From contig SLNJ01000019.1 in NCBI GenBank assembly GCA_007133065.1, positions 1 through 64,000 of the forward strand: a stretch of 64,000 nucleotides of DNA, read 5' to 3'. Made by a program: the position numbers and the translations under genes. This DNA comes from Opitutales bacterium. GTDB lineage: Bacteria; Verrucomicrobiota; Verrucomicrobiia; Opitutales; Oceanipulchritudinaceae. Positions 1 to 64,000 of this stretch are shown here, in pieces. How positions within the stretch are numbered: the first letter of the stretch is position 1; each line of letters opens with the position of its first letter. The notes below the pieces were generated by a model. The model had not been told where the DNA came from. It was given only the letters and a program-made list of their open reading frames with translations, and searched no databases.

Positions 1-24
1 GGCCGGTTTCGCCGCCCAAAAAAC

Positions 25-58
25 CGGACAGGTTTGGGTTCGCACCCCATGTCCGCCC
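25..58. other. tRNA-like T-arm hairpin at window edge
   Basis: A cggaca/tgtccg stem (25-30 with 50-55) encloses a ggg/ccc stem (36-38 with 46-48) around a seven-base TTCGCAC loop. The loop resembles a T-loop followed by an acceptor strand, so this could be the 3' end of a tRNA or tmRNA gene that begins outside the window. No encoded CCA is present and the T-stem has a mismatch, so the call is weak. It lies about 50 bases from the truncated end of the helicase gene, where an integration site would be expected. Confidence 0.2.
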
Positions 59-104
59 CGGAATCCCTAAATCATTGATAACACGCGACAATCAGGAGAG
101 CGTG

Positions 105-2993
105 TCAGGAGATCTGAACTTGGCTCTCCCAGTGAAGCCGGGTCCTGCTGATGGGGTAATCTTTGTAGCGGGTGGTGGGCGAGAAATCCTTCTCTTCCTT
201 CCGGAAGGTGACGAAGTGGAGGTAGGCTTTCATGTCCTTAAGGTGGACTACTCCCGTTCCCGTAGGGCCTGTTGTCTCAAGGTTCGCTTTTCCGAAGGCA
301 GCGGTGATTTCCCGAAAACCATACGTAGCGTGAAGGCGGAGCGGACAGGGCATTCCGATATCGATCGCCCGCGTGGGAAATGGATGCTGGCTCAGGCGCC
401 AGTTTGCGATTTCAATAAAATCGGCGGCGGCCGAGTGGTTCTGTTGCCAACGCCTGAAAGACTCTTCGTGCGTGGAAACGCCCAGTGCTTCTCCTCTTTG
501 CGACCAGAATAGATAGTGAAGGGCGTTTGCTTCTTCTTCGGAGAGGCCATAGTCGGCTGGATCCTCGGCGACAGCCTCGGAGGAAACACGAATTGCTTTT
601 TTCAGAAACTCGGGGTCGGTGCGGAGCACCAGGCGACGAAGGGCTCTGCGAGCATCGGCGAGGTGCGGGTCCTGAACGGTTTCCGTTCCATGGGCGAGGT
701 CCTTCCATTCCGACCAGGTTCGATTGCTCAAGATTTCCAGCGGTGATAGCTGGGTATCGTGAATGAAGTTGCCAAATGTCAGCTCCTTTTTCGTCTCAGC
801 TTCGAAGGTCTGAATCGCTTCCGGGATAAATGTTCTAAGGTTCCCCAAGCTTTGACGGATATTGGCAAGAACATGCTCGCGCGCAACTCGTTCCAGGTGA
901 AGATTGCAGCCTGGAGGCAAGTTAGGGAAGTCTCGCTCGATTTCTTGGTCGATCCGGCGGCGCGTTGTTCGGAGTAAAGCGCTGAACTTCCGGTCGATGC
1001 GATACTTTGGGTGAGCCTGGCCAACGAAATCCAGCACCGTCAGACACTCCTTGCCGGGCGCGTGGCGCAGACCGCGTCCGAGTTGCTGAAGAAAGACGGT
1101 GAGGCTTTCCGTGGGTCGCAGAAAGAGAACGAGATTGATTTCCGGAATGTCCACGCCTTCGCTGAAAACGTCGACGGTAAACAGAAACGTTATCTTTCCG
1201 TCGCGAAAGTCTCGTATCCGTCTTGTTCGGACATGACGTGGCGTCGTCCCCAGAACCACTTCCGAAGTTTGTCCAGTGAGCCTGAAATTTTCCGCCATGT
1301 ATTCAGCATGCCGAACACCGGCGCAGAAACCAACAGCACGGGTGTTGCTCAGGTCCGGCTGGTAACGTTCGATGCTGTTCCATATAGCGTCAAGTCGCAG
1401 TTTCGCCCGCACATCGTCGCCGCTGTAAACCTCCTCGAGGGCGTTTGCATCATACTTGCCGTTCTTCCAGAACCGTTCGTCGGCAACAGACACCGGATCA
1501 GTAACGCCGAAGTAGTGGAACGGGCAGAGAAGCTTTTCCTCCAGCGCTTCTGGTAAGCGTATTTCGGCGGAGAATTCGTTATCGAAATCCGGCAGAATCG
1601 AACTGCCGTCCATCCGCTCTGGAGTAGCGGTCAACCCGAGCAGGATTTTAGGTCTCAGGTGCTCGAAGAGAGGCCGATAACTACTGGCGGCGCCATGGTG
1701 TGCTTCGTCGACGATGGCAAAATCGAAATGCGTCGGACCGTATCGCTCCCACGGGGTTCGGCTATTCAGGCTTTGCACCGAGGCGAAGACGTGCTCCCAA
1801 CGATCAGGTTCCTGTCCATCGACGAGCATTTCGCCAAAGTTAAAGTCCCGTAGTACCGCCCTGAAGCAGTCGCGTGCCTGTTGAAGGATTTCCTTTCGGT
1901 GAACGACAAAAAGCAGTCGGGACGCCTGCCGATTCTCACCGCGGAAGCGGGCATAGTCGAACGCTGCCATCACCGTCTTCCCAGTCCCGGTGGCAGCGAC
2001 CACGAGATTACGGTTCGATCCAGCCATTCGAGCAGCGAGCAAGCTTTCAAGAATTCGCTCCTGAAAGGCGTGCGGCTTGATGTCTGCAAAAAAGTGCGGA
2101 CTTTCCGCAGGCGTGGACTGCTTCGCATAGGCAATCGCCTCGCGGAACCGGTGCGCGTGTGCACCGTCAAACGGCACGAACTCCTCCCGTGCCCAATAGG
2201 TCTCAAATTCCGCCGTGAAGCGGGCAAGGATATGCGGCATGTCCTGAGCGGTAACCTTGACCGTCCACTCCAAACCACTCGTCATCGCTGGGCGGCTCAT
2301 GTTAGCTGAGCCGATGTACGCCGTGGAATATCCACTTTTGCGAATGAAGTGGTAGGCCTTGGCGTGCAGCCGGGTTCGTTCGGTATCGTATGACACCCGG
2401 ACCGAGAAGCACGGTTGAGCGGCCAGCCACTCGACGGCATGTGGATCGGAAGCTCCCATGTAGGAGGTCGTGATGATTCTTACCTCGACTCCTCGGTCAG
2501 CCAAAAACTCAAAGGCGGGCAACAACAGCTTGAGCCCGGACCATTTGATAAAGGAAACGAGGATGTCGACCCGGTCAGCCGTCATCATCTCAGTTCGGAG
2601 CTCCCGCTCGAGTTGGGGATCGTCGGCAGAGCCGGTCAGAAGGCTGCTCACACTCAGCGGAGTTGCCGGTTCGGGATATGTATTCGGCTGGTCCGGTGAG
2701 TTTATTTGCCGTAGAATGGTCTTCGGTTTCTCAAGGAGACGTTTTCGCTGTGTATAATCGAGACCGTCGATGCTGCTAAGCAACTCAATCAGACGGTTCA
2801 TAATGGAGCGGCGTTGGTCTGCTTTTACGATCGGCAAGGCCTTAAGGAGCACTTGTCCCAGGAACTGACTAAACGCCTGTGGGGCGCTTTCGTCATCCAG
2901 CTTCTCAAAGATCGGCGACAGCTCCGGATGAGCCGAGAGCATTTCCTCTAAATCCTCATCGAGCAATCGATCGTATAAACCCTCAGGAAGCAT
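105..2993 (-). CDS. PLD-domain superfamily II helicase, DUF3427-like, C-terminally shortened
   Basis: Predicted DNA helicase/nuclease of 962 residues. Residues about 120-270 form a phospholipase-D-like nuclease domain with a single HxK half-motif (HAK 210-212) and GSANMS at 228-233. The helicase core follows: Walker A ATGTGKT at 334-340, DEAH box at 429-432, TATP at 455-458, and motif VI QQLGRGLR at 636-643. The C-terminal region resembles DUF3427 but stops just after LHWESQ, where I remember family members continuing for roughly 90 more residues, so the 3' end appears lost. It is the last gene of a minus-strand operon, 24 bases after the Nudix gene. PLD-helicase-DUF3427 proteins are often neighbours of MutT-like hydrolases, which supports a role in DNA repair or phage defence. 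Helicase assignment is firm; the biological role is inferred. Confidence 0.9.
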   Translation of the reverse strand: MLPEGLYDRLLDEDLEEMLSAHPELSPIFEKLDDESAPQAFSQFLGQVLLKALPIVKADQRRSIMNRLIELLSSIDGLDYTQRKRLLEKPKTILRQINSPDQPNTYPEPATPLSVSSLLTGSADDPQLERELRTEMMTADRVDILVSFIKWSGLKLLLPAFEFLADRGVEVRIITTSYMGASDPHAVEWLAAQPCFSVRVSYDTERTRLHAKAYHFIRKSGYSTAYIGSANMSRPAMTSGLEWTVKVTAQDMPHILARFTAEFETYWAREEFVPFDGAHAHRFREAIAYAKQSTPAESPHFFADIKPHAFQERILESLLAARMAGSNRNLVVAATGTGKTVMAAFDYARFRGENRQASRLLFVVHRKEILQQARDCFRAVLRDFNFGEMLVDGQEPDRWEHVFASVQSLNSRTPWERYGPTHFDFAIVDEAHHGAASSYRPLFEHLRPKILLGLTATPERMDGSSILPDFDNEFSAEIRLPEALEEKLLCPFHYFGVTDPVSVADERFWKNGKYDANALEEVYSGDDVRAKLRLDAIWNSIERYQPDLSNTRAVGFCAGVRHAEYMAENFRLTGQTSEVVLGTTPRHVRTRRIRDFRDGKITFLFTVDVFSEGVDIPEINLVLFLRPTESLTVFLQQLGRGLRHAPGKECLTVLDFVGQAHPKYRIDRKFSALLRTTRRRIDQEIERDFPNLPPGCNLHLERVAREHVLANIRQSLGNLRTFIPEAIQTFEAETKKELTFGNFIHDTQLSPLEILSNRTWSEWKDLAHGTETVQDPHLADARRALRRLVLRTDPEFLKKAIRVSSEAVAEDPADYGLSEEEANALHYLFWSQRGEALGVSTHEESFRRWQQNHSAAADFIEIANWRLSQHPFPTRAIDIGMPCPLRLHATYGFREITAAFGKANLETTGPTGTGVVHLKDMKAYLHFVTFRKEEKDFSPTTRYKDYPISRTRLHWESQVQIS

Positions 2994-3017
2994 AGAAACA
3001 GAAAGCGCCGTGTAAGC

Positions 3018-3449
3018 TCATTGCGGGTACGCTGAAAACCTGATACCCAGGCTCTTCTGTTGCAAGAGCGAAAGCAGCTCGGCGAGAATGGGTAGATCCG
3101 CGGGAGCCCATTCAAGGGAGGCTGCAACGCTCGCATTCACCCACCGGGCCGCGGAGTGTTCGACGAGGTGCAGGCTCGGTCGGGCGTCACAGCGCCCCAG
3201 AAACGGAATCAACCGAATGGAGCCGAAATCGTATCGATGGGTAACCGGAGTGAGAGGGAGAAGAGAATCAACGCAAAGATGCAGCTCTTCCCGCAACTCG
3301 CGTCGCAAGGCTTCCTCGGGAGATTCGTTGCCCTTGACCTTCCCGCCGGGAAATTCCCAGAGGTCGCCGAGGGGTTTGTCGGGGGGACGCTTTGTCGCGA
3401 GAAAGGTGTCTTGTGAATCGACCAGGATTAGGCAGGAAACTGTGATCAT
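3018..3449 (-). CDS. Nudix hydrolase, MutT-like (deoxy)nucleoside triphosphate pyrophosphohydrolase
   Basis: A 143-residue single-domain Nudix protein. The Nudix box occupies residues about 35-58 (GGKVKGNESPEEALRRE, then REELHL) with the metal-binding REXXEE glutamates present. WEFPGGK just before the box is typical of MutT-type 8-oxo-dGTP sanitising enzymes. It lies 18 bases downstream of the methyltransferase-HNH-S24 gene and 24 bases upstream of the helicase gene, so the three are very likely co-transcribed. In this context it may cleanse or deplete modified nucleotides during DNA damage or infection. Substrate is not determinable from sequence. Confidence 0.9.
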   Translation of the reverse strand: MITVSCLILVDSQDTFLATKRPPDKPLGDLWEFPGGKVKGNESPEEALRRELREELHLCVDSLLPLTPVTHRYDFGSIRLIPFLGRCDARPSLHLVEHSAARWVNASVAASLEWAPADLPILAELLSLLQQKSLGIRFSAYPQ

Positions 3450-3467
3450 CAGGGAAGGGGTCGTGAT

Positions 3468-5137
3468 TTATGGGACCCTCCCCACCATCGTCCCCAGGAT
3501 CGGGTGGGCAATCTCATTTTTCGGGATGCGGACGGGTGGGTAGGCTTTGTTGTCCGACTTGAAGATCCAGTGGGTGGCGTCCTGGGTGAGGCGTTTGATG
3601 GCTTCGGTGCCTTCGGTGGCGGGGCCGAATTCGGGGAGATTGGCGCTGACGATTTCTCCGTCGTGGCGTGGGGAGCGGTGGTATTCGAAAACGACGAGGT
3701 CGCCCTGGGCGAGGGTCGGAGACATTGAGTCGCCGGCGACGCGGACGACGAAGCGGTTGGGCCGGGCGAGGCTGGGCGGGACCTCCACCCAGTCGAGATC
3801 TTCGGCGTCTGCGAGGTCGCCGGTCTGGAATCCGTGAAAGAAGGGCCCGGCTGCGAGCGAGCCGGCGAGCGGGAGGTGGTCGCTCTTCTTTGCGTTCACC
3901 TTCGGATCGACGGGAAAGAGGTTCCAGAGCTCGTTGTTGCGCCAGAGGGCGAATGGCATGGCGTGGTCGACGTCGAAGGCGCGGTCAAGGGACCGCTCCG
4001 TCCAGACGCAGACCCGGGAGGAGAGTGTGGCGAAGTGGCGCTTGGCGTCGGCTACATTGCGTTCCGCGTCGGGGACCTGCAGGAGACAGTCGATCACTTC
4101 GCTGGCCCGAATGCCGTCGTTAATCTGTTCGGTCAACTCGGCCCATCGCAGGAGGGTGGCGTCGTGGATCCAGTTTCCAGTGAGACAGTGCTCCCTCCAT
4201 AACGGAGCCGGCATGGCGATCGCCTTTGACTCGCGATCGTATGCGAAAACGTCGTACTCGCCACCGCCTGCGTGACGGACCGGCATGGTCCAAATCGTTT
4301 GTTTGAATTTGGCCAGGGCCTTGCGAAACAGCTGGTCGATCTCCGGGCTGAAGCGGCCGCTCTTCCAATCGACGTAGAAGGCGGAAAGCCCGCCTACCTG
4401 CGCGTATTTCCGGATGAGTGCGTCGAGCGGGGGTCGGATGGCGACGTCGGTCCTGCTCGTCCCCTGCCGAATGGTTCGTTCAGACGCGAAGATTGGCCAG
4501 TAGTAGACGATCCACCGCTCCGCGACAGCGCTGACCGGGACCTGTACCGTGTCGTCATGGGTGAAGGTGGCGACGTGGTGTTGGGTCTGGGCGATCTCAG
4601 CCAGGGCACGGAACAGGGCCAGCTTGTACGTGGCGACCTTCCTGTCCCGGTTGAGGATGCCCTCGAACAGGTTCAGGGGGCGGTCGATGGATTCGTCGAG
4701 GCGGGTGAAGACCATCCAGTTCCAGGTGAATCCGTTTCTGCGCTGGGAGTCGGTGGAGGTTCTTTCGTTTTTGACGGCGAAGCCGACGCGTTCGAAGAGG
4801 AGTTTCAGTTTGGCGGCGGGCAGGTCGGTGAAGAGGCGTCCATCGGTGTCGCGGCGGGTGGCGGGGTCGATTCCGGGACGGTCTCTTGGGACGGAGATGG
4901 CGAGTGTTCCGCCGGGGGATAGGATCCGGCGAAGGCTGTACACGGCGTCGAAGATCGACTCCTCGGGCAGGTGCATGAGGACCGCGGAGCAGAGGGCGCC
5001 GTCGAAGGAAGCATCCGGGAACCGGCTGAGGTCCGGCAGAGAGCCGTGGAAGAGGCGGCCTTCTGGGTTCGGCCCCGCATCTTCAAAGAGGGCCCTGGCC
5101 TGGGCCAGCATCTCCGGTGAGGCGTCGATGCCGTGGC
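3468..5137 (-). CDS. methyltransferase (N-truncated)-HNH nuclease-S24 peptidase fusion
   Basis: Three recognisable parts. At about 5137-4790 is a class I SAM methyltransferase fragment starting at HGIDASPEM; the glycine-rich motif I that should precede it is missing. At about 3970-3880 is an HNH-like motif (DHAMPFALWRNNELWNLFP, then NAKKSD). At 3860-3468 is a LexA/UmuD-like S24 domain with catalytic Ser in GDSM (codon near 3728), Lys in EAIKRL about 44 residues later, and an Ala-Gly pair (near 3846-3851) where autocleavage would be expected. The middle section (about 4000-4780) is unassigned. The frame stays open to an ATG at 5504, but codons beyond about 5137 are antisense to an FAD-oxidoreductase tail, so the original 5' end is gone. 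First gene of the operon with the Nudix and helicase genes. A DNA-damage-triggered self-cleaving nuclease/methylase is an inference. Confidence 0.72.
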
Positions 5138-5483
5138 AAGCTGCGGGTTCGAGATCGACGTGCACGATCCCGTCAAGGGCGGCACGAAAGATGATTTGAG
5201 CCTGGTTCGTATTAAACCTTATGAGATCCCGTATCGTTCGCTGCTTCCCGAAAACCTGCGCGGTCTGCTGGTGGCCGGGCGATGCATTTCGGGGAGTCAT
5301 GAGGCGCATGCTTCCTACCGGGTGACGGGCACGGCCATGGCGCTGGGGCAGGCGGGGGGCATAGCCGGGGCGTGGGCGGTGCGCGACGGGGTTGAGTTGG
5401 ACGCCGTGGACGGTCGAAAGCTGCGGGCCGTGCTGAAAGAGCGCGGCGCCGGGTTTGCAGAGGATATTCGCGTGACGCATTAG
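5133..5483 (+). pseudogene. C-terminal fragment of an FAD-dependent oxidoreductase
   Basis: The frame encodes the tail of a family of FAD-dependent oxidoreductases (PF12831 type) common in PVC and soil bacteria: FEIDVHDP, YEIPYRSLLPENLRGLLVAG, RCISGSHEA and TGTAMALGQAGG are all characteristic. About 115 residues remain of a protein usually several hundred long, so the N-terminal FAD-binding part is missing. The break point (about 5130-5140) coincides with the 5' truncation of the oppositely oriented methyltransferase gene. The GTG at 5133 is only the first start in the fragment. Family assignment rests on motif recall and is fairly firm; the fragment is not expected to be functional. Confidence 0.75.
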
Positions 5484-5856
5484 TAGGAAGGCGTGGGGGG
5501 ACACCTTTCGAGCCGGTCATTTTCCTGCGAACGACCGCATGTTCGGGGTACTGGCGGATCCGGGGGTCCGGGGGCAGTCTGTTCAATCCAGGGTGCGTTC
5601 GGCCGTGGGACAGGGGAAAATCAGGGCACCTCGCGCATTTCGAGCTCGGGCAGTCATGGCGAGGCGTCTTGGTCTTGAGGAGGCCAAAATTATGGGTGCC
5701 CTGGAATACCACGCTCGTGGTGGGCATTCTGCCGACCCATGCCATTCGCGATCTCATGCGCCTGCCCGACGGCGAACTACGCCATTACGGTTTCCGGGGC
5801 ATCGTTGGCAAGCGTCTGTACTTGCCGTCCGAAAAGCGGACTTTTATCAATTGAAA
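5484..5856 (+). other. non-coding or decayed spacer
   Basis: This 373-base stretch between the oxidoreductase fragment and the dipeptidase gene holds no gene I recognise. Open frames exist in several phases but none has a known motif. The VanX frame is open upstream to 5539, but that extension does not resemble the family. Confidence 0.4.
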
Positions 5857-6516
5857 ATGTGGAATAAGGCCGATACGGAGTACTGGATTCAAAAGGAAAG
5901 AGAGATTGCAGAGATTGTAGTCAATCTCGAGGATTACGGATTCGCCGTTCATTCTCGCAGCTATGCTCTGGGATGGACGGATGATCCGAAATTGTACGGA
6001 AGGATCGACGCGGTCAAAGCGCTGCTCAGAGCCAGGGAGGCTCTGCCGGATGGATTGAATATAAAGGTCTTTGACGGTTGGAGACCCTGGGAACTGCAGG
6101 AACAAGCTGCAAAGCGAGCAAAAGAGAGGATCGCGGCTGCCCATCCCGAATGGACCGATGAGCAGGTTGATGAGCATCAGTGGAGAATGGCTCCGCCTGC
6201 GCGTATTGTTCCCAGGTTTGGTTCGCACCGATATGGAGGGGCGTTTGATATCACCCTTGTCGATGCTGAGGGTGAAGAGGTTGATATGGGAGTTGGTGTT
6301 GGGTACAACACAGGCCCGGAAGCAGCGCTTTTCTATTATCAGTTTCTCGAGAATCCAAACGAAAGGGAGCTGACTGCCAGGGAAAACCGGAAGATTATGA
6401 TTAACGCAATGTGCTCTGCCGAATTCAGCCCGTATTTGGAGGAATTCTGGCATTGGAATTATCTGCGCGATTTCGAGAAGGCTGCGAAGCAGTGGATGAT
6501 GAATCATGGCTCATGA
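5857..6516 (+). CDS. D-alanyl-D-alanine dipeptidase, VanX-like (M15 family)
   Basis: About 219 residues. The M15D zinc motifs are present: SHRYGGAFD (SxHxxxxxxD) and EEFWHWNY (ExxWH), together with the VDMGVGVGYN region that shapes the active site. The enzyme would hydrolyse D-Ala-D-Ala, either for peptidoglycan dipeptide recycling or, in other organisms, glycopeptide resistance. No vanH/vanA-like genes are nearby, so a housekeeping or catabolic role is more likely. I chose ATG 5857 because homology begins at MWNKADTEYW; TTG 5851 is possible and the frame is open to 5539. It is flanked on both sides by gene fragments yet appears intact. Confidence 0.82.
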   Translation: MWNKADTEYWIQKEREIAEIVVNLEDYGFAVHSRSYALGWTDDPKLYGRIDAVKALLRAREALPDGLNIKVFDGWRPWELQEQAAKRAKERIAAAHPEWTDEQVDEHQWRMAPPARIVPRFGSHRYGGAFDITLVDAEGEEVDMGVGVGYNTGPEAALFYYQFLENPNERELTARENRKIMINAMCSAEFSPYLEEFWHWNYLRDFEKAAKQWMMNHGS

Positions 6517-6672
6517 GAAGTGGAGTAAGAGACGAAAATCATCATCACGCGGAAAGTCCGGATTTCGCGCCGCTGCTGTGGAGCAAACCTTATGCGCCGG
6601 CTCGAGCAGAAGGACTCTCAGCCGCGCATACTCTCCCATTACTGATCAAACCAATCCCAGAAGGAGAAATCC

Positions 6673-6865
6673 ATGACACGCTATATTGCCGCCTACGATA
6701 CCGAAACCCCCAAATGCCCGGCCGCGTGCGAGAAAATCGTTCGCGTGCATCGTGAGTTTGAGATGCCGGCGACGTTCTATGTCGTTGGACGCCATTTGCG
6801 TGATCACGCCGATCACTACCGCAGGCTGTTGAATGATCCACTGTTCGAGACGCGGGCATCGAGCT
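6673..6865 (+). pseudogene. N-terminal fragment of a polysaccharide deacetylase-like protein
   Basis: An AGGAG Shine-Dalgarno (about 6660-6664) precedes ATG 6673. The first 55 or so residues (MTRYIAAYDTETP, then EFEMPATFYVVGRHL) match the start of NodB-type polysaccharide deacetylases, where a ligand-binding Asp follows the first strand and 'PATFFVVG' is common. After LLNDPLFE the frame loses any resemblance and ends at 7005. The catalytic His motif and the rest of the domain are absent. The next recognisable sequence, in a different frame, belongs to a sugar isomerase tail. Confidence 0.55.
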
Positions 6866-7024
6866 CTGGTGGCCGAGGATGGTTTCCAGGAATTGACGGC
6901 CGCCGCGAAACAACACGGCTTGGCCAAGGCCGACTATGCCGGTTACGTTGGACACGAGTTCAGGCCCAAAGAGGATTTGCTTGCCGGCCTGCAGTCGGCT
7001 TTTGAAGTTTGCAGGGGTGATTGA
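6866..7024 (+). pseudogene. C-terminal fragment of a hydroxypyruvate isomerase-like TIM-barrel protein
   Basis: In frame 2, about 50 residues ending at 7024 (DYAGYVGHEFRPKEDLLAGL, then ESAFEVC-like tail) resemble the end of hydroxypyruvate isomerase/AP-endonuclease-2 family proteins, where 'GYVGHEYxPxxDP' with a metal-binding Glu is typical. No N-terminal part exists; the fragment abuts a deacetylase head in another frame. This reads as a deletion fusion of two unrelated genes. Confidence 0.5.
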
Positions 7025-7179
7025 GGCTTACATCCCGCCCACCCCGCAGCGGATTCGGAGCAATTCCGGCGGCGTTTCGCGTTGCTTATTTCCGGCCGAT
7101 AGGGTACGGCATAGCGACACCTGCGTACCGGGCCGTGCCGGTCTATCAGTCTCCGGTCGGGGTGCTGGTGAGCCAAACC

Positions 7180-7935
7180 ATGCGATCCATGAAATGTCAT
7201 GTAACCTGCCTGTTTCTGATCCTTGCTGTGCACACGCTCCTGGAGCCAGCGTTCGCGCGTCTGGAAGCGCAATCCCTTTCGCCGTGGGCGGATCTGGGCA
7301 ACGGCTGGCGATCGACCTGGATGGGTCCGGTCTATACGGAGTTTGATCCGTGGGTCTACCACGCGGAACATGGCTGGATGTATCTCCATGGCGCAGCGGA
7401 TTCGCTCGCCTCGATCTTCAGTCCGGTAGTCGGCGCGACGCGATCCTGGGTTTGGGGGAAACATGGCCAGGGCGACAATTTCTCAGTGATCGTTGACAAC
7501 ATGATGAACCTCGAACTGCTCCTCTGGTCGGCGCGCAATGATCCCGAAATACGGGCGGAGTATGAGACGATGGCGATCACGCACGCCGACACGACCATTC
7601 GTGATTTCATCCGTCCCGATGGAGGGACATGGCACGTGATCATCTACAACCGCAACGACGGATCGATCCTCTCCCGTGAGACCCACCAGGGGTACAGCAA
7701 CTCCTCGACATGGTCCTCCAGCCCGTGGCGGGTCAGGGCTGAGAATAGGGACGGGATCGGCGCTTGCGATCACACTGGACCGGTCAGAGCGTTGATTCCC
7801 GGACATAATTTCCTCAACCTCCTCAACGATCGTTCCTCGGTCGGCTGTTCGAGCCGCCCAGGCGCGACGGCCGGTCGACCGTCGTCCCGGTGCGCATGCC
7901 ATCTGTGTACCGCGGACCGTGTAGAAATCGGTTGA
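7180..7935 (+). pseudogene. chimeric fragment: secreted Trp-rich domain joined to a GH88 piece
   Basis: ATG 7180 begins a signal peptide (hydrophobic CLFLILAVHTLLEPAFA). Next comes a tryptophan-rich domain with WMGPVYTEF, DPWVYHAEHGWMY and SWVWG, of a kind usually found at the C-termini of secreted Opitutales proteins. At about 7460 it switches to an internal piece of a GH88 unsaturated glucuronyl hydrolase: SVIVDNMMNLELLLW (containing the catalytic-type Asp), ITHADTTIRDFIRPDGGTWH and QGYSNSSTW. Beyond about 7710 the GH88 resemblance stops, where intact enzymes have 'SAWARGQAWG'. The frame runs on to 7935 without recognisable sequence. Family matches are good but the composite gene is unlikely to make an active hydrolase. 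Confidence 0.6.
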
Positions 7936-8125
7936 CCCCGGACCAAACCGGGCGATTATCGGACAGTGTAAACTCGTGCCCCGACCGTTCGTTCCACAGA
8001 ACAACCCTGATGCTGGGAACGCCCCAGGTTTGCCAACCGGACCGGCGAAGGCGCTCCGAAGCAATCGCAACCCCGTCAAAATGATCGCCGTACCCATGGT
8101 AGTATTCTCCGAACTCGCATCTCCC
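7936..8125. other. spacer with no recognised gene
   Basis: Nothing recognisable lies between the end of the GH88 chimera frame and the start of the sugar-dehydrogenase-like gene. Together with the unassigned tail from about 7720, this makes roughly 400 bases of apparently decayed sequence. Confidence 0.4.
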
Positions 8126-9808
8126 ATGCGCCGTTGCACGCGGCGCGCCGCCACGTATTTCGCTCCGCTGATGGCCCTGCTGCTCCTCGCCGCCCCCGCC
8201 CCGGCGAACGACGAGCCCCTCGATCGCCCGTTGCCGACGATGCCGACCGCGAACCGACATGTCGCCGTCGAGGAGTGGCAACAATTCCCCTCGACGAGAG
8301 ACCTCGGCAACAGCTGTTGCGGTGCGGCGCGTCTGAGCATGCTCAAAGCCCGGCCCGGTGCCGCCGACGAACTCTGGGTTAACGACCTGCGCGGGCCGCT
8401 GTACCGCGTCGTGGACGGGGTGCGGCACGACTATTTCAGCCTTTTCGACGAGCGGGAGGACTTCATCCATCAACCGGGCCTGGGGACGGGTTTCCAGGCA
8501 TTCGCGATCCATCCGGAGTTCAATGAGAATGGCAAATTCTACACCACGCACAACGAAGCCCTCGTCGCCGGGCAGCCGGCTCCGGATTTCCCGATTCCCG
8601 ACGGAACCGAACCGATGATGATCGGCGTGGTGACCGAGTGGACCGCCGACGACCCGGACGCGATGAGTTTCTCCGGTGCCTCCCGCGAGCTGATGCGCAT
8701 CGAGATGCTCGCCCAGATGCACGGATTGCAGGAGATCGCCTTCAACCTGCACGCGGTCCCCGGCGACGCCGATTACGGGAACCTGTATATCTGTCTCGGC
8801 GACACGAGCGCGTTCCACCGGGAGCGTCCCGATCTGCTGCAGCGCCTGGACTTTATCTACGGTACGATCATGCGCATCGACCCGATGGGCACGGACGGGG
8901 AGAACGGCCAGTACGGGATCCCCGCCGACAACCCGTGGGTCGACGACGCCGATTCGGACACGCGGCCGGAGATCTTCGCACTCGGATTCCGCAACCCGCA
9001 CCGCCTCGCCTTCGAGCCGACCCGTCCGGACGGATCGCCCGGCAGGATTTTCGTAACCAATATCGGTGAAGAGAATATCGAGGACGTCAGCTCGCTGCGG
9101 CCGGGCGAGAATTACGGATGGCCCCACCGCGAGGGGACGTTCAAGGTGATCGCCGACGACATCTCGCGCCGCGACTACATCTATCCTCTTCCGGAAAATG
9201 ACGAGGAATACGGTTTTACGTATCCTGTAATTCAATACATTCGGGACCCGGATGACGATCCGTTCGGGGGCAACCGCGCGCGCGCGGTCGGTTCGGGGAT
9301 ATTCTACGATGGGCGGGAGTTGCCGTACTTTCGCGATCACTTCATCATGAACGATATTCCTGGGGGGCAGCTGCTCTTCGTTCCGCTCGATGCGGCCGAT
9401 GAGGACGATCCGGCGATCCCGAGCCGCTTCATCGTGCGCACCGCGGTTTCCGGGGATGCGCGCAATCCCGGCGTCACCACCTTCCACGAAATGTATAACG
9501 GGTCGCGCGTCGATATGCGGATGGGAACGGACGCGGACGGCGAAATCTACCTCCTCGCGAAAAATGACGGCCGGGCGTTCCGCGTGCGTGCCGACCCCGT
9601 CCACCCGTGGCGCAACTACACCGTCACCCGGACCGGCTGGGTCGAAACCGAACACCTCGGACGGGTTTTCATTGAGTCGTCACCCTGGGTCTACGTCGAA
9701 AAACTCGGAAACTGGGCGTTCTGGCCGATTGATGAACTCCCCGTCGACGAAGCGTCCGGCGCCTGGACCTGGGTCTCCAATCCAAACCCCGGGAGCGGGG
9801 CTGAGTAA
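8126..9808 (+). CDS. secreted glucose/sorbosone dehydrogenase-like beta-propeller protein
   Basis: About 560 residues. ATG 8126 gives a clear signal peptide (MRRCTRRAATYFAPLMAL, then LLLAAPAPA); the frame is open upstream to 7976 but the extension is not hydrophobic. Motifs fit the PQQ-dependent soluble dehydrogenase/GSDH propeller: FQAFAIHPEFNENGKFY, ALGFRNPHRLAFEP, NIGEENIEDVSSLRPGENYG and AVGSGIFYDG. The last 60 residues form a Trp/aromatic domain (GWVETEHLGRVF, SPWVYVEKLG, GAWTWVSNP) related to that in the upstream chimera. A periplasmic or secreted sugar-oxidising or binding role is likely; cofactor use is not certain because members of this fold are divergent. Stand-alone gene. Confidence 0.82.
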   Translation: MRRCTRRAATYFAPLMALLLLAAPAPANDEPLDRPLPTMPTANRHVAVEEWQQFPSTRDLGNSCCGAARLSMLKARPGAADELWVNDLRGPLYRVVDGVRHDYFSLFDEREDFIHQPGLGTGFQAFAIHPEFNENGKFYTTHNEALVAGQPAPDFPIPDGTEPMMIGVVTEWTADDPDAMSFSGASRELMRIEMLAQMHGLQEIAFNLHAVPGDADYGNLYICLGDTSAFHRERPDLLQRLDFIYGTIMRIDPMGTDGENGQYGIPADNPWVDDADSDTRPEIFALGFRNPHRLAFEPTRPDGSPGRIFVTNIGEENIEDVSSLRPGENYGWPHREGTFKVIADDISRRDYIYPLPENDEEYGFTYPVIQYIRDPDDDPFGGNRARAVGSGIFYDGRELPYFRDHFIMNDIPGGQLLFVPLDAADEDDPAIPSRFIVRTAVSGDARNPGVTTFHEMYNGSRVDMRMGTDADGEIYLLAKNDGRAFRVRADPVHPWRNYTVTRTGWVETEHLGRVFIESSPWVYVEKLGNWAFWPIDELPVDEASGAWTWVSNPNPGSGAE

Positions 9809-9901
9809 TCCACGCTTCTGTTTTGTCGGACGGAGTGAGACCGAACGCGGCTTTGCCGGGTTCGATTCAAGGACATCGGTAACAGGAGCCTGATCTTTGG
9901 T

Positions 9902-9930
9902 TTGATTCTTGTGCGCCACGTCTTCATAAA
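9902..9930 (+). promoter_or_regulatory. possible sigma-70-type promoter for the oxidoreductase gene
   Basis: TTGATT at 9902-9907 and CATAAA at 9925-9930 are separated by 17 bases, upstream of the gene starting at 9977. Each hexamer matches consensus at four positions. Confidence 0.3.
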
Positions 9931-9976
9931 CGGTGTCAGCCAATCGCGGCTGAACGAATGAACAGAGGAACAAATT

Positions 9977-10888
9977 ATGAATGATGAGGTTCGGATCGCC
10001 ATGATCGGGCTGGACACCAGCCACTCAATTGAATTTCCCCGCCGGATGAACGCGCCGGACTGCCGGGAAGACCTGAAAGTCGACGGTCTTACTGTGGTCA
10101 GTTGCCTTCGCTTCCCGTCCCCGTTCCAGAATGCCGAGGGGCTCGATCAACGACAGAAGCAGTTGGAGGAATGGGGAATTCCGGTGACTCTGGACTTCGA
10201 TGCGGCGGTGGCAGATTGCGATGCCATCATGTTGGAGATCAATGACCCTTGCCAGCACCTGCCTTACTTCGAACGGTGTGCAGGGCTGGGCAAGCCGCTG
10301 TTTTTGGACAAGCCTCCGGCTGAGAGCGCCGCAAGTTTCGAGAGGATCTGTGACCTGGCCGCCCAACAGGAGACCCGTTTCTTTACATCCTCGGGGATGC
10401 GCTTCGTGCCCCAGCTTCTGGACGCCTGCGCCAAGGTGGAGGAACCGGAAAGCGTGTCGGTATTCGGCGCACTCGGCGGCGGACCGGAAGGCACCACCCT
10501 GGGTCAAATCATCGTCTGGTACGGGATCCATACTTTTGAAATCCTGAATCGAGCGATGGGCAGGGGGGCGGAGAGCGTGTTCGTCAAACCCGACCGCGGC
10601 GGTGCCGTCGCAACGGTTCAGTACCCGGGCAGTCGTCGCGGAGTGGTCGAACTGTCCGACCGGAAGTGGCTCTACGGCGGCTGGCTGCGCGATTCCAAGA
10701 ATGCCGTTTCTTTCTCGATCGACATACCTTACATGGTACACAATTCCGTTACGGACCAGTTGAAGCGAATCAAAGCTTTCTTCCAGGGTGGGGAGGCGCC
10801 GGTGGCGCTTGAAGACTCACAGGAGATCATGCGCATGCTCGACGCCGCGGCACGATCCGCAAAATCCGGACAAGTCGAACCGGTGTAG
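9977..10888 (+). CDS. Gfo/Idh/MocA family oxidoreductase
   Basis: 303 residues, cytoplasmic NAD(P)-dependent dehydrogenase family acting on sugars or inositols. The N-terminal Rossmann strand is VRIAMIGLDTSHS. FLDKPPAES corresponds to the family's 'EKP' lysine motif, which lies near the nicotinamide. ATG 9977 is preceded by AGAGG at 9964-9968, a rare clear Shine-Dalgarno in this window. The gene is monocistronic by spacing. The C-terminal catalytic domain is shorter than in glucose-fructose oxidoreductases. Specific substrate cannot be assigned. Confidence 0.85.
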   Translation: MNDEVRIAMIGLDTSHSIEFPRRMNAPDCREDLKVDGLTVVSCLRFPSPFQNAEGLDQRQKQLEEWGIPVTLDFDAAVADCDAIMLEINDPCQHLPYFERCAGLGKPLFLDKPPAESAASFERICDLAAQQETRFFTSSGMRFVPQLLDACAKVEEPESVSVFGALGGGPEGTTLGQIIVWYGIHTFEILNRAMGRGAESVFVKPDRGGAVATVQYPGSRRGVVELSDRKWLYGGWLRDSKNAVSFSIDIPYMVHNSVTDQLKRIKAFFQGGEAPVALEDSQEIMRMLDAAARSAKSGQVEPV

Positions 10889-11249
10889 GATTCAGATCGC
10901 TGATCGTAAAACGCCCTGTCCGGGTCTTTGCTTGGCGTCCTTTGCGGTTTCAGAAGCTGTTGGCAGGGAAAGAATCCAACCGCTGATGAACACGGATGGA
11001 AATGCGGGGTTGCTTGAGACCGAGGCCGAGCCTCAACAGGTCGTTGGTGCGGTAATGGAATTGATTTATGTGCCTGCGGCTTTGCGCTCCACCGATATCC
11101 CGCGTCGGGTGGCCGACGCTTTGTTCACCAACCTACGCGTCCCAATCCATCACTCGACCCAACCCCCTCCGCGTCATCCGTTCATCAAGCCCCGGCGGGC
11201 CTGCATTTCGAGCTAGCCAATGGAGGGGTCCGGCGTATAGACGAGTCCA
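10889..11249. other. 361-base spacer with possible repeat-associated remnant
   Basis: The spacer contains AACCGCTGATGAACACGGAT at about 10978-10997, a string I associate with dispersed intergenic repeats in planctomycetes and verrucomicrobia. It is followed by a short open stretch (LLETEAEPQQVVGAVMEL) faintly like the start of GxxExxY proteins that often accompany such repeats. No intact gene is present. Confidence 0.3.
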
Positions 11250-12023
11250 ATGCACGAGACATCCCCCTCCACCGAACCGATTCGAAGTGTTGTAATCACC
11301 GGCGCAGCCGGATTCCTCGGGAGAGCGATGGTCTCTGTGCTGAGTGCGGCGTTCGACGATGTGCGCGCGCTCGACGTCGTCCCCGTCGAGGGTGTGGCGG
11401 ATGCGCGGGTCGGAGATGTTTCCGATCCGGGGGTGGCGGCCGACGCCTGCCGGGATCGCGATGCCCTTGTGATCGCCCACATGGCACCCAACCGCCCCGG
11501 CGTCTACGACGAGCCGGCGCTTCCGTTCGACGTCAACGTCAAGGGCGCCGCCCTGCTGTTCGATCAGGCGCTCCGCTGCGGCGTGCGCCGGGTTGTTCTC
11601 ATTTCGAGCATGGGGGTGGTGCGGGGTCGCGACCGCTCCGACCGCTTTCTGCACAGCGAGCATCCCATGCAGACGCGTGGCTTGTACGGCCTCACCAAAA
11701 TCTGCCAGGAGATGATCGCGGAGCACTACCACCGCAACCACGGCCTCCCGGTCGCAGTGCTCCGGCCCGCCTACATCGTTGACGCCGACTCCGGGGAGGA
11801 CAAATACGGCCGGAAGCTCAAGGAGGCGAACTGGCAGTTTACCGACCGGCGTGATATCGCCGGTGCAACCGTGGCGGCGTTGCGCAAACCCGACCTCGAA
11901 TACGGCGTCTATCCGGTGATGAGCCATCCCGCGGCGACCGAGTACACCGATATCGGCCGGACCTACCACGAGCTCGGCTGGCGGCCACAGTACATGGTGG
12001 ATGGCCCCCGCGGCGGGCGATGA
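11250..12023 (+). CDS. NAD-dependent epimerase/dehydratase (extended SDR)
   Basis: 257 residues. The nucleotide-binding motif TGAAGFLGRAM (TGxxGxxG) lies near residue 18. The YxxxK catalytic pair appears as YGLTK, and LISSMG supplies the preceding serine strand. DARVGDVSDP matches the acidic adenine-binding turn. It is shorter than most sugar-nucleotide epimerases but has the same core, so the substrate is probably a sugar or sugar nucleotide. The first gene of cluster A starts 132 bases downstream, after a hairpin, so co-transcription is uncertain. Confidence 0.85.
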   Translation: MHETSPSTEPIRSVVITGAAGFLGRAMVSVLSAAFDDVRALDVVPVEGVADARVGDVSDPGVAADACRDRDALVIAHMAPNRPGVYDEPALPFDVNVKGAALLFDQALRCGVRRVVLISSMGVVRGRDRSDRFLHSEHPMQTRGLYGLTKICQEMIAEHYHRNHGLPVAVLRPAYIVDADSGEDKYGRKLKEANWQFTDRRDIAGATVAALRKPDLEYGVYPVMSHPAATEYTDIGRTYHELGWRPQYMVDGPRGGR

Positions 12024-12041
12024 GGGTGGGGGATCGGCCGC

Positions 12042-12063
12042 GGCTCTTCCCCCGAAAAGAGCC
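12042..12063 (+). terminator. weak hairpin after the epimerase gene
   Basis: ggctctt (12042-12048) pairs perfectly with aagagcc (12057-12063) around an eight-base loop, 19 bases after the epimerase stop codon. No T-tract follows immediately, so it may only attenuate or stabilise a 3' end. Confidence 0.25.
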
Positions 12064-12155
12064 CGCCCTCATAAATCGAGGACGGGGGCCGCAAAAGATT
12101 GCGTGTGGCGCAGCGATGCTTTTTTCTCTGATACCATTACACTCCTCCCCGTCCA

Positions 12156-14192
12156 ATGGGCCTCAAGAAGCACGGATTATCATACCTTACAGCCGTTCTT
12201 ATCGGACTGATTGGATCGTGTATCGTATGGGTGGTTACCCCATACAATAATTTCGTCCTCGCGGCCGGGTTCATTTCGGACAGCTACCTGCCCGTCGCCG
12301 CGCTCTTCCTGTTTCTCGTACTCGTCCTCCTGATCAACCCGGTGCTGCGCCGGTTCACTCCACGGTTGGTGCTCTCGCGGGGCCAGTTGATCGTGATTCT
12401 CGGGATCCTCTTGGTGGCGAGCGTGCTGCCGGGGCAAGGATTGCATCGGATCCTTCCCCATGCGATCGCTTACACGAATCTCGAGGTTTCCCGCAGTCCC
12501 GAACTGGTGGCGCTGTACGAGGAGGCGGGTATCCGCCAGTGGCTCTTCCCCGCCGCTCTGGAGTACGACTACCACGCCCCCGTGGTCGAGTATTTCGTGA
12601 CGGAGCTTCCCCCGGACGAACCGATTCCCTGGATGGCATGGATATCAGGGCCGGTTCCCGCGTGGATGCTCCTGATGCTCGCCCTCTGGCTCATGATGGC
12701 CGGTCTCGCCCTGGTTGTTCTCCCGCAATGGCGCGAGAATGAGCGCCTCTCATTCCCCCTGCTCACGGTGATGGAGCCGATGGTCGATCGTCCGCAAGGC
12801 GATCGCTTGTTCCCTGAGTTGTTTTACAGCAAGATGTTCTGGATTGCGGCAGGGGTTGTCTTCGTACTCCACCTGCTGATGGGGTTGAACAGCTACTACC
12901 CGGAACGGATCCCGGCGATCCCGCTCAGCTGGAACCTTCAGAATCTCTTTGCCGACGATCCCCTGCGTTCTCTCCCCGGCCACATCCACACGAACCAGAT
13001 TTACTTCCTGTTCCTCGGCGTGGCGTTCTTTATGCCCGCGCGAATCGGGTTTTCGATCTGGTTCTTCGTGCTCGCGTACGGGGTTTACGTGATGATCGGG
13101 AACGCGTACCTGCCGATCTTCTCAACCGAAACCGTGCGCGACCATCGATGGGGCGCCATGGTGGTGCTGACGATTGCGATCATCTGGCTCGGGCGGCTCC
13201 ACTGGGCGCGCGTTGCCCGTTGCATGGTACGAGCCGCCAACGTCGCCGCCGACCGGCGGGACCGAATCGCCGGATGGACCTTCGTCGCCGGCTGCTTCGC
13301 CATTTTCCTCTGGCTGGTGATTGTCGGTCGCGTGCAGTTCTGGTGGGCGCTCTTTCTGCTCGGCTACGCCGTCTCCTGCGCGCTCCTGATCTCCCGAATC
13401 GTCGCAGAAACCGGAGTCCCGTTCCTCCGCCTCGACACCGGAGGCCAGGTTCCCTTTCTGAAGATCATCGGAACCCATCTGGCCGAGTTGAAGATGCTCT
13501 GGTTCCTCTCTCCCGCGACACTCTTCTTCTCCACCATCATTACGGTCCTCGTCGAACAGGCATCGCGCGTGAGCCCCTCCGTCATGCTCCTGCACGCGCA
13601 TGCGCTCGGGGAGAAACTCGGTCCCCGGCGACAGGGAAAACTGGCGACCACGCTCATTCTCGTGCTGTTAATCGGCTTTGTTGTCTGCGGCGCCGCACAC
13701 CTCTACTATGGGTACAATCACGGCGGCAGCCTGGACGGGTTGGAGCGTCCCCTGAGCGAATGGGGGAGCCAACGCTTCAATCCTGCAAACACGGACCTGC
13801 GCCGATACAGCGACGGACATTTCGCACTCCCTTATTTCCAGAATCCCGATCGCTGGCACCTCGGGTTCGGGCACGCCGCGTTCGGCGCCGTCCTGGCAGG
13901 CGTGCTCTATTGGCTCTGTCTCAAATCCCCGGTCTGGCCGCTGCATCCGGTCGGCATCCTGATGGCCGGTACGTTTTTCGGAAATCAGGCCTGGGTCAGT
14001 ATTTTTTTCGGCTGGCTGTTCAAGGTACTGCTGTTGCGCTATGGGGGAGCGCTCGTTTACCGATCGGTGAAACCGTTGGTACTGGGGTTGATACTCGGGG
14101 AAGTCATCGCGATCGCATTCTGGGCGATCGAACCGGTTGTCCGAATCTGGCTGGGGGATATCTATATTCCACTGGAGATCCAACCACGATGA
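12156..14192 (+). CDS. polytopic membrane protein, DUF6785/DUF6784-like (cluster A)
   Basis: 678 residues with a dozen or more hydrophobic segments and no signal peptide beyond the first membrane helix. It resembles the large membrane proteins annotated as DUF6785/DUF6784 in PVC bacteria; I name the family from memory. The motif SRIVAETGVPF near the middle is shared with the three cluster B paralogues (MRIVAETSMYWF). Other shared features are FGNQAW/W.FFGWLFK near the C-terminus and a run of segments before each periplasmic loop. Its stop overlaps the next start (ATGA at 14189-14192), so translation is likely coupled to the pseudo-M28/FtsX gene. Function unknown; a transporter or envelope-complex component is inferred from topology and neighbours. 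Confidence 0.85.
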   Translation: MGLKKHGLSYLTAVLIGLIGSCIVWVVTPYNNFVLAAGFISDSYLPVAALFLFLVLVLLINPVLRRFTPRLVLSRGQLIVILGILLVASVLPGQGLHRILPHAIAYTNLEVSRSPELVALYEEAGIRQWLFPAALEYDYHAPVVEYFVTELPPDEPIPWMAWISGPVPAWMLLMLALWLMMAGLALVVLPQWRENERLSFPLLTVMEPMVDRPQGDRLFPELFYSKMFWIAAGVVFVLHLLMGLNSYYPERIPAIPLSWNLQNLFADDPLRSLPGHIHTNQIYFLFLGVAFFMPARIGFSIWFFVLAYGVYVMIGNAYLPIFSTETVRDHRWGAMVVLTIAIIWLGRLHWARVARCMVRAANVAADRRDRIAGWTFVAGCFAIFLWLVIVGRVQFWWALFLLGYAVSCALLISRIVAETGVPFLRLDTGGQVPFLKIIGTHLAELKMLWFLSPATLFFSTIITVLVEQASRVSPSVMLLHAHALGEKLGPRRQGKLATTLILVLLIGFVVCGAAHLYYGYNHGGSLDGLERPLSEWGSQRFNPANTDLRRYSDGHFALPYFQNPDRWHLGFGHAAFGAVLAGVLYWLCLKSPVWPLHPVGILMAGTFFGNQAWVSIFFGWLFKVLLLRYGGALVYRSVKPLVLGLILGEVIAIAFWAIEPVVRIWLGDIYIPLEIQPR

Positions 14193-17100
14193 TCGCATCG
14201 CGTTTCAATCCAGCCCGCGCTCGTGGCGCGCGCCGCCCACTCCTCGCATGCGCGTGCATTGCCTTGGTGCTCCCCCTGCCCGCCGTTGCCGAATTCCGCG
14301 GCGCTGCGGACGCATTCGATGGGCGGATGGACACGTGGGAGGAGCGTGTGCACTGGCTGGCCGGCTACGAGACGCGCGTTCCCGGAACGCCGGCGCACGG
14401 GCAGGCCGTCGATGACCTGCGTTCCCGCCTCGAACGCCTCGAGCCCCGGATCCGGCTCTGGGAGCACCGTTTTCACGTCGTTGTTCCGGAGCAGCCGGGT
14501 GCATCATCTGAGACCGAGAGCGTGCTGACCGTCCGCGATGGACCTCACCGGGGCGATCACCGCCTGTACCCCTTCTGGCCGGCCGGAGCGCGGCTTGCCA
14601 CCACTCCGATCGACGGGATTGCCACGCGACCGCTCTACATCGGCAAAGGGGAGTGGAGCGAGATCCCTCCAATGAGCATCCGCGGGCGGATTGCCGTCAT
14701 CGAAGCTGACTCGGGGGAGGCATGGATGCGTGCGTTCAGTGCCGGAGCCGCGGCCCTGATCGTACTCGAGAATGAGCGCATGCAGTGGCGCGACGCCCGG
14801 CGCCACCTGATTCCGATCCCCATGGATGTCCCGCGGTTCTATCTCCCCGACGGCCCGCTGGCTGATGCGCTCCGCCGGGGGGACGAACCGGACGTGCACC
14901 TGTACTCGCGCGCCCGCTGGATCAGAGCCGAAGCCGCCAATTTCTACGCCCTCGTCCCGGGGCCGGAGGGAGCGGAGCCGCGCAAAGCCCTGACGATCGT
15001 CGCCCCGTACGACAGTATGAGCGTTGTTCCCTCCAGGGCGCCCGGCGCGGATACCGCGGTCGATGCGGCAGCGGCCCTCACGTTTCTCGAACACCTCGCC
15101 GCCAATCCGCCGCCACGACCCGTGCTCGTCGCGTTCCTCGATGCGTATCATCACAACCAGATGGGCATGCGGCGCATGCTCGGGGCACTCAGCGCGACGC
15201 CACGCGACGTGCGCCTCCATCAGCGCGAAGACGAGGAACTCATCCGGCGCGAATACAGGGCGGCGGCGGAACTCGCCGAACGCCTCGGGACCGAACCGTC
15301 TGCGATCGAACGCCTCGTAACGCACGAATTCGAACCGCTCCATCGCTACATCCGCGACGAGATCAACCGCAGTGTCCTCGAGATCGAGACCGTTCTCCAC
15401 CCGCTGCGCCTGGAGCGGTATGGTGCAACCGGCGACGAACTCGAGAGCATCGAAAAGCGTATCGAGGAGCTGAACGCCCAGCGCCAGCGCCTGCAGGGGT
15501 TGCGCCGCCATATGATCGAACGCCGTGAGGGCGATCGGCGCCTTGAAGGGGGCCGCCTGGAACAAGCTCTCGAATTGTGGAAGCGGGCGCACGATCGAGT
15601 CGTCGGCCAATTCCGGGAGGCACTGGAGCGTATCGGCCGGTTCGATGAGAACGAACGCCTCCGGCGGGAGGTGGTCTCGGCTCTCGGGCTTCGGATGGGC
15701 GACGAGGTCCGGCCGCTCGAATATATCGTCGGAATCAACATCACCGACGGGGGAGTCGCGGTTGGCCCCCAAATCTTCTGTGGCTACATCGAGGAAACTC
15801 AGAGCGGCCCGGCGCGCGACTTCACCCGTTGGCTGACGGCGCGCTATCGTGAGCAATGGGCGGAGACCTGGCCGGAGTCGTTGCGTCGATCGATCTCAAT
15901 TGAACCGCTGTCGGGCCTCCAGAGCGCCACATCGCACAATTTCGAATCCGTGGCGCTGGTCACCGCGGCCGCCCATCGCTTCGGCACGTCGGCCGCAACA
16001 TGGGCGACCATCGCGAGCCAGCGGGCGCGCACGGACACCCCCCTCGACACGGCGGATCGCCTTGATTGGGAGCGCCTGCGCCCGCAGATCCGCGCCACCT
16101 TCGCGATGCTGGACGACCTGGTGGCCGATCTCGCGTTTGAGAGCACCGCGCGCATCACCTCCAACTGGCGCCGCGCGCGTGGATCGGTCGTCGACCGGGC
16201 TCCCGGCGAACCCCTCCCACAACTCCCGATGCCGGGATACCTCGTCACACTCAAGCCCGGTGTCCAGCAGAGCGGCCGCATCGCAATCGATAACTTCAGA
16301 ACCCCCCCCGGCATGCGGCGGCTCGAATTCGCGTTCTCGGGAATTGATGGACGGTTCTTCTTCGAACAGTGGCCCGTCTACTCCCCGGCTCAGCACACCC
16401 GGTTCGTCATGCAGGCCTACGACTTCGACGCGGCCGGCCGGGTCAATCGTGCGCTCGACCAGGGTCGTGCGGGGCGGGGCCAGAACACGACCGTCTCACT
16501 CCAGAGTGTGCGCGCGACGCCCATGAGGGGCATGGTTTTCGACACCGAGGAGTTGACGTTGACGGACATTCGCGATCCGCGGTTCCTGCAATCGCTGACC
16601 GGCCTCGTACGCGACGCGCGCGACATGGGAGAGCCCCGGCGACACAACACGCTCACGTGGAACGATCTCCTCGCGGCACACCTCGACCCCGGATCCCGGT
16701 GGCAGCTGATCATGCGGCTCGGGATTACAACCAACCGCGCGGTGCTCGCCAACGTCACCGACCCGGCAACCCTCGCTCCGGGGGATTTCGATCTCTTTCG
16801 CGCCATGCCGGGGTTCCGCCTGAGTGAGCGCCCGCCGCTTCACCCCGCACACCAGGCCGCGCGCGACCTCTTCCGCCTCAACAGCATCCGCCTCACCGAG
16901 TACGAACAAAGCGGCATCCAGAACCGGGCAATTCGACAGCTGCAGCAACGCACAGAGGAACTCCTGGATCGTGCCGAGGCCGCGCTCCAGGTCGATGACG
17001 GAAAGTCATACTACCTCGACATTACAGCCGCCCTGTCGAATGAAAGCCGCGCCTACGAGGCGACCCGGGACACCGCGAACGACGTCGTCCGCGGAGCAAT

Positions 17101-19195
17101 GTTTCTCCTGCTCCTGCTCGTGCCGTTCGCCTACGCCATGGAGCGGCTGATCATCGGAAGCGCGATCGTCTATCGCCAGATCGCGGGGGGCATCGCGATC
17201 TTTATCCTGATGGCGTTCATCCTGTGGGCGTTTCACCCGGCCTTCCGGATCTCCGCACAACCGCTCATGGTTATCATGGCCTTCGTGGTCATCTTCATGA
17301 GCCTGATGGTATTGTCCGTGGTCTTTCGAAAATTCGAAAGCGGTATCGAGGAACTCCGCAGCGGGCGCGCGGAGTCGAGCGGCGCCTCGACATCCCGCAG
17401 CGGCGTCCTCACGACCGCCCTGCGCCTCGGCATCGCGAACATGCGCCGGCGAAAGCTCCGCACCACCCTCACCGGGCTGACAATCGTTCTCATTACGTTC
17501 GTCCTCCTTTGCTTCATGTCGACCGGACAGTATGTCGGGCACCGGCAGGTACTCTTGACCCCCGAAGCCGAGTACTCGGGCCTCCTCCTGCGCCAGCCTT
17601 CACTGCGTGCTTTCCCAGAACGTATGGAGGAGTACACGCGCACCATTTACGGCGCCGACTATCCCGTTGCCTCCCGCTGGTGGTGGCTCAACGCAGGGGA
17701 TACCCATTGGCGCGTTCCGGTTGCGCACGCGTTGACCGGTCGCGAAACGCCGCTGCGGGCAGCTCTCGGGCTCACACCGGCCGAATCGCACCTGACGGCG
17801 CTCGCGGGCGGCCCCGATCCACTGCTTCCCGATTGGGATCGGTTTGCGGCAGGGGACGGCATCTACCTCTCATCTGAAGCGGCGGCGCGCATCGGGGCCG
17901 AACCCGGCGATCCGATCCTGATCGGCGGCCGTGCCCTTACGCTGATCGGGACATTCGAGGGAGTCGACCTCGACCTCGGAGCGCGCGACCTCGACGGAAC
18001 CTCCCTGCTCCCGGTCGATTACGCCGCACTCCCCGACTCCGAACGGGCGATCATGACACGCCAGGATCTCGAGATCATGGCGCACGAAGCCGAGGATGCC
18101 CGTGCAACCGAAGAGGATCTGCCGCACCTCCGGGCGGCCGATGTCGCGATCGTGCCCCGCGAGTTGATTCAGCACGTCCATTACTCCTCGTTGCGCAGCG
18201 TCGCAGTCGCCGTTTCTGAGACGGAGGATGTGGAATCCCTCGCCCGCGCCAAGGCGGAGAGAATCGCCTACCCCGTGTACTTCGGGGATGCCGAGGGTGT
18301 GCACGCGTTGACCACACTCCCTCTGAGCCTGCAGGCGCCGCGCAGCATCTGGATACCGCTCGGCGTGGGTGGCCTCATCATCTTCAACACCATGCTCTCC
18401 GCGATCGCCGAACGCAGGCGCGACATCTACGTGTACACGAGTCTCGGGCTCGCGCCGCTGCATGTCGGGTTCCTCTTCCTGGCGGAAGCGGTTACCTACG
18501 GGCTGATGGGATCCATCTTTGGTTATGTGGCCGGGCAAGGCGTCGCGACGATTTTCACAAACCTCGGGTGGATGGGGGCAATCACCATGAACTACTCCGG
18601 GACACAGGCGATTCTCGTGATGGTTCTCGTGCTCGTCGTGGTCATCCTGTCGTCGCTCATCCCTGCGTACCTGGGCGGCCGGATGGCGGCGCCGAGCACC
18701 GAGCGGACATGGAAGGTTCCAAAACCCGACGGGGACACGATATGCGACACCCTGCCGTTCACCGCAACCGCGCAGACCGCGCCGGGACTCCTCTGTTTCC
18801 TCAACGAGTATTTCGACGCACACCGGGACGGGAGCATCGGGTGTTTCTCGAGCGACAATCTGGCCTGTTTCAAGGAAGGCAGCGACGGTGCGTCAAGCCT
18901 CGGCGTCCGCAGCACGATCTGGTTGGCCCCGTTCGACCTCGGTATCCGGCAACGCGCCACGATCCGCACCGCACCGAGCGCGGAGGCCGAGGGAATCTGG
19001 GACATCACGATTGAACTCCACAGGGAGAGCGGCCAGTGGGCCTCCTGGTGGAAGCTCAACCGCGTCTTTCTCGGGGACGTCCGCAAGCAGTTGCTCGGCT
19101 GGCGCAAATTGAAACGCGAGAGAATCTTCGAGTATATCGAACGCGGCCGCCGAATTGTCGGCGAGCCCTCTCCCACGGAAACGAACGCGACATGA
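14189..19195 (+). CDS. pseudo-M28 peptidase/FtsX-like ABC permease fusion, 1668 aa (cluster A)
   Basis: Start ATG 14189 overlaps the upstream stop and gives a signal sequence (LLACACIALVLPLPAVA). A PA-like segment (RGRIAVIEA, AGAAALIVLENE) precedes an M28-like domain at about 15000-15170, but the zinc-ligand positions read PYDS, GADTAVDA and DAYHH instead of HYDS, GxxDNxSG and EExG, so it is probably not catalytic. A long helical region follows (about 15300-15650), then a beta-rich periplasmic part. Membrane helices begin at about 17095. An FtsX-type core (NMRRRKLRTTLTGLTIVLI, then IFNTMLSAIAERRRDIYVYT) ends in three helices. The last 150 residues form a soluble domain shared with the cluster B paralogue (FDLGI..., ESGQWASWWKLNRVF, LLGWR). 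Probably the permease subunit for the LolD-type ATPase at the end of the cluster. Confidence 0.85.
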   Translation: MIASRFNPARARGARRPLLACACIALVLPLPAVAEFRGAADAFDGRMDTWEERVHWLAGYETRVPGTPAHGQAVDDLRSRLERLEPRIRLWEHRFHVVVPEQPGASSETESVLTVRDGPHRGDHRLYPFWPAGARLATTPIDGIATRPLYIGKGEWSEIPPMSIRGRIAVIEADSGEAWMRAFSAGAAALIVLENERMQWRDARRHLIPIPMDVPRFYLPDGPLADALRRGDEPDVHLYSRARWIRAEAANFYALVPGPEGAEPRKALTIVAPYDSMSVVPSRAPGADTAVDAAAALTFLEHLAANPPPRPVLVAFLDAYHHNQMGMRRMLGALSATPRDVRLHQREDEELIRREYRAAAELAERLGTEPSAIERLVTHEFEPLHRYIRDEINRSVLEIETVLHPLRLERYGATGDELESIEKRIEELNAQRQRLQGLRRHMIERREGDRRLEGGRLEQALELWKRAHDRVVGQFREALERIGRFDENERLRREVVSALGLRMGDEVRPLEYIVGINITDGGVAVGPQIFCGYIEETQSGPARDFTRWLTARYREQWAETWPESLRRSISIEPLSGLQSATSHNFESVALVTAAAHRFGTSAATWATIASQRARTDTPLDTADRLDWERLRPQIRATFAMLDDLVADLAFESTARITSNWRRARGSVVDRAPGEPLPQLPMPGYLVTLKPGVQQSGRIAIDNFRTPPGMRRLEFAFSGIDGRFFFEQWPVYSPAQHTRFVMQAYDFDAAGRVNRALDQGRAGRGQNTTVSLQSVRATPMRGMVFDTEELTLTDIRDPRFLQSLTGLVRDARDMGEPRRHNTLTWNDLLAAHLDPGSRWQLIMRLGITTNRAVLANVTDPATLAPGDFDLFRAMPGFRLSERPPLHPAHQAARDLFRLNSIRLTEYEQSGIQNRAIRQLQQRTEELLDRAEAALQVDDGKSYYLDITAALSNESRAYEATRDTANDVVRGAMFLLLLLVPFAYAMERLIIGSAIVYRQIAGGIAIFILMAFILWAFHPAFRISAQPLMVIMAFVVIFMSLMVLSVVFRKFESGIEELRSGRAESSGASTSRSGVLTTALRLGIANMRRRKLRTTLTGLTIVLITFVLLCFMSTGQYVGHRQVLLTPEAEYSGLLLRQPSLRAFPERMEEYTRTIYGADYPVASRWWWLNAGDTHWRVPVAHALTGRETPLRAALGLTPAESHLTALAGGPDPLLPDWDRFAAGDGIYLSSEAAARIGAEPGDPILIGGRALTLIGTFEGVDLDLGARDLDGTSLLPVDYAALPDSERAIMTRQDLEIMAHEAEDARATEEDLPHLRAADVAIVPRELIQHVHYSSLRSVAVAVSETEDVESLARAKAERIAYPVYFGDAEGVHALTTLPLSLQAPRSIWIPLGVGGLIIFNTMLSAIAERRRDIYVYTSLGLAPLHVGFLFLAEAVTYGLMGSIFGYVAGQGVATIFTNLGWMGAITMNYSGTQAILVMVLVLVVVILSSLIPAYLGGRMAAPSTERTWKVPKPDGDTICDTLPFTATAQTAPGLLCFLNEYFDAHRDGSIGCFSSDNLACFKEGSDGASSLGVRSTIWLAPFDLGIRQRATIRTAPSAEAEGIWDITIELHRESGQWASWWKLNRVFLGDVRKQLLGWRKLKRERIFEYIERGRRIVGEPSPTETNAT

Positions 19196-19262
19196 GATCG
19201 ATCATGGAACCGAGTCGCACCATGCAATCCGACGATCCACCGACCACGTTTGCCCACGGCTG

Positions 19263-21263
19263 ATGCGCGAAGACAAGGAATTCCAGGAGTTTCGCGACTT
19301 GATGCACCGCCCCGAGGTGTACGGGGAGGGGGTCAGTTGGCGGACCGCTGTCATGGCGATCTTCGTCGGGCTTGTCATGACTCCCGCCCAGATCTACATG
19401 CAACTGGTTGCCGGTGTCGAAATGGGACCGGCGGCACAATGGGTCACCGTCATCCTCTACGTCGAGATCACCCGTCGCGCTCTCACCCGCCTCGAGCGAC
19501 CGGAGATCTTCATCCTCTTCTACATGTGCGGAGCGGTGATCTCGTCCGGCATGGGAACCGGCAACCTCCTCTGGCACCAGTTCCTCGTTCAGAGTGAGGA
19601 GATGCGGAAGATGGGAGTCGCCGAGCACATCCCGTACTGGTTTGCCCCCTCCGACCCGGAGGTTCTCGACCAACGGTCGTTCCTGCACACCGCGTGGCTG
19701 ATGCCGATCATGATCATGTTCATGTCGCTTCTCCTCACGCGGCTCGACAACTTCGGGCTGGGGTACGTCATGTTCCGCCTGACGTCGGACGTCGAGGAAC
19801 TCCCATTTCCGATGGCGCCGGTCCAGGCCATGGGGATGACCGCGCTTGCCGATGCATCCCAACAGAAGGACACATGGCGCTGGCGCACATTCAGCATGGG
19901 CGGCGTTGCCGGCGGCGTGTTCGGGATCATCTATCTCGTCATCCCGAATGTCACCGGGGCTGTGTTCGGCCAGAGTCTCCGCATCCTTCCCCTCCCTTTC
20001 TTCGATTTGACTCCATACACGGAGGGCATCCTGCCCGCGATGCCGATGCTCATCAGTTTTGACCTCACGTTCGTGGTGCTCGGAATGGTGCTGCCGTTCT
20101 GGGCGATGGCCGGCGCGTTCATCGGGCTCGTGGTCACCATGGTCGTCAATCCGGTCATGGTGCGCACCGGCGTTCTCGACAGCTGGGACTCCGGCATCGG
20201 AGGGATCCAGACAATCCAGACGAACCTGCTCGATTTCTACTTCAGTTTCGGTCTCGGTCTCGGCCTGGCGGTCGCCGCCATCGGGATCACGCACGTCATC
20301 ACGAGTCTCCGCAAACGCAAGCGTGAGATGGACGTCTCCGGCGCGCCGGAGGTCAACTGGTCCCGCCTGTTTCGGCCGACCTCCAACCGCGGCGACTTCC
20401 CGATCTGGGTGGGCATGCTGATTTATGTCGGCTCAACGGTCGCTTACATAACCCTCAGCTACTGGCTCGTCAATTTCCTGACACCCCCGATGGAGGAGAG
20501 CTGGTTCCCGCTCTGGTTGCTCCTCTTCTACGGGTTCGTGTACACCCCGATCATCAGCTATGTTTCCACGCGCATGGAGGGGATCGTCGGCCAACAGGTG
20601 CAGATCCCGTTTGTGCGCGAAGCAACGTTTATCCTCTCGGGATACAAAGGGGCGGCAATTTGGTTCGCACCGATCCCGATGCACGACTACTCCCGCCAGG
20701 CGCTCTTTTTCAAGACGACGGAGCTCACCGGAACCCGGTTCACCTCGGTCATCAAGGCCGAACTGATCATCTTCCCGATCATGATTATCGGGACGGTCAT
20801 GTTCAGCCAGTTCATCTGGTCGATCGATAGCGTACCGAGCGAAATGTTTCCATACGCGAATGAGTTCTGGGAGCTGCGCGCGTACCAGCAGGGCCTGATC
20901 TTCACGGCAACACTTCCCGGAGAGGCGGCGAGCCCCTTCCAGGAAGCATTCGTCCCGCTCTACCTTGCGGCGGGGTTTGCGATCGCGCTCTCCGTCTATG
21001 GAATTCTCGCCTACTTCGGGTTACCCATCTTCCTGGTCTACGGCGTGGTGCGCGGCCTCGACCAATCGATCCCGCACGCCATCTTCCCGATGTTCATCGG
21101 CGCGCTCCTCGGCCGCTTCCTGTTCCGCAAGTGGTACGGCGACCACTGGCCGCAATACCGAATCGTCTTCGCGGCGGGCTTCACCGCCGGTATCGGGCTC
21201 GTGACCATGTTCAGCCTCGGGATCGTGTTCATGAGCCGCAGCGCAATCCAACTGCCCATGTGA
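19263..21263 (+). CDS. OPT-like polytopic transporter (cluster A)
   Basis: 666 residues with about 14-16 hydrophobic segments. Layout and motifs resemble the oligopeptide transporter (OPT) superfamily and the 'peptide transporter' annotations seen in PVC genomes; this is recall, not a search. ATG 19263 was chosen because MREDKEFQEFRDLMHRPE aligns with the start of the cluster B paralogue (MAERRQDQEIQQYRDLM). The frame is open upstream to 19155, inside the previous gene. Highly conserved between the copies are EELPFPMAPV/EKLPFPMAPV, LSGYKGA.IWFAPIP and the final LVYG.VRGL. It sits 67 bases after the fusion gene and six bases before the next. A peptide or amino-acid-derivative substrate is plausible but unproven. 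Confidence 0.82.
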   Translation: MREDKEFQEFRDLMHRPEVYGEGVSWRTAVMAIFVGLVMTPAQIYMQLVAGVEMGPAAQWVTVILYVEITRRALTRLERPEIFILFYMCGAVISSGMGTGNLLWHQFLVQSEEMRKMGVAEHIPYWFAPSDPEVLDQRSFLHTAWLMPIMIMFMSLLLTRLDNFGLGYVMFRLTSDVEELPFPMAPVQAMGMTALADASQQKDTWRWRTFSMGGVAGGVFGIIYLVIPNVTGAVFGQSLRILPLPFFDLTPYTEGILPAMPMLISFDLTFVVLGMVLPFWAMAGAFIGLVVTMVVNPVMVRTGVLDSWDSGIGGIQTIQTNLLDFYFSFGLGLGLAVAAIGITHVITSLRKRKREMDVSGAPEVNWSRLFRPTSNRGDFPIWVGMLIYVGSTVAYITLSYWLVNFLTPPMEESWFPLWLLLFYGFVYTPIISYVSTRMEGIVGQQVQIPFVREATFILSGYKGAAIWFAPIPMHDYSRQALFFKTTELTGTRFTSVIKAELIIFPIMIIGTVMFSQFIWSIDSVPSEMFPYANEFWELRAYQQGLIFTATLPGEAASPFQEAFVPLYLAAGFAIALSVYGILAYFGLPIFLVYGVVRGLDQSIPHAIFPMFIGALLGRFLFRKWYGDHWPQYRIVFAAGFTAGIGLVTMFSLGIVFMSRSAIQLPM

Positions 21264-21269
21264 ACCGGA

Positions 21270-22244
21270 ATGTCCCAGACCACCGCCATGCCCTCCTCGA
21301 CGCCCGAAACTACCTGCGCAAATACGCCGCCAGGGAAGGATGCGTTCATCCCGCTCGCGTGGGCGGGGTGGCGCATGCGCATTCCGGAGCACTGGCGCCT
21401 GCTCAAAGTCGACGGATCATGGCGGCGCGGGTTCATGGCGGTGGGCGACCCGCAGACTGCGCAATTCCAACTGAAGTGGTGGCGGCCGCGCCGCCGTATC
21501 CAGGGCGATCAGTGGATCGATCGACGCGTCCGCAGTATGCGCATGCCCGATACGGCGGTGATTCGCAATGCTGCCGGGAATCGCGAGCATTTCAGCGAGA
21601 CGGCATGGATCCCTCGAGCCCGGGGCTCCAGGAAACTGAGCCGCGCCGTTTGGTACGGGTACGCACCGCGGGCGAACATGGTCCTTGAAATCGTTCTGAA
21701 TCCGATCGCCCCCGCCGGCGATCGCCGCTATTTCCGCCGTCGAGTCCTGCCCACCCTTGCCGTTTCCCCGGACGGCGAACCGACCTGGTGGAGTGCGTTC
21801 GACGCCACCTTCCGGGTTCCCGCCGGTTTTCGGGCCATCGAGCACAAGCTCCACCTGGGCAACCCGATGATCCGGTTCCACAATCCGCGCGGTGAGCAGC
21901 TCCTGCTCCGCCAGCTCTACCCGGCCGAACTGGCGCTCGGGCGCCGTGAAATCGCATTCTGGCTGCGGCATTGGCCGTTCAAGGAGTTCCGCCGCTATTC
22001 CGCCTCGGCGCCGATCGAACCGTTCGCGTTGACACTGCCCTCCGGGCGAGCCTCCGGCGTTCTCCGCCGCGGGCGCAAACGCTATCGCTTCCCCTTTCAC
22101 GGCATCAAACCGCACGAAACGTTCACTGCCGCGCTCGAGGACCGTTCCCGCGACAGGCTTCTGATCGTCGAGTACGACGCGCGGCCCCCGCTCGATGAGC
22201 AGGTCGCCCGCTCGATACTCCGCCACATGAACACGACGCTATGA
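21270..22244 (+). CDS. cluster-specific soluble protein, no recognised family (cluster A)
   Basis: 324 residues, Arg/Trp-rich, no signal peptide or membrane helix. I recognise no named family. The N-terminal motif AWAGWRMRIPEHWRLLKVDG is shared with the 337-residue protein in the same position of cluster B (AWAGWQISLPSAWRMAKLNG). The motif recurs within the chain as a probable second, related domain (TFRVPAGFRAIEHKLHLGN). The 'GW.I..P..W' opening recalls Mog1/PsbP-like folds, but that is speculation. It starts six bases after the OPT-like gene, and its stop overlaps the start of the PqqD-like gene by four bases. The conserved adjacency suggests it partners the PqqD-like protein. Confidence 0.75.
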   Translation: MSQTTAMPSSTPETTCANTPPGKDAFIPLAWAGWRMRIPEHWRLLKVDGSWRRGFMAVGDPQTAQFQLKWWRPRRRIQGDQWIDRRVRSMRMPDTAVIRNAAGNREHFSETAWIPRARGSRKLSRAVWYGYAPRANMVLEIVLNPIAPAGDRRYFRRRVLPTLAVSPDGEPTWWSAFDATFRVPAGFRAIEHKLHLGNPMIRFHNPRGEQLLLRQLYPAELALGRREIAFWLRHWPFKEFRRYSASAPIEPFALTLPSGRASGVLRRGRKRYRFPFHGIKPHETFTAALEDRSRDRLLIVEYDARPPLDEQVARSILRHMNTTL

Positions 22245-22606
22245 ATGCTCCAACGATCAAAGGAATCTCGCGGGCGCAGGCCATCGCAGCCCGGCCCGAG
22301 CGCCTTCCCGCCGTCGACCGGAAGGAGCGGGAGAACGGTGGGCTCCTCGTGACCGTCCGTCTATCGCGTCCTGCGTGGAAACAGTGGTTCGGAGCACCGC
22401 CAACGTTCTTGCGGACATTCGGCCTCGATCCCCTCGGACGATACGTCTATGAGATGTGCGACGGCCACACCACAGTGGAATCGATCGTCGCCGCGTTCGC
22501 CCGCAAACACAAGGTCAGCCGGGCCGAGGCGGAAATGGCCGTCACAAAGTTCCTCCACACCATGACGCGCAAGGGGATGATTGCGATCGGCGTGCCGCGC
22601 AGGTAA
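22241..22606 (+). CDS. PqqD-like protein (cluster A)
   Basis: 121 residues. The C-terminal 85 residues match the PqqD/RRE winged-helix pattern: FGLDPLGRYVYEMCDGHTTV, a helix with SIVAAFARKH, and AEMAVTKFLHTMTRKGMI. PqqD-type domains bind leader peptides of RiPP precursors and deliver them to modifying enzymes. No radical SAM or other RiPP enzyme is encoded here. The cluster B paralogue aligns over the whole domain. The gene overlaps its upstream partner by four bases (ATGA). A scaffold role for a peptide or a protein tail is inferred; it could also be a PqqD-fold protein with an unrelated regulatory role. Confidence 0.82.
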   Translation: MNAPTIKGISRAQAIAARPERLPAVDRKERENGGLLVTVRLSRPAWKQWFGAPPTFLRTFGLDPLGRYVYEMCDGHTTVESIVAAFARKHKVSRAEAEMAVTKFLHTMTRKGMIAIGVPRR

Positions 22607-22616
22607 CTGCTTCACA

Positions 22617-23342
22617 ATGACTTCAACCCAACAGCGAGACAAACAGCCCGACGGTGCAGAGCGACGCGCCGGGCGTATCCTTCCCGACCGTGAGACCATC
22701 CGCAATCAGGCACAGCTTCCGCGCAAGCACATCATCAAGATGGCGTGGCGCAATATCCGCATGCGACTCGGCCGTTCGGCGCTGGTCGCCAGCGGAATCG
22801 TCCTGGCGCTCGCATTCCTCAGTTACACGCTGTTTTCCGACGCGATTGCGGAGAGCATGATCGCGGTATCACCGCCGCACGTCATCCGCGAATTGCAGGC
22901 GAACGGATTGCTCCTCCAGGCCGATGACCCCGACGCCCGGGTCGCCGCCCGGTGGATGGTCGGACTCGCCATGCTCGTCTGCCTGGTCGGGGTCCTCAAC
23001 GCGATGCTCCTCTCGGTTGCGGAACGGTTCGGGGAGATCGGCACGATGAAGTGCCTCGGTGCCATGGACATGCTCATCCTGAAGCTCTTCCTCCTCGAGA
23101 GTTTCGTGCAGGGGCTGGTTGGAACGCTCCTCGGAACAGCTGCAGGGATGGGCCTCGCTCTTCTGGAGTCCCGAGTCAGCTACGGAGCGCTCGTCTGGGG
23201 AGCGGTTGACCTGCGAACCGCCGCCGGGATCGCCGGCGCAAGCCTGATCGCCGGAATGCTACTGACCGTGGCCGGCGCCCTATACCCCGCATGGCGCGCC
23301 TCGAAGATGCGCCCCATTGAAGCCATGCGTGTTGAAGTTTGA
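22617..23342 (+). CDS. minimal FtsX-type ABC transporter permease (cluster A)
   Basis: 241 residues from ATG 22617. It has four membrane helices (LVASGIVLALAFLSYTLF, VGLAMLVCLVGVLNAMLLSV, LVGTLLGTAAGMGLALL, ASLIAGMLLTVAGALYPAW). The FtsX family signature is SVAERFGEIGTMKCLGAMD, and LYPAWRASKMRPIEAMRVE closes the chain. The periplasmic loop between helices 1 and 2 is only about 50 residues, far smaller than the roughly 200 typical of MacB/LolC. The frame is open to 22581 inside the PqqD-like gene, but the later start avoids overlap. It pairs with the ATPase gene directly downstream. Confidence 0.88.
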   Translation: MTSTQQRDKQPDGAERRAGRILPDRETIRNQAQLPRKHIIKMAWRNIRMRLGRSALVASGIVLALAFLSYTLFSDAIAESMIAVSPPHVIRELQANGLLLQADDPDARVAARWMVGLAMLVCLVGVLNAMLLSVAERFGEIGTMKCLGAMDMLILKLFLLESFVQGLVGTLLGTAAGMGLALLESRVSYGALVWGAVDLRTAAGIAGASLIAGMLLTVAGALYPAWRASKMRPIEAMRVEV

Positions 23343-23383
23343 CTGTTCCCACCTTACCAAGAGACAACCACATCGCGAATTAC

Positions 23384-24175
23384 ATGGACGACAATACCTC
23401 TCAAAGCGACCACAGCGAACCGGGTGCTTCCGGTGCAAGCGAATTCCTCAGTTCGATCGTCATCCGCGCGGTCAACGTCAAGAAGGTCTATCAGCTCGGC
23501 GGCCAGCCCGTGCACGCCCTGCGCGGCGTCCATCTCAGCGTCACCCGCGGTGAATACGTATCGATCATGGGACCGTCCGGCTCGGGGAAGTCGACACTCT
23601 TCAACATGATCGGCGGCCTCGATAAACCGGATGAGGGCGAAGTCTATATCGATGAAGTGGATATCGCGGCGCTCGACAATTTCGAGCTCGCGTGGCTCCG
23701 GTGCCACAAGATCGGGTACATTTTTCAGACGTTCAACCTCATCCATGTCGCATCGGCTCTCGAGAACGTCATGATGCCGATGATGTTCGGGGGCATCACC
23801 GAAACCGACGCACGCGACAAAGCCGCCGAGTTGCTCAAGCGTGTCGGCCTGGGACACCGCCTCTTCAACAAGCCCTCCCAGCTCTCCGGTGGACAGCAGC
23901 AACGCGTCGCCGTCGCTCGTGCGCTCGCCAACGATCCGGCAATCGTGCTCGCGGACGAGCCCACGGGGAACCTCGACCTCAAGACCGGCGAGGAGATCAT
24001 CGCGCTGCTCGAGAGCCTCAAGAGTGAGTTCGAGACAACCGTGATCAGCGCCACGCACGACCATAAGATGCTCGCCGCAAGCGACCGCGTCGTCTACCTG
24101 AGCGACGGTCAGATAAGCGACGAAAAATCCCGCGAGGAACTCGAGATCACCGTCGGGCACATCGGCACGCACTGA
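23384..24175 (+). CDS. LolD/MacB-type ABC transporter ATPase (cluster A)
   Basis: 263 residues from ATG 23384. Walker [10 protein letters not shown] at 63-71, signature LSGGQ at 167-171, Walker B VLADE at 188-192, and H-loop His at 225 in ATHDHKML. All catalytic residues are present. The chain ends with REELEITVGHIGTH (250-263), a tail shared in form with the two ATPases of cluster B and not usual in LolD. TTG 23339 is an alternative start overlapping the permease stop. It would energise the FtsX permease upstream and probably the FtsX part of the giant fusion. Last gene of cluster A. Confidence 0.92.
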   Translation: MDDNTSQSDHSEPGASGASEFLSSIVIRAVNVKKVYQLGGQPVHALRGVHLSVTRGEYVSIMGPSGSGKSTLFNMIGGLDKPDEGEVYIDEVDIAALDNFELAWLRCHKIGYIFQTFNLIHVASALENVMMPMMFGGITETDARDKAAELLKRVGLGHRLFNKPSQLSGGQQQRVAVARALANDPAIVLADEPTGNLDLKTGEEIIALLESLKSEFETTVISATHDHKMLAASDRVVYLSDGQISDEKSREELEITVGHIGTH

Positions 24176-24204
24176 CGCACCCCGCCGACGCCAACCACGG
24201 CACC

Positions 24205-24384
24205 TCACGGCAGAAAGAGCGCGCGGCGCGGCGCCATGCCAGCATCCCTCTCCGGCACCGGACACACCGGCACGTCTTGGCTGTCGATGAATTCGGAGAT
24301 ATCCTCGACGCGTTCTCCTATCCGGAGCGAATGCGGGGCGCATTTGCCAGGCACCGCGGCGAGTCCGGATTTTCCAGTAAGCAT
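24205..24384 (-). CDS. possible small ORF, 59 aa, function unknown
   Basis: A complete ATG-to-TGA frame on the minus strand, convergent with cluster A. It encodes 59 residues with a plausible amino-acid mix (IGERVEDISEFIDSQDVPVC). A purine-rich GAGAAAG lies about 8-14 bases upstream of the start. No homologue is recalled. It may be a genuine small protein or a chance frame in GC-rich DNA. Confidence 0.28.
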   Translation of the reverse strand: MLTGKSGLAAVPGKCAPHSLRIGERVEDISEFIDSQDVPVCPVPERDAGMAPRRALFLP

Positions 24385-24436
24385 TCCACATCTTTCTCGC
24401 GTTTTCCGCGATCGCTTGTTCTATGGGAACCGTCCC

Positions 24437-25528
24437 GTGAATGCGTATAAGTCACTTCTCCGCCCGCTGCTTTTCAGATGCGATCCTGAAAGGGCTCATG
24501 GATCGACGATCTCTCTCGCGGAGCGATTGGGGAGAAGCAGGATGCTGACCCGGATTGCGGGTGGCGCACCGTGCCGTGACGAGCGGCTCCGGGGTGTCAT
24601 CGCAGGCCACACGATCGCCAGTCCCATCGGGCTGGCGGCGGGATTCGACAAGAACGGTCGTGCGATTCCATTCGTATCGGGACTCGGGTTCGGGTTCGTG
24701 GAGGTGGGATCGGTGTCGGCTGAGGCGTCGCAGGGGAATTCCCGGCCCCGGCTCTTCCGGATCCCGGAAGACCGGGCGGTGATCGTCAACTACGGCGTCC
24801 CGAACGAAGGCGCTGTCGCCGTCGCCGCCCGGTTCTCCGATCCGCGGAACCGGGGGACCGTCCCGCTCGGACTCAACATCGTGGCCACGAACACCGGCAA
24901 ACCACGTTCCGCGGAGGACCTGCTGGATGATTTTCTCCGTTCGGTATCGATCCTCGCACCGGTCGCCGATTATCTGAATATCAATGTCAGTTGTCCAAAC
25001 AGCGATGCGGAGGGCGACTTCTTCACAAACCGCGACAATCTCCGCGCCCTGTTGCGTGGCATCGAAGAGCGGGCCGGTGAAACGCCGGTTTTTCTGAAGG
25101 TGCCCGCTTGCGGAGAGCCCGCGGTTATTGAGATGGTGGTTGAGGAGGTGGCAGGCTTCGAATGCATTGCCGGATACATGTTCAACCTGCTGCCCGGGAA
25201 GCCGCGTCCGCTGAGCCGCTCGGCGGACGAACTCTCCCGGATGCCGGGCGCGGTATCCGGGAAGCCATGCGCGGATTACGTGGATCGGGCGATCGCCGCG
25301 TGGTATCCGCGGATCGATACCGCCCGCCACCAGATCGTTGCCGCCGGAGGTGTCTTCACGGCGGAGGATGTTCTGACGAAGATCCGCCTGGGCGCCTCGG
25401 CGATTCAACTGTACACCGCGTTGATCTACGAGGGACCGGGCCTTGTGCGACGGCTGAACGCCGACCTGGGCGGGACCCTCAAGCGAGACGGTGTCGGCAA
25501 TGTTTCGGAGCTGGTAGGGTCGGGTTAG
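24437..25528 (+). CDS. pyrD: dihydroorotate dehydrogenase (quinone), class 2
   Basis: About 363 residues from GTG 24437, the fourth step of pyrimidine synthesis. The N-terminal SLLRPLLFRCDPERAH is the membrane-associating extension of class 2 enzymes. ASPIGLAAGFDKNG, YLNINVSCPN (with the catalytic Ser later in this region), IVAAGGVFTAEDVLTKI and GASAIQLYTALIYEGPGL are standard FMN-barrel motifs. KVPACGEP replaces the common KIAPD-type segment, and NYGVPNEGA replaces NR(M/L)GFNN.GA, so it is a divergent member. Unrelated to the flanking clusters. Confidence 0.9.
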   Translation: MNAYKSLLRPLLFRCDPERAHGSTISLAERLGRSRMLTRIAGGAPCRDERLRGVIAGHTIASPIGLAAGFDKNGRAIPFVSGLGFGFVEVGSVSAEASQGNSRPRLFRIPEDRAVIVNYGVPNEGAVAVAARFSDPRNRGTVPLGLNIVATNTGKPRSAEDLLDDFLRSVSILAPVADYLNINVSCPNSDAEGDFFTNRDNLRALLRGIEERAGETPVFLKVPACGEPAVIEMVVEEVAGFECIAGYMFNLLPGKPRPLSRSADELSRMPGAVSGKPCADYVDRAIAAWYPRIDTARHQIVAAGGVFTAEDVLTKIRLGASAIQLYTALIYEGPGLVRRLNADLGGTLKRDGVGNVSELVGSG

Positions 25529-25724
25529 GGTTGCGTGGCCGGCACATCTGATCACGGTGCTCTTCATGGGCGCCAAACCAGGCAGGATCACTTGGAGATC
25601 CTCAATGGGCGCGTCATATTTGAGCGCAATGAGCTTCTCCTTCCGCTTGTTGTCGGCCGTCATATAGACCTCTCGAAATAGTTCTCCACGAGCGCCACGT
25701 AAATCCCGCTCGACTTCCGGACGA

Positions 25725-25770
25725 TTCTGTGATACCTGGTCTCATATTATAATCGGTGCGTGCAGCACCG
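25725..25770 (+). promoter_or_regulatory. promoter with start-site dyad, histidine kinase gene
   Basis: A perfect TATAAT lies at 25748-25753 with a poor -35 (TTCTGT, 25725-25730) 17 bases upstream. A perfect six-base inverted repeat, cggtgc (25754-25759) and gcaccg (25765-25770), begins immediately after the -10 and covers the expected start site about 25-35 bases before ATG 25790. A poor -35 with an operator-like dyad suggests activation or repression by a bound protein, or an RNA hairpin at the 5' end. Confidence 0.42.
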
Positions 25771-25789
25771 AAGATTGTGATAGGCTTCC

Positions 25790-27193
25790 ATGCATAAGTC
25801 CATGTCCTCACGACAGGTAGACGTGTCGAGTATCCGCTACCACGCCTCGCGGATCGCCTTGGCGTACTTGCTATTTGGCGCGATCTGGATCGTGGCCTCA
25901 GATACTGCGGTCGATTTGCTCGTGCCCGACGGATTTTCCACGCTTCTAGCCCAGTCGTTCAAGGGCATGCTCTTCGTCCTCGGGTCGACCGTCCTGGTGT
26001 ACTACTTGGCACGCCACGCCGCCACAGGTCTTGAACGCAAGCTGGTGGCGGAGCAACTGCGCACCACGGAGTATTTACTGGAGACCGTTCTGGCAAATCT
26101 TGGCGAAGCGGTGATTTGGATCGATTCATCGACCCGCAGTATTGTGGACTGCAATTCCGCGGTGAAACCGATATTTGGGTATGAACGCGAAGAACTGGTC
26201 GGACAGAGTGCTGAGGTGCTTCATATAGATCGAAACGCCTACGATGAATTTGGAAGGCTTAGTGAAACAGCTGTGAACAACAAAGGAGTATTTCGGTGTC
26301 AGTGTCAGATGAAGCGCAGAGATGGGACGCCTATCATAACTGAGAATACGGTGATCGCGCTGAACCTGGGCAATGCGTTGCCGATGAGGAGAGTCAGTAT
26401 TGTCCGTGACATTACAGAACGGACACGAGCCGAAGAGGCGTTGCGCGATAGCGAACAGCGATATCGGTTCCTCGCGGAGAACACGCTCGACGTGATCTGG
26501 ACCGTTAATACTGCCTTGGAATACACCTACGTAAATCCCGCAATCGAGCAACAGACCGGATACAGGCCGGAGGAGTTTGTCGGGACACATGTTTCGGATC
26601 ATTTTGATGATAAATCCGCTTCCGAACTGCAAGACGTGATCAGGCGTGAGATCGCCAAAGGCCCCGGACATCAAGGGTTGTTCATACGGACCAGCAAGCT
26701 TCGAAAGGATGGCACTGCCGTCCCCGTGGAAATTCACGGGGGCGTCATCTTCGATGAGAATGGGCGTCCGACCGCGATTCAGGGTACGACGCGAGACATC
26801 AGCGAATGGCTGGAGCTTGAAGCCGGGCTCCGACAGGCTCAGAAGATGGAGGCCCTTGGCACGATGGCAGCAGGGCTTGCTCACGAGGTGAACAATCCTG
26901 TGCTGGTCATTCAAGAATCTGCGAATTTCATCGAACGGGCGGCGGAGGAGGATTCAAAGATCCGACAGTTTGTCGGGAATATCAAGCGGGAAACCGCACG
27001 CATTCACAACATCGTGAACAGCTTGCTCGGGTTTGCACGTTCGGAGGTGGAAACCGCTCCAACATCCACGCGGATTTGTGATATGGTTGAAGTGACGTTG
27101 GAATTGAGCAGGATACTCATGCGGGCCGACCAGGTGATCGTTCGGGCTGCAATACCCGACACGCTTCCTGAGGTAACGTGTCACAGTCAATAA
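25790..27193 (+). CDS. PAS-domain sensor histidine kinase, sensor and H-box part, ended by in-frame stop
   Basis: 467 residues. Two membrane helices near the N-terminus (IALAYLLFGAIWIVASDTAV; MLFVLGSTVLVYYLA) are followed by two PAS domains with PAC-type ends (VSIVRDITERTRAEEAL; IQGTTRDISEWLELE) and the dimerisation/phosphoacceptor helix. The phospho-accepting His is in LAHEVNNP (codon 26882-26884). The chain ends at TAA 27191-27193, but the same frame continues without gap into the ATPase domain (next entry). Intact kinases read from VTC.SQ straight into IQQVF.NL, so one codon has become a stop. A TSS-proximal dyad lies upstream. As written it could bind signals and dimerise but not phosphorylate. 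Confidence 0.8.
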   Translation: MHKSMSSRQVDVSSIRYHASRIALAYLLFGAIWIVASDTAVDLLVPDGFSTLLAQSFKGMLFVLGSTVLVYYLARHAATGLERKLVAEQLRTTEYLLETVLANLGEAVIWIDSSTRSIVDCNSAVKPIFGYEREELVGQSAEVLHIDRNAYDEFGRLSETAVNNKGVFRCQCQMKRRDGTPIITENTVIALNLGNALPMRRVSIVRDITERTRAEEALRDSEQRYRFLAENTLDVIWTVNTALEYTYVNPAIEQQTGYRPEEFVGTHVSDHFDDKSASELQDVIRREIAKGPGHQGLFIRTSKLRKDGTAVPVEIHGGVIFDENGRPTAIQGTTRDISEWLELEAGLRQAQKMEALGTMAAGLAHEVNNPVLVIQESANFIERAAEEDSKIRQFVGNIKRETARIHNIVNSLLGFARSEVETAPTSTRICDMVEVTLELSRILMRADQVIVRAAIPDTLPEVTCHSQ

Positions 27194-27202
27194 ATACAAC
27201 AG

Positions 27203-27586
27203 GTGTTCATGAACCTGATGTTGAATGCGCGCGATGCGCTCAATACAAAATATTCCGGCGGCGATGAGAACAAGCGCATCCTTATCAGCGCGGACACGAT
27301 CGAGCATTCAGGACGGGAATGGATTCGAATCACCTTTGAAGATGGAGGGCCGGGAGTTGATGAGTCGGTGCGCGAGCACTTGCTCGATCCATTCTTCACA
27401 ACCAAACCTGCAGGAAAAGGAACCGGACTGGGATTGTGGATTTCTCATAACATCGTCCAGAGACACGGGGGTGACATTCAGGTTGAAAGCGACCCTGGCA
27501 ACTATACGCGGATCCATGTCGACCTGCCCGTGGGGCAGAGGGGACAGCCTGCACGGGGGAGAAGGGTTCCGGCGCAACGGCGATGA
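27203..27586 (+). CDS. histidine kinase ATPase domain, separated from its sensor by a stop codon
   Basis: About 127 residues in the same frame as the preceding gene. N-box NLMLNARDALN, G1 box EDGGPGVDES, F-box region DPFFTTKPAGKG and G2 box GTGLGLWIS are complete HATPase_c motifs. ATG 27203 or 27209 could start translation only by re-initiation just after the stop. Most likely this is the second half of a single gene 25790-27586 interrupted by one nonsense change or a sequence error. No response regulator gene is adjacent. Confidence 0.7.
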   Translation: MFMNLMLNARDALNTKYSGGDENKRILISADTIEHSGREWIRITFEDGGPGVDESVREHLLDPFFTTKPAGKGTGLGLWISHNIVQRHGGDIQVESDPGNYTRIHVDLPVGQRGQPARGRRVPAQRR

Positions 27587-28007
27587 ATAAGCCTTGCATC
27601 GAAATCGGTATCTGAACGGTGAAACCGGAGAGCGAGAATGAGCGTATAATGGAGGAGGATCTGCGCTTTGCTTGCGGGGGTGGACCTGTATCTGGAGGTG
27701 TGGGGCGGCCACCCTGGAACGGCGGGCAAGCGGATCACGCTCAATGGTCGAAGCGCGTATGATTTGCCTGCGGACGGTGTGGCGGATGGAGACCGGTTGA
27801 GACAATGATGGCAGCCGGGCATTACGTTCGGGGAATGCCGACAGATTCCGTCTGATCCATGCCGAAAAATCGGAATTGCCGGTCGATTTACGGCATTACA
27901 GGCTTTACGTGGCAACCTGCTACGACTTGATTCCCCCGCGTGGCGAGTGCAAAGAACAGGACATTGTTGGGCGCCGGATTATTTTGGCGCGTTGGGATCG
28001 GGATGCG
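27587..28007 (+). other. spacer containing a decayed gene fragment
   Basis: This 421-base stretch holds one recognisable remnant, about 27650-27808: VDLYLEVWGGHPGTAGKRIT then NGRSAYDLP, ending at TGA 27806-27808. It resembles part of a secreted carbohydrate-related protein family of Opitutia known to me only as hypothetical proteins. It has no start codon context and no continuation. The remainder shows no gene. Confidence 0.35.
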
Positions 28008-28760
28008 ATGAACGGGCGCACGTTGATATTCGCGGATGTGCACGCCAACCTTGCGGCGTTCGAAGCAGTGCTCGAAGCGGAGCAAGGGTGGGATGATGCG
28101 ATATTCCTTGGGGATATTGTGGTCGGCGGTCCTGAGCCCGAGCGTTGCGTCTCGTTGCTGCGTGCTGTCGGCGGCTTGGCGCTCATGGGAAATCACGACC
28201 GGCAGGCTGTTGAATTGGCGGTTGCTCCGGATGATCCGAACCCCGACCGGGCGTGGATTCGTTGGACGCAGGAGCAGCTGTCAAAGGAGAGTGTCGAATT
28301 CCTTCGCGGAATGTCGAACACGTGTGCGGTGGAACGTCAGGGGCGACTGATGCGCCTTCATCACGGCGACTTTCCACCGGAGCTGGGGCGATTCTGGCCC
28401 GACTGGCCCGAGGAGAAGTTCCAAATGCTCGCCGAGCGCTATCCCGAGCCGTGGATCCTCGCGACGCACTCGCACGTGCAATTCCGTGAGGAGCGGTTCG
28501 GACGCGTCTTCATCAACCCGGGAAGCGTGGGCCAGCCCCGTCTCGGGCAACCGCTCGCCTGTTACGCGATCCTGGAGCATGGAGAGCTCGAGTTTCGAGC
28601 GGTACCGTACGACGTGGAACGCACGTGCCGGGCGATGGATTCGATCCCGCTTCCGTCCGATTATGTCGCGATGTGGAAAAGGATCTACCGGAATGGAATG
28701 CTATCGGATCGTTATCCCTTGCGGAAGTGGGAGCCTTTGATTCGTGCCGGGTATCGGTAA
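28008..28760 (+). CDS. calcineurin-like metallophosphoesterase (YfcE/MJ0936-type)
   Basis: 250 residues from ATG 28008. The five metal-binding motifs are in order: FADVHANLAA (DxH), FLGDIVVGGP (GD), LMGNHDR (GNHD), RLHHGD and ATHSHVQFRE (GHTH-like). FINPGSVGQPRLG is the family's conserved C-terminal signature. Cytoplasmic phosphodiesterase or phosphatase; substrate unknown. The frame is open upstream to 27876 but the extension lacks family resemblance. Not linked by spacing to neighbours. Confidence 0.88.
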   Translation: MNGRTLIFADVHANLAAFEAVLEAEQGWDDAIFLGDIVVGGPEPERCVSLLRAVGGLALMGNHDRQAVELAVAPDDPNPDRAWIRWTQEQLSKESVEFLRGMSNTCAVERQGRLMRLHHGDFPPELGRFWPDWPEEKFQMLAERYPEPWILATHSHVQFREERFGRVFINPGSVGQPRLGQPLACYAILEHGELEFRAVPYDVERTCRAMDSIPLPSDYVAMWKRIYRNGMLSDRYPLRKWEPLIRAGYR

Positions 28761-28822
28761 TGGAACCAATCCGGATCTGAATTGAGCTTGTGGCATCGTG
28801 CCGGTTTTAACACGCTGCTCGC

Positions 28823-29830
28823 ATGTTCCCATCAACGAAAGCCACCGACAGGGCCGGTTCTCCGGGGATCGATGTCTGGCACGGTGATCCCCAGCGGTTC
28901 GGCCATCTCGGCAAGGTCCAGCCGTGGGTGAACGTGCTCGGCCGGATGTGGTCCCCGGACTCGACCATCTACACCGGCGCGTTCCAATGCAACGACGGGC
29001 CGTTCACGCCGCTGGTGCTGGGTCCGTCAGCGTACCGGTTGCGGTCGCCCGGCGATTTCAATGCCGAGATCCCGGTCGAGCAACTGCGGGTGGGCGCAAA
29101 CGTGGTGAAGCTCTGGGCTAGCGATGAGGCGGGACGAACCACGTTGCGGGAGGTCTCTTTGGAATACGGAGGATCCGAGTCGTGGCCGTTGCCGTATCGG
29201 ACGTGCTGGGATGATCCGGGAGGTGTCCAATCGGTCGCCCAGGTTATTGACGGCCGCTGGGAATGCGTCTCCGGGGGTGTTCGCCCGGTCACAATGGCCT
29301 ATGACCGTCTGGTTGCGATCGGGGATATGACGTGGAATAACTACGAGGTCACGGTGCCGATCACGATCCACGGGTATGAAGAGATGCCCGCGATTTTCAG
29401 CTGGCCTTCCTACGGTCCGGCGATCGGGCTCCTGATTGGATGGCAGGGACACAGCGACTGGAAGGATATGGTTCCGAAGCGCGGGTACTATCCCTTCGGC
29501 ACGATCGCGATCCATCGTTGGAAGAAGGAGGGGCCGATGCGCAAGGAACTGTGGGCAGGTGTTCGCAGCGACCTGATCGCCGTGGAGGATCCGGCGACCG
29601 CCCGCAATCCGGAGCTGGAGTGCCGCTACCATTACAAGGTCCGCTCACAGGCGCAGGCCGGACAGCGCAACTATTACGGCTTTAAAGTGTGGCCCGCGCA
29701 CGAAAAGGAACCGGAAACGTGGGACCTTGAGGGCGAGGGTGCCGAGGGTGGGCTCAACGAGGGCGGAATCCTCCTGCTCGCCCATCATACGGATGCCACG
29801 TTCGGAGAGGTTGTTGTGAGTCCCCTTTGA
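28823..29830 (+). CDS. hypothetical protein with Ig-like and LamG/ConA-like regions
   Basis: 335 residues without a signal peptide. Residues about 12-115 look like an Ig-like or cadherin-type segment (IDVWHGDPQRFGHLGKVQPW, then VGANVVKLWASDEAGR). Residues 120-335 look like a concanavalin/LamG-type jelly roll (SWPLPYRTCWDDP, NNYEVTVPITIHG, GGILLLAHHTDATFGEV). Such proteins in Opitutia are usually hypothetical and may bind glycans. I do not recognise an enzymatic motif. Convergent with the oxidoreductase gene that follows. Confidence 0.65.
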   Translation: MFPSTKATDRAGSPGIDVWHGDPQRFGHLGKVQPWVNVLGRMWSPDSTIYTGAFQCNDGPFTPLVLGPSAYRLRSPGDFNAEIPVEQLRVGANVVKLWASDEAGRTTLREVSLEYGGSESWPLPYRTCWDDPGGVQSVAQVIDGRWECVSGGVRPVTMAYDRLVAIGDMTWNNYEVTVPITIHGYEEMPAIFSWPSYGPAIGLLIGWQGHSDWKDMVPKRGYYPFGTIAIHRWKKEGPMRKELWAGVRSDLIAVEDPATARNPELECRYHYKVRSQAQAGQRNYYGFKVWPAHEKEPETWDLEGEGAEGGLNEGGILLLAHHTDATFGEVVVSPL

Positions 29831-29885
29831 CGGGCGCTTCGGGGATTCTTGTGGTGTCCGGTATCCCGGTGTGTGACCGGTAGAT

Positions 29886-31283
29886 TCACCTCACGCGCCT
29901 GCTGCGAAGTGCATTGAGGTCAACGACAGTGCTATCGCGCATGGCGTCATCGGCTGCAAACCCGAGGAGGTGGCCGTTGATCGAGTCCTCGATGCTGGTA
30001 CAGGAAGGGGAGTGCGATTCCCCTCGGAGCACGCGGATGAAGTCTCCGACCAGGCGCAAATCGCCTCCACCGTGGCCGCCTCGATTCAGGGGGTCATTCG
30101 AATCGACGGAGGTGTCCACAACCTCTTCATCCCATTTCTGATCCGAGTTCGGGATGATTCGGCGAACGACAAAACGGTTGTCTTCAAACGTACCTTCGAT
30201 TTCGCCTGATGTACCGATTAGCGTGATGCATCGAGCGGGCCGTGCGCTGCCGCCCACCATGTTGAGGGTTGCCGTAGCGCCGTCGGCGAATTTCACGGCG
30301 ACCGTCTGGTGATCCACCACGTCATTCCCGCATTTCCAGACGCACCGTCCGTATGGATTGTCTGTTTTGAGGGAGTCGAGCTTCTCTTCCGGGGTGAGGG
30401 TCCTTCCGGCGCGTGCGGTCGCCTCGACCCAGGTGTAGAATCCCCATCGCGGCGGTTCGTCGAGGTACATTTTCTTCGCGGAGTAGGCGCATTCCTGTTC
30501 GATCGGGCAATCGGCCAAGCAGCGCGTTCCCGCATCTTCCGGGGCTTTCTCGGGACGAAAGAACATGAGGCTGCCGAAGCTGGAGACCGTGGTTGGGTCG
30601 ACTCCGCTTTTGAACCAGGTCAGGAGGTCGAGATCGTGACAGCACTTGGCCATCAGCATGGCGGAGCCGCCCTGATCGCGTCGTCCCCACTTGCCACGGA
30701 CGAAGGCCGTTGCCATGTGGTGGTAGCTGACGTGTTCGTTGATCTGCAGGTTCATCAGTTCGCCGATCTGGCCGTCGGCCACCCGTTTTCGGATGGCGGA
30801 GTAGAACGGGGTATAGCGCAGGACGTGACAAATGAAGATGCGGACGCCTCCGTCTTGCGCGGCATCCGCCATGCGCCACATCTCATCCTGGTTTGTTGCG
30901 AATGGCTTCTCGAGCAGGATGTCGTAGCCGGCATCGATGAGCGGCAGTGAGGTCGGAAGGTGCAGCTCATCCATGGTGCAGTTGATCGCGAAATCCGCGA
31001 ATTTACCAGCAGCGGCCAGCTCTTCGGCCGAAGTGAACTGCCGTTCAGGAGGGATCCCGAATTTCTCCCCGGCCGTCCTGCGCCGGAAATCGTCCGGTTC
31101 GGCAACGCCGACGATTTGCAGGTCTCCGGGACGGATTTGCGCATACGAGGAGTAAACCATCCCCCGGTTTCCGGCGCCGATAACCACGGCGGTAACGGGC
31201 TGCCCCGTGGGCGCGGTATGCTTCTTTTTCGGTTGGGCTTGTATCACGGTTGGGAGGAGAGCAGGGAGCGGCTGCGGAGGCAA
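29886..31283 (-). CDS. Gfo/Idh/MocA family oxidoreductase, likely frameshifted export signal
   Basis: 465 residues as annotated. The Rossmann motif VTAVVIGAGNRGMVY, the conserved ILLEKPFATN and the metal/substrate region (HVSYHH, KCCHDLDLLTWF) fit the family, and CLADCPIEQEC supplies a Cys cluster found in one subgroup. The TTG start at 31283 gives a proline-rich N-terminus ending ALLPTVIQAQ. In the neighbouring frame just upstream is RPLKSVASAAAP, which with removal of one base from a CCC run (31264-31266) would join to make a Tat/Sec-like signal ...KSVASAAAPALLPTVIQAQ. So the native protein was probably exported and the present start is secondary. Other genes of this family in the window lack such a signal. 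Confidence 0.82.
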   Translation of the reverse strand: MPPQPLPALLPTVIQAQPKKKHTAPTGQPVTAVVIGAGNRGMVYSSYAQIRPGDLQIVGVAEPDDFRRRTAGEKFGIPPERQFTSAEELAAAGKFADFAINCTMDELHLPTSLPLIDAGYDILLEKPFATNQDEMWRMADAAQDGGVRIFICHVLRYTPFYSAIRKRVADGQIGELMNLQINEHVSYHHMATAFVRGKWGRRDQGGSAMLMAKCCHDLDLLTWFKSGVDPTTVSSFGSLMFFRPEKAPEDAGTRCLADCPIEQECAYSAKKMYLDEPPRWGFYTWVEATARAGRTLTPEEKLDSLKTDNPYGRCVWKCGNDVVDHQTVAVKFADGATATLNMVGGSARPARCITLIGTSGEIEGTFEDNRFVVRRIIPNSDQKWDEEVVDTSVDSNDPLNRGGHGGGDLRLVGDFIRVLRGESHSPSCTSIEDSINGHLLGFAADDAMRDSTVVDLNALRSRRVR

Positions 31284-31413
31284 CGGATTTCAGCGGCCGG
31301 GGGCTCCGGGGCGGGGTAGCGGCAACCCACGCCGCTTCCGGATTCCGACCGGGATGCGCGAACGTGGACAACGCGGCCAAGGGATTGCTCCTGGCCGTAT
31401 CTTGGGCCTCCCG

Positions 31414-33033
31414 TTATTCGTCCTCGACGGTGACGCGGATACTCGCCGGCGTGCTCTCGCGGTATCCGATACGGATGGACTTGGCTTGGATGTGATGTTC
31501 CCCCGGTTCGAGTCGGAATGGGCCGGTATAGAGGCGCCATGCGTCGGGAGGGTCGTCTGCGAATCGGTAGCCGCTTGAGGCGCCCTGGTTGGGCGCGAAG
31601 AGCTGGAGGGCGGCCGGCGTCTTGAGCGCTATTTCCGGTTCGCCGGCGGGTTCGCGGCCGCAATGATCGACGTCGTACGGCACGAACACCGGAGTGAAGG
31701 TTTCGGGCTGTTCGCCGTCCGGCCAGAGGCGCGTCCGGAGTGCCTCCTCGGATTCGTATCCGAGGTCGCCGATTTCGTGTTCCCACTCTTTCAGGGCGCC
31801 CTTGAGGTGTTGGAGCACATCCGCGAACTCCGAGTCGTGCGCAAGGTTGTGTGTCTCGTGCGGATCCCGGACCAGGTCGTAGAGCTCATCCACCTCACGG
31901 TTTGGGGCGAAGAGGAATTGTTGATCGGGGGTGAGCGAGTTCTCGCGGAAAAGCCTCCAGAGTTCCGCGTTCGCCGGGTGTCGAGATTGATAGGCGTTCC
32001 AGAGCGCCCGGGTGAGCTCCGGGTAATCGTTTCGTACATAGCGGTAGCGGGCATCGCGCACAGAACGGACCCGGTCGTAGTAGATGTCGAACCGGTCGCG
32101 CGTTGAAAATGCGAAGGTGCGCGGTTCCCGGTTGCGTTCGCCGAGGAACGGAACGCCCTGGAGGTGCTCTGGAAGGGAAACGCCGGCGAGCGAGAGTACC
32201 GTTGGACCGAGGTCGATCAGGCTGACGACGTCCCATCGGACCTCTCCGGCCCGCGCCTTTTCGGGGTGACGGACGATAAGGGGGACCCGGGTTCCGCTGT
32301 CGTAGGGCCATCGCTTGGCGCGGGGGAGTCCCTCGCCATGATCGCTCCAGACGAACACGTAGGTGTTCTCCAGCTCGCCGTCGGCTTCGAGTTGTTCGAG
32401 CAGCTCGCCGGCCTGGCGATCGACCTCTTCGAGATTGTCGTAGTGGCGGGCGATCGCCTGGCGGGTTGCGGGGGTATCCGCAAGGTAGGGAGGAACCTGA
32501 ACGGTGTCCGGATCGGTGGTGATGGTTTCGCGTGACTCCGGCCACATCCCGCTCTCGTGTGTGCGCGTGAAATTGAACACGGCAAAGAACGGCTGCCCGT
32601 TGCGGCGATTTCGCCAGTGCCCCGATTCTCCATTCTCGTCCCACGCTGTGAAGGGGGATGCGAACTGGTAGTCGGTCTTGGAGTTGTTCGTGCAGTAATA
32701 CCCCGCGTGGCGGAGGTATTCGGGGATCAATCTCACATGCGGCGGCGGAACCGCTTCGTACGGGGGAACCGGCCGTAAGAGGCCTTCCTGCACGTGCCCG
32801 GTACGCATGTGCTGTGCGCCGATGGCGTTGGCGTACATGCCGGTGATGACGGCGCATCGGCTCGGGGCGCACACCGGAGCGGTGCTGAATGCGTGCTCGA
32901 AGCGGCAGCCTTCAGCGGCGAGGCGATCAAGATTCGGAGTCCGGGCAATCGAATCGCCGTAGCACCCGAGGCGGGGTGAGCAGTCTTCGAGCGTGATCCA
33001 GAGGAAGTTCGGTCGGCGGCAGCGTTTGGCCAT
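31414..33033 (-). CDS. sulfatase (family S1, formylglycine-dependent)
   Basis: About 539 residues from ATG 33033 (MAKRCRRPNFLWITLED). The formylglycine motif is C55-A-P-S-R within the CxPxR consensus. Metal-site residues are seen in LEDCSPRLGCYGD (one of the usual two Asp is Glu) and VWSDHGEG. N-terminal hydrophobicity is too weak for a signal peptide; the frame extends to 33102 with no better one. The final 60 residues form a small beta domain (EPGEHHIQAKSIRIGYRES). It would remove sulfate from a carbohydrate; no maturase is encoded in the window. Divergent from the fragment at 33170. Confidence 0.88.
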   Translation of the reverse strand: MAKRCRRPNFLWITLEDCSPRLGCYGDSIARTPNLDRLAAEGCRFEHAFSTAPVCAPSRCAVITGMYANAIGAQHMRTGHVQEGLLRPVPPYEAVPPPHVRLIPEYLRHAGYYCTNNSKTDYQFASPFTAWDENGESGHWRNRRNGQPFFAVFNFTRTHESGMWPESRETITTDPDTVQVPPYLADTPATRQAIARHYDNLEEVDRQAGELLEQLEADGELENTYVFVWSDHGEGLPRAKRWPYDSGTRVPLIVRHPEKARAGEVRWDVVSLIDLGPTVLSLAGVSLPEHLQGVPFLGERNREPRTFAFSTRDRFDIYYDRVRSVRDARYRYVRNDYPELTRALWNAYQSRHPANAELWRLFRENSLTPDQQFLFAPNREVDELYDLVRDPHETHNLAHDSEFADVLQHLKGALKEWEHEIGDLGYESEEALRTRLWPDGEQPETFTPVFVPYDVDHCGREPAGEPEIALKTPAALQLFAPNQGASSGYRFADDPPDAWRLYTGPFRLEPGEHHIQAKSIRIGYRESTPASIRVTVEDE

Positions 33034-33169
33034 GGGGGTGGATTGTTGGGGATGCGAGGAAGAATGACAAGCGAGAACCCGGCACGGTGTAGCTGCAATC
33101 ACGATTCACCCCGGTTTTTCAACAGCCTGCTTCTGGACAACAACGCATGAAGATGCTATACCAATTCGC

Positions 33170-33823
33170 ATGTTTCGGGAAACCGAGTTGTTTGATGCCG
33201 TCTATACAGGGACGGAGACCCGGGATCCGGAACCTTCCGATTCATTTGGAATCAACCGGAAATTTGGCGGATATTATATCATGCGATGGCTTTCCGATGT
33301 CGCCGGCGGTAAGAACCTGGGCGGATGGTTCGACTATATCCGGACCGCACCGGCGACGTTTCTTGAACAGGCCCGTCAAACGGTCCTTGGGGGAGCCTGC
33401 GAAGTGATGCTGTTCAATTACACCCGGTTGATTTCCGGACCGGGTGCTGAGAACATGCGTGTGCTGCGCGAGGAACTGGGGAATGCCTTCGTACTGGAAC
33501 TCGGAGAGGGTGCTCGAACGCTTCAGGCCATGCCGGAGGAGCATTTGGACCGGATGCGTGACGTCGTTCTCGCACCGTTCGGCATCGTCTTTCACGCGCC
33601 GGCTTGGGTTGGACTCTACCTTTTGGGCGAGGACGCCGTTGTGATCGAGAACTTCAACGATCGGCCGGTTGCGGTGCATCTGAGCGACACGGCGGGCGGC
33701 GGGGAGATGCGGCAGGAGTTGGTGTTGCCGATGTCGGCTGTTGTTGCCCTGGAAGCGTCCGGTGGAGGGTTTGGGGGCACGATTCCAGCACGCTCCCTGG
33801 TGGCGCTTTCGCGAGTACTCTAG
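33170..33823 (+). pseudogene. C-terminal fragment of an unrecognised protein
   Basis: 217 residues starting abruptly at MFRETELFDAVYTGTETRDP, which reads like the interior of a larger protein (FGGYYIMRWL, GGWFDYIRTAPATFLEQARQ and TVLGGACEVMLFNY follow). I recall similar strings in longer Verrucomicrobia proteins of unknown or glycoside-hydrolase-like type but cannot name the family. No signal peptide, no upstream domain and no Shine-Dalgarno. Probably 5'-truncated. It converges on the end of cluster B. Confidence 0.45.
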
Positions 33824-33854
33824 CCCGCCCGGTTTACGGGGTGGCGCAGTGGAT

Positions 33855-34247
33855 TCACCGATCCTTTGTTCGGTTGCCGTGGTTCCGTCTCTTGTTTTTC
33901 TTTGGGATCGCAAGGCTGACAATACCCTTGGTAACGAGGGTTCGGAGGAAGCTGAGGAGGGCCTGCTCGGCCTCGTGGGGATGAATTTTGTACTCGGCAG
34001 CGAACTTCTCAAGGATGTCGGAGACGGAGTTTTTTCCGTCGCACCACTCGAGGATCTGCTTGCCGAACGCGTCGAGTTCGAATTCGCGTTTCGCCATGGG
34101 AGGCAGGCGCAGAAGTTTCCGCTGCAGCGGCCGGTTTTCGACCAATACGGTCACCTTGATCCCACCGTCCTGGAGCGGTTGCGACTCCATGTTGGTCGGC
34201 GTGACCGGGATTGCATCAAAGGCTTGTTGTCTGTCTGGTTTCTCCAT
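33855..34247 (-). CDS. PqqD-like protein (cluster B)
   Basis: 130 residues from ATG 34247. The domain aligns end to end with the cluster A copy: DGGIKVTVLVENRP, FELDAFGKQILEWCDGKNSV, ILEKFAAEYKIHPHEAEQAL and FLRTLVTKGIVSLAI. These are the helix-turn and wing of the PqqD/RRE fold. A basic tail (KKNKRRNHGNRTKDR) is extra. Its start lies 32 bases inside the preceding gene, so the two are tightly coupled. Last gene of cluster B. It probably binds a peptide segment, by analogy with PqqD. Confidence 0.82.
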   Translation of the reverse strand: MEKPDRQQAFDAIPVTPTNMESQPLQDGGIKVTVLVENRPLQRKLLRLPPMAKREFELDAFGKQILEWCDGKNSVSDILEKFAAEYKIHPHEAEQALLSFLRTLVTKGIVSLAIPKKNKRRNHGNRTKDR

Positions 34248-35229
34248 GTGAAGACTCCGATGGATCGGATTCCGATTCCGGACGTGGAAAGCTTCCGAGA
34301 ACCTCATCGCGCAGTTCGGGGATATGTCGTCGCGGCGCGGACACCTGGAGGTAGAGGAGTTTGTCGTGCTGTTCGAGGTGGCACAGTATGGCTTCGGTAC
34401 AACCCGGCGCACGGAATACCAGCGGACGCAGGGGAAAGCGGAGCAGAAATTGCAGGCGCCCTTCCAGGCGCAGGGTCGGGCCGTGGCGCGTGGAAACGGT
34501 CGTGGTCTGTCCACTCTTGCCGCCGCGGGGTCGATACATACCCTGGGTTTTGCGAAACAGCGCCTGGAGCCATGCTTCGAGGGATTGGCGGGCGAGCGCG
34601 AGCCGGGCGGGGTAAATGGGCCGGACACAGAGGTGGCGGCGGACTCCCCAGCCTGAGGGATCGACGAGCCGGACTTGCATGTCGCCCAAATTGAGCGTCG
34701 CCGAACGGAGCCGGAATCCCGGGGGTGTGGTGAACGCGACGTCGAAGAATCGCCACCGGACGGGACGACTGAGGGGCTGGTCGCGCCAGCGCGGCAGGTG
34801 CGCTGTCCGGAACGCCGTGTTCTCGTCCTCTTCCCCGTGATAGTACACCCAATGCAGGATTCGATTGGTATCCCGGGAGAAGCACACGCCGGCCGTGCGG
34901 TCGCCCTCGGGCCGGCGAATCGCCGTCGCGAATGCCGGAATCGAATCCTCCACGAGATCGTCCGCGCCGGACTTGCGCTCGCGGCGGGGAACGCGGCCGA
35001 TGAGATGTCTGCGGGCGTACGAGGCGGCGTCGAAGCCCCGGCGCGTGACCCAGTACCAGGCGAGCTCCAGACGGGGACGTTCCGCGTCGGCGAAGGTAAC
35101 GCCGCCACGGTTCCAGGTTCCGTTGAGTTTCGCCATGCGCCACGCGGACGGGAGGGAGATCTGCCATCCGGCCCAAGCGGTTTCGGTATTGTGGGTCCGA
35201 GTCATCGGTTGCGAGTTTTGTCCGGTCAC
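34216..35229 (-). CDS. cluster-specific soluble protein, no recognised family (cluster B)
   Basis: 337 residues from GTG 35229 (ATG 35205 is an alternative). It is the positional and sequence counterpart of the 324-residue cluster A protein, sharing AWAGW...P.AWR.AKLNGTW.RG near the N-terminus and a second similar segment (AFTTPPGFRLRSATLNLGD). Arg-rich and soluble, no signal. It begins four bases after the last DUF6785-like gene and overlaps the PqqD-like gene. Conserved company suggests a dedicated component of the system. Confidence 0.75.
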   Translation of the reverse strand: MTGQNSQPMTRTHNTETAWAGWQISLPSAWRMAKLNGTWNRGGVTFADAERPRLELAWYWVTRRGFDAASYARRHLIGRVPRRERKSGADDLVEDSIPAFATAIRRPEGDRTAGVCFSRDTNRILHWVYYHGEEDENTAFRTAHLPRWRDQPLSRPVRWRFFDVAFTTPPGFRLRSATLNLGDMQVRLVDPSGWGVRRHLCVRPIYPARLALARQSLEAWLQALFRKTQGMYRPRGGKSGQTTTVSTRHGPTLRLEGRLQFLLRFPLRPLVFRAPGCTEAILCHLEQHDKLLYLQVSAPRRHIPELRDEVLGSFPRPESESDPSESSHGETRQTTSL

Positions 35230-35233
35230 AGAT

Positions 35234-37369
35234 TCACGGTGTCTGCCGGTTGAGGTCGAGGCCCGAATGGAATCCCATTGTCAGACCGAGCAGCATCCAG
35301 ATGAAGATCGCGAGGAGTTCGCCGATGATCAGTCCGATGAAGATCGGCCGAACACGGTCGAACGTGGATTTGCCACCGTAGGTGACCGTGACTTTCTTTG
35401 CCATCCACCCGATGAAGAAGCTGAGCCACAGGTTGGCCATGAGGGGGTTGAAGAGGAGAATGTAACCGATCGGGTGGGGAAACCAGAAGAGCGTCCGACG
35501 AATCCAGAGGCTGAAGCCGAGCCATCCGGCTCCGATGAAGAACCAGAGGGTGTTGAACGAGAGAGCACTGTCGGTGTCGCGCACGAATGCCAGGGTGCTG
35601 TCCAGAGTTCCCAGCGGCATGCTGTTGAAGAACCAGCCGTGCATTTGTTGTCCGCCGCGTGCGTGGGCAATGAAGATCATGAATCCAACCGCGAAGACAA
35701 CGGAGGCGACGAGGCAGATGATCAGGTTGATGTGGAACATTCGGCGCCCCCGGCCGGTGTCCGCCTGCATCTTTGCGGCATTGAGGATATTGGGAGCGAT
35801 GAACGTCTTCAAATCCATGAAGAAGATCGAGTAGATCGGCATCAGCGGCGCGAGGAGGGCACCGGGAACGAGCTTTCCCAACCCGAGAATGTTGAATGCG
35901 TGAAAGAACCCGAAATTGCCGAGAAACCAGTACATGCTGGTTTCTGCGACGATGCGCATGACGCCGATGGTGAGGAGGGTGATGACGAGCACGAATCCCA
36001 TCGCCCAGACGAGCGGAATCCGGTTCCACATGAGCCAGAGGACGACGATGGTTGTGGAGATAGCGAGCCATACAACCGGTGCGGTGAGACGAAATCGCTC
36101 CTCGATCGATCTCCCCCGGGCGAGCGTCGCATATTCGAGCAGGCACCGAAAGAGACTGATTGCGGCAAAGGTCAGCAGGGCGCCGCCTCCTTGCGCGGTC
36201 AGGAAATTCGTGGCGGATCGGAAGTCGCTGGGGAAGTCGCCCCATGCCTGGCCGATTCCAATCCAGATGGCGACGAGCATCAGGAACTGGCCGAACAGGA
36301 AGTAAGACCAGGTGGAGAAGCTGATCTGCGTGGGCAGCAGAAACGCAATCCCGATGGCGGTGAAAATGATCAGGGCGCGGAAGGAGCCGCCGAGGCCCTC
36401 CAGGAGCGTGCCATCGGCCATGCGTTCAAACTCCGGGCGGCCGAGTCCGAGATTGATTCGGAAGTCCGGAATCATCCACCCGGCGGCGATGGACCCGTTC
36501 CAGCTGAGGACCAAGGCGCTGATGGCGAACCCGGCCCAGAAACCGGGGCGGTAAAAGATCGCGGGGAATGCCCGTGGATCGTGGTCGTCCGGGATCACAG
36601 CCAGCGGGAGTTGTGCCAGCGGGAACGTGAGTTTTTCCCGGTCGCTCCAGTGTCGAAGAACGAGATAGGACAGGCTATAGAAAATTCCGTAACACCCGAA
36701 GGTAAAGAGAAGCCAGTAGCCGACGGGAGGGATCCAATGCGCCCATGGGATAGCCCGAAAAACCGCTCCGTAGTAGCGCAGGCGTTCCGGGACGGAGGCT
36801 CCCTCGGCGGGCGAACGGACGCTGACACCCTCGCGGAAACTGCGAATCGCATCGTCCTCCTGGAGGTAGAGCATCGGATTGAGTGCCGGGTGCTCGGGAT
36901 GGGTCAGCGTCTCATCCCATCCGCGTTGAGCGGTGTTCCACTCCGGATTCCACGGAGCGGGGATCATCGGAACGAGGTGGGAGGCGAGGCCGAAGGTCGA
37001 GATCCCCGCGGTCACGAGCATTGCGGTAAAGAGGCAGACCAGCTCGATACGGTTGAGCCGGCGGGAACGGCAACGCCCGAGGAACCCGATGACTGGGTTG
37101 AGGATTAAGACCAGTCCGAACAGCAGCGCAAACCCCGCCACCGGGATGAGCGTGGAGGTGATGATCACAAAGAAGACGTTTTCGGCGATGATGGTCAACC
37201 CGGCCTGCAGGCAGCAGAGGAAGATCGACAACGGTACGATCCAGAGGCGTACGCGGTCTTGAGGCACCACCGGCTCGTGCGTCGTCAGCGGCCCGGTCGC
37301 TGCGCCGTCCCGAGTGTCCGGAGGAAGGTGGTGCAGGTCGACCCGGCAATACGGAGTTTCGGCTGCCAT
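35234..37369 (-). CDS. polytopic membrane protein, DUF6785/DUF6784-like, third tandem copy (cluster B)
   Basis: 711 residues from ATG 37369 (MAAETPYCRVDLHHLPP), which aligns with the starts of the two upstream paralogues; the frame is open to 37441. A short cytosolic N-terminus precedes many hydrophobic helices. Blocks shared with its paralogues include LNRIELVCLFTAMLVTAG, APWNPEWNTAQRGWDE, HWSDREKLTFPLAQLPLAV, TNFLTAQGGGALLTFA, MRIVAETSMYWF and FFIGWMAKKVTVTYGGKSTF. The C-terminus ends GFHSGLDL. It follows the middle copy by 87 bases. No enzymatic motif; a channel, transporter or scaffold role is inferred. Confidence 0.85.
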   Translation of the reverse strand: MAAETPYCRVDLHHLPPDTRDGAATGPLTTHEPVVPQDRVRLWIVPLSIFLCCLQAGLTIIAENVFFVIITSTLIPVAGFALLFGLVLILNPVIGFLGRCRSRRLNRIELVCLFTAMLVTAGISTFGLASHLVPMIPAPWNPEWNTAQRGWDETLTHPEHPALNPMLYLQEDDAIRSFREGVSVRSPAEGASVPERLRYYGAVFRAIPWAHWIPPVGYWLLFTFGCYGIFYSLSYLVLRHWSDREKLTFPLAQLPLAVIPDDHDPRAFPAIFYRPGFWAGFAISALVLSWNGSIAAGWMIPDFRINLGLGRPEFERMADGTLLEGLGGSFRALIIFTAIGIAFLLPTQISFSTWSYFLFGQFLMLVAIWIGIGQAWGDFPSDFRSATNFLTAQGGGALLTFAAISLFRCLLEYATLARGRSIEERFRLTAPVVWLAISTTIVVLWLMWNRIPLVWAMGFVLVITLLTIGVMRIVAETSMYWFLGNFGFFHAFNILGLGKLVPGALLAPLMPIYSIFFMDLKTFIAPNILNAAKMQADTGRGRRMFHINLIICLVASVVFAVGFMIFIAHARGGQQMHGWFFNSMPLGTLDSTLAFVRDTDSALSFNTLWFFIGAGWLGFSLWIRRTLFWFPHPIGYILLFNPLMANLWLSFFIGWMAKKVTVTYGGKSTFDRVRPIFIGLIIGELLAIFIWMLLGLTMGFHSGLDLNRQTP

Positions 37370-37456
37370 TGTGCGGATCGAAGTGGAGTGATAAATCCGC
37401 CGGGAGGCAACGCGAATAGTCGAAGCCCGCGGCCGTTCCACCCGGTAGAAATGAGA

Positions 37457-39592
37457 CTAGGGGTTGTAGCGGTGGAAGCTGATTCCCGGATGGAAGCCCA
37501 TGCTCAATCCGACAATCGCCCAGGTGAAGACGGCGATGATTTCTCCGATGATGAGTCCGATAAAGAATGCACGAGCGATGTCGAAGGTGGCTTTGCCGCC
37601 AAATTTGACGGTCACCTTCTTTGCCACCCAACCGATGAAGAAGCTGAACCACATGTTGTAGAAAACGGGGGTCACGAGGATGATGTAGCCGACCGGGTGG
37701 GGGAACCAGAAGCATCGCTGGCGGATCCAGAGGCTGAATGCCAGCCATCCGGCGCCGACAGCAAACCATAGACTCTGTATGGAGATGGAGTCGTGCGCGC
37801 CGCGCGCCAGCGCGAGGGCGCTGTCGAGGGTGGCGAGGGGGACCGTGCTGTTGAAGTAACCGTGCAACTGCTGGGCGCCGCGCATGTGGGAGAGGAAGAC
37901 CATAAACGCGATGGCGAAGAGTGCCGACAACACGATGCTGAGAATGAGGTTCGTATGGAAGGTCCGCCTGCCGGCACCCTCGTCCTTCTGCATCTTCGCC
38001 GCGTTGAGCAGACTCGGGGCGACGAAAGTCTCCATGCTTGCAAGAAACACCGAATAGATTGCGAAGAGGGGTGCGACGATTGGTCCCGTAACTGGATTGC
38101 CCATTCCGAACGCCGTGTAGACGTGGAAGAAACCGAACGATCCGAACCAGTACATGCTGGTCTCTGCCACGATCCGCATCAGCCCGATCGCGATCAGGGT
38201 GAAGACGAGCACGAACGCTACCGCCCACACGAGAGTCACCTGATTCCACATCAACCACAGTACGACGATGGTCAGGCTCACGATCAACCACAGCACCGGC
38301 AGCGTCAGTCGCCATTGCTCGGCTGCCGGTTTGCCGCGGGCGAGCAGGTAGTACTCACGGAGGCAGCGGTATAGGCTGATCGTGGCGAAACAGAGCAGCG
38401 CTCCGCCCCCTTGTGCGGTGAGGAAGTTGCTTGTGAAGCGCGGATCGTAGGCAAAGTCGGCATAGCTCTCTCCCAAGCCCACCCAGACGGCGGCGAGCAT
38501 CAGGAACTGGCCGAACAGATAGTATCCCCAGAGAGACGATCCGACGTGCGTCGGCAGAAGAAAGGCGAGCCCGATGGCCGTGAAGATGATATGGGCTCGG
38601 AAGCTGCCCCCGAGTCCTTCCAGGATCGTGCCTTCGGCCATCCGCTGAAACTCCGGACGACCGAGGCCGAGGGTGATCCGAAAGTCGGGAATGATCCAGC
38701 CGGCTGCCACCGCGGCGTTCCAGCTGAGTATGAGCCCGCTGACCCCAAATCCGGCCCAGAATCCCGGCCGGTAGAAGATAGCGGGGAAGCGGCGGTTCGC
38801 CGTCGTGTCGGGCATGATCGCCATGGGCAGCTGCGCGAGAGGGAAGGTGAGTTTTTCCCGGTCGCTCCAGAATCGCAGCACGACGTACGAGAGACTGTAG
38901 AAGATCCCGTAACAGCCGAATATGAAGATGAGCCAAAGGCCGACTGGGCGGACCCACTCTCCCCAGGGTATCGCGTGCATAACTTCCCGATAATAGGGAA
39001 GTTTCTCGCGCAATCCGGCGCCTTCTACGGGCGGGGTGACGAGCACGCCTTCGCGGAAGGCTCGGATGGCATCTTCATCCTGGATGAAGAGCTTCGGATT
39101 GAGCGCGGGTTGGTCCGGGTTGGTGAGGCTTTCCTCCCAGCCGCGTTGCGGTGTATTCCAGTCCGGATTCCATGCGGCTGGAATCAAGGGAACCAGGTTT
39201 GTTCCCGGTCCGAGGGTGGCGAACCCGGCAGTGACAAGCATCGCTGTGAACAGGCAGAGGATCTCGAGCCGATTCAGCGCGCCGGTTCGCGCCTTCGGTC
39301 GGACTATCGAAACGAGGGGGTTGATGAGGATCACCAGTCCGAACAGGACTCCGAACCCGAGGACCGGGATCAGGGTGGAGGTGATCAGGAGGCTCTCGAG
39401 TTCGCGCGCCAGAATGTAGAAGGCGGATTGTGCGCAGCAGAGGAAGATCGAAAGGGGGATAATCCAGAGCCGGACGCGTCCGGCTCTCGATCGGCGCAAA
39501 TCGGTCTCTCCTTCCTTTCCAGCCGGCGGCGGATCGCCCTCCTCGGACGGGAGATTGCTGAGATCAACACGTTGGTAGGGGAGCGAAGGCAT
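37457..39592 (-). CDS. polytopic membrane protein, DUF6785/DUF6784-like, second tandem copy (cluster B)
   Basis: 711 residues. Shares the whole architecture with the copies on either side: cytosolic MPSLPYQRVDLSNLPSEEG, about 14 helices, the periplasmic NPDWNTPQRGWEESLTNP loop, FWSDREKLTFPLAQLPMAIM, MRIVAETSMYWFGSFGFFH and FFIGWVAKKVTVKFGGKATF, ending GFHPGISFHRY. It lies 57 bases after the first copy. Similarity is high through the core and lower in the periplasmic loops, as expected of paralogues specialised for different partners or substrates. Confidence 0.85.
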   Translation of the reverse strand: MPSLPYQRVDLSNLPSEEGDPPPAGKEGETDLRRSRAGRVRLWIIPLSIFLCCAQSAFYILARELESLLITSTLIPVLGFGVLFGLVILINPLVSIVRPKARTGALNRLEILCLFTAMLVTAGFATLGPGTNLVPLIPAAWNPDWNTPQRGWEESLTNPDQPALNPKLFIQDEDAIRAFREGVLVTPPVEGAGLREKLPYYREVMHAIPWGEWVRPVGLWLIFIFGCYGIFYSLSYVVLRFWSDREKLTFPLAQLPMAIMPDTTANRRFPAIFYRPGFWAGFGVSGLILSWNAAVAAGWIIPDFRITLGLGRPEFQRMAEGTILEGLGGSFRAHIIFTAIGLAFLLPTHVGSSLWGYYLFGQFLMLAAVWVGLGESYADFAYDPRFTSNFLTAQGGGALLCFATISLYRCLREYYLLARGKPAAEQWRLTLPVLWLIVSLTIVVLWLMWNQVTLVWAVAFVLVFTLIAIGLMRIVAETSMYWFGSFGFFHVYTAFGMGNPVTGPIVAPLFAIYSVFLASMETFVAPSLLNAAKMQKDEGAGRRTFHTNLILSIVLSALFAIAFMVFLSHMRGAQQLHGYFNSTVPLATLDSALALARGAHDSISIQSLWFAVGAGWLAFSLWIRQRCFWFPHPVGYIILVTPVFYNMWFSFFIGWVAKKVTVKFGGKATFDIARAFFIGLIIGEIIAVFTWAIVGLSMGFHPGISFHRYNP

Positions 39593-39649
39593 GGGGCGAA
39601 TTTATCGGAAGCACCTGCATGAGTGAGGGATCTGAGAGCATTCGACGGA

Positions 39650-41785
39650 TTACGGGTGATACCGGTGGAATCCGATTCCTGGGTGGAAGTCGAGGGCGAG
39701 CCCCATCATTCCCCACGCGAAAACGGAGATGATCTCTCCGAATATCAATCCGATGAAGATCAGTTTGACCATGTCGAACGTCTGTTTGCCGCCGTATCGC
39801 ACGGTTATCTTCTTGGCTACCCACCCGATGAAAAAGCTGAACCAGATCAGACGGAGGATCGGTACGCACAGGAGGATCAGGCCGATGGGATGGGGAAACC
39901 AGAAGACGCGCTGGCGGATCCAGAGGGTGAAGAGGAGCCAGCCGGCGCCGAAGAAGAACCATGCCGTATTCACGGTAAGCTCATCGTAGCCCTCCTCGAT
40001 AAGAGCCTGCGTCGCGTTAACTGTATCGATGTTGGCGACGGCATAGAACCACCCCGCCATCTGCTGTCCGCCGCGCATGTACGCGAGGAACACGGTGAAG
40101 ACCAGGGCGAAGACGACGGTGACCGTGATGCAGAGGATGAGATTGACGTGGAAGGCGCGGTGTCCCTGATTTGCATCCTTTTGGATCTTCGCGGCGTTCA
40201 TGACATTGGGTGCGACGAAGGTCTCCTTGCCTGCGAAGAAGATCGAGTAAATGGGAAGCAGTGGCGCCACGACGAGACCGGAGACGAACTTGCCGAGCCC
40301 GAGAACGCTGAACAAGTGGAAGAACCCAAACGAGCCCACGAACCAGTACATGCTTGTTTCGGCGACGATACGCATGACGCCGACGGTGACCAGACACAGG
40401 AAGAGGACGTAGGCGCAGGCCCAGACGAGTGAGATCTGGTTGAATGCCATCCAGAGCACGATGACGGCGCTGCTGACGCCGAGCCAGATCACCGGCAGCG
40501 TCAGGCGCGCGCTCTCCGCCGCCGGGCGGCCGCGCGCGAGGTACCAGTACTCGCGGAGGCAGCGGTAGAGGCTGATCCCGGCGAACGTAAGGAGCGCGCC
40601 GCCTCCCTGTGCGGTAAGGAAGTTCGTGGTCGAGCGCCCGTCGTATGGGAAGTCGGCCCAGGTTTCGCCGAACCCGAGCCAGATCCCCAGGAGTATGAGG
40701 AGCTGCCCGAAGAGCGTGTATCCCCAGATCGACGAACCGACCTGCGTGGGGAGGAGGAAGGCGAGCCCGATGGCGGTGAAGACGATCAGGGCGCGGAAGT
40801 ACCCTCCCAGCCCTTCGAGGGGCGTTCCCTCGACCATCTGGCCGAACTCATTCGTTCCCAGCCCGAGCGTGATCCGGAAGTCCGGGATGAGCCAACCGGC
40901 GGCGGCCGCCGCATTCCAGCTCAGGATGAATCCGCTGATTGCAAACCCCATCCAGAACGCAGGCCGGTAGAAGATAGCCGGGAACAGGCGCCGGTCATGA
41001 TCATCCGGCATGATCGCGGCCGGGAGCTGGGCGAGGGGAAACGTTAGTTTCTCCCGCTCGCTCCAGTAGCGGAGGACGAGGCAGGAAAGGCTGTAGAATA
41101 CGCCGTAACAGGCGAGGATGAAGATGATCCACAGGAACAGCGGCTGCACCCAATGGCTCCACGGAATCGCCTGGGCGACTTCCCAGTAGTAGGCGAGGTA
41201 CTCGCCGAACGGTGCGCCTTCGACGGGCGGATGCACAAGCACGCCCTCCCGGAAGGTGCGTACCGCCTCCTCGTCGGTGATGTAGAGGCGCGGTCCGAGG
41301 ATCGGTTGCTCCGGATTCGTCAGGTGCTCATCCCATCCGCGCTGGGGCGTATTCCACTCCGGGTTCCACGGTGCGGTCATCAGCGGGATCAGGTGGGAAG
41401 CCGGCCCAAACGTGCTGAATCCGGCGGTGACGAGGAGGCTTGTGAACAGGCAGACCAGTTCGATGCGGTTGAGGCGGCGCGACCGCCCGCGCTTGCCGAT
41501 CAGGGAGATCAGGGGGTTGAGCAGGATGACCAGGGCGAAGAGCAGACCGAAGCCCATCACCGGAATCAGCGTGGTGGTCAGGATGATCCCCTGGGTATTC
41601 TTGATCGTGATGTAGACACCGGCCTGGAGGCAGCAGAGCAGCAGTGCGGCGGGGATGATCCAGCTGCGCACGCGCGAAGGGGGGACGACGGGCTCGGGAG
41701 CCCGACCCTCCGTGCGAACCTCATTCTCCTGGTCCGGCGGAGGGAGTTTGTTGAGATCGATGCGCTTGTACGGGAGCGAGCTCAT
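39650..41785 (-). CDS. polytopic membrane protein, DUF6785/DUF6784-like, first tandem copy (cluster B)
   Basis: 711 residues from ATG 41785, two bases after the stop of the OPT-like gene, implying translational coupling. N-terminus MSSLPYKRIDLNKLPPPDQE matches the second copy. Core blocks are APWNPEWNTPQRGWDEHLTN, YWSEREKLTFPLAQLPAAIM, TNFLTAQGGGALLTFAGISL, MRIVAETSMYWFVGSFGFFH and FFIGWVAKKITVRYGGKQTF. Ends GFHPGIGFHRY... like its neighbour. The frame is open upstream to 42232 within the OPT-like gene, but that part is a shadow. Confidence 0.85.
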   Translation of the reverse strand: MSSLPYKRIDLNKLPPPDQENEVRTEGRAPEPVVPPSRVRSWIIPAALLLCCLQAGVYITIKNTQGIILTTTLIPVMGFGLLFALVILLNPLISLIGKRGRSRRLNRIELVCLFTSLLVTAGFSTFGPASHLIPLMTAPWNPEWNTPQRGWDEHLTNPEQPILGPRLYITDEEAVRTFREGVLVHPPVEGAPFGEYLAYYWEVAQAIPWSHWVQPLFLWIIFILACYGVFYSLSCLVLRYWSEREKLTFPLAQLPAAIMPDDHDRRLFPAIFYRPAFWMGFAISGFILSWNAAAAAGWLIPDFRITLGLGTNEFGQMVEGTPLEGLGGYFRALIVFTAIGLAFLLPTQVGSSIWGYTLFGQLLILLGIWLGFGETWADFPYDGRSTTNFLTAQGGGALLTFAGISLYRCLREYWYLARGRPAAESARLTLPVIWLGVSSAVIVLWMAFNQISLVWACAYVLFLCLVTVGVMRIVAETSMYWFVGSFGFFHLFSVLGLGKFVSGLVVAPLLPIYSIFFAGKETFVAPNVMNAAKIQKDANQGHRAFHVNLILCITVTVVFALVFTVFLAYMRGGQQMAGWFYAVANIDTVNATQALIEEGYDELTVNTAWFFFGAGWLLFTLWIRQRVFWFPHPIGLILLCVPILRLIWFSFFIGWVAKKITVRYGGKQTFDMVKLIFIGLIFGEIISVFAWGMMGLALDFHPGIGFHRYHP

Positions 41786-41787
41786 TC

Positions 41788-43821
41788 CTAGTACCCGACC
41801 GTGGTCATGCTGTTGGCGATCAGGACCAGGGCGACTGAAGCCATTCCGCTGAGGCCCATTCCGGCCGAGAAGCCGGCGAATATGACCATGACATACTGCT
41901 TGTAGAGCTGGTGGCCGAACTTGCGCTGGAGGTACAATCGTCCGATGAGCGCCCCGATGACTTCGAGCAGGATCCCGCCGGGCTGCGTCTGGTTGAGTCC
42001 GCGGACGGCACCGTAAACCAGGAAGGTGGGCAGTCCCAGGAAGGTGAGGAAGGTGAATGCGATTACGCCTCCGATGAGGCCATATCCGACGACGTCGAAT
42101 TTGAGCGCCTCCATGAACGGGCTGGAACCCTCCATGGTCGAGGTGGCCATGAGGCTGAAGTTGAGCGCCTGCAGGCGCCAGACCTCCTCGGTGAAGGGGT
42201 AGGCTTCGCTGGGGATGGGCGCCAGGCGCCATATGAGCTCACAGAACAGGAACGAGGAGACGAGGAGGATCGGGATCGCGAGCAGTTCGACCTTGATGAT
42301 TCCGAAGAGGCGGGTGCCGGTCAGCTCAAGAATCCGGAACTCGCGGACCGAGTGCGAGTAGTCGTTGAGCGGGATCGGGGCGAACCAGATCTCGGCTCCC
42401 TTGTATCCCGAGAGGATGTAGGCGGCCTGCTGGACAAGCGGGAGCTGAACGTTCTGGCCGACCATGCCCTCGAGCTTGGCGTTCACGTAGCTGATAATCG
42501 GCTGGTAGATGAATGCGAACCCGAGGAAGAAGAGCCAGGGGAACCGCCCGGCGCCGGTTTCCGGGTCGCCCGGCATCAGCCAGACACAGATCAGGATGTA
42601 GCTGATCGCGCTGAAGACGTAAATGGACAGGGAAATCAGGATCGGGAGGTCGCCGCGCTCGCGGTTGCGCGTGAACAACTCCTTTAAGCTGGCACGCAGG
42701 GTTCCGCTCTCTTCGGGGCTGCGCCGTCCCTGGATCCCGCGCATGATCATCCGGATCAACGGGTAGAGGCTGACCAGGAAGATCGCGAACATCAGTCCGA
42801 TGTTGAGGCTGAGGAAGAAGTCGATATTGTTGGAGTAGAGGGTGTCGACCACGCGCATTCCCGGCTGCCAAGAGGTAAGGACGCCGGCCTTGTAGAGGAA
42901 CGGGGCCATGATCCACGTGGCGAGAAGACCGACCAGACCCCCCATGACCGCCCAGAACGGCAGTACCATCCCGATGATCAGAAACGTGGCGTCGAATGAG
43001 ATATTGAGCGGCACGGCCGGCATGAAGTCGGGCGTGCTGATCGCCGGGGTGAAGTCGAGCCATGGGATCGGCAAGACGCGGATCGATTCCCCGAAGAACG
43101 CGCCGGTGATGGTCGGTATGCCGATGTAGACCGCCCCGAACGCGATCCCAATCACGCCGCCGAGCGAGAAACACCGCCAGCGCCACGGCTGCCGATTGGC
43201 CCGCGATTCGGCGAGGGCGGTGACCGCCAGGGCGCCGACCGGCGCCATGGGGAATGGAAGCTTTTCGACGTGGGCGGTGAGCCGGTACAGGGTGTAGCCG
43301 AGTCCGAAATGGTCGATCCGCTGTACGAGCATCAGACCGACGATGAACAGGATCGGGCCGAGCCAGGCGCGGGTGAAGAAGGTGCGTCCGGCGGCTTCGA
43401 TCTCCTCGAGTTGCGGCGCCACCCACCATGGGATCTCCTGGGCAACGCCCATGCTGATCGCCGCCTGTGATTGTACGAGGTACTGGTTCCACAGGAGCTG
43501 GCTGATAAGTCCTCCCTGCAGGATACCGCCACTGAGGGCAATGCCGGCCATGTAGTAGAGCAGGAAGATCTCCTGGACTCTCAGCTCCTTCATTGAGCGA
43601 CGGGCGACTTCCGCGAAGAGGATGACAGTCACCCACTGTGCCGCCGGCCCGAGGCCGGTGCCCATGAAGAGAGACAGATAGATCGACCCGGGCACCATGA
43701 CGAACCCGAGGAAGATCGCGGCGAAGATCATTTTCGGGCCGAACCCGTCCTCGAAGCGGTCCGGAGCCTTCATCAGGTCCCGGTACTGCTGGATCTCCTG
43801 GTCCTGTCTTCTCTCTGCCAT
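41788..43821 (-). CDS. OPT-like polytopic transporter (cluster B)
   Basis: 677 residues with about 14-16 hydrophobic segments. It matches the cluster A copy throughout: MIFAAIFLGFVMVPGSIYLS, GPAAQWVTVILFAEVARRS, EKLPFPMAPVGALAVTALAE, ISYVNAKLEGMVGQ, ILSGYKGAEIWFAPIPLNDY and FLVYGAVRGLNQ. OPT-superfamily membership is by resemblance only. It follows the giant fusion by 58 bases and precedes the first DUF6785-like gene by two. Likely a transporter or membrane scaffold within the same complex. Confidence 0.82.
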   Translation of the reverse strand: MAERRQDQEIQQYRDLMKAPDRFEDGFGPKMIFAAIFLGFVMVPGSIYLSLFMGTGLGPAAQWVTVILFAEVARRSMKELRVQEIFLLYYMAGIALSGGILQGGLISQLLWNQYLVQSQAAISMGVAQEIPWWVAPQLEEIEAAGRTFFTRAWLGPILFIVGLMLVQRIDHFGLGYTLYRLTAHVEKLPFPMAPVGALAVTALAESRANRQPWRWRCFSLGGVIGIAFGAVYIGIPTITGAFFGESIRVLPIPWLDFTPAISTPDFMPAVPLNISFDATFLIIGMVLPFWAVMGGLVGLLATWIMAPFLYKAGVLTSWQPGMRVVDTLYSNNIDFFLSLNIGLMFAIFLVSLYPLIRMIMRGIQGRRSPEESGTLRASLKELFTRNRERGDLPILISLSIYVFSAISYILICVWLMPGDPETGAGRFPWLFFLGFAFIYQPIISYVNAKLEGMVGQNVQLPLVQQAAYILSGYKGAEIWFAPIPLNDYSHSVREFRILELTGTRLFGIIKVELLAIPILLVSSFLFCELIWRLAPIPSEAYPFTEEVWRLQALNFSLMATSTMEGSSPFMEALKFDVVGYGLIGGVIAFTFLTFLGLPTFLVYGAVRGLNQTQPGGILLEVIGALIGRLYLQRKFGHQLYKQYVMVIFAGFSAGMGLSGMASVALVLIANSMTTVGY

Positions 43822-43879
43822 GGTCAGCTGTTGGTCAAAAGTGAGGCTTGGTAGTGAGCAGGCAAGCTGGCAAGGAGGC

Positions 43880-46800
43880 TCATGATCTTGCAGTGGATTG
43901 TTGGTCGTGCGCCGGCGTTGGGTGCGACGGCTGTTCGTCTCGCACGGGGAGGCGGGGCGCTTCGTGGAAAAGGCGCAATCCCTTCTCGTAGAATGCTTCC
44001 TGAGTGTCGGATTTCTGGGATCGCCAACCGAGCAGGCGCTTCCGGAGGGACTCGAGGAACGGTTGATTCACGGTCGTCCAGCTGTCGTGATCGCCGCTCT
44101 CCCGTGTGAGGTGCACGGAGAGCATGTGAGCTTTCACGCGCGGATCGTAATCGGCGTACACTTCCATCTTCTGGTTGACTCCGAGATCGAACGGTGTGGG
44201 TGCGATATCGTAAACGAGGGCGAGCGTCTCGCCGTTTGGGCCGTTATCTTGCGCGCCGTTGGCCGCCGCCGATGCCGGCGGAACATTGCGCGTCGGAACC
44301 CGGCCGACCGCCCGCAGCCGGGAGAGGAACTTGCCGGTCGATGCCTCGGAGTTTTGGAGCATAAAGTCGTCGAGGTACGCGCAGATTCCCAGGATGCGCC
44401 TGGAGTCGTAGCTGAATGGGAATTTCAACTGGATCTCGTCTCCCTGCGGAGTCGGTACGCTCCACTTGCGCTGCCCGCTCGGAACGGCCGCGCGCGCGGC
44501 AAGGGACGCGGGGTAAACCGTGGAGAGCATAACCGTGGCAATCGTAAGGAAGATCACCACCATCACGGCGAGCGAGGAGTAGTTGAGATTGATGTCAACG
44601 AAGTGCCCGATGCCGATGCTGAGAATTTGGCCGATAAAGTAGCCGGCGACCGATCCGACCAGTCCGAAGACCAGCGACTCGGCCAGAAAGAAGAGCATGA
44701 CGTGGGTCGGGTTCAGGCCGATCGCGTTGTAGATTGCGATCTCCTTCTTTCGCTCCATGGCGGCGCCGAGCATCGTGTTGAGGATGATGACCGCGGCGAG
44801 GATCACCGGTACCGCCACTTTGAGAACACCCCCGACTTCGGCGGTTGTGCTGGAGGCGACCGCGTACTGTCCACCGTCGATCGCGGAGCGGTCGTCCCCT
44901 CGCTGCACCGGTTCAGTCAGCCCGACTGCGAGATAGACGTCCTGATATCGGAGAAACCGCTGGGTCTCCTCCCAGGCGCGGGCGGCGGTCGAGGGGGCAT
45001 CACCCGGTTCGTGGAACTGCACGGAGAGGATGCGGTTGCTCGTATTCCCGAGTTTGCGGGCGGTTTCGACCGGCAGGAACGCTACTTCCAGGGTCGAAGC
45101 GGTTGTGACCCCGGGAAGCTGTGTGATGTCCACATCCTCTGCACTCAACTCCTCTTCGGAGACCAGACTGGAATCGATCTTCAGGGGCAGGAAGGGGAGG
45201 TTGCGCAGGTCCTGCATCTGCTCGAACGGTTCGTCTTTAACGAGGCCGATCAGTTCGTAATATTGGCCGGCCAGCCGCAGCATCCGCCCCTGAAAGTTGT
45301 CCGGGGATATACCGAGCAGGGCGGCGCTCCTCTGGCTGAGGATGAGCTCGCGCGCGTCCCGAGAAGAAAACCACCGGCTTCCCCGGACCATATATTCGGG
45401 GTCTTCGAGGTCCGCCAGAAAGTTGCGCTCGGCCGGTTCGAGCCCGAGCAGAATCGAGGCGTTGAAGGAATCGGAAACCGCCCCCGGCACCGGGGCCTCA
45501 GGAGTGATGCGATACGGCATGTAGGCGCCGAACTGGTCCTGGCGGGCGGTCCATGTTCGGGTTACGGTACGTGCGCGGTCGTCGAAGTGTGCCCGCATAC
45601 GGCTGAGGCGGGCCTCCTCGATTGGGGTCATTCCCGGGCTGATGAACGTGAACCCGTCGTACGGAGCGACCGCGCCGAGTCGGAGTCGGAGCGGCTCCGG
45701 GTCCTGGCGGACGCTGATGACCGACAGAATCGTGAACGTGACGAGCACGATCGTGGCGCAGGTGAGGGTCGTACGGATGCGGCGGCGCTTCATGTTGTTG
45801 ACCCCCACCATGAAGGCCACGCCGGCGAGCCGCCCCTGCGGGGCGTCTGTCGACTCCGAGAGCTGGCTCTGTTCCACCGCCTGGGTCATCGCGGCGTTGA
45901 ACTTCCCAAGGATCACCGAGCCGACGAAGAGGGCCAGGCCGAAGATCACGAATGCGAGGATGATCACTTCGGGGCGGTCGCCGACGTGGAAGGCCGGCTG
46001 AATGAAGTAGAGAAGCAGGGTGCAGAGGGCGAAAACCCCGAGAAAGAGCAGGAGTTGCCGGTTGATGTCGGTATAGGGCGAGACGAGCTTGACGAGGAAG
46101 AAGCAGAAGGGGACGACGAGGGCGAGCAGTACGACGACGGCGCGCACGAGGTCGTTGATGATCTGCACCGAACTCTGATAGGCGTGGAATGCGAGCCCGC
46201 GGGCTTCTTCCACCATGCGGATCGTGCTGGTGTGCACGCCCCCGTCGCGCGTTTCCGCGAGAACCTGCTCGGCGGCCAGGCTGAACTCGGGTGCGGGGTC
46301 GGATGAGACGCCGCGCGCCTCCAGCAGGTTGATGCGGTCGCGCGCCAGCCGCAGGTAATCCTCGGTCATGACGAACGGGAGGTTGCGCACGACACGCTGT
46401 TCGATGGGAAAGCCGGTGCCGTGGAGCTCTTCCGCGGTGCTGCCGATCGCGATCACGTTGCCCGAGCGCAGCTTATAGGGCCAGCCGGGCGTCATAAAAA
46501 TGCTGGCCGTTCCGTCGAATGCCGGGGGAATTCGCTTGTCGACCCCCTGGGCGTCGACGCCGGCAACCGAAAAGTGTCGGGGACGCGTGTCGTTCCGGCC
46601 TTCGAGCACCTCAATGCGATCCAGGCGCTCAAGGGTTCTCGGGTGGGTCAGGGAGAAGACGTCCGACTTGCGCGACTCGAACGAGACGATGGAACGGTGT
46701 GCAAATTGCGTTCCGTCGGTGATGCTGAGCGTTGAGGAGAATCGTCGTTCATTCTCCTCGAAATCGAGCGCCGCGGTTATGTTGCGGTAATCGTCGTCGA

Positions 46801-49546
46801 ACCCGAACGCCAGGAGCGAGGCGTAGCGCCACAGGTTGCCGCGGGGTCTGAGCCGTCCCGCCGCGTCCGCCATGAGCACCGGAAATACGCGGACCTGTCC
46901 GGCGTGATGGCGCGGGCTGGTTTCCCCGCCGTGGTCGGGGTAGGCGAGCACGACGGCATTGTCGAGCACGGTGCGTGGAATCTCGACGGAGAAGCGGTCC
47001 ATCTTACGAACCGTGAGTTCGGTGGTGAACGGCAGGTTGGTGCCGCGCCGTTGAATTGTTCTGGGCAGCCGGTCGTCGTTAACGATCCGTTGCAGAAAGT
47101 CGTGTGAGAACGCGAGGGATCGTTCCACGCGCGTGCGGTCGAGACGATCGATGGTATCGTGAGGTGTGAACAGGTACGGGTGTTGGTCTTCGACGGAACT
47201 GAGTGTCAGGGCGGACTCGGCGAATTGATGAAAGGCGCGAGAACCGAAGGGACGCAGAACGACGAGGTGGGAATCCCACGAGAGTCCGCCCGCTCCGAGG
47301 ATCGTGCTGCGCATAAGATTCTCGGATCCGGTCTCCTCGGTGCGCTCCTCGGCGATATCGAGGCTGAGCCGCGCGAGCCGCCGGCTCCGCTGGTCTTTGC
47401 GGCCGCGCAGATTGGCGAGGCTGCCGACCTGTGCGTTACGAATGCGTCCTTCGTAAAAGAGGCCGAGTTCGTCATTGCCCGCTCCGATGTCGAGATTGAA
47501 TGCCGCGAGCGAGGGCAGTGTGGGGAAGGCCGCTTCTGCGAGCCGGGGGATCGAGCGAAGCTCACCGGCATCTTCCAGAGGCATCAGGCGGTGCCGGAAG
47601 GCGAGGTTGCGCCAGATCAACCGGTTCTCCTTGTCGAGCAGTTCGGCCTCCCTCTCGGCATTCCCTGCGAGTAACGCAAAGAGATCGCGCAGGTTGTGGT
47701 GGTCGTCCTCGTCGAGCTCGTCGTAAAAGGTTTGATGGCCGAACCGGTTGAACAGGCCGAGCAGCTTGACGACATCATCGGCCTCCCGCTCGAGTTCTTC
47801 CATCTCGGCCGTCATTTCGCGGCGGGTTGCCTCGGGCATTTGCTCATTGTCGATGCGAAATCGCATGAGGTTCACCTCGCCCCGCAGCGAGTTGCGCATC
47901 ATCATGAGGTGGTTGACCGCGGGCTCTTTGACTGTGAAACTGCGCCCGGCCACGCGCTCGATGGCACCCCGGAGGTAGTCGAGCAGGTCCTCGGTCGGCT
48001 CCAGCCCGTAAATCCGTTGGATGACCAGCTGCTGGCTGCGGAGGTAATCGAGGCGCTCGAGCTCCTCGGCGATGTCGCTCCCCGGCGTGAAGGCGAAGCT
48101 CGCGAACTCATATTCCCCGGTGAGGGCGTTGCTGTGGTCGTTGACGACGCTGACCAGGACCGGACGGGCGGGTGGTTCGCGTGCGAATGAATCGATCAGG
48201 TCCATCACCCCGACGAGGTTGATGGCGCTCTCGGCTCCGGGGGAGAATTCCGGGACGACCGACGCCGCGTCCTTGTAGGTCTGGATGTGGACGAGTTCGT
48301 CGCGTTTGAGGTCCTCTCCGGCCGCGGCCGACCCGGCGGCCGGGATGAAGAGCCAGTCGGTATGCACCGGCATGCGTTCCCAACGGCCGGGCTTCTGGTC
48401 GATGCTCACCGGTGCGCCCCGGCGGAGTTCTCCCTGCCAGTTTGGGCCGAAAAGGGCTGCGGCCTCGGATCGGGACATGTAAAACCGGGGAACGGAGAGC
48501 GGTGCGACGCCGATTTTGCGGTTGGCCTCGAGCGTGCTCGGCTCCACTCCTTCCGGGGGTTCGAGGAAGATCACGGCGTCGGCGCCCGCCTCGACGGCCG
48601 ATACCCAGTTCGAACCGGAAGTGAACTCCAGCAGTACGACCGCCCCGGTAAGATCGAGGGCGCGCAGGATGGAGAAATCGCCTGTCCCGGCGTACACGAT
48701 ACGCCCTTCAAACCGGGGTTCCGGAAAATTGGCCGGCTCGACGAGGTTGGGGGCGAGTTGGTGGATGCGTGCTTCGCCGAGTGCCGTGCGCAGGTATGCT
48801 TCACCCGGGATGAACGCGGCCGTATTATGGGTGATTCGGCCGTGGCGCCAGTGCCCGACCTCGGCGGCGCGCTGCGCCTCGGCCGCGTCCACGAGGGCAT
48901 CGGCCGCCTCGGTCAACCGCTCCTGCGAGGCGGCTGCGCGCTCGCGGCCCGGATCCCCGGCGTCCCACAGCTGCAGGAGTGCGGCGGCGATCACCGCCAC
49001 TACGGCGAGGCCCCCCGCGAGGTATAGAAGCGCGCGGCGACGCTGCATATACCAGGCTATCATCACGAGGGCGATCGCGATCCCGACGAGCGTGAGGATC
49101 ACGTAGGGGTGCGCGATAACGCGCGTGATTCGGAGCCCGGTTACCCGTTCGGCTTCGACCTCCGGGGATCCCCAGTCGCGATACAGGCCTCCGACTTCGG
49201 CCAGATAGAGGTTCTGGTGACTCTCGATAACGACCTCGAGTGCTGCGTCATAGGCTGCCTGAGCCGCGGCGACGCGAGCTGCGGCCCCCGCGGGGCGATC
49301 GGCTTCCGCGTAGGCTTGGAACCGCTCGTAAATGAACGCGTCGACCCAGGCGTTGCCCGGTTGCCCGACCTGGCGGGCGGGCGCCTCGCGGGCGATCGTC
49401 TCGAGCAGCTCCCAGCCGGAGGCGGAGGAAGAAGGATCCGGTTCGGCCTGAAGGAGGCACGGAAACAGGAGTAGCCCGATCGCGGAGCAGAGGAGGGGAA
49501 ACCACCGCGGCAGCCTGGGGAGTCGATATGGAGATCGCCGGGTCAT
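43880..49546 (-). CDS. pseudo-M28 peptidase/FtsX-like ABC permease fusion, 1888 aa (cluster B)
   Basis: Starts at ATG 49546, overlapping the ATPase stop by four bases. A signal/anchor (LLCSAIGLLLFPCLLQAEP) is followed, unlike cluster A, by two extra helices (VIAHPYVILTLVGIAIALVM; LLYLAGGLAVVAVIAAALL). A PA-like segment (GADAVIFLEPPEG) and an M28-like domain (about 48100-48290) follow; ligand positions read TYKD, GAESAINL and NDHSNALTG, so zinc binding should be lost. After a long helical and beta-rich part come four helices, then the FtsX core (NNMKRRRIRTTLTCATIVLV, LNTMLGAAMERKKEIAIYNA). A C-terminal soluble domain shares FDLGVNQKMEVYADYDP, ESGDHDSWTTVNQPF and LLGWR with cluster A. Permease/partner for the two LolD-type ATPases. 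Confidence 0.85.
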   Translation of the reverse strand: MTRRSPYRLPRLPRWFPLLCSAIGLLLFPCLLQAEPDPSSSASGWELLETIAREAPARQVGQPGNAWVDAFIYERFQAYAEADRPAGAAARVAAAQAAYDAALEVVIESHQNLYLAEVGGLYRDWGSPEVEAERVTGLRITRVIAHPYVILTLVGIAIALVMIAWYMQRRRALLYLAGGLAVVAVIAAALLQLWDAGDPGRERAAASQERLTEAADALVDAAEAQRAAEVGHWRHGRITHNTAAFIPGEAYLRTALGEARIHQLAPNLVEPANFPEPRFEGRIVYAGTGDFSILRALDLTGAVVLLEFTSGSNWVSAVEAGADAVIFLEPPEGVEPSTLEANRKIGVAPLSVPRFYMSRSEAAALFGPNWQGELRRGAPVSIDQKPGRWERMPVHTDWLFIPAAGSAAAGEDLKRDELVHIQTYKDAASVVPEFSPGAESAINLVGVMDLIDSFAREPPARPVLVSVVNDHSNALTGEYEFASFAFTPGSDIAEELERLDYLRSQQLVIQRIYGLEPTEDLLDYLRGAIERVAGRSFTVKEPAVNHLMMMRNSLRGEVNLMRFRIDNEQMPEATRREMTAEMEELEREADDVVKLLGLFNRFGHQTFYDELDEDDHHNLRDLFALLAGNAEREAELLDKENRLIWRNLAFRHRLMPLEDAGELRSIPRLAEAAFPTLPSLAAFNLDIGAGNDELGLFYEGRIRNAQVGSLANLRGRKDQRSRRLARLSLDIAEERTEETGSENLMRSTILGAGGLSWDSHLVVLRPFGSRAFHQFAESALTLSSVEDQHPYLFTPHDTIDRLDRTRVERSLAFSHDFLQRIVNDDRLPRTIQRRGTNLPFTTELTVRKMDRFSVEIPRTVLDNAVVLAYPDHGGETSPRHHAGQVRVFPVLMADAAGRLRPRGNLWRYASLLAFGFDDDYRNITAALDFEENERRFSSTLSITDGTQFAHRSIVSFESRKSDVFSLTHPRTLERLDRIEVLEGRNDTRPRHFSVAGVDAQGVDKRIPPAFDGTASIFMTPGWPYKLRSGNVIAIGSTAEELHGTGFPIEQRVVRNLPFVMTEDYLRLARDRINLLEARGVSSDPAPEFSLAAEQVLAETRDGGVHTSTIRMVEEARGLAFHAYQSSVQIINDLVRAVVVLLALVVPFCFFLVKLVSPYTDINRQLLLFLGVFALCTLLLYFIQPAFHVGDRPEVIILAFVIFGLALFVGSVILGKFNAAMTQAVEQSQLSESTDAPQGRLAGVAFMVGVNNMKRRRIRTTLTCATIVLVTFTILSVISVRQDPEPLRLRLGAVAPYDGFTFISPGMTPIEEARLSRMRAHFDDRARTVTRTWTARQDQFGAYMPYRITPEAPVPGAVSDSFNASILLGLEPAERNFLADLEDPEYMVRGSRWFSSRDARELILSQRSAALLGISPDNFQGRMLRLAGQYYELIGLVKDEPFEQMQDLRNLPFLPLKIDSSLVSEEELSAEDVDITQLPGVTTASTLEVAFLPVETARKLGNTSNRILSVQFHEPGDAPSTAARAWEETQRFLRYQDVYLAVGLTEPVQRGDDRSAIDGGQYAVASSTTAEVGGVLKVAVPVILAAVIILNTMLGAAMERKKEIAIYNAIGLNPTHVMLFFLAESLVFGLVGSVAGYFIGQILSIGIGHFVDINLNYSSLAVMVVIFLTIATVMLSTVYPASLAARAAVPSGQRKWSVPTPQGDEIQLKFPFSYDSRRILGICAYLDDFMLQNSEASTGKFLSRLRAVGRVPTRNVPPASAAANGAQDNGPNGETLALVYDIAPTPFDLGVNQKMEVYADYDPRVKAHMLSVHLTRESGDHDSWTTVNQPFLESLRKRLLGWRSQKSDTQEAFYEKGLRLFHEAPRLPVRDEQPSHPTPAHDQQSTARS

Positions 49547-50349
49547 TCCTTCGACTCCTCCTCAATGCTCCCGACTTTGATGTCGAGGTTCTCCCGCTTC
49601 TCGATCCGCTCGATGCACCCGTCCCGGATCCACGTCACACGCTCGCAGATGTTGAGCATCTTGTGATCGTGCGTTGCGCTGATGACCGTGACGTTCAGCT
49701 CGCTGGAAAGCTCCTTGAGGATGCCGATGATCTCCGCTCCCGTCTTCAGGTCGAGATTCGCCGTCGGCTCGTCTGCGAGAACGATTGCCGGACTGTTGGC
49801 GAGGGCCCGGGCGATCGCCACGCGCTGTTGTTGTCCACCCGACATCCGGCCCGGCTGGTGGCTCCAGCGCTCCCCAAGCCCGACCTTGCAGAGCAGGTCG
49901 TAGGCGCGGTCCCACGCAGTCTCGGGATCGCGGTTGGCGAAGGTCATCGGCATGAGGACATTTTCAAGTGCGGTGAGCGTGGGGAGCAGGTTATAACTCT
50001 GAAAGATGTAACCGATCTTGCGGCAGCGCAGCCACGCGAGTTCATAGCTGTCGAGCGATGCGATATCGACCTCGTCGATAAAGACCATTCCCTCGGTCGG
50101 TTTGTCGAGGCCGCCGATCATATTGAAAAGGGTGCTCTTCCCCGACCCGGACGGGCCCATAATGGCCATGAACTCGCCGCGAAAAATGTCGATGTCGACG
50201 CCGCGCAGGGCGTGGGTCTCGACATTGTTCATCTGGTAGATCTTCTTGACGTCGAGCACCCGCACGACCACGTCGCGTTCGAGCGTTGCGCCTTCGCTCT
50301 GTTGTACGGGCGTTTGGTTTGCGGCCGGGGATGGCGGTTCCGTGCTCAT
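49543..50349 (-). CDS. LolD/MacB-type ABC transporter ATPase, second (cluster B)
   Basis: 268 residues. Walker [10 protein letters not shown], signature MSGGQQQR, Walker B IVLADEPTANLD and H-loop SATHDHKML are complete. The N-terminus carries a 30-residue polar extension. The tail RENLDIKVGSIEEESKE follows the same pattern as the other two ATPases here. Start and stop both overlap neighbours by four bases (permease upstream, giant fusion downstream), which places it as the motor for one or both. Confidence 0.92.
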   Translation of the reverse strand: MSTEPPSPAANQTPVQQSEGATLERDVVVRVLDVKKIYQMNNVETHALRGVDIDIFRGEFMAIMGPSGSGKSTLFNMIGGLDKPTEGMVFIDEVDIASLDSYELAWLRCRKIGYIFQSYNLLPTLTALENVLMPMTFANRDPETAWDRAYDLLCKVGLGERWSHQPGRMSGGQQQRVAIARALANSPAIVLADEPTANLDLKTGAEIIGILKELSSELNVTVISATHDHKMLNICERVTWIRDGCIERIEKRENLDIKVGSIEEESKE

Positions 50350-51551
50350 TCGTCAATACGCAGGGCGTCCACAGGATTCATGCGGGCGGCGAGGACCGCG
50401 GGGTAAAGGGTGCCGACGACGGCGAGTAGAATGCCGGCGAGCAGGGCGCCTCCGAGGACGGGAATCGAATCGAACACCGGGAATCCGAGCATCGTGAATC
50501 CGCCGAATTGCAGGAGGCCTGCCCCAAGAGCCACCGCGACCCCGAGGACTGCCCCGAGGACTGCGCCGGTTACGCCCAGAAATGCCGACTCGAGGAGGAA
50601 GAGCTTCACCACGAGCCCATCCTGCGCCCCCAGGCACTTCATGGTGCCGATCTCGCGAAATCGCTCGGTGACGCTCATGAGCATGGCGTTGGCGATCCCG
50701 ACAGTGCACAGGAGCAGCGCCATCACGATAATCCAGGTGTCGGCGAAACTGCCGCGGAGCGTGGCCTCGATGTTGACACCGGAACGCCGCAGCATCCGGG
50801 CGAGATCGGCCGCAGTCTCGCGACGCTCTTCGACAGCAATGAAGCGGTCGATTACCTCGACCGGTTCGGCTCCCTCCTCCTGGGTGCGGTAGGCCTCGAG
50901 CAGGAAGTCAGCCCGGGCGCGCGCGACGGTGTCCCATGCCGCCGGGTTTCTGAGATTCGGGATAAAGCGCGTCGCCCGTTCGCGCAGGAATGTGTGCGCC
51001 TGTTCTTCGAGGACGGCCGGGTCGGTCTCGGGGGCTTCACTGCGGAGCCACAGGAGCAGGTCGAGCCTGCGCTGCAGGCGCTCCAACTCGGGATGGTCGA
51101 CGGGGGGAGCCGCCGCGATCTCGATCTGGTCGCGAAGCGTCTCGGGGGAATCGTCCAGCCAGAGTCCCAGCCACGCCGGCGGTTCGGGGAGGTCGCCGCG
51201 GGCGGGATCGAGTGCGGCCAGCGCATCGACGGCCCGCTCCACCTCGGCCGCCGGAACGCCGGGGCTGTCGGCCAGTTCGGTGGTCAAAACGGCCAGATTA
51301 TACGACAGCTTGTTGCTGAGGCCTGTGTAGGTGAGAAAAGCGATGGCCAGGATGACGGCGAGCATCGTGACCAGCGAGCGCGTGAGGCGCACGCGCAGTC
51401 CCGCCATTACGAGGGAGAAGACGGTGCGGGTCGGGAGTGGCGACCAGCCGTGACGGAGCTGCTCGATCAGGTTCGCACCGTGGAGGTTGTCCCCTCCCTG
51501 CCCGGGTGCGTGTGTTTGCTGTTCTGCGCGATCCGATGCCATGCGTCTCAC
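50346..51551 (-). CDS. FtsX-type ABC transporter permease with enlarged periplasmic loop (cluster B)
   Basis: 401 residues from GTG 51551 (ATG 51542 is an alternative). Helix 1 (LVTMLAVILAIAFLTYTGLS) is followed by about 200 largely helical, charged residues, then helix 2 (VMALLLCTVGIANAMLMSV), the signature SVTERFREIGTMKCLGAQDG and two more helices ending LYPAVLAARMNPVDALRIDE. Core motifs match the 241-residue cluster A permease, which lacks most of the loop. Flanked directly by ATPase genes on both sides with stop-start overlaps. Confidence 0.88.
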   Translation of the reverse strand: MRRMASDRAEQQTHAPGQGGDNLHGANLIEQLRHGWSPLPTRTVFSLVMAGLRVRLTRSLVTMLAVILAIAFLTYTGLSNKLSYNLAVLTTELADSPGVPAAEVERAVDALAALDPARGDLPEPPAWLGLWLDDSPETLRDQIEIAAAPPVDHPELERLQRRLDLLLWLRSEAPETDPAVLEEQAHTFLRERATRFIPNLRNPAAWDTVARARADFLLEAYRTQEEGAEPVEVIDRFIAVEERRETAADLARMLRRSGVNIEATLRGSFADTWIIVMALLLCTVGIANAMLMSVTERFREIGTMKCLGAQDGLVVKLFLLESAFLGVTGAVLGAVLGVAVALGAGLLQFGGFTMLGFPVFDSIPVLGGALLAGILLAVVGTLYPAVLAARMNPVDALRIDE

Positions 51552-52342
51552 TGGGTGGCGATGCTCCCGACCTCGATATGGAGGTCATCGCGGTTTTCAA
51601 TTTTGGCGATGGCGCCGTCGCTGATCGTGACCACCCGGTCGGAGACACTGAGCATTTTGTGATCGTGCGTTGCGGAAATGATCGTTATCCCACGGTCCTG
51701 ACTGAGGCGGCTGAGACGGTCGATGATCTCCTCGCCGGTGCGCGTATCGAGGTTGCCCGTCGGCTCGTCCGCGAGGATGATCCCCGGGTCGTTGGCGAAC
51801 GAGCGTGCAATCGCCACGCGCTGTTGCTGCCCCCCGGAGAGTTCTTCGGGGCGGTGGTGGAGCCGGTCGCCGAGCCCGACGGCATCGAGCAATTCCGCCG
51901 CTTTCTCATTCGACTCACGCAGACCCGTCCCGCCGAGGAGGATAGGGAGGGCGACGTTCTGCAGGGCCGTCATTACCGGGATGAGGTTGTAGGTCTGAAA
52001 GATATAGCCGATGCAACGGTTGCGCAGCCGCGCCTGTTCGCGCCGGCTGAGTTCGGCGAGGCGCACGCCCTGGATCGTGACGGTCCCGTCGGTCGGCATG
52101 TCGAGTCCCCCGATCATGTTGAAGAGGGTGCTCTTGCCGGAGCCCGACGGTCCCATGATCGACAGGTACTCGCCCCGGTGGACGTCCAGGGTGATGCCCC
52201 GCAGGGCGTGGACCGTTTCCGCGCCGGCGCGATAGACGCGGGTCACGTCCCGGATCGATACAATAACACTGTCCGGCGCGGAATCGCCGGTGGGGTTCAG
52301 CTCAAGATCATCTGTTTCACCCAATCTCTCTGGCGGGGGCAT
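51548..52342 (-). CDS. LolD/MacB-type ABC transporter ATPase, first (cluster B)
   Basis: 264 residues. Walker [10 protein letters not shown], signature LSGGQQQR, Walker [13 protein letters not shown] and H-loop [10 protein letters not shown] are present. The tail [14 protein letters not shown] belongs to the shared C-terminal pattern of this system. First gene of cluster B, about 45 bases from the predicted transcription start. With the neighbouring permease it forms a complete FtsX-type ABC pair. Confidence 0.92.
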
Positions 52343-52656
52343 GAGATTTCGAAATGGATTGTGGTTCGGGGCAATGCTTCCGAAGAAAAGCTCGATTTAC
52401 AGGGGTGCCATAGCATTGGTCAAACAGAATAATTTCTTTTCCGATGTTTCCGTGTTTTCGGCCCATCTCGGGCAACCGCGCCTTTTCTCCGCACGCATCG
52501 TCCTTCCAAACGGTCGATTTGTTCCAGGACGCCGAGCCCCATCACGCGGACCGAGTTGCCGCTTCCGACCTGCCGCCTCCGGGCAGAGAACCCGATTGCG
52601 AGGCATCCCTTAACCGAGCGCCGTTACGCAGAGATCCGGGGTGAGTCGGGGCGCAT
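52343..52656. other. promoter region of cluster B, no gene
   Basis: About 314 bases separate the start of cluster B from the 3' end of the sugar isomerase gene. The part nearest the cluster is relatively AT-rich (around 52380-52450) and carries the predicted promoter. The remainder shows no recognisable gene. Confidence 0.5.
52394..52423 (-). promoter_or_regulatory. predicted sigma-70-type promoter for cluster B
   Basis: On the minus strand TTGACC (52418-52423) and TAAATC (52394-52399) are separated by 18 bases, putting the start site near 52387 and a leader of about 45 bases before ATG 52342. The local AT-richness stands out in a GC-rich window. Confidence 0.4.
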
Positions 52657-53508
52657 TCAGCCGGAAGATGAGGGTCGTACGGCTGCGAGCAGCTCCATCG
52701 CCATACGGCCGTAGCGCAGGTATGACTGGTACATCTCCTCCGGGGAGGCCTTGGCACCCCCGTCGTGTACGATGTTGGCGATGTGCGGCTCGATGGAGAA
52801 CACCCCATTGTAGCCGGTCTTGAGCAGATCGCCAACGACCTCCGGCACGATGGCGTCACCTTCTCCCGGGAAGGCGTATCCACCATTGCGGAGCGAGTCC
52901 TTGATGTGGACGTAGCGAATCTGGTCCTTGATCTCCTGGTAGAAACTCCAGGTGCTCTGGCCGTATGAGAGGGTGTTCCCGATGTCGAAGAGAACGACCA
53001 GGTTCGGGCTGTCCACGGCCTCGAGGAGATCGCGCATATGCCGGGCGCTCTGGCCTGCCCATCCGGTGCAGTTTTCGTGGGCGAGCAAGACGCCGCCATC
53101 CTCCGCGATGGACGCCAGTTCCCGGTATCGCCGAAAGACCTCGTTGCGCCAGTCGGAATCGTCCACGCCTGTGCCGACCCAGCTCATGGTTCGGATGAAT
53201 TTCGTCCCGAAGCGTTGCATTCGGGGGATGGCGGTGCGAAGCTCCGTGACGTCGCGCGAGAAGTCATCGCCGATTTTGCGGCTCCAGTTCCCGATGGCCG
53301 AGGCGAACCCGGTAACCGTTAATCCTGCCTCTTCGATGCGTGCGGCTGCGGCATCGAACTGATCCTGGGCGAGGTCGCCGGCGGCGTTGCGTCCGTTGAT
53401 GAGTCGAAGTTCGATGGCGTTCCATCCGAGGTCGCGATGGGCTGCGATCTGACTGTCAATATCGGCGCCCGCTTCGTCGGCGATTCCGGTAAGAATGTTT
53501 TGAGTCAT
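52657..53508 (-). CDS. sugar phosphate isomerase/epimerase (xylose isomerase-like TIM barrel)
   Basis: About 283 residues from ATG 53508 (MTQNILTGIADEAGADI); the frame is open to 53532. Metal-site residues of the AP-endonuclease-2 superfamily are seen in AIELR, LLAHENCTGWAG, VLFDIGNT, YVHIKDS and FSIEPHIA. The enzyme probably isomerises a keto sugar or inositol derivative. It sits between cluster B and the TonB receptor, both on the same strand, with 66 bases between it and the receptor stop, so it may be read from the receptor promoter. Confidence 0.87.
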   Translation of the reverse strand: MTQNILTGIADEAGADIDSQIAAHRDLGWNAIELRLINGRNAAGDLAQDQFDAAAARIEEAGLTVTGFASAIGNWSRKIGDDFSRDVTELRTAIPRMQRFGTKFIRTMSWVGTGVDDSDWRNEVFRRYRELASIAEDGGVLLAHENCTGWAGQSARHMRDLLEAVDSPNLVVLFDIGNTLSYGQSTWSFYQEIKDQIRYVHIKDSLRNGGYAFPGEGDAIVPEVVGDLLKTGYNGVFSIEPHIANIVHDGGAKASPEEMYQSYLRYGRMAMELLAAVRPSSSG

Positions 53509-53574
53509 AGGTCGGTTTATTCCATGGATCATGCGTGTGCCAATGAATTAAAGTCAGCGGATATTCGCGTTTGG

Positions 53575-56500
53575 CTAAAAATCGACACTGAACGTGAACC
53601 GATAGGTGCGGGGGGCGTGGAGGATACGGGTTCGCCGGTGTACCGGGTCGCCGAACTCGTCAACAAACTCGGCCGTGGCAAGCGACGTTGTGTGGTTGGT
53701 CAGGTTGTAGACATTGAAAGCCGTCCGCCAGTGGATTCTGTCACCCCAGGTCGAGCGATACGAGATCATTGCATCCCAGACGTAGCGTTCGGGAACGTCC
53801 GGAGTCGGGAAGCGATTCTCTTCGAGGTTCTGTCCGCCGATGGTAATCGTGGTGGTCACGGGACCGTTGTAGCGCACCCCACCGCCGATCTCGAGCCCTT
53901 CCAGGACGTTATCCCGAAACGCGTACTTGTTCCAGAGTCGCAGGGAGTAGCGGGGAACGAACGAGAGGTCGAGTCCTTCTATCGCCCCCTGTTTGAGCGA
54001 CTCGGGATCGGTGGGGTCGGCGAAGTTCTCCGGTCCGAGATAGTAAACCCACCGGTCGTACTCCGTCGTCCAACGCCCTTCGTGGGGGCCGTCGGGGACC
54101 GGGTTGTCGAATTCATCCAGGCGGTAGCCGGGGGCGAGCGTAAACCCGGATCCGACGACTTGGCGTTTCTGCCGGGAGAAGCTGAGCACAATATGGTAAT
54201 TGTTCTCGGGCAGCAGCCGGAAGAGAAATTGCCCGTCGACGCCGCGTCCCTTTTCCTCGTAGAGGACGTTGGCGCCGCGCTGGGTGCTCCCGTGGTGGTT
54301 CCCCTGGTTGCCGACCTGGCCGATGCCGCCGATCGGAAGCCCCGGGGCGGTTTCGTCGCGCACGGCGATATCCATTGCGAGTTTCACGGGATTGGCGGCA
54401 ACGATATCGACGCCCGGTTCGTCCGGGCCGACCAGTTTGCCTTCGTACCCGACCCGGACGATCTGTCCGGGTGTGATCAAGGGTGCATCCGCGCCGCGCA
54501 TATCATCGGGGTGGGGGTATAAATTCCATGGGTCGAGTTCGCCGCTGAGAAATTGCTCGTGCAGCTCGTGGGTCCCGAAGTAGTCGATCCGTCCTACGCC
54601 CTCGAAGAGTTCCGGATCGTCGGGATTGCGGAAGCCCCCTCCGACAAACCCGATGGATGTCGGACCCTCCCAGTCGGACTGCCGGACCGCGCCGTACGGC
54701 TCAAAGGTCGCCCCGCGCAGGATGGTTCGCCGCTCTGCCGGGGTCATCTCTTCCGGGATCAATCCCCACTGACGAAAGGATTCGAGGAGATAGCGAGCCT
54801 GGACGGAGTACACCATCGGCACGTGTCCTTCGCGCACCGCGATCGGGTTGAATGATTCGATGCGGGCGATCTCTTCGAGTTCGCTGTGCCACTGGCTGGG
54901 GACCGGCGCGTTACTCCAGAACCAGACGGCGTTCTCGCGTTCGATTTGATACGCGGAGACCGTTCCCGAGATTCGACCGTCGAAGAGGTCGAACTTCAGG
55001 CCGACCTCATTGTTCACGGTTTGCTCTGCTTCGATCGCCCGGTTCGCGCCGTCGACCTGACCGGTGTTGGGGAAGACGCCCTCCGAGTACAGGTAGTAAC
55101 CGGACCATGTATCCGAGAAGCGATAGCTAAGCCCGAAGGTCTTCGAGGTGAACTGTTCCGGCCGGTCGAATCCGTACGAGATCGTTCCGTCGGGCCGTTC
55201 CTCTCGCAGTTCGGCGAAGTCCTGTGCGACACGCTCGTTCAGCGAATCGGGTAGGTCGTCGCGCCACTCGTAGGGTTGATCGCCCCAGCCGAGCAGAATC
55301 GGGGTGCGCCGGTGATCGCCGGTCCCCTGCCAGAGGTCCGTCTCGCGGTTGCGGTCGAGCACGCGCAGTTGCTGGCGGTTTTGAACTTGGTAAAGATCCC
55401 GGCGAATTCCCATGACCGATGTGAGCCGGTCGTCAAACATCTGCCCCTGGTACACCCCGTAGTAGCCGCGGTAACTCAGGTCGGCGCGCCGCCAGCCGCT
55501 GTTCGCGATGGCCGCGCCGGCGCTCACCCCGGCGGGTCGCCCGATACTGCCTGGAATCCCGAGGGTCTGTCCCTCATACCGGAGGATGCGGTAGTCGAAG
55601 ATACTGCGGAAGTGGAGGGGATCGTTTGCCTGGTTGCCTTCCTCGAAACGGTTCTCTTGGTCGTCAAACGGGCCAAGGTCGTAGACGTAGTTGAGGTTCG
55701 GGATGCCGCCTTGGACGAAGTTCACCTGGTCGCGAATGTCGGAGACTCCTGCGACGAGAACGTGTTTTGCGGTGTGGTCACCGAGCCAATCGGTCTCAGC
55801 GCTGTAGGCTACGCGTCCGCGCAGCTGCAGGCTTGTGGCCTTGGTTGGGCGTTCAAACCAAGCGTAGTAGGCGAACTTGCGGTCGTCGACCAGTGAGCTC
55901 GGGCGGAGTCGATCCGGGTTCTGCCCGATAAACAGTTCGCCGACGCCGTACCCGAAAGGATCCTCCATTTCCATCGTATCCCAGTTCCATGCCGACTCGG
56001 GATTATAAGCCCACCCCGTCGTCAGGGCGTTCCATGCCGGCCGTACGGAATTCCGGGTATCGTTGAATACGCCCATGGTGATATTGCGCTCGAGGATGTC
56101 GTTTGAAGTGTAGTAGGCGCCGACCTCGACATTGAGGTTCTCAAAAGGGTTGAGATAGGCGAGCGCGAGGAAGTTGTGCTCCTCCTCCTCCCGCCGCACA
56201 TCCGGTCCCGAGATGCGAAACGCGCGTCCAAGGTCGGGAAAATGGTAATCCTGGTCTGGCTTGCGGACCAGCTTGTTCATCCCAAATACATCATCGTAGG
56301 CGGTTCCATCCTCGAGCGAGAAGCCGACACCCTGGAGTGCGGGATGGTCGAGCACATCCTCGTCAAAGAAATCGCGGCCGAAGCTGTAGAATTCGTCATA
56401 CCGGTTCCGGAAGTTGCTGTCGTCGCCGCCGGAATCCTGGAAGAATCTCGGACCACCGCCGTGGCTGGTACTCTTGGAATACTGTCCTTCGAGGAAGATT

Positions 56501-57342
56501 CTGAGGTTTCGTGTGATGAACCAGTCGAGTTGCCCGGCGTAGTAGTTCTGCTTCGCATCGCGGAAGTCTTCCCAGTGGCCGCGTTCTGTATAAGTGCCGA
56601 GCACGCGGTAGTTGAGGGTCCCGGGCAGCAGCGGTCCGGAGTGGTCGAGGGTGAAGCGACGCAGTTTGTGGCTGCCCAGGGTGACGGAGGAGCGGGTCCT
56701 CGGTTCACTGGTGGGGCGGCGGGGAATGATGTTTACGATCCCGGAGAGGACGTTGATTCCGTAGAGGAGCGACTGGGGTCCGCGCACCACCTCCTGGCGT
56801 TGCGTGTTCGCGGAATCGGTGGTGCCGCCCAGGACGATCCCGTACGGCGGAACGATATTGCCGATGCGAAACCCCATCCGCTGCTGGTTCGGGACCGAGT
56901 AACCCCGGATCGAGATCGCGTTGGCGAACGGGTTGGCGATGTCGATCGCACCCGATGGCGACCGGTCGCCGAATTCTCCGAAAGTCCCGGAGCGCATGGC
57001 TTGCGTCGCACCTGAGCGGTCCTCGAAGGTTTCGAAAAAAATTCCGGCGGAGTAGGCCACCGCCTCACGGAAGTCGAGCGCCTGCTGGTCCTCGATGAAC
57101 TCCTGGGTGATCACCTCGAGGCCCATTGGAAGGTCGCGGATCAGGGTGTCGAGCGCGGTCCCGGAGGTTGTGGTGGTCGCCTGATACCCCCGATCGTCTT
57201 CGACCCGCACTTCAAACGGGCTCAGCTCGTAGACCGGATCCGCCTCGTCGGCTGTGAGCGGCAGGTGTGCGGCGAATGCGAACACGCCGGCAAGGAGGTA
57301 CGGGTTTGAAGCGGAGAACCTGAGGTAACGGATCTGTTTCAT
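53575..57342 (-). CDS. TonB-dependent outer-membrane receptor
   Basis: 1255 residues, long for the family. Signal peptide LLAGVFAFAAHLPLTA is followed by mature VYELSPFEVRVEDDRGYQAT, the N-terminal signature of Opitutaceae receptors. The plug domain is at about 50-190 (LPMGLEVITQEFIEDQ; NAISIRGYSVPNQQRMGFR), then the beta-barrel, ending in the aromatic C-terminal strand YRFTFSVDF. It imports a large ligand such as an oligosaccharide or siderophore; neighbours (sugar isomerase, nucleoside hydrolase, sulfatase) suggest a carbohydrate or nucleoside conjugate. No FecI/FecR pair is nearby. Divergent from the nucleoside hydrolase gene across a 164-base intergenic region. Confidence 0.93.
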   Translation of the reverse strand: MKQIRYLRFSASNPYLLAGVFAFAAHLPLTADEADPVYELSPFEVRVEDDRGYQATTTTSGTALDTLIRDLPMGLEVITQEFIEDQQALDFREAVAYSAGIFFETFEDRSGATQAMRSGTFGEFGDRSPSGAIDIANPFANAISIRGYSVPNQQRMGFRIGNIVPPYGIVLGGTTDSANTQRQEVVRGPQSLLYGINVLSGIVNIIPRRPTSEPRTRSSVTLGSHKLRRFTLDHSGPLLPGTLNYRVLGTYTERGHWEDFRDAKQNYYAGQLDWFITRNLRIFLEGQYSKSTSHGGGPRFFQDSGGDDSNFRNRYDEFYSFGRDFFDEDVLDHPALQGVGFSLEDGTAYDDVFGMNKLVRKPDQDYHFPDLGRAFRISGPDVRREEEEHNFLALAYLNPFENLNVEVGAYYTSNDILERNITMGVFNDTRNSVRPAWNALTTGWAYNPESAWNWDTMEMEDPFGYGVGELFIGQNPDRLRPSSLVDDRKFAYYAWFERPTKATSLQLRGRVAYSAETDWLGDHTAKHVLVAGVSDIRDQVNFVQGGIPNLNYVYDLGPFDDQENRFEEGNQANDPLHFRSIFDYRILRYEGQTLGIPGSIGRPAGVSAGAAIANSGWRRADLSYRGYYGVYQGQMFDDRLTSVMGIRRDLYQVQNRQQLRVLDRNRETDLWQGTGDHRRTPILLGWGDQPYEWRDDLPDSLNERVAQDFAELREERPDGTISYGFDRPEQFTSKTFGLSYRFSDTWSGYYLYSEGVFPNTGQVDGANRAIEAEQTVNNEVGLKFDLFDGRISGTVSAYQIERENAVWFWSNAPVPSQWHSELEEIARIESFNPIAVREGHVPMVYSVQARYLLESFRQWGLIPEEMTPAERRTILRGATFEPYGAVRQSDWEGPTSIGFVGGGFRNPDDPELFEGVGRIDYFGTHELHEQFLSGELDPWNLYPHPDDMRGADAPLITPGQIVRVGYEGKLVGPDEPGVDIVAANPVKLAMDIAVRDETAPGLPIGGIGQVGNQGNHHGSTQRGANVLYEEKGRGVDGQFLFRLLPENNYHIVLSFSRQKRQVVGSGFTLAPGYRLDEFDNPVPDGPHEGRWTTEYDRWVYYLGPENFADPTDPESLKQGAIEGLDLSFVPRYSLRLWNKYAFRDNVLEGLEIGGGVRYNGPVTTTITIGGQNLEENRFPTPDVPERYVWDAMISYRSTWGDRIHWRTAFNVYNLTNHTTSLATAEFVDEFGDPVHRRTRILHAPRTYRFTFSVDF

Positions 57343-57506
57343 GGCACTGGAGTCGTGTTACTCTTGGATAAGCTGGCTGCACCAGAGGCATCCCTCGGGA
57401 AAAAGGCGACCCTGGCTCGGATTTATTCATACGCCAAGCAATTTCGTTTTGGGTTGTTCTCTCAGGATCACCGGCTACGTTCCCCTTAACCTTCTGTTGC
57501 TTTGAG

Positions 57507-58433
57507 ATGAATACACAAAACAAACCGATCCCTGTAATCCTGGACACCGATATCGGAGGCGATATCGACGACACCTGGGCGCTCGTCATGATGCTCAAGT
57601 GCCCGGAACTCGATGTTAAACTGGTCGTCTCCGACACCGGCGACACCGACTACCGCGCTCGCTTGCTCGCGAAGTTGCTCGAAGTGGCGGGCCGGACCGA
57701 CATCCCCGTCGGAGTCGGAAAGCCGTTCGGGCCTCAGAAGAAATATCAACAGTCCGACTGGCTGGGCGATTACCAGCTCGCAGACTACCGCGGGACGGTG
57801 TGTGAAGACGGGGTCGACGCGATCATCCGCACGATCATGGATTCCCCCGAACCGGTCACCCTGCTGTGCATCGGCCCGGTCCCGAATATCGGTGAGGCGT
57901 TGCGCCGCGAGCCCGGTATCGCTCGCAAGGCACGGTTTGTTGGAATGCACGGTTCCGTGCGCCGCGGGTACGGCAACTCCGAGGAGATCAGCAGGGAGTG
58001 TAATGTTGTCAACCATACGCCGGACTGTCAGCATGCCTTTACGGCCGAGTGGGATATGACGATCACGCCGCTCGATACGTGCGGGCTGGTCACCCTGGAC
58101 GGCGAACGCTACCAGGCGATCCGCCGCTCGGAAGACCCGTTGCTGCAGGCGTTGATGGGCAACTACCGCGCGTGGTTACAGCATTACTCCCGGTTGGAAA
58201 CCCTCGATCGCAAGAGTTCCGTCCTCTTCGACACGGTGGCGGTCCACCTCGCATACTCCCAGGATTACCTGAAGATGGAGGAACTCGGCATCCGCGTCAC
58301 GGACGACGGGTATACCGTCATCGATGATACCGCCAAGTCGGTCCGCGTCGCAACCGAGTGGACCGACTTGGAGGCCTTCAAGGACGAGCTGGTGCGGCGT
58401 CTGATCGCGCCGACGGTACAGAAGCCGAACTGA
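57507..58433 (+). CDS. inosine/uridine-preferring nucleoside hydrolase family protein
   Basis: 308 residues. The calcium-binding N-terminal motif is present as ILDTDIGGDIDDTWALVMM (DTDxGxDxDD). VTLLCIGPVPNIGEAL and LFDTVAVHLAY correspond to the conserved inner strand and the distal Asp. It would cleave N-ribosyl bonds of nucleosides or analogues. No signal peptide, so cytoplasmic. A six-base gap separates it from a phosphatase remnant; the sulfatase gene follows in the same direction. Confidence 0.88.
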   Translation: MNTQNKPIPVILDTDIGGDIDDTWALVMMLKCPELDVKLVVSDTGDTDYRARLLAKLLEVAGRTDIPVGVGKPFGPQKKYQQSDWLGDYQLADYRGTVCEDGVDAIIRTIMDSPEPVTLLCIGPVPNIGEALRREPGIARKARFVGMHGSVRRGYGNSEEISRECNVVNHTPDCQHAFTAEWDMTITPLDTCGLVTLDGERYQAIRRSEDPLLQALMGNYRAWLQHYSRLETLDRKSSVLFDTVAVHLAYSQDYLKMEELGIRVTDDGYTVIDDTAKSVRVATEWTDLEAFKDELVRRLIAPTVQKPN

Positions 58434-58438
58434 TCGCC

Positions 58439-58573
58439 ATGCGGCTCTACATCATCCGGCACGCCGATCCGAATTACGTAAACGACATCGGGCTCGGAGA
58501 TCTCGCGCATTTGCAGGGCACCCCGATCGGCGAGGCGCGCGTGCCGGTCGGGATCAAGGCGAACTACGAGTGA
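58439..58573 (+). pseudogene. N-terminal remnant of a histidine phosphatase
   Basis: 44 residues. MRLYIIRHADPNYVND is a clear phosphoglycerate-mutase-type RHG-like start (RHA). After that the sequence switches to GLGDLAHLQGTPIGEARVPV, which does not fit the family, and stops. It looks like a phosphatase head joined to the tail of another gene. It lies between the nucleoside hydrolase and sulfatase genes and ends 13 bases before the latter. Confidence 0.5.
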
Positions 58574-58586
58574 GGGAATCGACACC

Positions 58587-60005
58587 GTGAAGCGACCCAA
58601 CATCCTCTTCATTCTCATCGATGATCTCGGTTGGCGGGATCTCGGCTGCTATGGCAGCTCCTTTTACGAGACCCCGCACCTCGATCGGCTCGCCGCCCGC
58701 GGAATCCGGTTCACCGATGCCTACGCCTCGTCGCCCGTCTGTTCCCCGACCCGCGCCTCCATCCTGAGCGGGAAGGCGCCCGCGCGTGTCGGGGTCACCC
58801 AGTGGATCGGCGGCCACGCCGTCGGGCGTCTCTGCGACGTTCCCTACTTTCACGCCCTCCCGCTGAGCGAGCACTCGATTGCGGCCGCGTTGCGGGCGGG
58901 CGGCTACCAGACCTGGCATATCGGCAAGTGGCACCTCGGCGGCGCGCTCACCGCTCCCGAGAAACACGGATTCGAGGTCAACGTCGGCGGGTGCGGTCTC
59001 GGGCATCCCCCCTCCCACTTCAGTCCGTACGGGATCCCCGGATTGACCGATGGGCCGGAGGGCGAGTACCTGACGGACCGGCTCACCGACGAGGCGATCG
59101 CCCGGATTCGGGCGCGCGGCGACCAGCCGTTCTTTCTCCACCTCTCGCACTACGCGGTGCACACACCGATCCAGGCGCCGGACTCGCTCGCGCGGAGATA
59201 CCGGGATAAAGCCCGGGAAATGGGTCTGGAGGAGGGCGCTGCGGTCGTGGCGGGCGAGTGTTTCCCCTGTGCGCACAAGCAGAAGGAGCGCGTGCAGCGC
59301 CGCCTGTTTCAATCGGATGCGACCTATGCGGCGATGGTCGAGCGCGTCGACGCCGGCATCGGACGCCTCCTGGACTGCCTGGAGACTGAGGGGATCGCCG
59401 GGGAGACGCTCGTCATCTTCACATCGGACAACGGTGGCCTGGCGACCGCGGAGGGTTCGCCGACCTGCAATCTCCCGCTCTCTGAAGGCAAGGGGTGGAT
59501 GTACGAGGGGGGCACGCGGGTGTGCCAGCTGGCATGCTGGCCCGGTGTGACGGCGCCCGGAGCCATTTGTTCGGCGCCGGTTGCAAGCAGCGACTTCTAT
59601 CCGACGTTCCTCGAAGCCGCCGGCCTGCCACTCAATCCCGAACAACACCGGGACGGGGTCAGTCTGATGCCCGTCCTGCGGGGCGAGTCCGGGTTCGACC
59701 GCGGCGCGCTCTTTTGGCACTACCCCCACTACTCGAACCAGGGCGGTACACCTGCCTGTTCGATCCGGGAGAGCGACTGGAAGCTCATTGAATTCTTTGA
59801 AGACGGAGCGCTCGAACTCTTCAATCTGCGGGAGGATATTGGAGAAACCCGCAATCGCGCCATCGCCGAACCGCAACGAACCCGCGCGATGCGGGAGCGA
59901 CTCGCCACCTGGCGGGCGGAGGTCGAGGCGCTGATTCCGAAGCCGAATCCAAATGCACCCCCGCCGGAGCCGCTCCCCGCCGGGGTCGATCCCGCCACCG
60001 TCTGA
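58587..60005 (+). CDS. sulfatase (family S1, formylglycine-dependent)
   Basis: 472 residues. MKRPNILFILIDDLGWRDLG supplies the metal-binding Asp pair, and C52-S-P-T-R is the formylglycine site. WHIGKWHLGG and FTSDNGGLAT are standard active-site blocks of arylsulfatase-A-type enzymes. There is no signal peptide, so it may act on imported substrate. Different subgroup from the sulfatase at 31414. Its 3' end abuts an antisense AraC-regulator fragment. Confidence 0.9.
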   Translation: MKRPNILFILIDDLGWRDLGCYGSSFYETPHLDRLAARGIRFTDAYASSPVCSPTRASILSGKAPARVGVTQWIGGHAVGRLCDVPYFHALPLSEHSIAAALRAGGYQTWHIGKWHLGGALTAPEKHGFEVNVGGCGLGHPPSHFSPYGIPGLTDGPEGEYLTDRLTDEAIARIRARGDQPFFLHLSHYAVHTPIQAPDSLARRYRDKAREMGLEEGAAVVAGECFPCAHKQKERVQRRLFQSDATYAAMVERVDAGIGRLLDCLETEGIAGETLVIFTSDNGGLATAEGSPTCNLPLSEGKGWMYEGGTRVCQLACWPGVTAPGAICSAPVASSDFYPTFLEAAGLPLNPEQHRDGVSLMPVLRGESGFDRGALFWHYPHYSNQGGTPACSIRESDWKLIEFFEDGALELFNLREDIGETRNRAIAEPQRTRAMRERLATWRAEVEALIPKPNPNAPPPEPLPAGVDPATV

Positions 60006-60007
60006 CC

Positions 60008-60244
60008 GGCGGCGTGCCGCTCGGGCACACGCAGGATGCGGTCGTCTACCGCGATGGTCACCGATCCGTACAACAGGCAGACCAGTTGGAGATAATGCTG
60101 GCGGCGGGAGCCGGGTCTCCGGCCGGCGGGGTACGCCGCTCCTCCGAAGAAGACTCCCTGCGAGGCTGCGATTCGGTACCTTTCGGATAGGGTTTGACGC
60201 GTTTCAGGGATTGATGATAGCTTATGAGGTAAATAATATTCCAT
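60008..60244 (-). pseudogene. N-terminal fragment of an AraC-type regulator
   Basis: Reading leftward from ATG 60244, about 80 residues (SERYRIAASQGVFFGG, QHYLQLVCLLYGSVTI, VDDRILRVP) match the cupin-like sensory domain of AraC-family regulators common in Opitutia. The frame then runs antisense into the sulfatase 3' end, and the DNA-binding helix-turn-helix domain is absent. The start lies next to the divergently oriented dioxygenase gene, so this was probably its regulator. Confidence 0.55.
60211..60239 (+). promoter_or_regulatory. strong sigma-70-type promoter, apparently leaderless
   Basis: TTGATG (60211-60216) and TAATAT (60234-60239) are spaced by exactly 17 bases. The -10 ends only six bases before ATG 60246, so the transcript would start at or next to the start codon. 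Confidence 0.5.
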
Positions 60245-60245
60245 T

Positions 60246-61277
60246 ATGCAATCCTCAACCGCCCATCCGACCGTCCCTCACGAATCCCTCCTGCCATTTG
60301 CTTCGTGGCCCCGGGAGGGGCTCCCTCAGGGATACTTCTCAGACTCCAAAGATCCAGCCATACCCGAATACTACGCCGAGCAGGGGTACTGTGTGCTCGC
60401 GGACGCCTTCTCCGCTGAGGAGCTCGATGCCCTGCGGGCGGAGACGCTCCGTCTGGCGCGCAACGTGGACGGTCAGGTGAAGGGAATCGATCCCGCGCCG
60501 GGAGCGATGGATGACTGGGAGGCGCAACGGCGGGTGCTGTGTATTCACTTCCCGCACAAGATCTCCGATGTCATGCTCGAGGGGATGAAGGCGCCGCCGG
60601 TGGCGGAGGTGCTCGCCCGGATTATCTCTCCGGATGTGAAGGCGATGCAATCGATGCTCTTTCTGAAGGCGAGCGGGAAACCGGGTCAGGCGTGGCACCA
60701 GGACGAGGGGTTCATTCCGACGCGCGATCGTTCGCTCTGCGGGGGGTGGATCGCCCTCGACGATGCCACGGTGGAGAACGGATGCCTGTGGGTCATCCCC
60801 GGATCCCACAAGCCCGGAATTCTATGGCCGCGGGAGTTTCACTACGATCGGCGCTTCGATTGTACCCATGAAACGCGGGGGTATTCTTGGACGGACGCCG
60901 ATTCGATACCGGTCGAGGTCAAGGCGGGTTCGGTGGTTTTCTTCAACGGGTATTTGCTGCATCGATCGCTTCCCAACCGCAGCGAGCGCGGTTTCCGACG
61001 GTCGTTGGTGAACCACTACATGAGCGCCTCTTCGCTGCTTCCGTGGCGGCTGAAGGAGGAGTCAAACGCCGTCGCTATGGCGGACTATCGGGACATTGTC
61101 ATGGTTGCGGGGGAAGATCCGTACGATTGGAAGGGGTACGAGGACATCGCCCACAGTTTCATTCGTCCCGACGGCGAAGGCGGGTGCGTGGAGTGGAAGA
61201 ATATCAAGGCGGATGAGGGACAGGAACCGGCGGGTTCCGGTTTGTCCGTGGCCCCGGACCGCGGACAGATGGCTTAG
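60246..61277 (+). CDS. phytanoyl-CoA dioxygenase family protein (Fe(II)/2-oxoglutarate)
   Basis: 343 residues. The HxD iron ligands are in WHQDEGFIP, the distal His in YLLHRSLPN, and the 2-oxoglutarate Arg in SERGFRRSL. GGWIALDDATVENGCLWVIP and PGSHKPG are typical of the PhyH family. Cytoplasmic hydroxylase of a small molecule; specific substrate unknown. Promoter elements indicate leaderless initiation at ATG 60246. Its stop overlaps by four bases, tail to tail, with the symporter gene on the other strand. Confidence 0.9.
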   Translation: MQSSTAHPTVPHESLLPFASWPREGLPQGYFSDSKDPAIPEYYAEQGYCVLADAFSAEELDALRAETLRLARNVDGQVKGIDPAPGAMDDWEAQRRVLCIHFPHKISDVMLEGMKAPPVAEVLARIISPDVKAMQSMLFLKASGKPGQAWHQDEGFIPTRDRSLCGGWIALDDATVENGCLWVIPGSHKPGILWPREFHYDRRFDCTHETRGYSWTDADSIPVEVKAGSVVFFNGYLLHRSLPNRSERGFRRSLVNHYMSASSLLPWRLKEESNAVAMADYRDIVMVAGEDPYDWKGYEDIAHSFIRPDGEGGCVEWKNIKADEGQEPAGSGLSVAPDRGQMA

Positions 61278-62638
61278 CGATTTGGTTCGTTGCCGGGACG
61301 CGAAGTTCCGGAGAAGTGGTCCCGGGTGATTTTGAAGACGATCGGGCTGAGCAGGAGGAGCGCGACGAGGTTGGGAACGGCCATGAGTCCGTTCATGACG
61401 TCGGCGAGCAGCCAGAGCGCATCGAGTGGAAACACGGCGCCGAACGGGATGGCTACAACCCACAGGATGCGGTACGGTGAGATCGCCTTGACGCCGAAAA
61501 TATACTCCGCGCATCGTTCGCCGTAGAAGCTCCACGCGAGGACAGTGGTGTAGGCGAAGATCATGATCCCGAACGTGACGATGTGTTCGCCGATGTGCGG
61601 AAGGCCGGTGCCGTAGGCGAGCGATGTCAGGCCGGCGCCGGTTTCGCCGGTCGTCCAGACGCCGGTCACGAGAATCACGAGGGCGGTCATCGAGCAGACG
61701 ACAATGGTGTCGATGAAGGTGCCCAGCATCCCGATCGTTCCCTGGCGGACGGGGCTGTTGGTCCGGGCCGCCGCGTGTGCGATCGGGGCGGTGCCCAGCC
61801 CGGCCTCGTTGGAGAAGACGCCACGGGCGACGCCGAAACGAATCGCCATCATGATGGTCGCGCCGGCAAATCCCCCCGCGGCTGCGGTCCCGGTAAAGGC
61901 ATCCGTCACGATCAGTCCCAGCGCGGTGGGAATGCGGTCGAAATGGGTTGCGAGGATGGACACCGACCCGACGATGTACGCGACGGCCATAAACGGCACG
62001 AGTTTCCCTGCGACATTGGCGATCCACTTGATCCCGCCGATCAGGACGAGGGCGATGAGGATCGCCATCGTGACGCCGGTAATCCACGCCGGGATCCCGA
62101 GATTCGTTTCGGCGGCGTGTGCCACCGAATTGGCCTGGATCGTGTTTCCGATTCCGAACGCCGCAACGGTCGCGAACAGCGCAAATGCGAATGCCAGCCA
62201 GCGCCATTGTTCGCCGAGACCCTTCCGGATGTAGTACATCGGGCCGCCCTGCTGGCGGCCCAACGCGTCCACCTGCCGGTAGCGAACGGCCAATACGGCT
62301 TCCGCGTATTTGGTCGCCATCCCAACGAGTGCGGTGACCCACATCCAGAAGATGGCGCCCGGTCCTCCGAGCACGATGGCGGTGGCGACGCCGGCGATGT
62401 TCCCGGTTCCGATGGTCGCTGCGAGCGCGGTCATCAGGGCGTTGAACGGACTGATGTCTCCCTCTTCGTCCGAGCTCCGTCCCTGCCACAGCATGCGGAA
62501 GGCGTAGCGCAGCCGCAGCAGGGTCATGAACCGCAGCCCGATTGTCAGATAGATTCCTGTGCCGACGAGGAGGATGATAAGGAACCATCCCCAGACGAGG
62601 TCGCTCAAGGTTCCGATGATCTGCTCGAAGAGTTCCAT
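61274..62638 (-). CDS. sodium:alanine symporter (AGCS family)
   Basis: 454 residues with about 10-11 membrane helices. Family motifs GDISPFNALMTALAATIGTG, GGPMYYIRKGLG, GGFAGATIMMAIRFGVARG and FSNEAGLGTAPIAHAAA are all present. It imports alanine, glycine or a related small amino acid with sodium. Monocistronic; divergent from the methyltransferase gene with 228 bases between. Confidence 0.95.
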   Translation of the reverse strand: MELFEQIIGTLSDLVWGWFLIILLVGTGIYLTIGLRFMTLLRLRYAFRMLWQGRSSDEEGDISPFNALMTALAATIGTGNIAGVATAIVLGGPGAIFWMWVTALVGMATKYAEAVLAVRYRQVDALGRQQGGPMYYIRKGLGEQWRWLAFAFALFATVAAFGIGNTIQANSVAHAAETNLGIPAWITGVTMAILIALVLIGGIKWIANVAGKLVPFMAVAYIVGSVSILATHFDRIPTALGLIVTDAFTGTAAAGGFAGATIMMAIRFGVARGVFSNEAGLGTAPIAHAAARTNSPVRQGTIGMLGTFIDTIVVCSMTALVILVTGVWTTGETGAGLTSLAYGTGLPHIGEHIVTFGIMIFAYTTVLAWSFYGERCAEYIFGVKAISPYRILWVVAIPFGAVFPLDALWLLADVMNGLMAVPNLVALLLLSPIVFKITRDHFSGTSRPGNEPNR

Positions 62639-62866
62639 GGAGTCGTGGAGTGCCGATATGGCTGGATCGGGATGCGGCGGCGCGACGGCTATTGTGGCGA
62701 ACGGTGCGAAATCCCGGCGCGAGCGGCAAGGTAAAATTGCCCTTCCGGTATTTTTGTGGTACCAGCAATTTCAAACGCGTTGGCATCTCCGTCTGGCGCC
62801 GGCGAAATCCGTTGGCGCGCGCGGTCGGTGCTTGCCCGGCGATGATTCGGCCCATATGAACGGGAT

Positions 62867-63757
62867 ATGACCGACACGAACGACTTGCTTGAAGCCTTGT
62901 TGAATCATGCTCCCGTTGTCACCGACGGCGCGTGGGGCACGCAGCTCCAGGAACGCGGTCTCGGACACGGGGAATGCCCGGAGCGGTGGAACCTTGATCG
63001 ATCCGAGGATGTAGCCGCGGTGGCGCGCGCCTATGCCGAGGCGGGGAGCCGGGTGGTGCTGACGAATACATTCGGGGGGAATCGGATCGCGCTGGCTTCG
63101 CACGGGCTGGAGGGCCGCGTCGCGGAGATCAACCGTCGGGGCGTGGAGCTCTCCCGGGAAGGCGGCGGTTCGGACGCGGCGGTATTCGCCTCGATCGGCC
63201 CCACCGGCAAGCTGTTGATCGCGGGAGATGTCCGTGCCGACGAACTGCGCGAGATTTTCGAGGAACAGACCGGCGCGTGTGCGGCGGGCGGGGCGGACGC
63301 GATTGTGATCGAGACGATGAGCGACATCGAGGAGGCTCGGATTGCGGTGGCCGCGGCGGTCGAAACCGGATTACCGGTTGTTGCGTGCATGAGCTTCAGC
63401 GCCGGCAAGGAAAAGGATCGTACGATGATGGGCGTGACGCCCGAACAGGCCGTGGAGGGGCTGCTCGAGGCGGGGGCGTCGATCATTGGCGCCAATTGCG
63501 GAAACGGGGCGGCGGAGTATGAACCGGTCTGTCGCCGCCTCCACGCTGCTTCGGGGAGGCCGGTCTGGTTGAAACCAAACGCCGGAATCCCCTCCTTATT
63601 GGACGGTGTGGCGGTCTACAGCACGCGTCCCGAGGACTTTGCCGTTGAGGCGATGAAGCTGTGTGAAGCCGGGGCCGGATTCATCGGAGGGTGTTGCGGT
63701 ACCGGTCCCGCGTTCGTTGCCGCGTTGAAGGCGGCGTTACAGGAACAACGGTCGTAG
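62867..63757 (+). CDS. homocysteine S-methyltransferase family protein
   Basis: 296 residues. TDGAWGTQLQERGL starts the barrel. Zinc-binding cysteines are in GANCGNG and GGCCGTGP, the family's signature sites. IETMSDIEEARIA and PVVACMSF are conserved barrel strands. It matches the N-terminal (homocysteine-binding) module of MetH or a betaine/S-methylmethionine-type enzyme; no cobalamin domain is attached. Role in methionine or methyl-donor metabolism is likely. Confidence 0.9.
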   Translation: MTDTNDLLEALLNHAPVVTDGAWGTQLQERGLGHGECPERWNLDRSEDVAAVARAYAEAGSRVVLTNTFGGNRIALASHGLEGRVAEINRRGVELSREGGGSDAAVFASIGPTGKLLIAGDVRADELREIFEEQTGACAAGGADAIVIETMSDIEEARIAVAAAVETGLPVVACMSFSAGKEKDRTMMGVTPEQAVEGLLEAGASIIGANCGNGAAEYEPVCRRLHAASGRPVWLKPNAGIPSLLDGVAVYSTRPEDFAVEAMKLCEAGAGFIGGCCGTGPAFVAALKAALQEQRS

Positions 63758-63786
63758 CCGGTCGCACGCGCGGAAAAGACGTATTC

Positions 63787-64000
63787 CTACGGGCGCGTCG
63801 GGCTGCCGTCCGGCAGGCGGGTCTGGGTCCACTGAATGACCTCGGCGTCGCACGGCCATTTTTTGGCGGCTTCCTCGTCGAGATCGATGCCGAACCCCGG
63901 TTTGTCATTCGGATAGAGGAAACCACCGCGCTGCTCAGGGCATCCGGGAAAGATCTCACGGACGGCGTCGTTCCAGCCGCAGAACTCCTGAATTCCGAAA
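63787..64000 (-). CDS. mannonate dehydratase-like enolase-superfamily enzyme, 3' end only
   Basis: The minus strand encodes about 70 C-terminal residues ending at TAG 63787-63789: FGIQEFCGWNDAVREIFPGC, LYPNDKPGFGIDLDEEAA and WTQTRLPDGSPTRP. These match the end of ManD/RspA-type mandelate-racemase family proteins (acid-sugar dehydratases). The gene continues beyond the window, so start and active site are not visible. Confidence 0.75.
   Translation of the reverse strand, partial: FGIQEFCGWNDAVREIFPGCPEQRGGFLYPNDKPGFGIDLDEEAAKKWPCDAEVIQWTQTRLPDGSPTRP

Follow-up and report, generated by a model that had tools for sequence, protein, structure and literature searches.

The type IV restriction enzyme SauUSI is laid out as a PLD domain, an SF2 ATPase, and a C-terminal SRA-like target domain. 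Among self-cleaving proteins with an S24 domain, LexA has AA↓G as its cleavage consensus (the arrow marks the cut), and UmuD offers a precedent for activation through cleavage. How a host is protected from its own restriction after damage is understood mainly for EcoKI: ClpXP removes HsdR by way of a degron that is unknown (PMC4231737), HsdR being the type I cutting subunit and the one that E. coli loses during restriction alleviation (PMC4231737, PMC11109961). The N-terminal fragments of cleaved LexA and CI are ClpX targets as well (PMC10584840).

Here, we propose that a portable LexA-type tail carried by restriction enzymes acts as a self-cleaving off-switch, that is, an encoded form of restriction alleviation, a tentative reading to which we assign a probability of about 0.4. 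The broader proposition, that a mobile LexA-type autoprotease tail provides general damage-triggered control of type I to IV restriction enzymes and of helicase-nuclease defence in several phyla, stands in our estimate at even odds. The parts belong to known families. Joined as a tail that recurs on restriction enzymes of many kinds, they were not found in searches of the open-access literature, where no listed title or abstract concerned S24-tailed restriction enzymes, and a word search of two recent papers on helicase and BREX defence returned neither S24 nor LexA.

The window (the whole stretch of DNA analysed, 64,000 nucleotides) covers the opening 64 kb of contig C12 in an assembly of 162 contigs. 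It begins with three minus-strand ORFs, the first two spanning 105-2993 and 3018-3449 and the third open over 3468-5504, with gaps of 24 and 18 bases as the initial annotation had given them. The helicase carries PLDc_2, ResIII, Helicase_C, and a weak DUF3427 domain (profile positions 124-198 of 280), and matches PADLOC mREase_IV, a type IV methyl-directed restriction enzyme (E=1.6e-182). Its PLD HxK motif is present (HAK at residue 210), as are the SF2 ATPase motifs (Walker A at residue 335, DEAH at 429). It shares the HxK motif, the ATPase motifs, part of DUF3427, and the mREase_IV match with SauUSI, but the window copy is without the target-recognition end, and relatives in Bacteroidota have an extra S24 tail. 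The Nudix protein matches the PADLOC candidate PDC-S07 (E=1.1e-35). In the third frame, Pfam identifies Methyltransf_25/11, HNH_4, and Peptidase_S24; the N-terminal LexA DNA-binding domain is absent from this fusion, and the methyltransferase (MTase) and HNH parts stand in its place. Elsewhere on the contig, at C12:141214, a 428-aa frame encodes another S24 protein, a candidate for the host LexA.

Table 1. Features of the window and of S24-tailed partner proteins at other loci (partners identified by Pfam).
Feature	Place	Coordinates	Strand	Remarks
Repeat	window	1..121	.	common to the first bases of contigs C158 and C76
SauUSI-type PLD-nuclease/SF2 helicase	window	105..2993	-	962 aa; end of DUF3427 target-recognition region lost
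Nudix hydrolase	window	3018..3449	-	143 aa; Pfam NUDIX E=1.9e-18
MTase-HNH-S24 fusion	window	3468..5138	-	5'-truncated, internally deleted; 556 codons remain
LexA-type S24 domain and cleavage-site region	window	3468..3896	-	Ser codon 3726-3728, Lys codon 3594-3596
SLAAG, predicted Ala/Gly self-cleavage site	window	3846..3860	-	Ala 3849-3851, Gly 3846-3848
HNH_4 nuclease motif DHAMPF..NNELWNL..N..KSD	window	3870..3986	-	E=2.6e-05; motif residues intact
Class I SAM methyltransferase remnant	window	4755..5138 (inner limit approximate)	-	without motif I; Methyltransf_25 profile from position 22
FAD_oxidored C-terminal fragment	window	5127..5483	+	abuts truncated fusion; breakpoint ~5127-5138; PF12831 E=1.5e-32
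HsdR, HindI type, with S24 tail	L209 (G104)	8980-13020		site AAC↓G
Type III Res with S24 tail	L210			adjoins type III methylase
Type III Res with S24 tail	L215			
Methylase-adjoining protein	L211			Pfam match S24 alone; Res-like by position only
Specificity subunit with S24 tail	L212			
MrfA-type helicase with S24 tail	L213			
AlwI REase with S24 tail	L214 (G280)	6051-10115		directly after D12 adenine methylase; read from L027
Helicase-HNH_repeat with S24 tail	L216			
HNH_2 protein with S24 tail	L013			

The initial annotation had seen in these genes a candidate damage-responsive defence or repair operon. Its three genes, with their domains and the residues expected for self-cleavage, are real, but this copy is broken, and to judge from the sequence it is a decayed one that, as it stands, would not be expected to give intact proteins. 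The fusion has no natural start: above ~5130-5138 its frame runs antisense to a plus-strand FAD_oxidored gene, of which the C-terminal quarter is present (PF12831 profile 317-416). Homologues that reach the upstream region have 60-odd further residues, including MTase motif I, that are missing in the window, and ~150 residues between the HNH and S24 parts of homologues are absent in frame, with KKSDH directly joined to LPLAGSLAAG. The helicase, in turn, ends ~80 residues early. The match to its nearest relative (G461, 82.5% DNA identity) stops at window base 121, and the target-recognition domain that is cut there continues in G461 to a normal DUF3427 end. The repeat at 1-121, whose border is the point of lost helicase homology, begins three contigs; the two other contig-start copies, on C158 and C76, are identical at the 99-100% level (one 100%, one 99%), and an 87% partial copy lies on C5 near a DDE_Tnp_1 transposase ORF. 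It probably represents the end of an IS or a repeat at which the assembly broke, and some breakpoints of the window copy could be assembly faults.

Two side observations concern the same neighbourhood. A second helicase-Nudix copy in G461 (contig C26, L166 3282-4933) is internally deleted, which suggests that the locus is decaying in this close relative too. The genome of the window also contains two truncated FAD_oxidored genes, the one in the window and L070 2136-2729 on C25; the C25 copy is contig-internal and does not complete the broken window gene, and was rejected as its missing part.

That the cluster lies at a repeat contig end, with two genes cut at one junction, would suit a chimera of a metagenome-type assembly, in which the fusion itself is artefactual. 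We regard this as improbable. Full-length MTase-HNH-S24 proteins occur in many independent assemblies, including the complete genome CP120722.1, which excludes a chance product of one assembly, and the helicase-Nudix pair is intact in G431. The family is therefore real, and any artefact would be confined to the breakpoints in the window copy.

The MTase-HNH-S24 protein is a real fusion family with intact homologues, such as the one in Kiritimatiellota B12222, a genome that also encodes an S24-tailed Schlafen-type protein. Full-length MTase-HNH relatives were found in a search of 388 genomes of the same phylum, and a named scan yielded 80 loci. S24-bearing members come from Verrucomicrobiota, Kiritimatiellota, and Lentisphaerota, S24-less relatives from Pseudomonadota, Thermodesulfobacteriota, Spirochaetota, and others, and HNH-only forms from Bacteroidota and methanogens. 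In a tree of the MTase-HNH part, the S24-bearing rows cluster together with one S24-less row, and neither S24 subtype forms a single clade. In a “Candidatus Argoarchaeum” member (L118 8998-11850) the gene is split, with ~1.2 kb between the MTase and HNH parts, perhaps an insertion.

The fused methyltransferase resembles small-molecule or RNA methyltransferases and is thus not a classical modification partner. It is of the Methyltransf_11/25 type, with no DNA-methylase family match above the cut-off. In a fold search with the full-length model, which returned methyltransferases only and is silent on the HNH part, its structural neighbours are UbiG, METTL6, and GNMT (Z 20-25). With family and fold matches both pointing elsewhere, a DNA methylase was rejected.

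The likeness of the S24 domain to LexA is borne out by sequence and predicted fold. Profile matches are to LexA and UmuD, the top Foldseek matches of the predicted window domain are LexA, CI, and UmuD, and VIA-align superimposes it on LexA, lambda CI, and UmuD with Z up to 14.8 (2.3 A over 116 residues). The P, S, M, and K residues are invariant in 55 of 55 S24 modules, the window included. The cleavage site [A/T/C]-[A/C]↓G is kept in nearly all (variants LAA↓G, IAA↓G, AAA↓G, TA↓G, and AAC↓G; SLAA↓G in the window), with rare exceptions lacking the Gly or the site (L041, L238). The Ser/Lys pair and Ala-Gly site noted initially are accordingly kept both in the window and in the intact full-length homologues. 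The cleavage loop has pLDDT <50 in the models of the S24 domain and of the full-length protein, and is presumably mobile. These modules thus share with LexA, UmuD, and CI the predicted fold, the Ser-Lys dyad, and an Ala/Cys-Gly site upstream of the catalytic Ser; they differ in having no DNA-binding head or UmuD arm, the N-terminal partner being a nuclease, restriction subunit, or helicase.

The tail is portable. A module profile (A4, threshold E <=1e-15, centre genomes included in the counts) hits 23 of 378 genomes in the phylum of the window. In the phyla around three other centre genomes, the counts are 5 of 398 (centred on a beta-proteobacterium), 8 of 198 (on a member of Bacteroidota), and 4 of 148 (on a member of Syntrophobacterales). 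Partners include type I, type III, and AlwI restriction enzymes, in which the cutting protein carries the tail, along with helicases and HNH proteins (Table 1); no hsdM or hsdS partner of the S24-tailed HsdR was identified in the stretch examined. Three of the bodies that precede the tail were compared with reference profiles and are complete, covering positions 5-1027 of 1029 for HsdR, 1-952 of 953 for the SauUSI type, and 2-564 of 570 for AlwI. Schlafen-group-3 (SLFN-g3) helicases are further partners, several with a MazG-like gene adjoining; among them is a subgroup (L240, L241, L244, L245, L246, and L247), most members of which have such a neighbour. Within it, L245 gives a weak N-terminal GIY-YIG match (E=7e-06), and the subgroup is called GIY by similarity only. 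In the S24 tree, MTase-HNH tails fall at two separate places and PLD-DUF3427 tails are nested within SLFN-GIY tails, a topology that shows movement of the module between partners. Phage records gave no match, and none was confirmed in viral contigs.

The grouping of the fusion with helicase and Nudix genes, which the initial annotation had made, holds in part. Among named loci, a helicase gene of PLD or Schlafen type is at most 3 kb away from 1 of 17 S24-bearing members, 12 of 41 S24-less MTase-HNH members, and 2 of 17 HNH-only forms; these are raw counts, taken from a set outside which the window and G318 lie. In G318 a PLD-helicase directly adjoins an S24-bearing member, and in a Spirochaetes locus (L090) PLD-helicase, Nudix, and MTase-HNH genes are consecutive. 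The helicase link is real, yet the majority of S24-bearing members are found apart from helicase and Nudix genes. Four Bacteroidota genomes (L248-L251) have the S24 tail on the PLD-ResIII-DUF3427 helicase itself, as a fusion, with domains from Pfam for L249 and L250 and assigned by similarity for L248 and L251. A Nudix or Nudix-like ORF overlaps the helicase start in these loci, and the Nudix adjoining the Bacteroidota fusion also matches PDC-S07, S24 partners being outside what that model describes. The association of S24, Nudix, and PLD-helicase thus recurs independently in Bacteroidota, here without the HNH protein, which backs the original grouping.

For intact members, we infer cleavage, RecA dependence, degradation, and an off rather than an on direction. 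In response to an activated RecA filament, or to a signal of that kind, the tail would cut its own chain at [Ala/Cys]↓Gly through the Ser-Lys dyad. The freed enzyme would then end in -LAA, -IAA, -AAA, or -AAC, resembling the end that ClpX recognises in cleaved LexA, and would face unfolding or degradation. After genome damage, the nuclease would in this way be removed and the modification subunits spared; a Nudix or MazG partner might, at a guess, clear unusual nucleotides that make host DNA a target. The proposal has in common with ClpXP alleviation of EcoKI the removal of the cutting subunit when host sites are unmodified, and differs from it in that no S24 tail has been described for EcoKI HsdR, while the cleavable tail would here create the degron (PMC4231737).

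The initial annotation had suggested the opposite direction, a nuclease held inactive until cleavage. In this reading the tail would keep the nuclease or helicase silent until damage stimulates self-cleavage, as in the conversion of UmuD to UmuD'; with RecA filaments formed through infection or damage, the freed enzyme would turn on DNA or on the cell. The conserved cleavage site and dyad count for this reading as well. Cys is the P1 residue of the UmuD cleavage site, which the Cys↓Gly of the restriction-enzyme tails matches, the position of the tail, behind an enzyme that is otherwise complete, would suit a masking domain, and most S24-bearing MTase-HNH members stand alone, as an abortive effector might. 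Relatives of these enzymes that have no tail, however, are ordinary restriction enzymes and need no damage in order to act. Restriction that waits for damage would give no protection early in infection, and would hit the host when unmodified sites are likeliest. No masking contact can be read from the full-length model, in which much of the linker and the cleavage loop have pLDDT <50. We consider activation unlikely and favor the off-switch, because type I, type III, and AlwI enzymes bear the tail on the cutting protein, because complete enzymes should not need it, and because the new C terminus would be LexA-like. In all three cases tested the restriction enzyme is complete ahead of its tail, so that removal of the nuclease explains at least as much as its activation would.

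Several points count against the off-switch. Its degron-like ending may be incidental, AA↓G being the LexA consensus in any case, and for the type I, type III, and AlwI tails the ending is -AAC or -KC. One tail is on a specificity subunit (L212), several are on helicases without a known modification partner, and a few members are without the Gly or the site. In addition, plasmid-induced alleviation of EcoKI restriction does not need the SOS response (PMC11109961).

The tail may instead be cleaved or self-interacting without reporting damage, answering to another ligand or protease partner or serving as a dimerisation or binding module. Dimerisation of LexA and CI does run through the S24 domain. 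IrvR, for one, is reported to be a LexA-like protein that works outside the RecA paradigm (PMC7101444). Dimerisation alone, though, would not need a Ser-Lys pair and an Ala/Cys-Gly site across 55 divergent modules, and we judge this reading less likely still than activation.

A conserved self-cleaving tail on HsdR, type III Res, AlwI, SauUSI-type, and Schlafen-type proteins would couple restriction to a LexA-like signal directly through protein chemistry, and many unstudied nucleases would be marked as damage-regulated. Single point mutants (Ser-to-Ala, Gly-to-Asp) make the switch idea testable, and the S24-tailed AlwI enzyme with its D12 methylase represents a compact system suited to such study.
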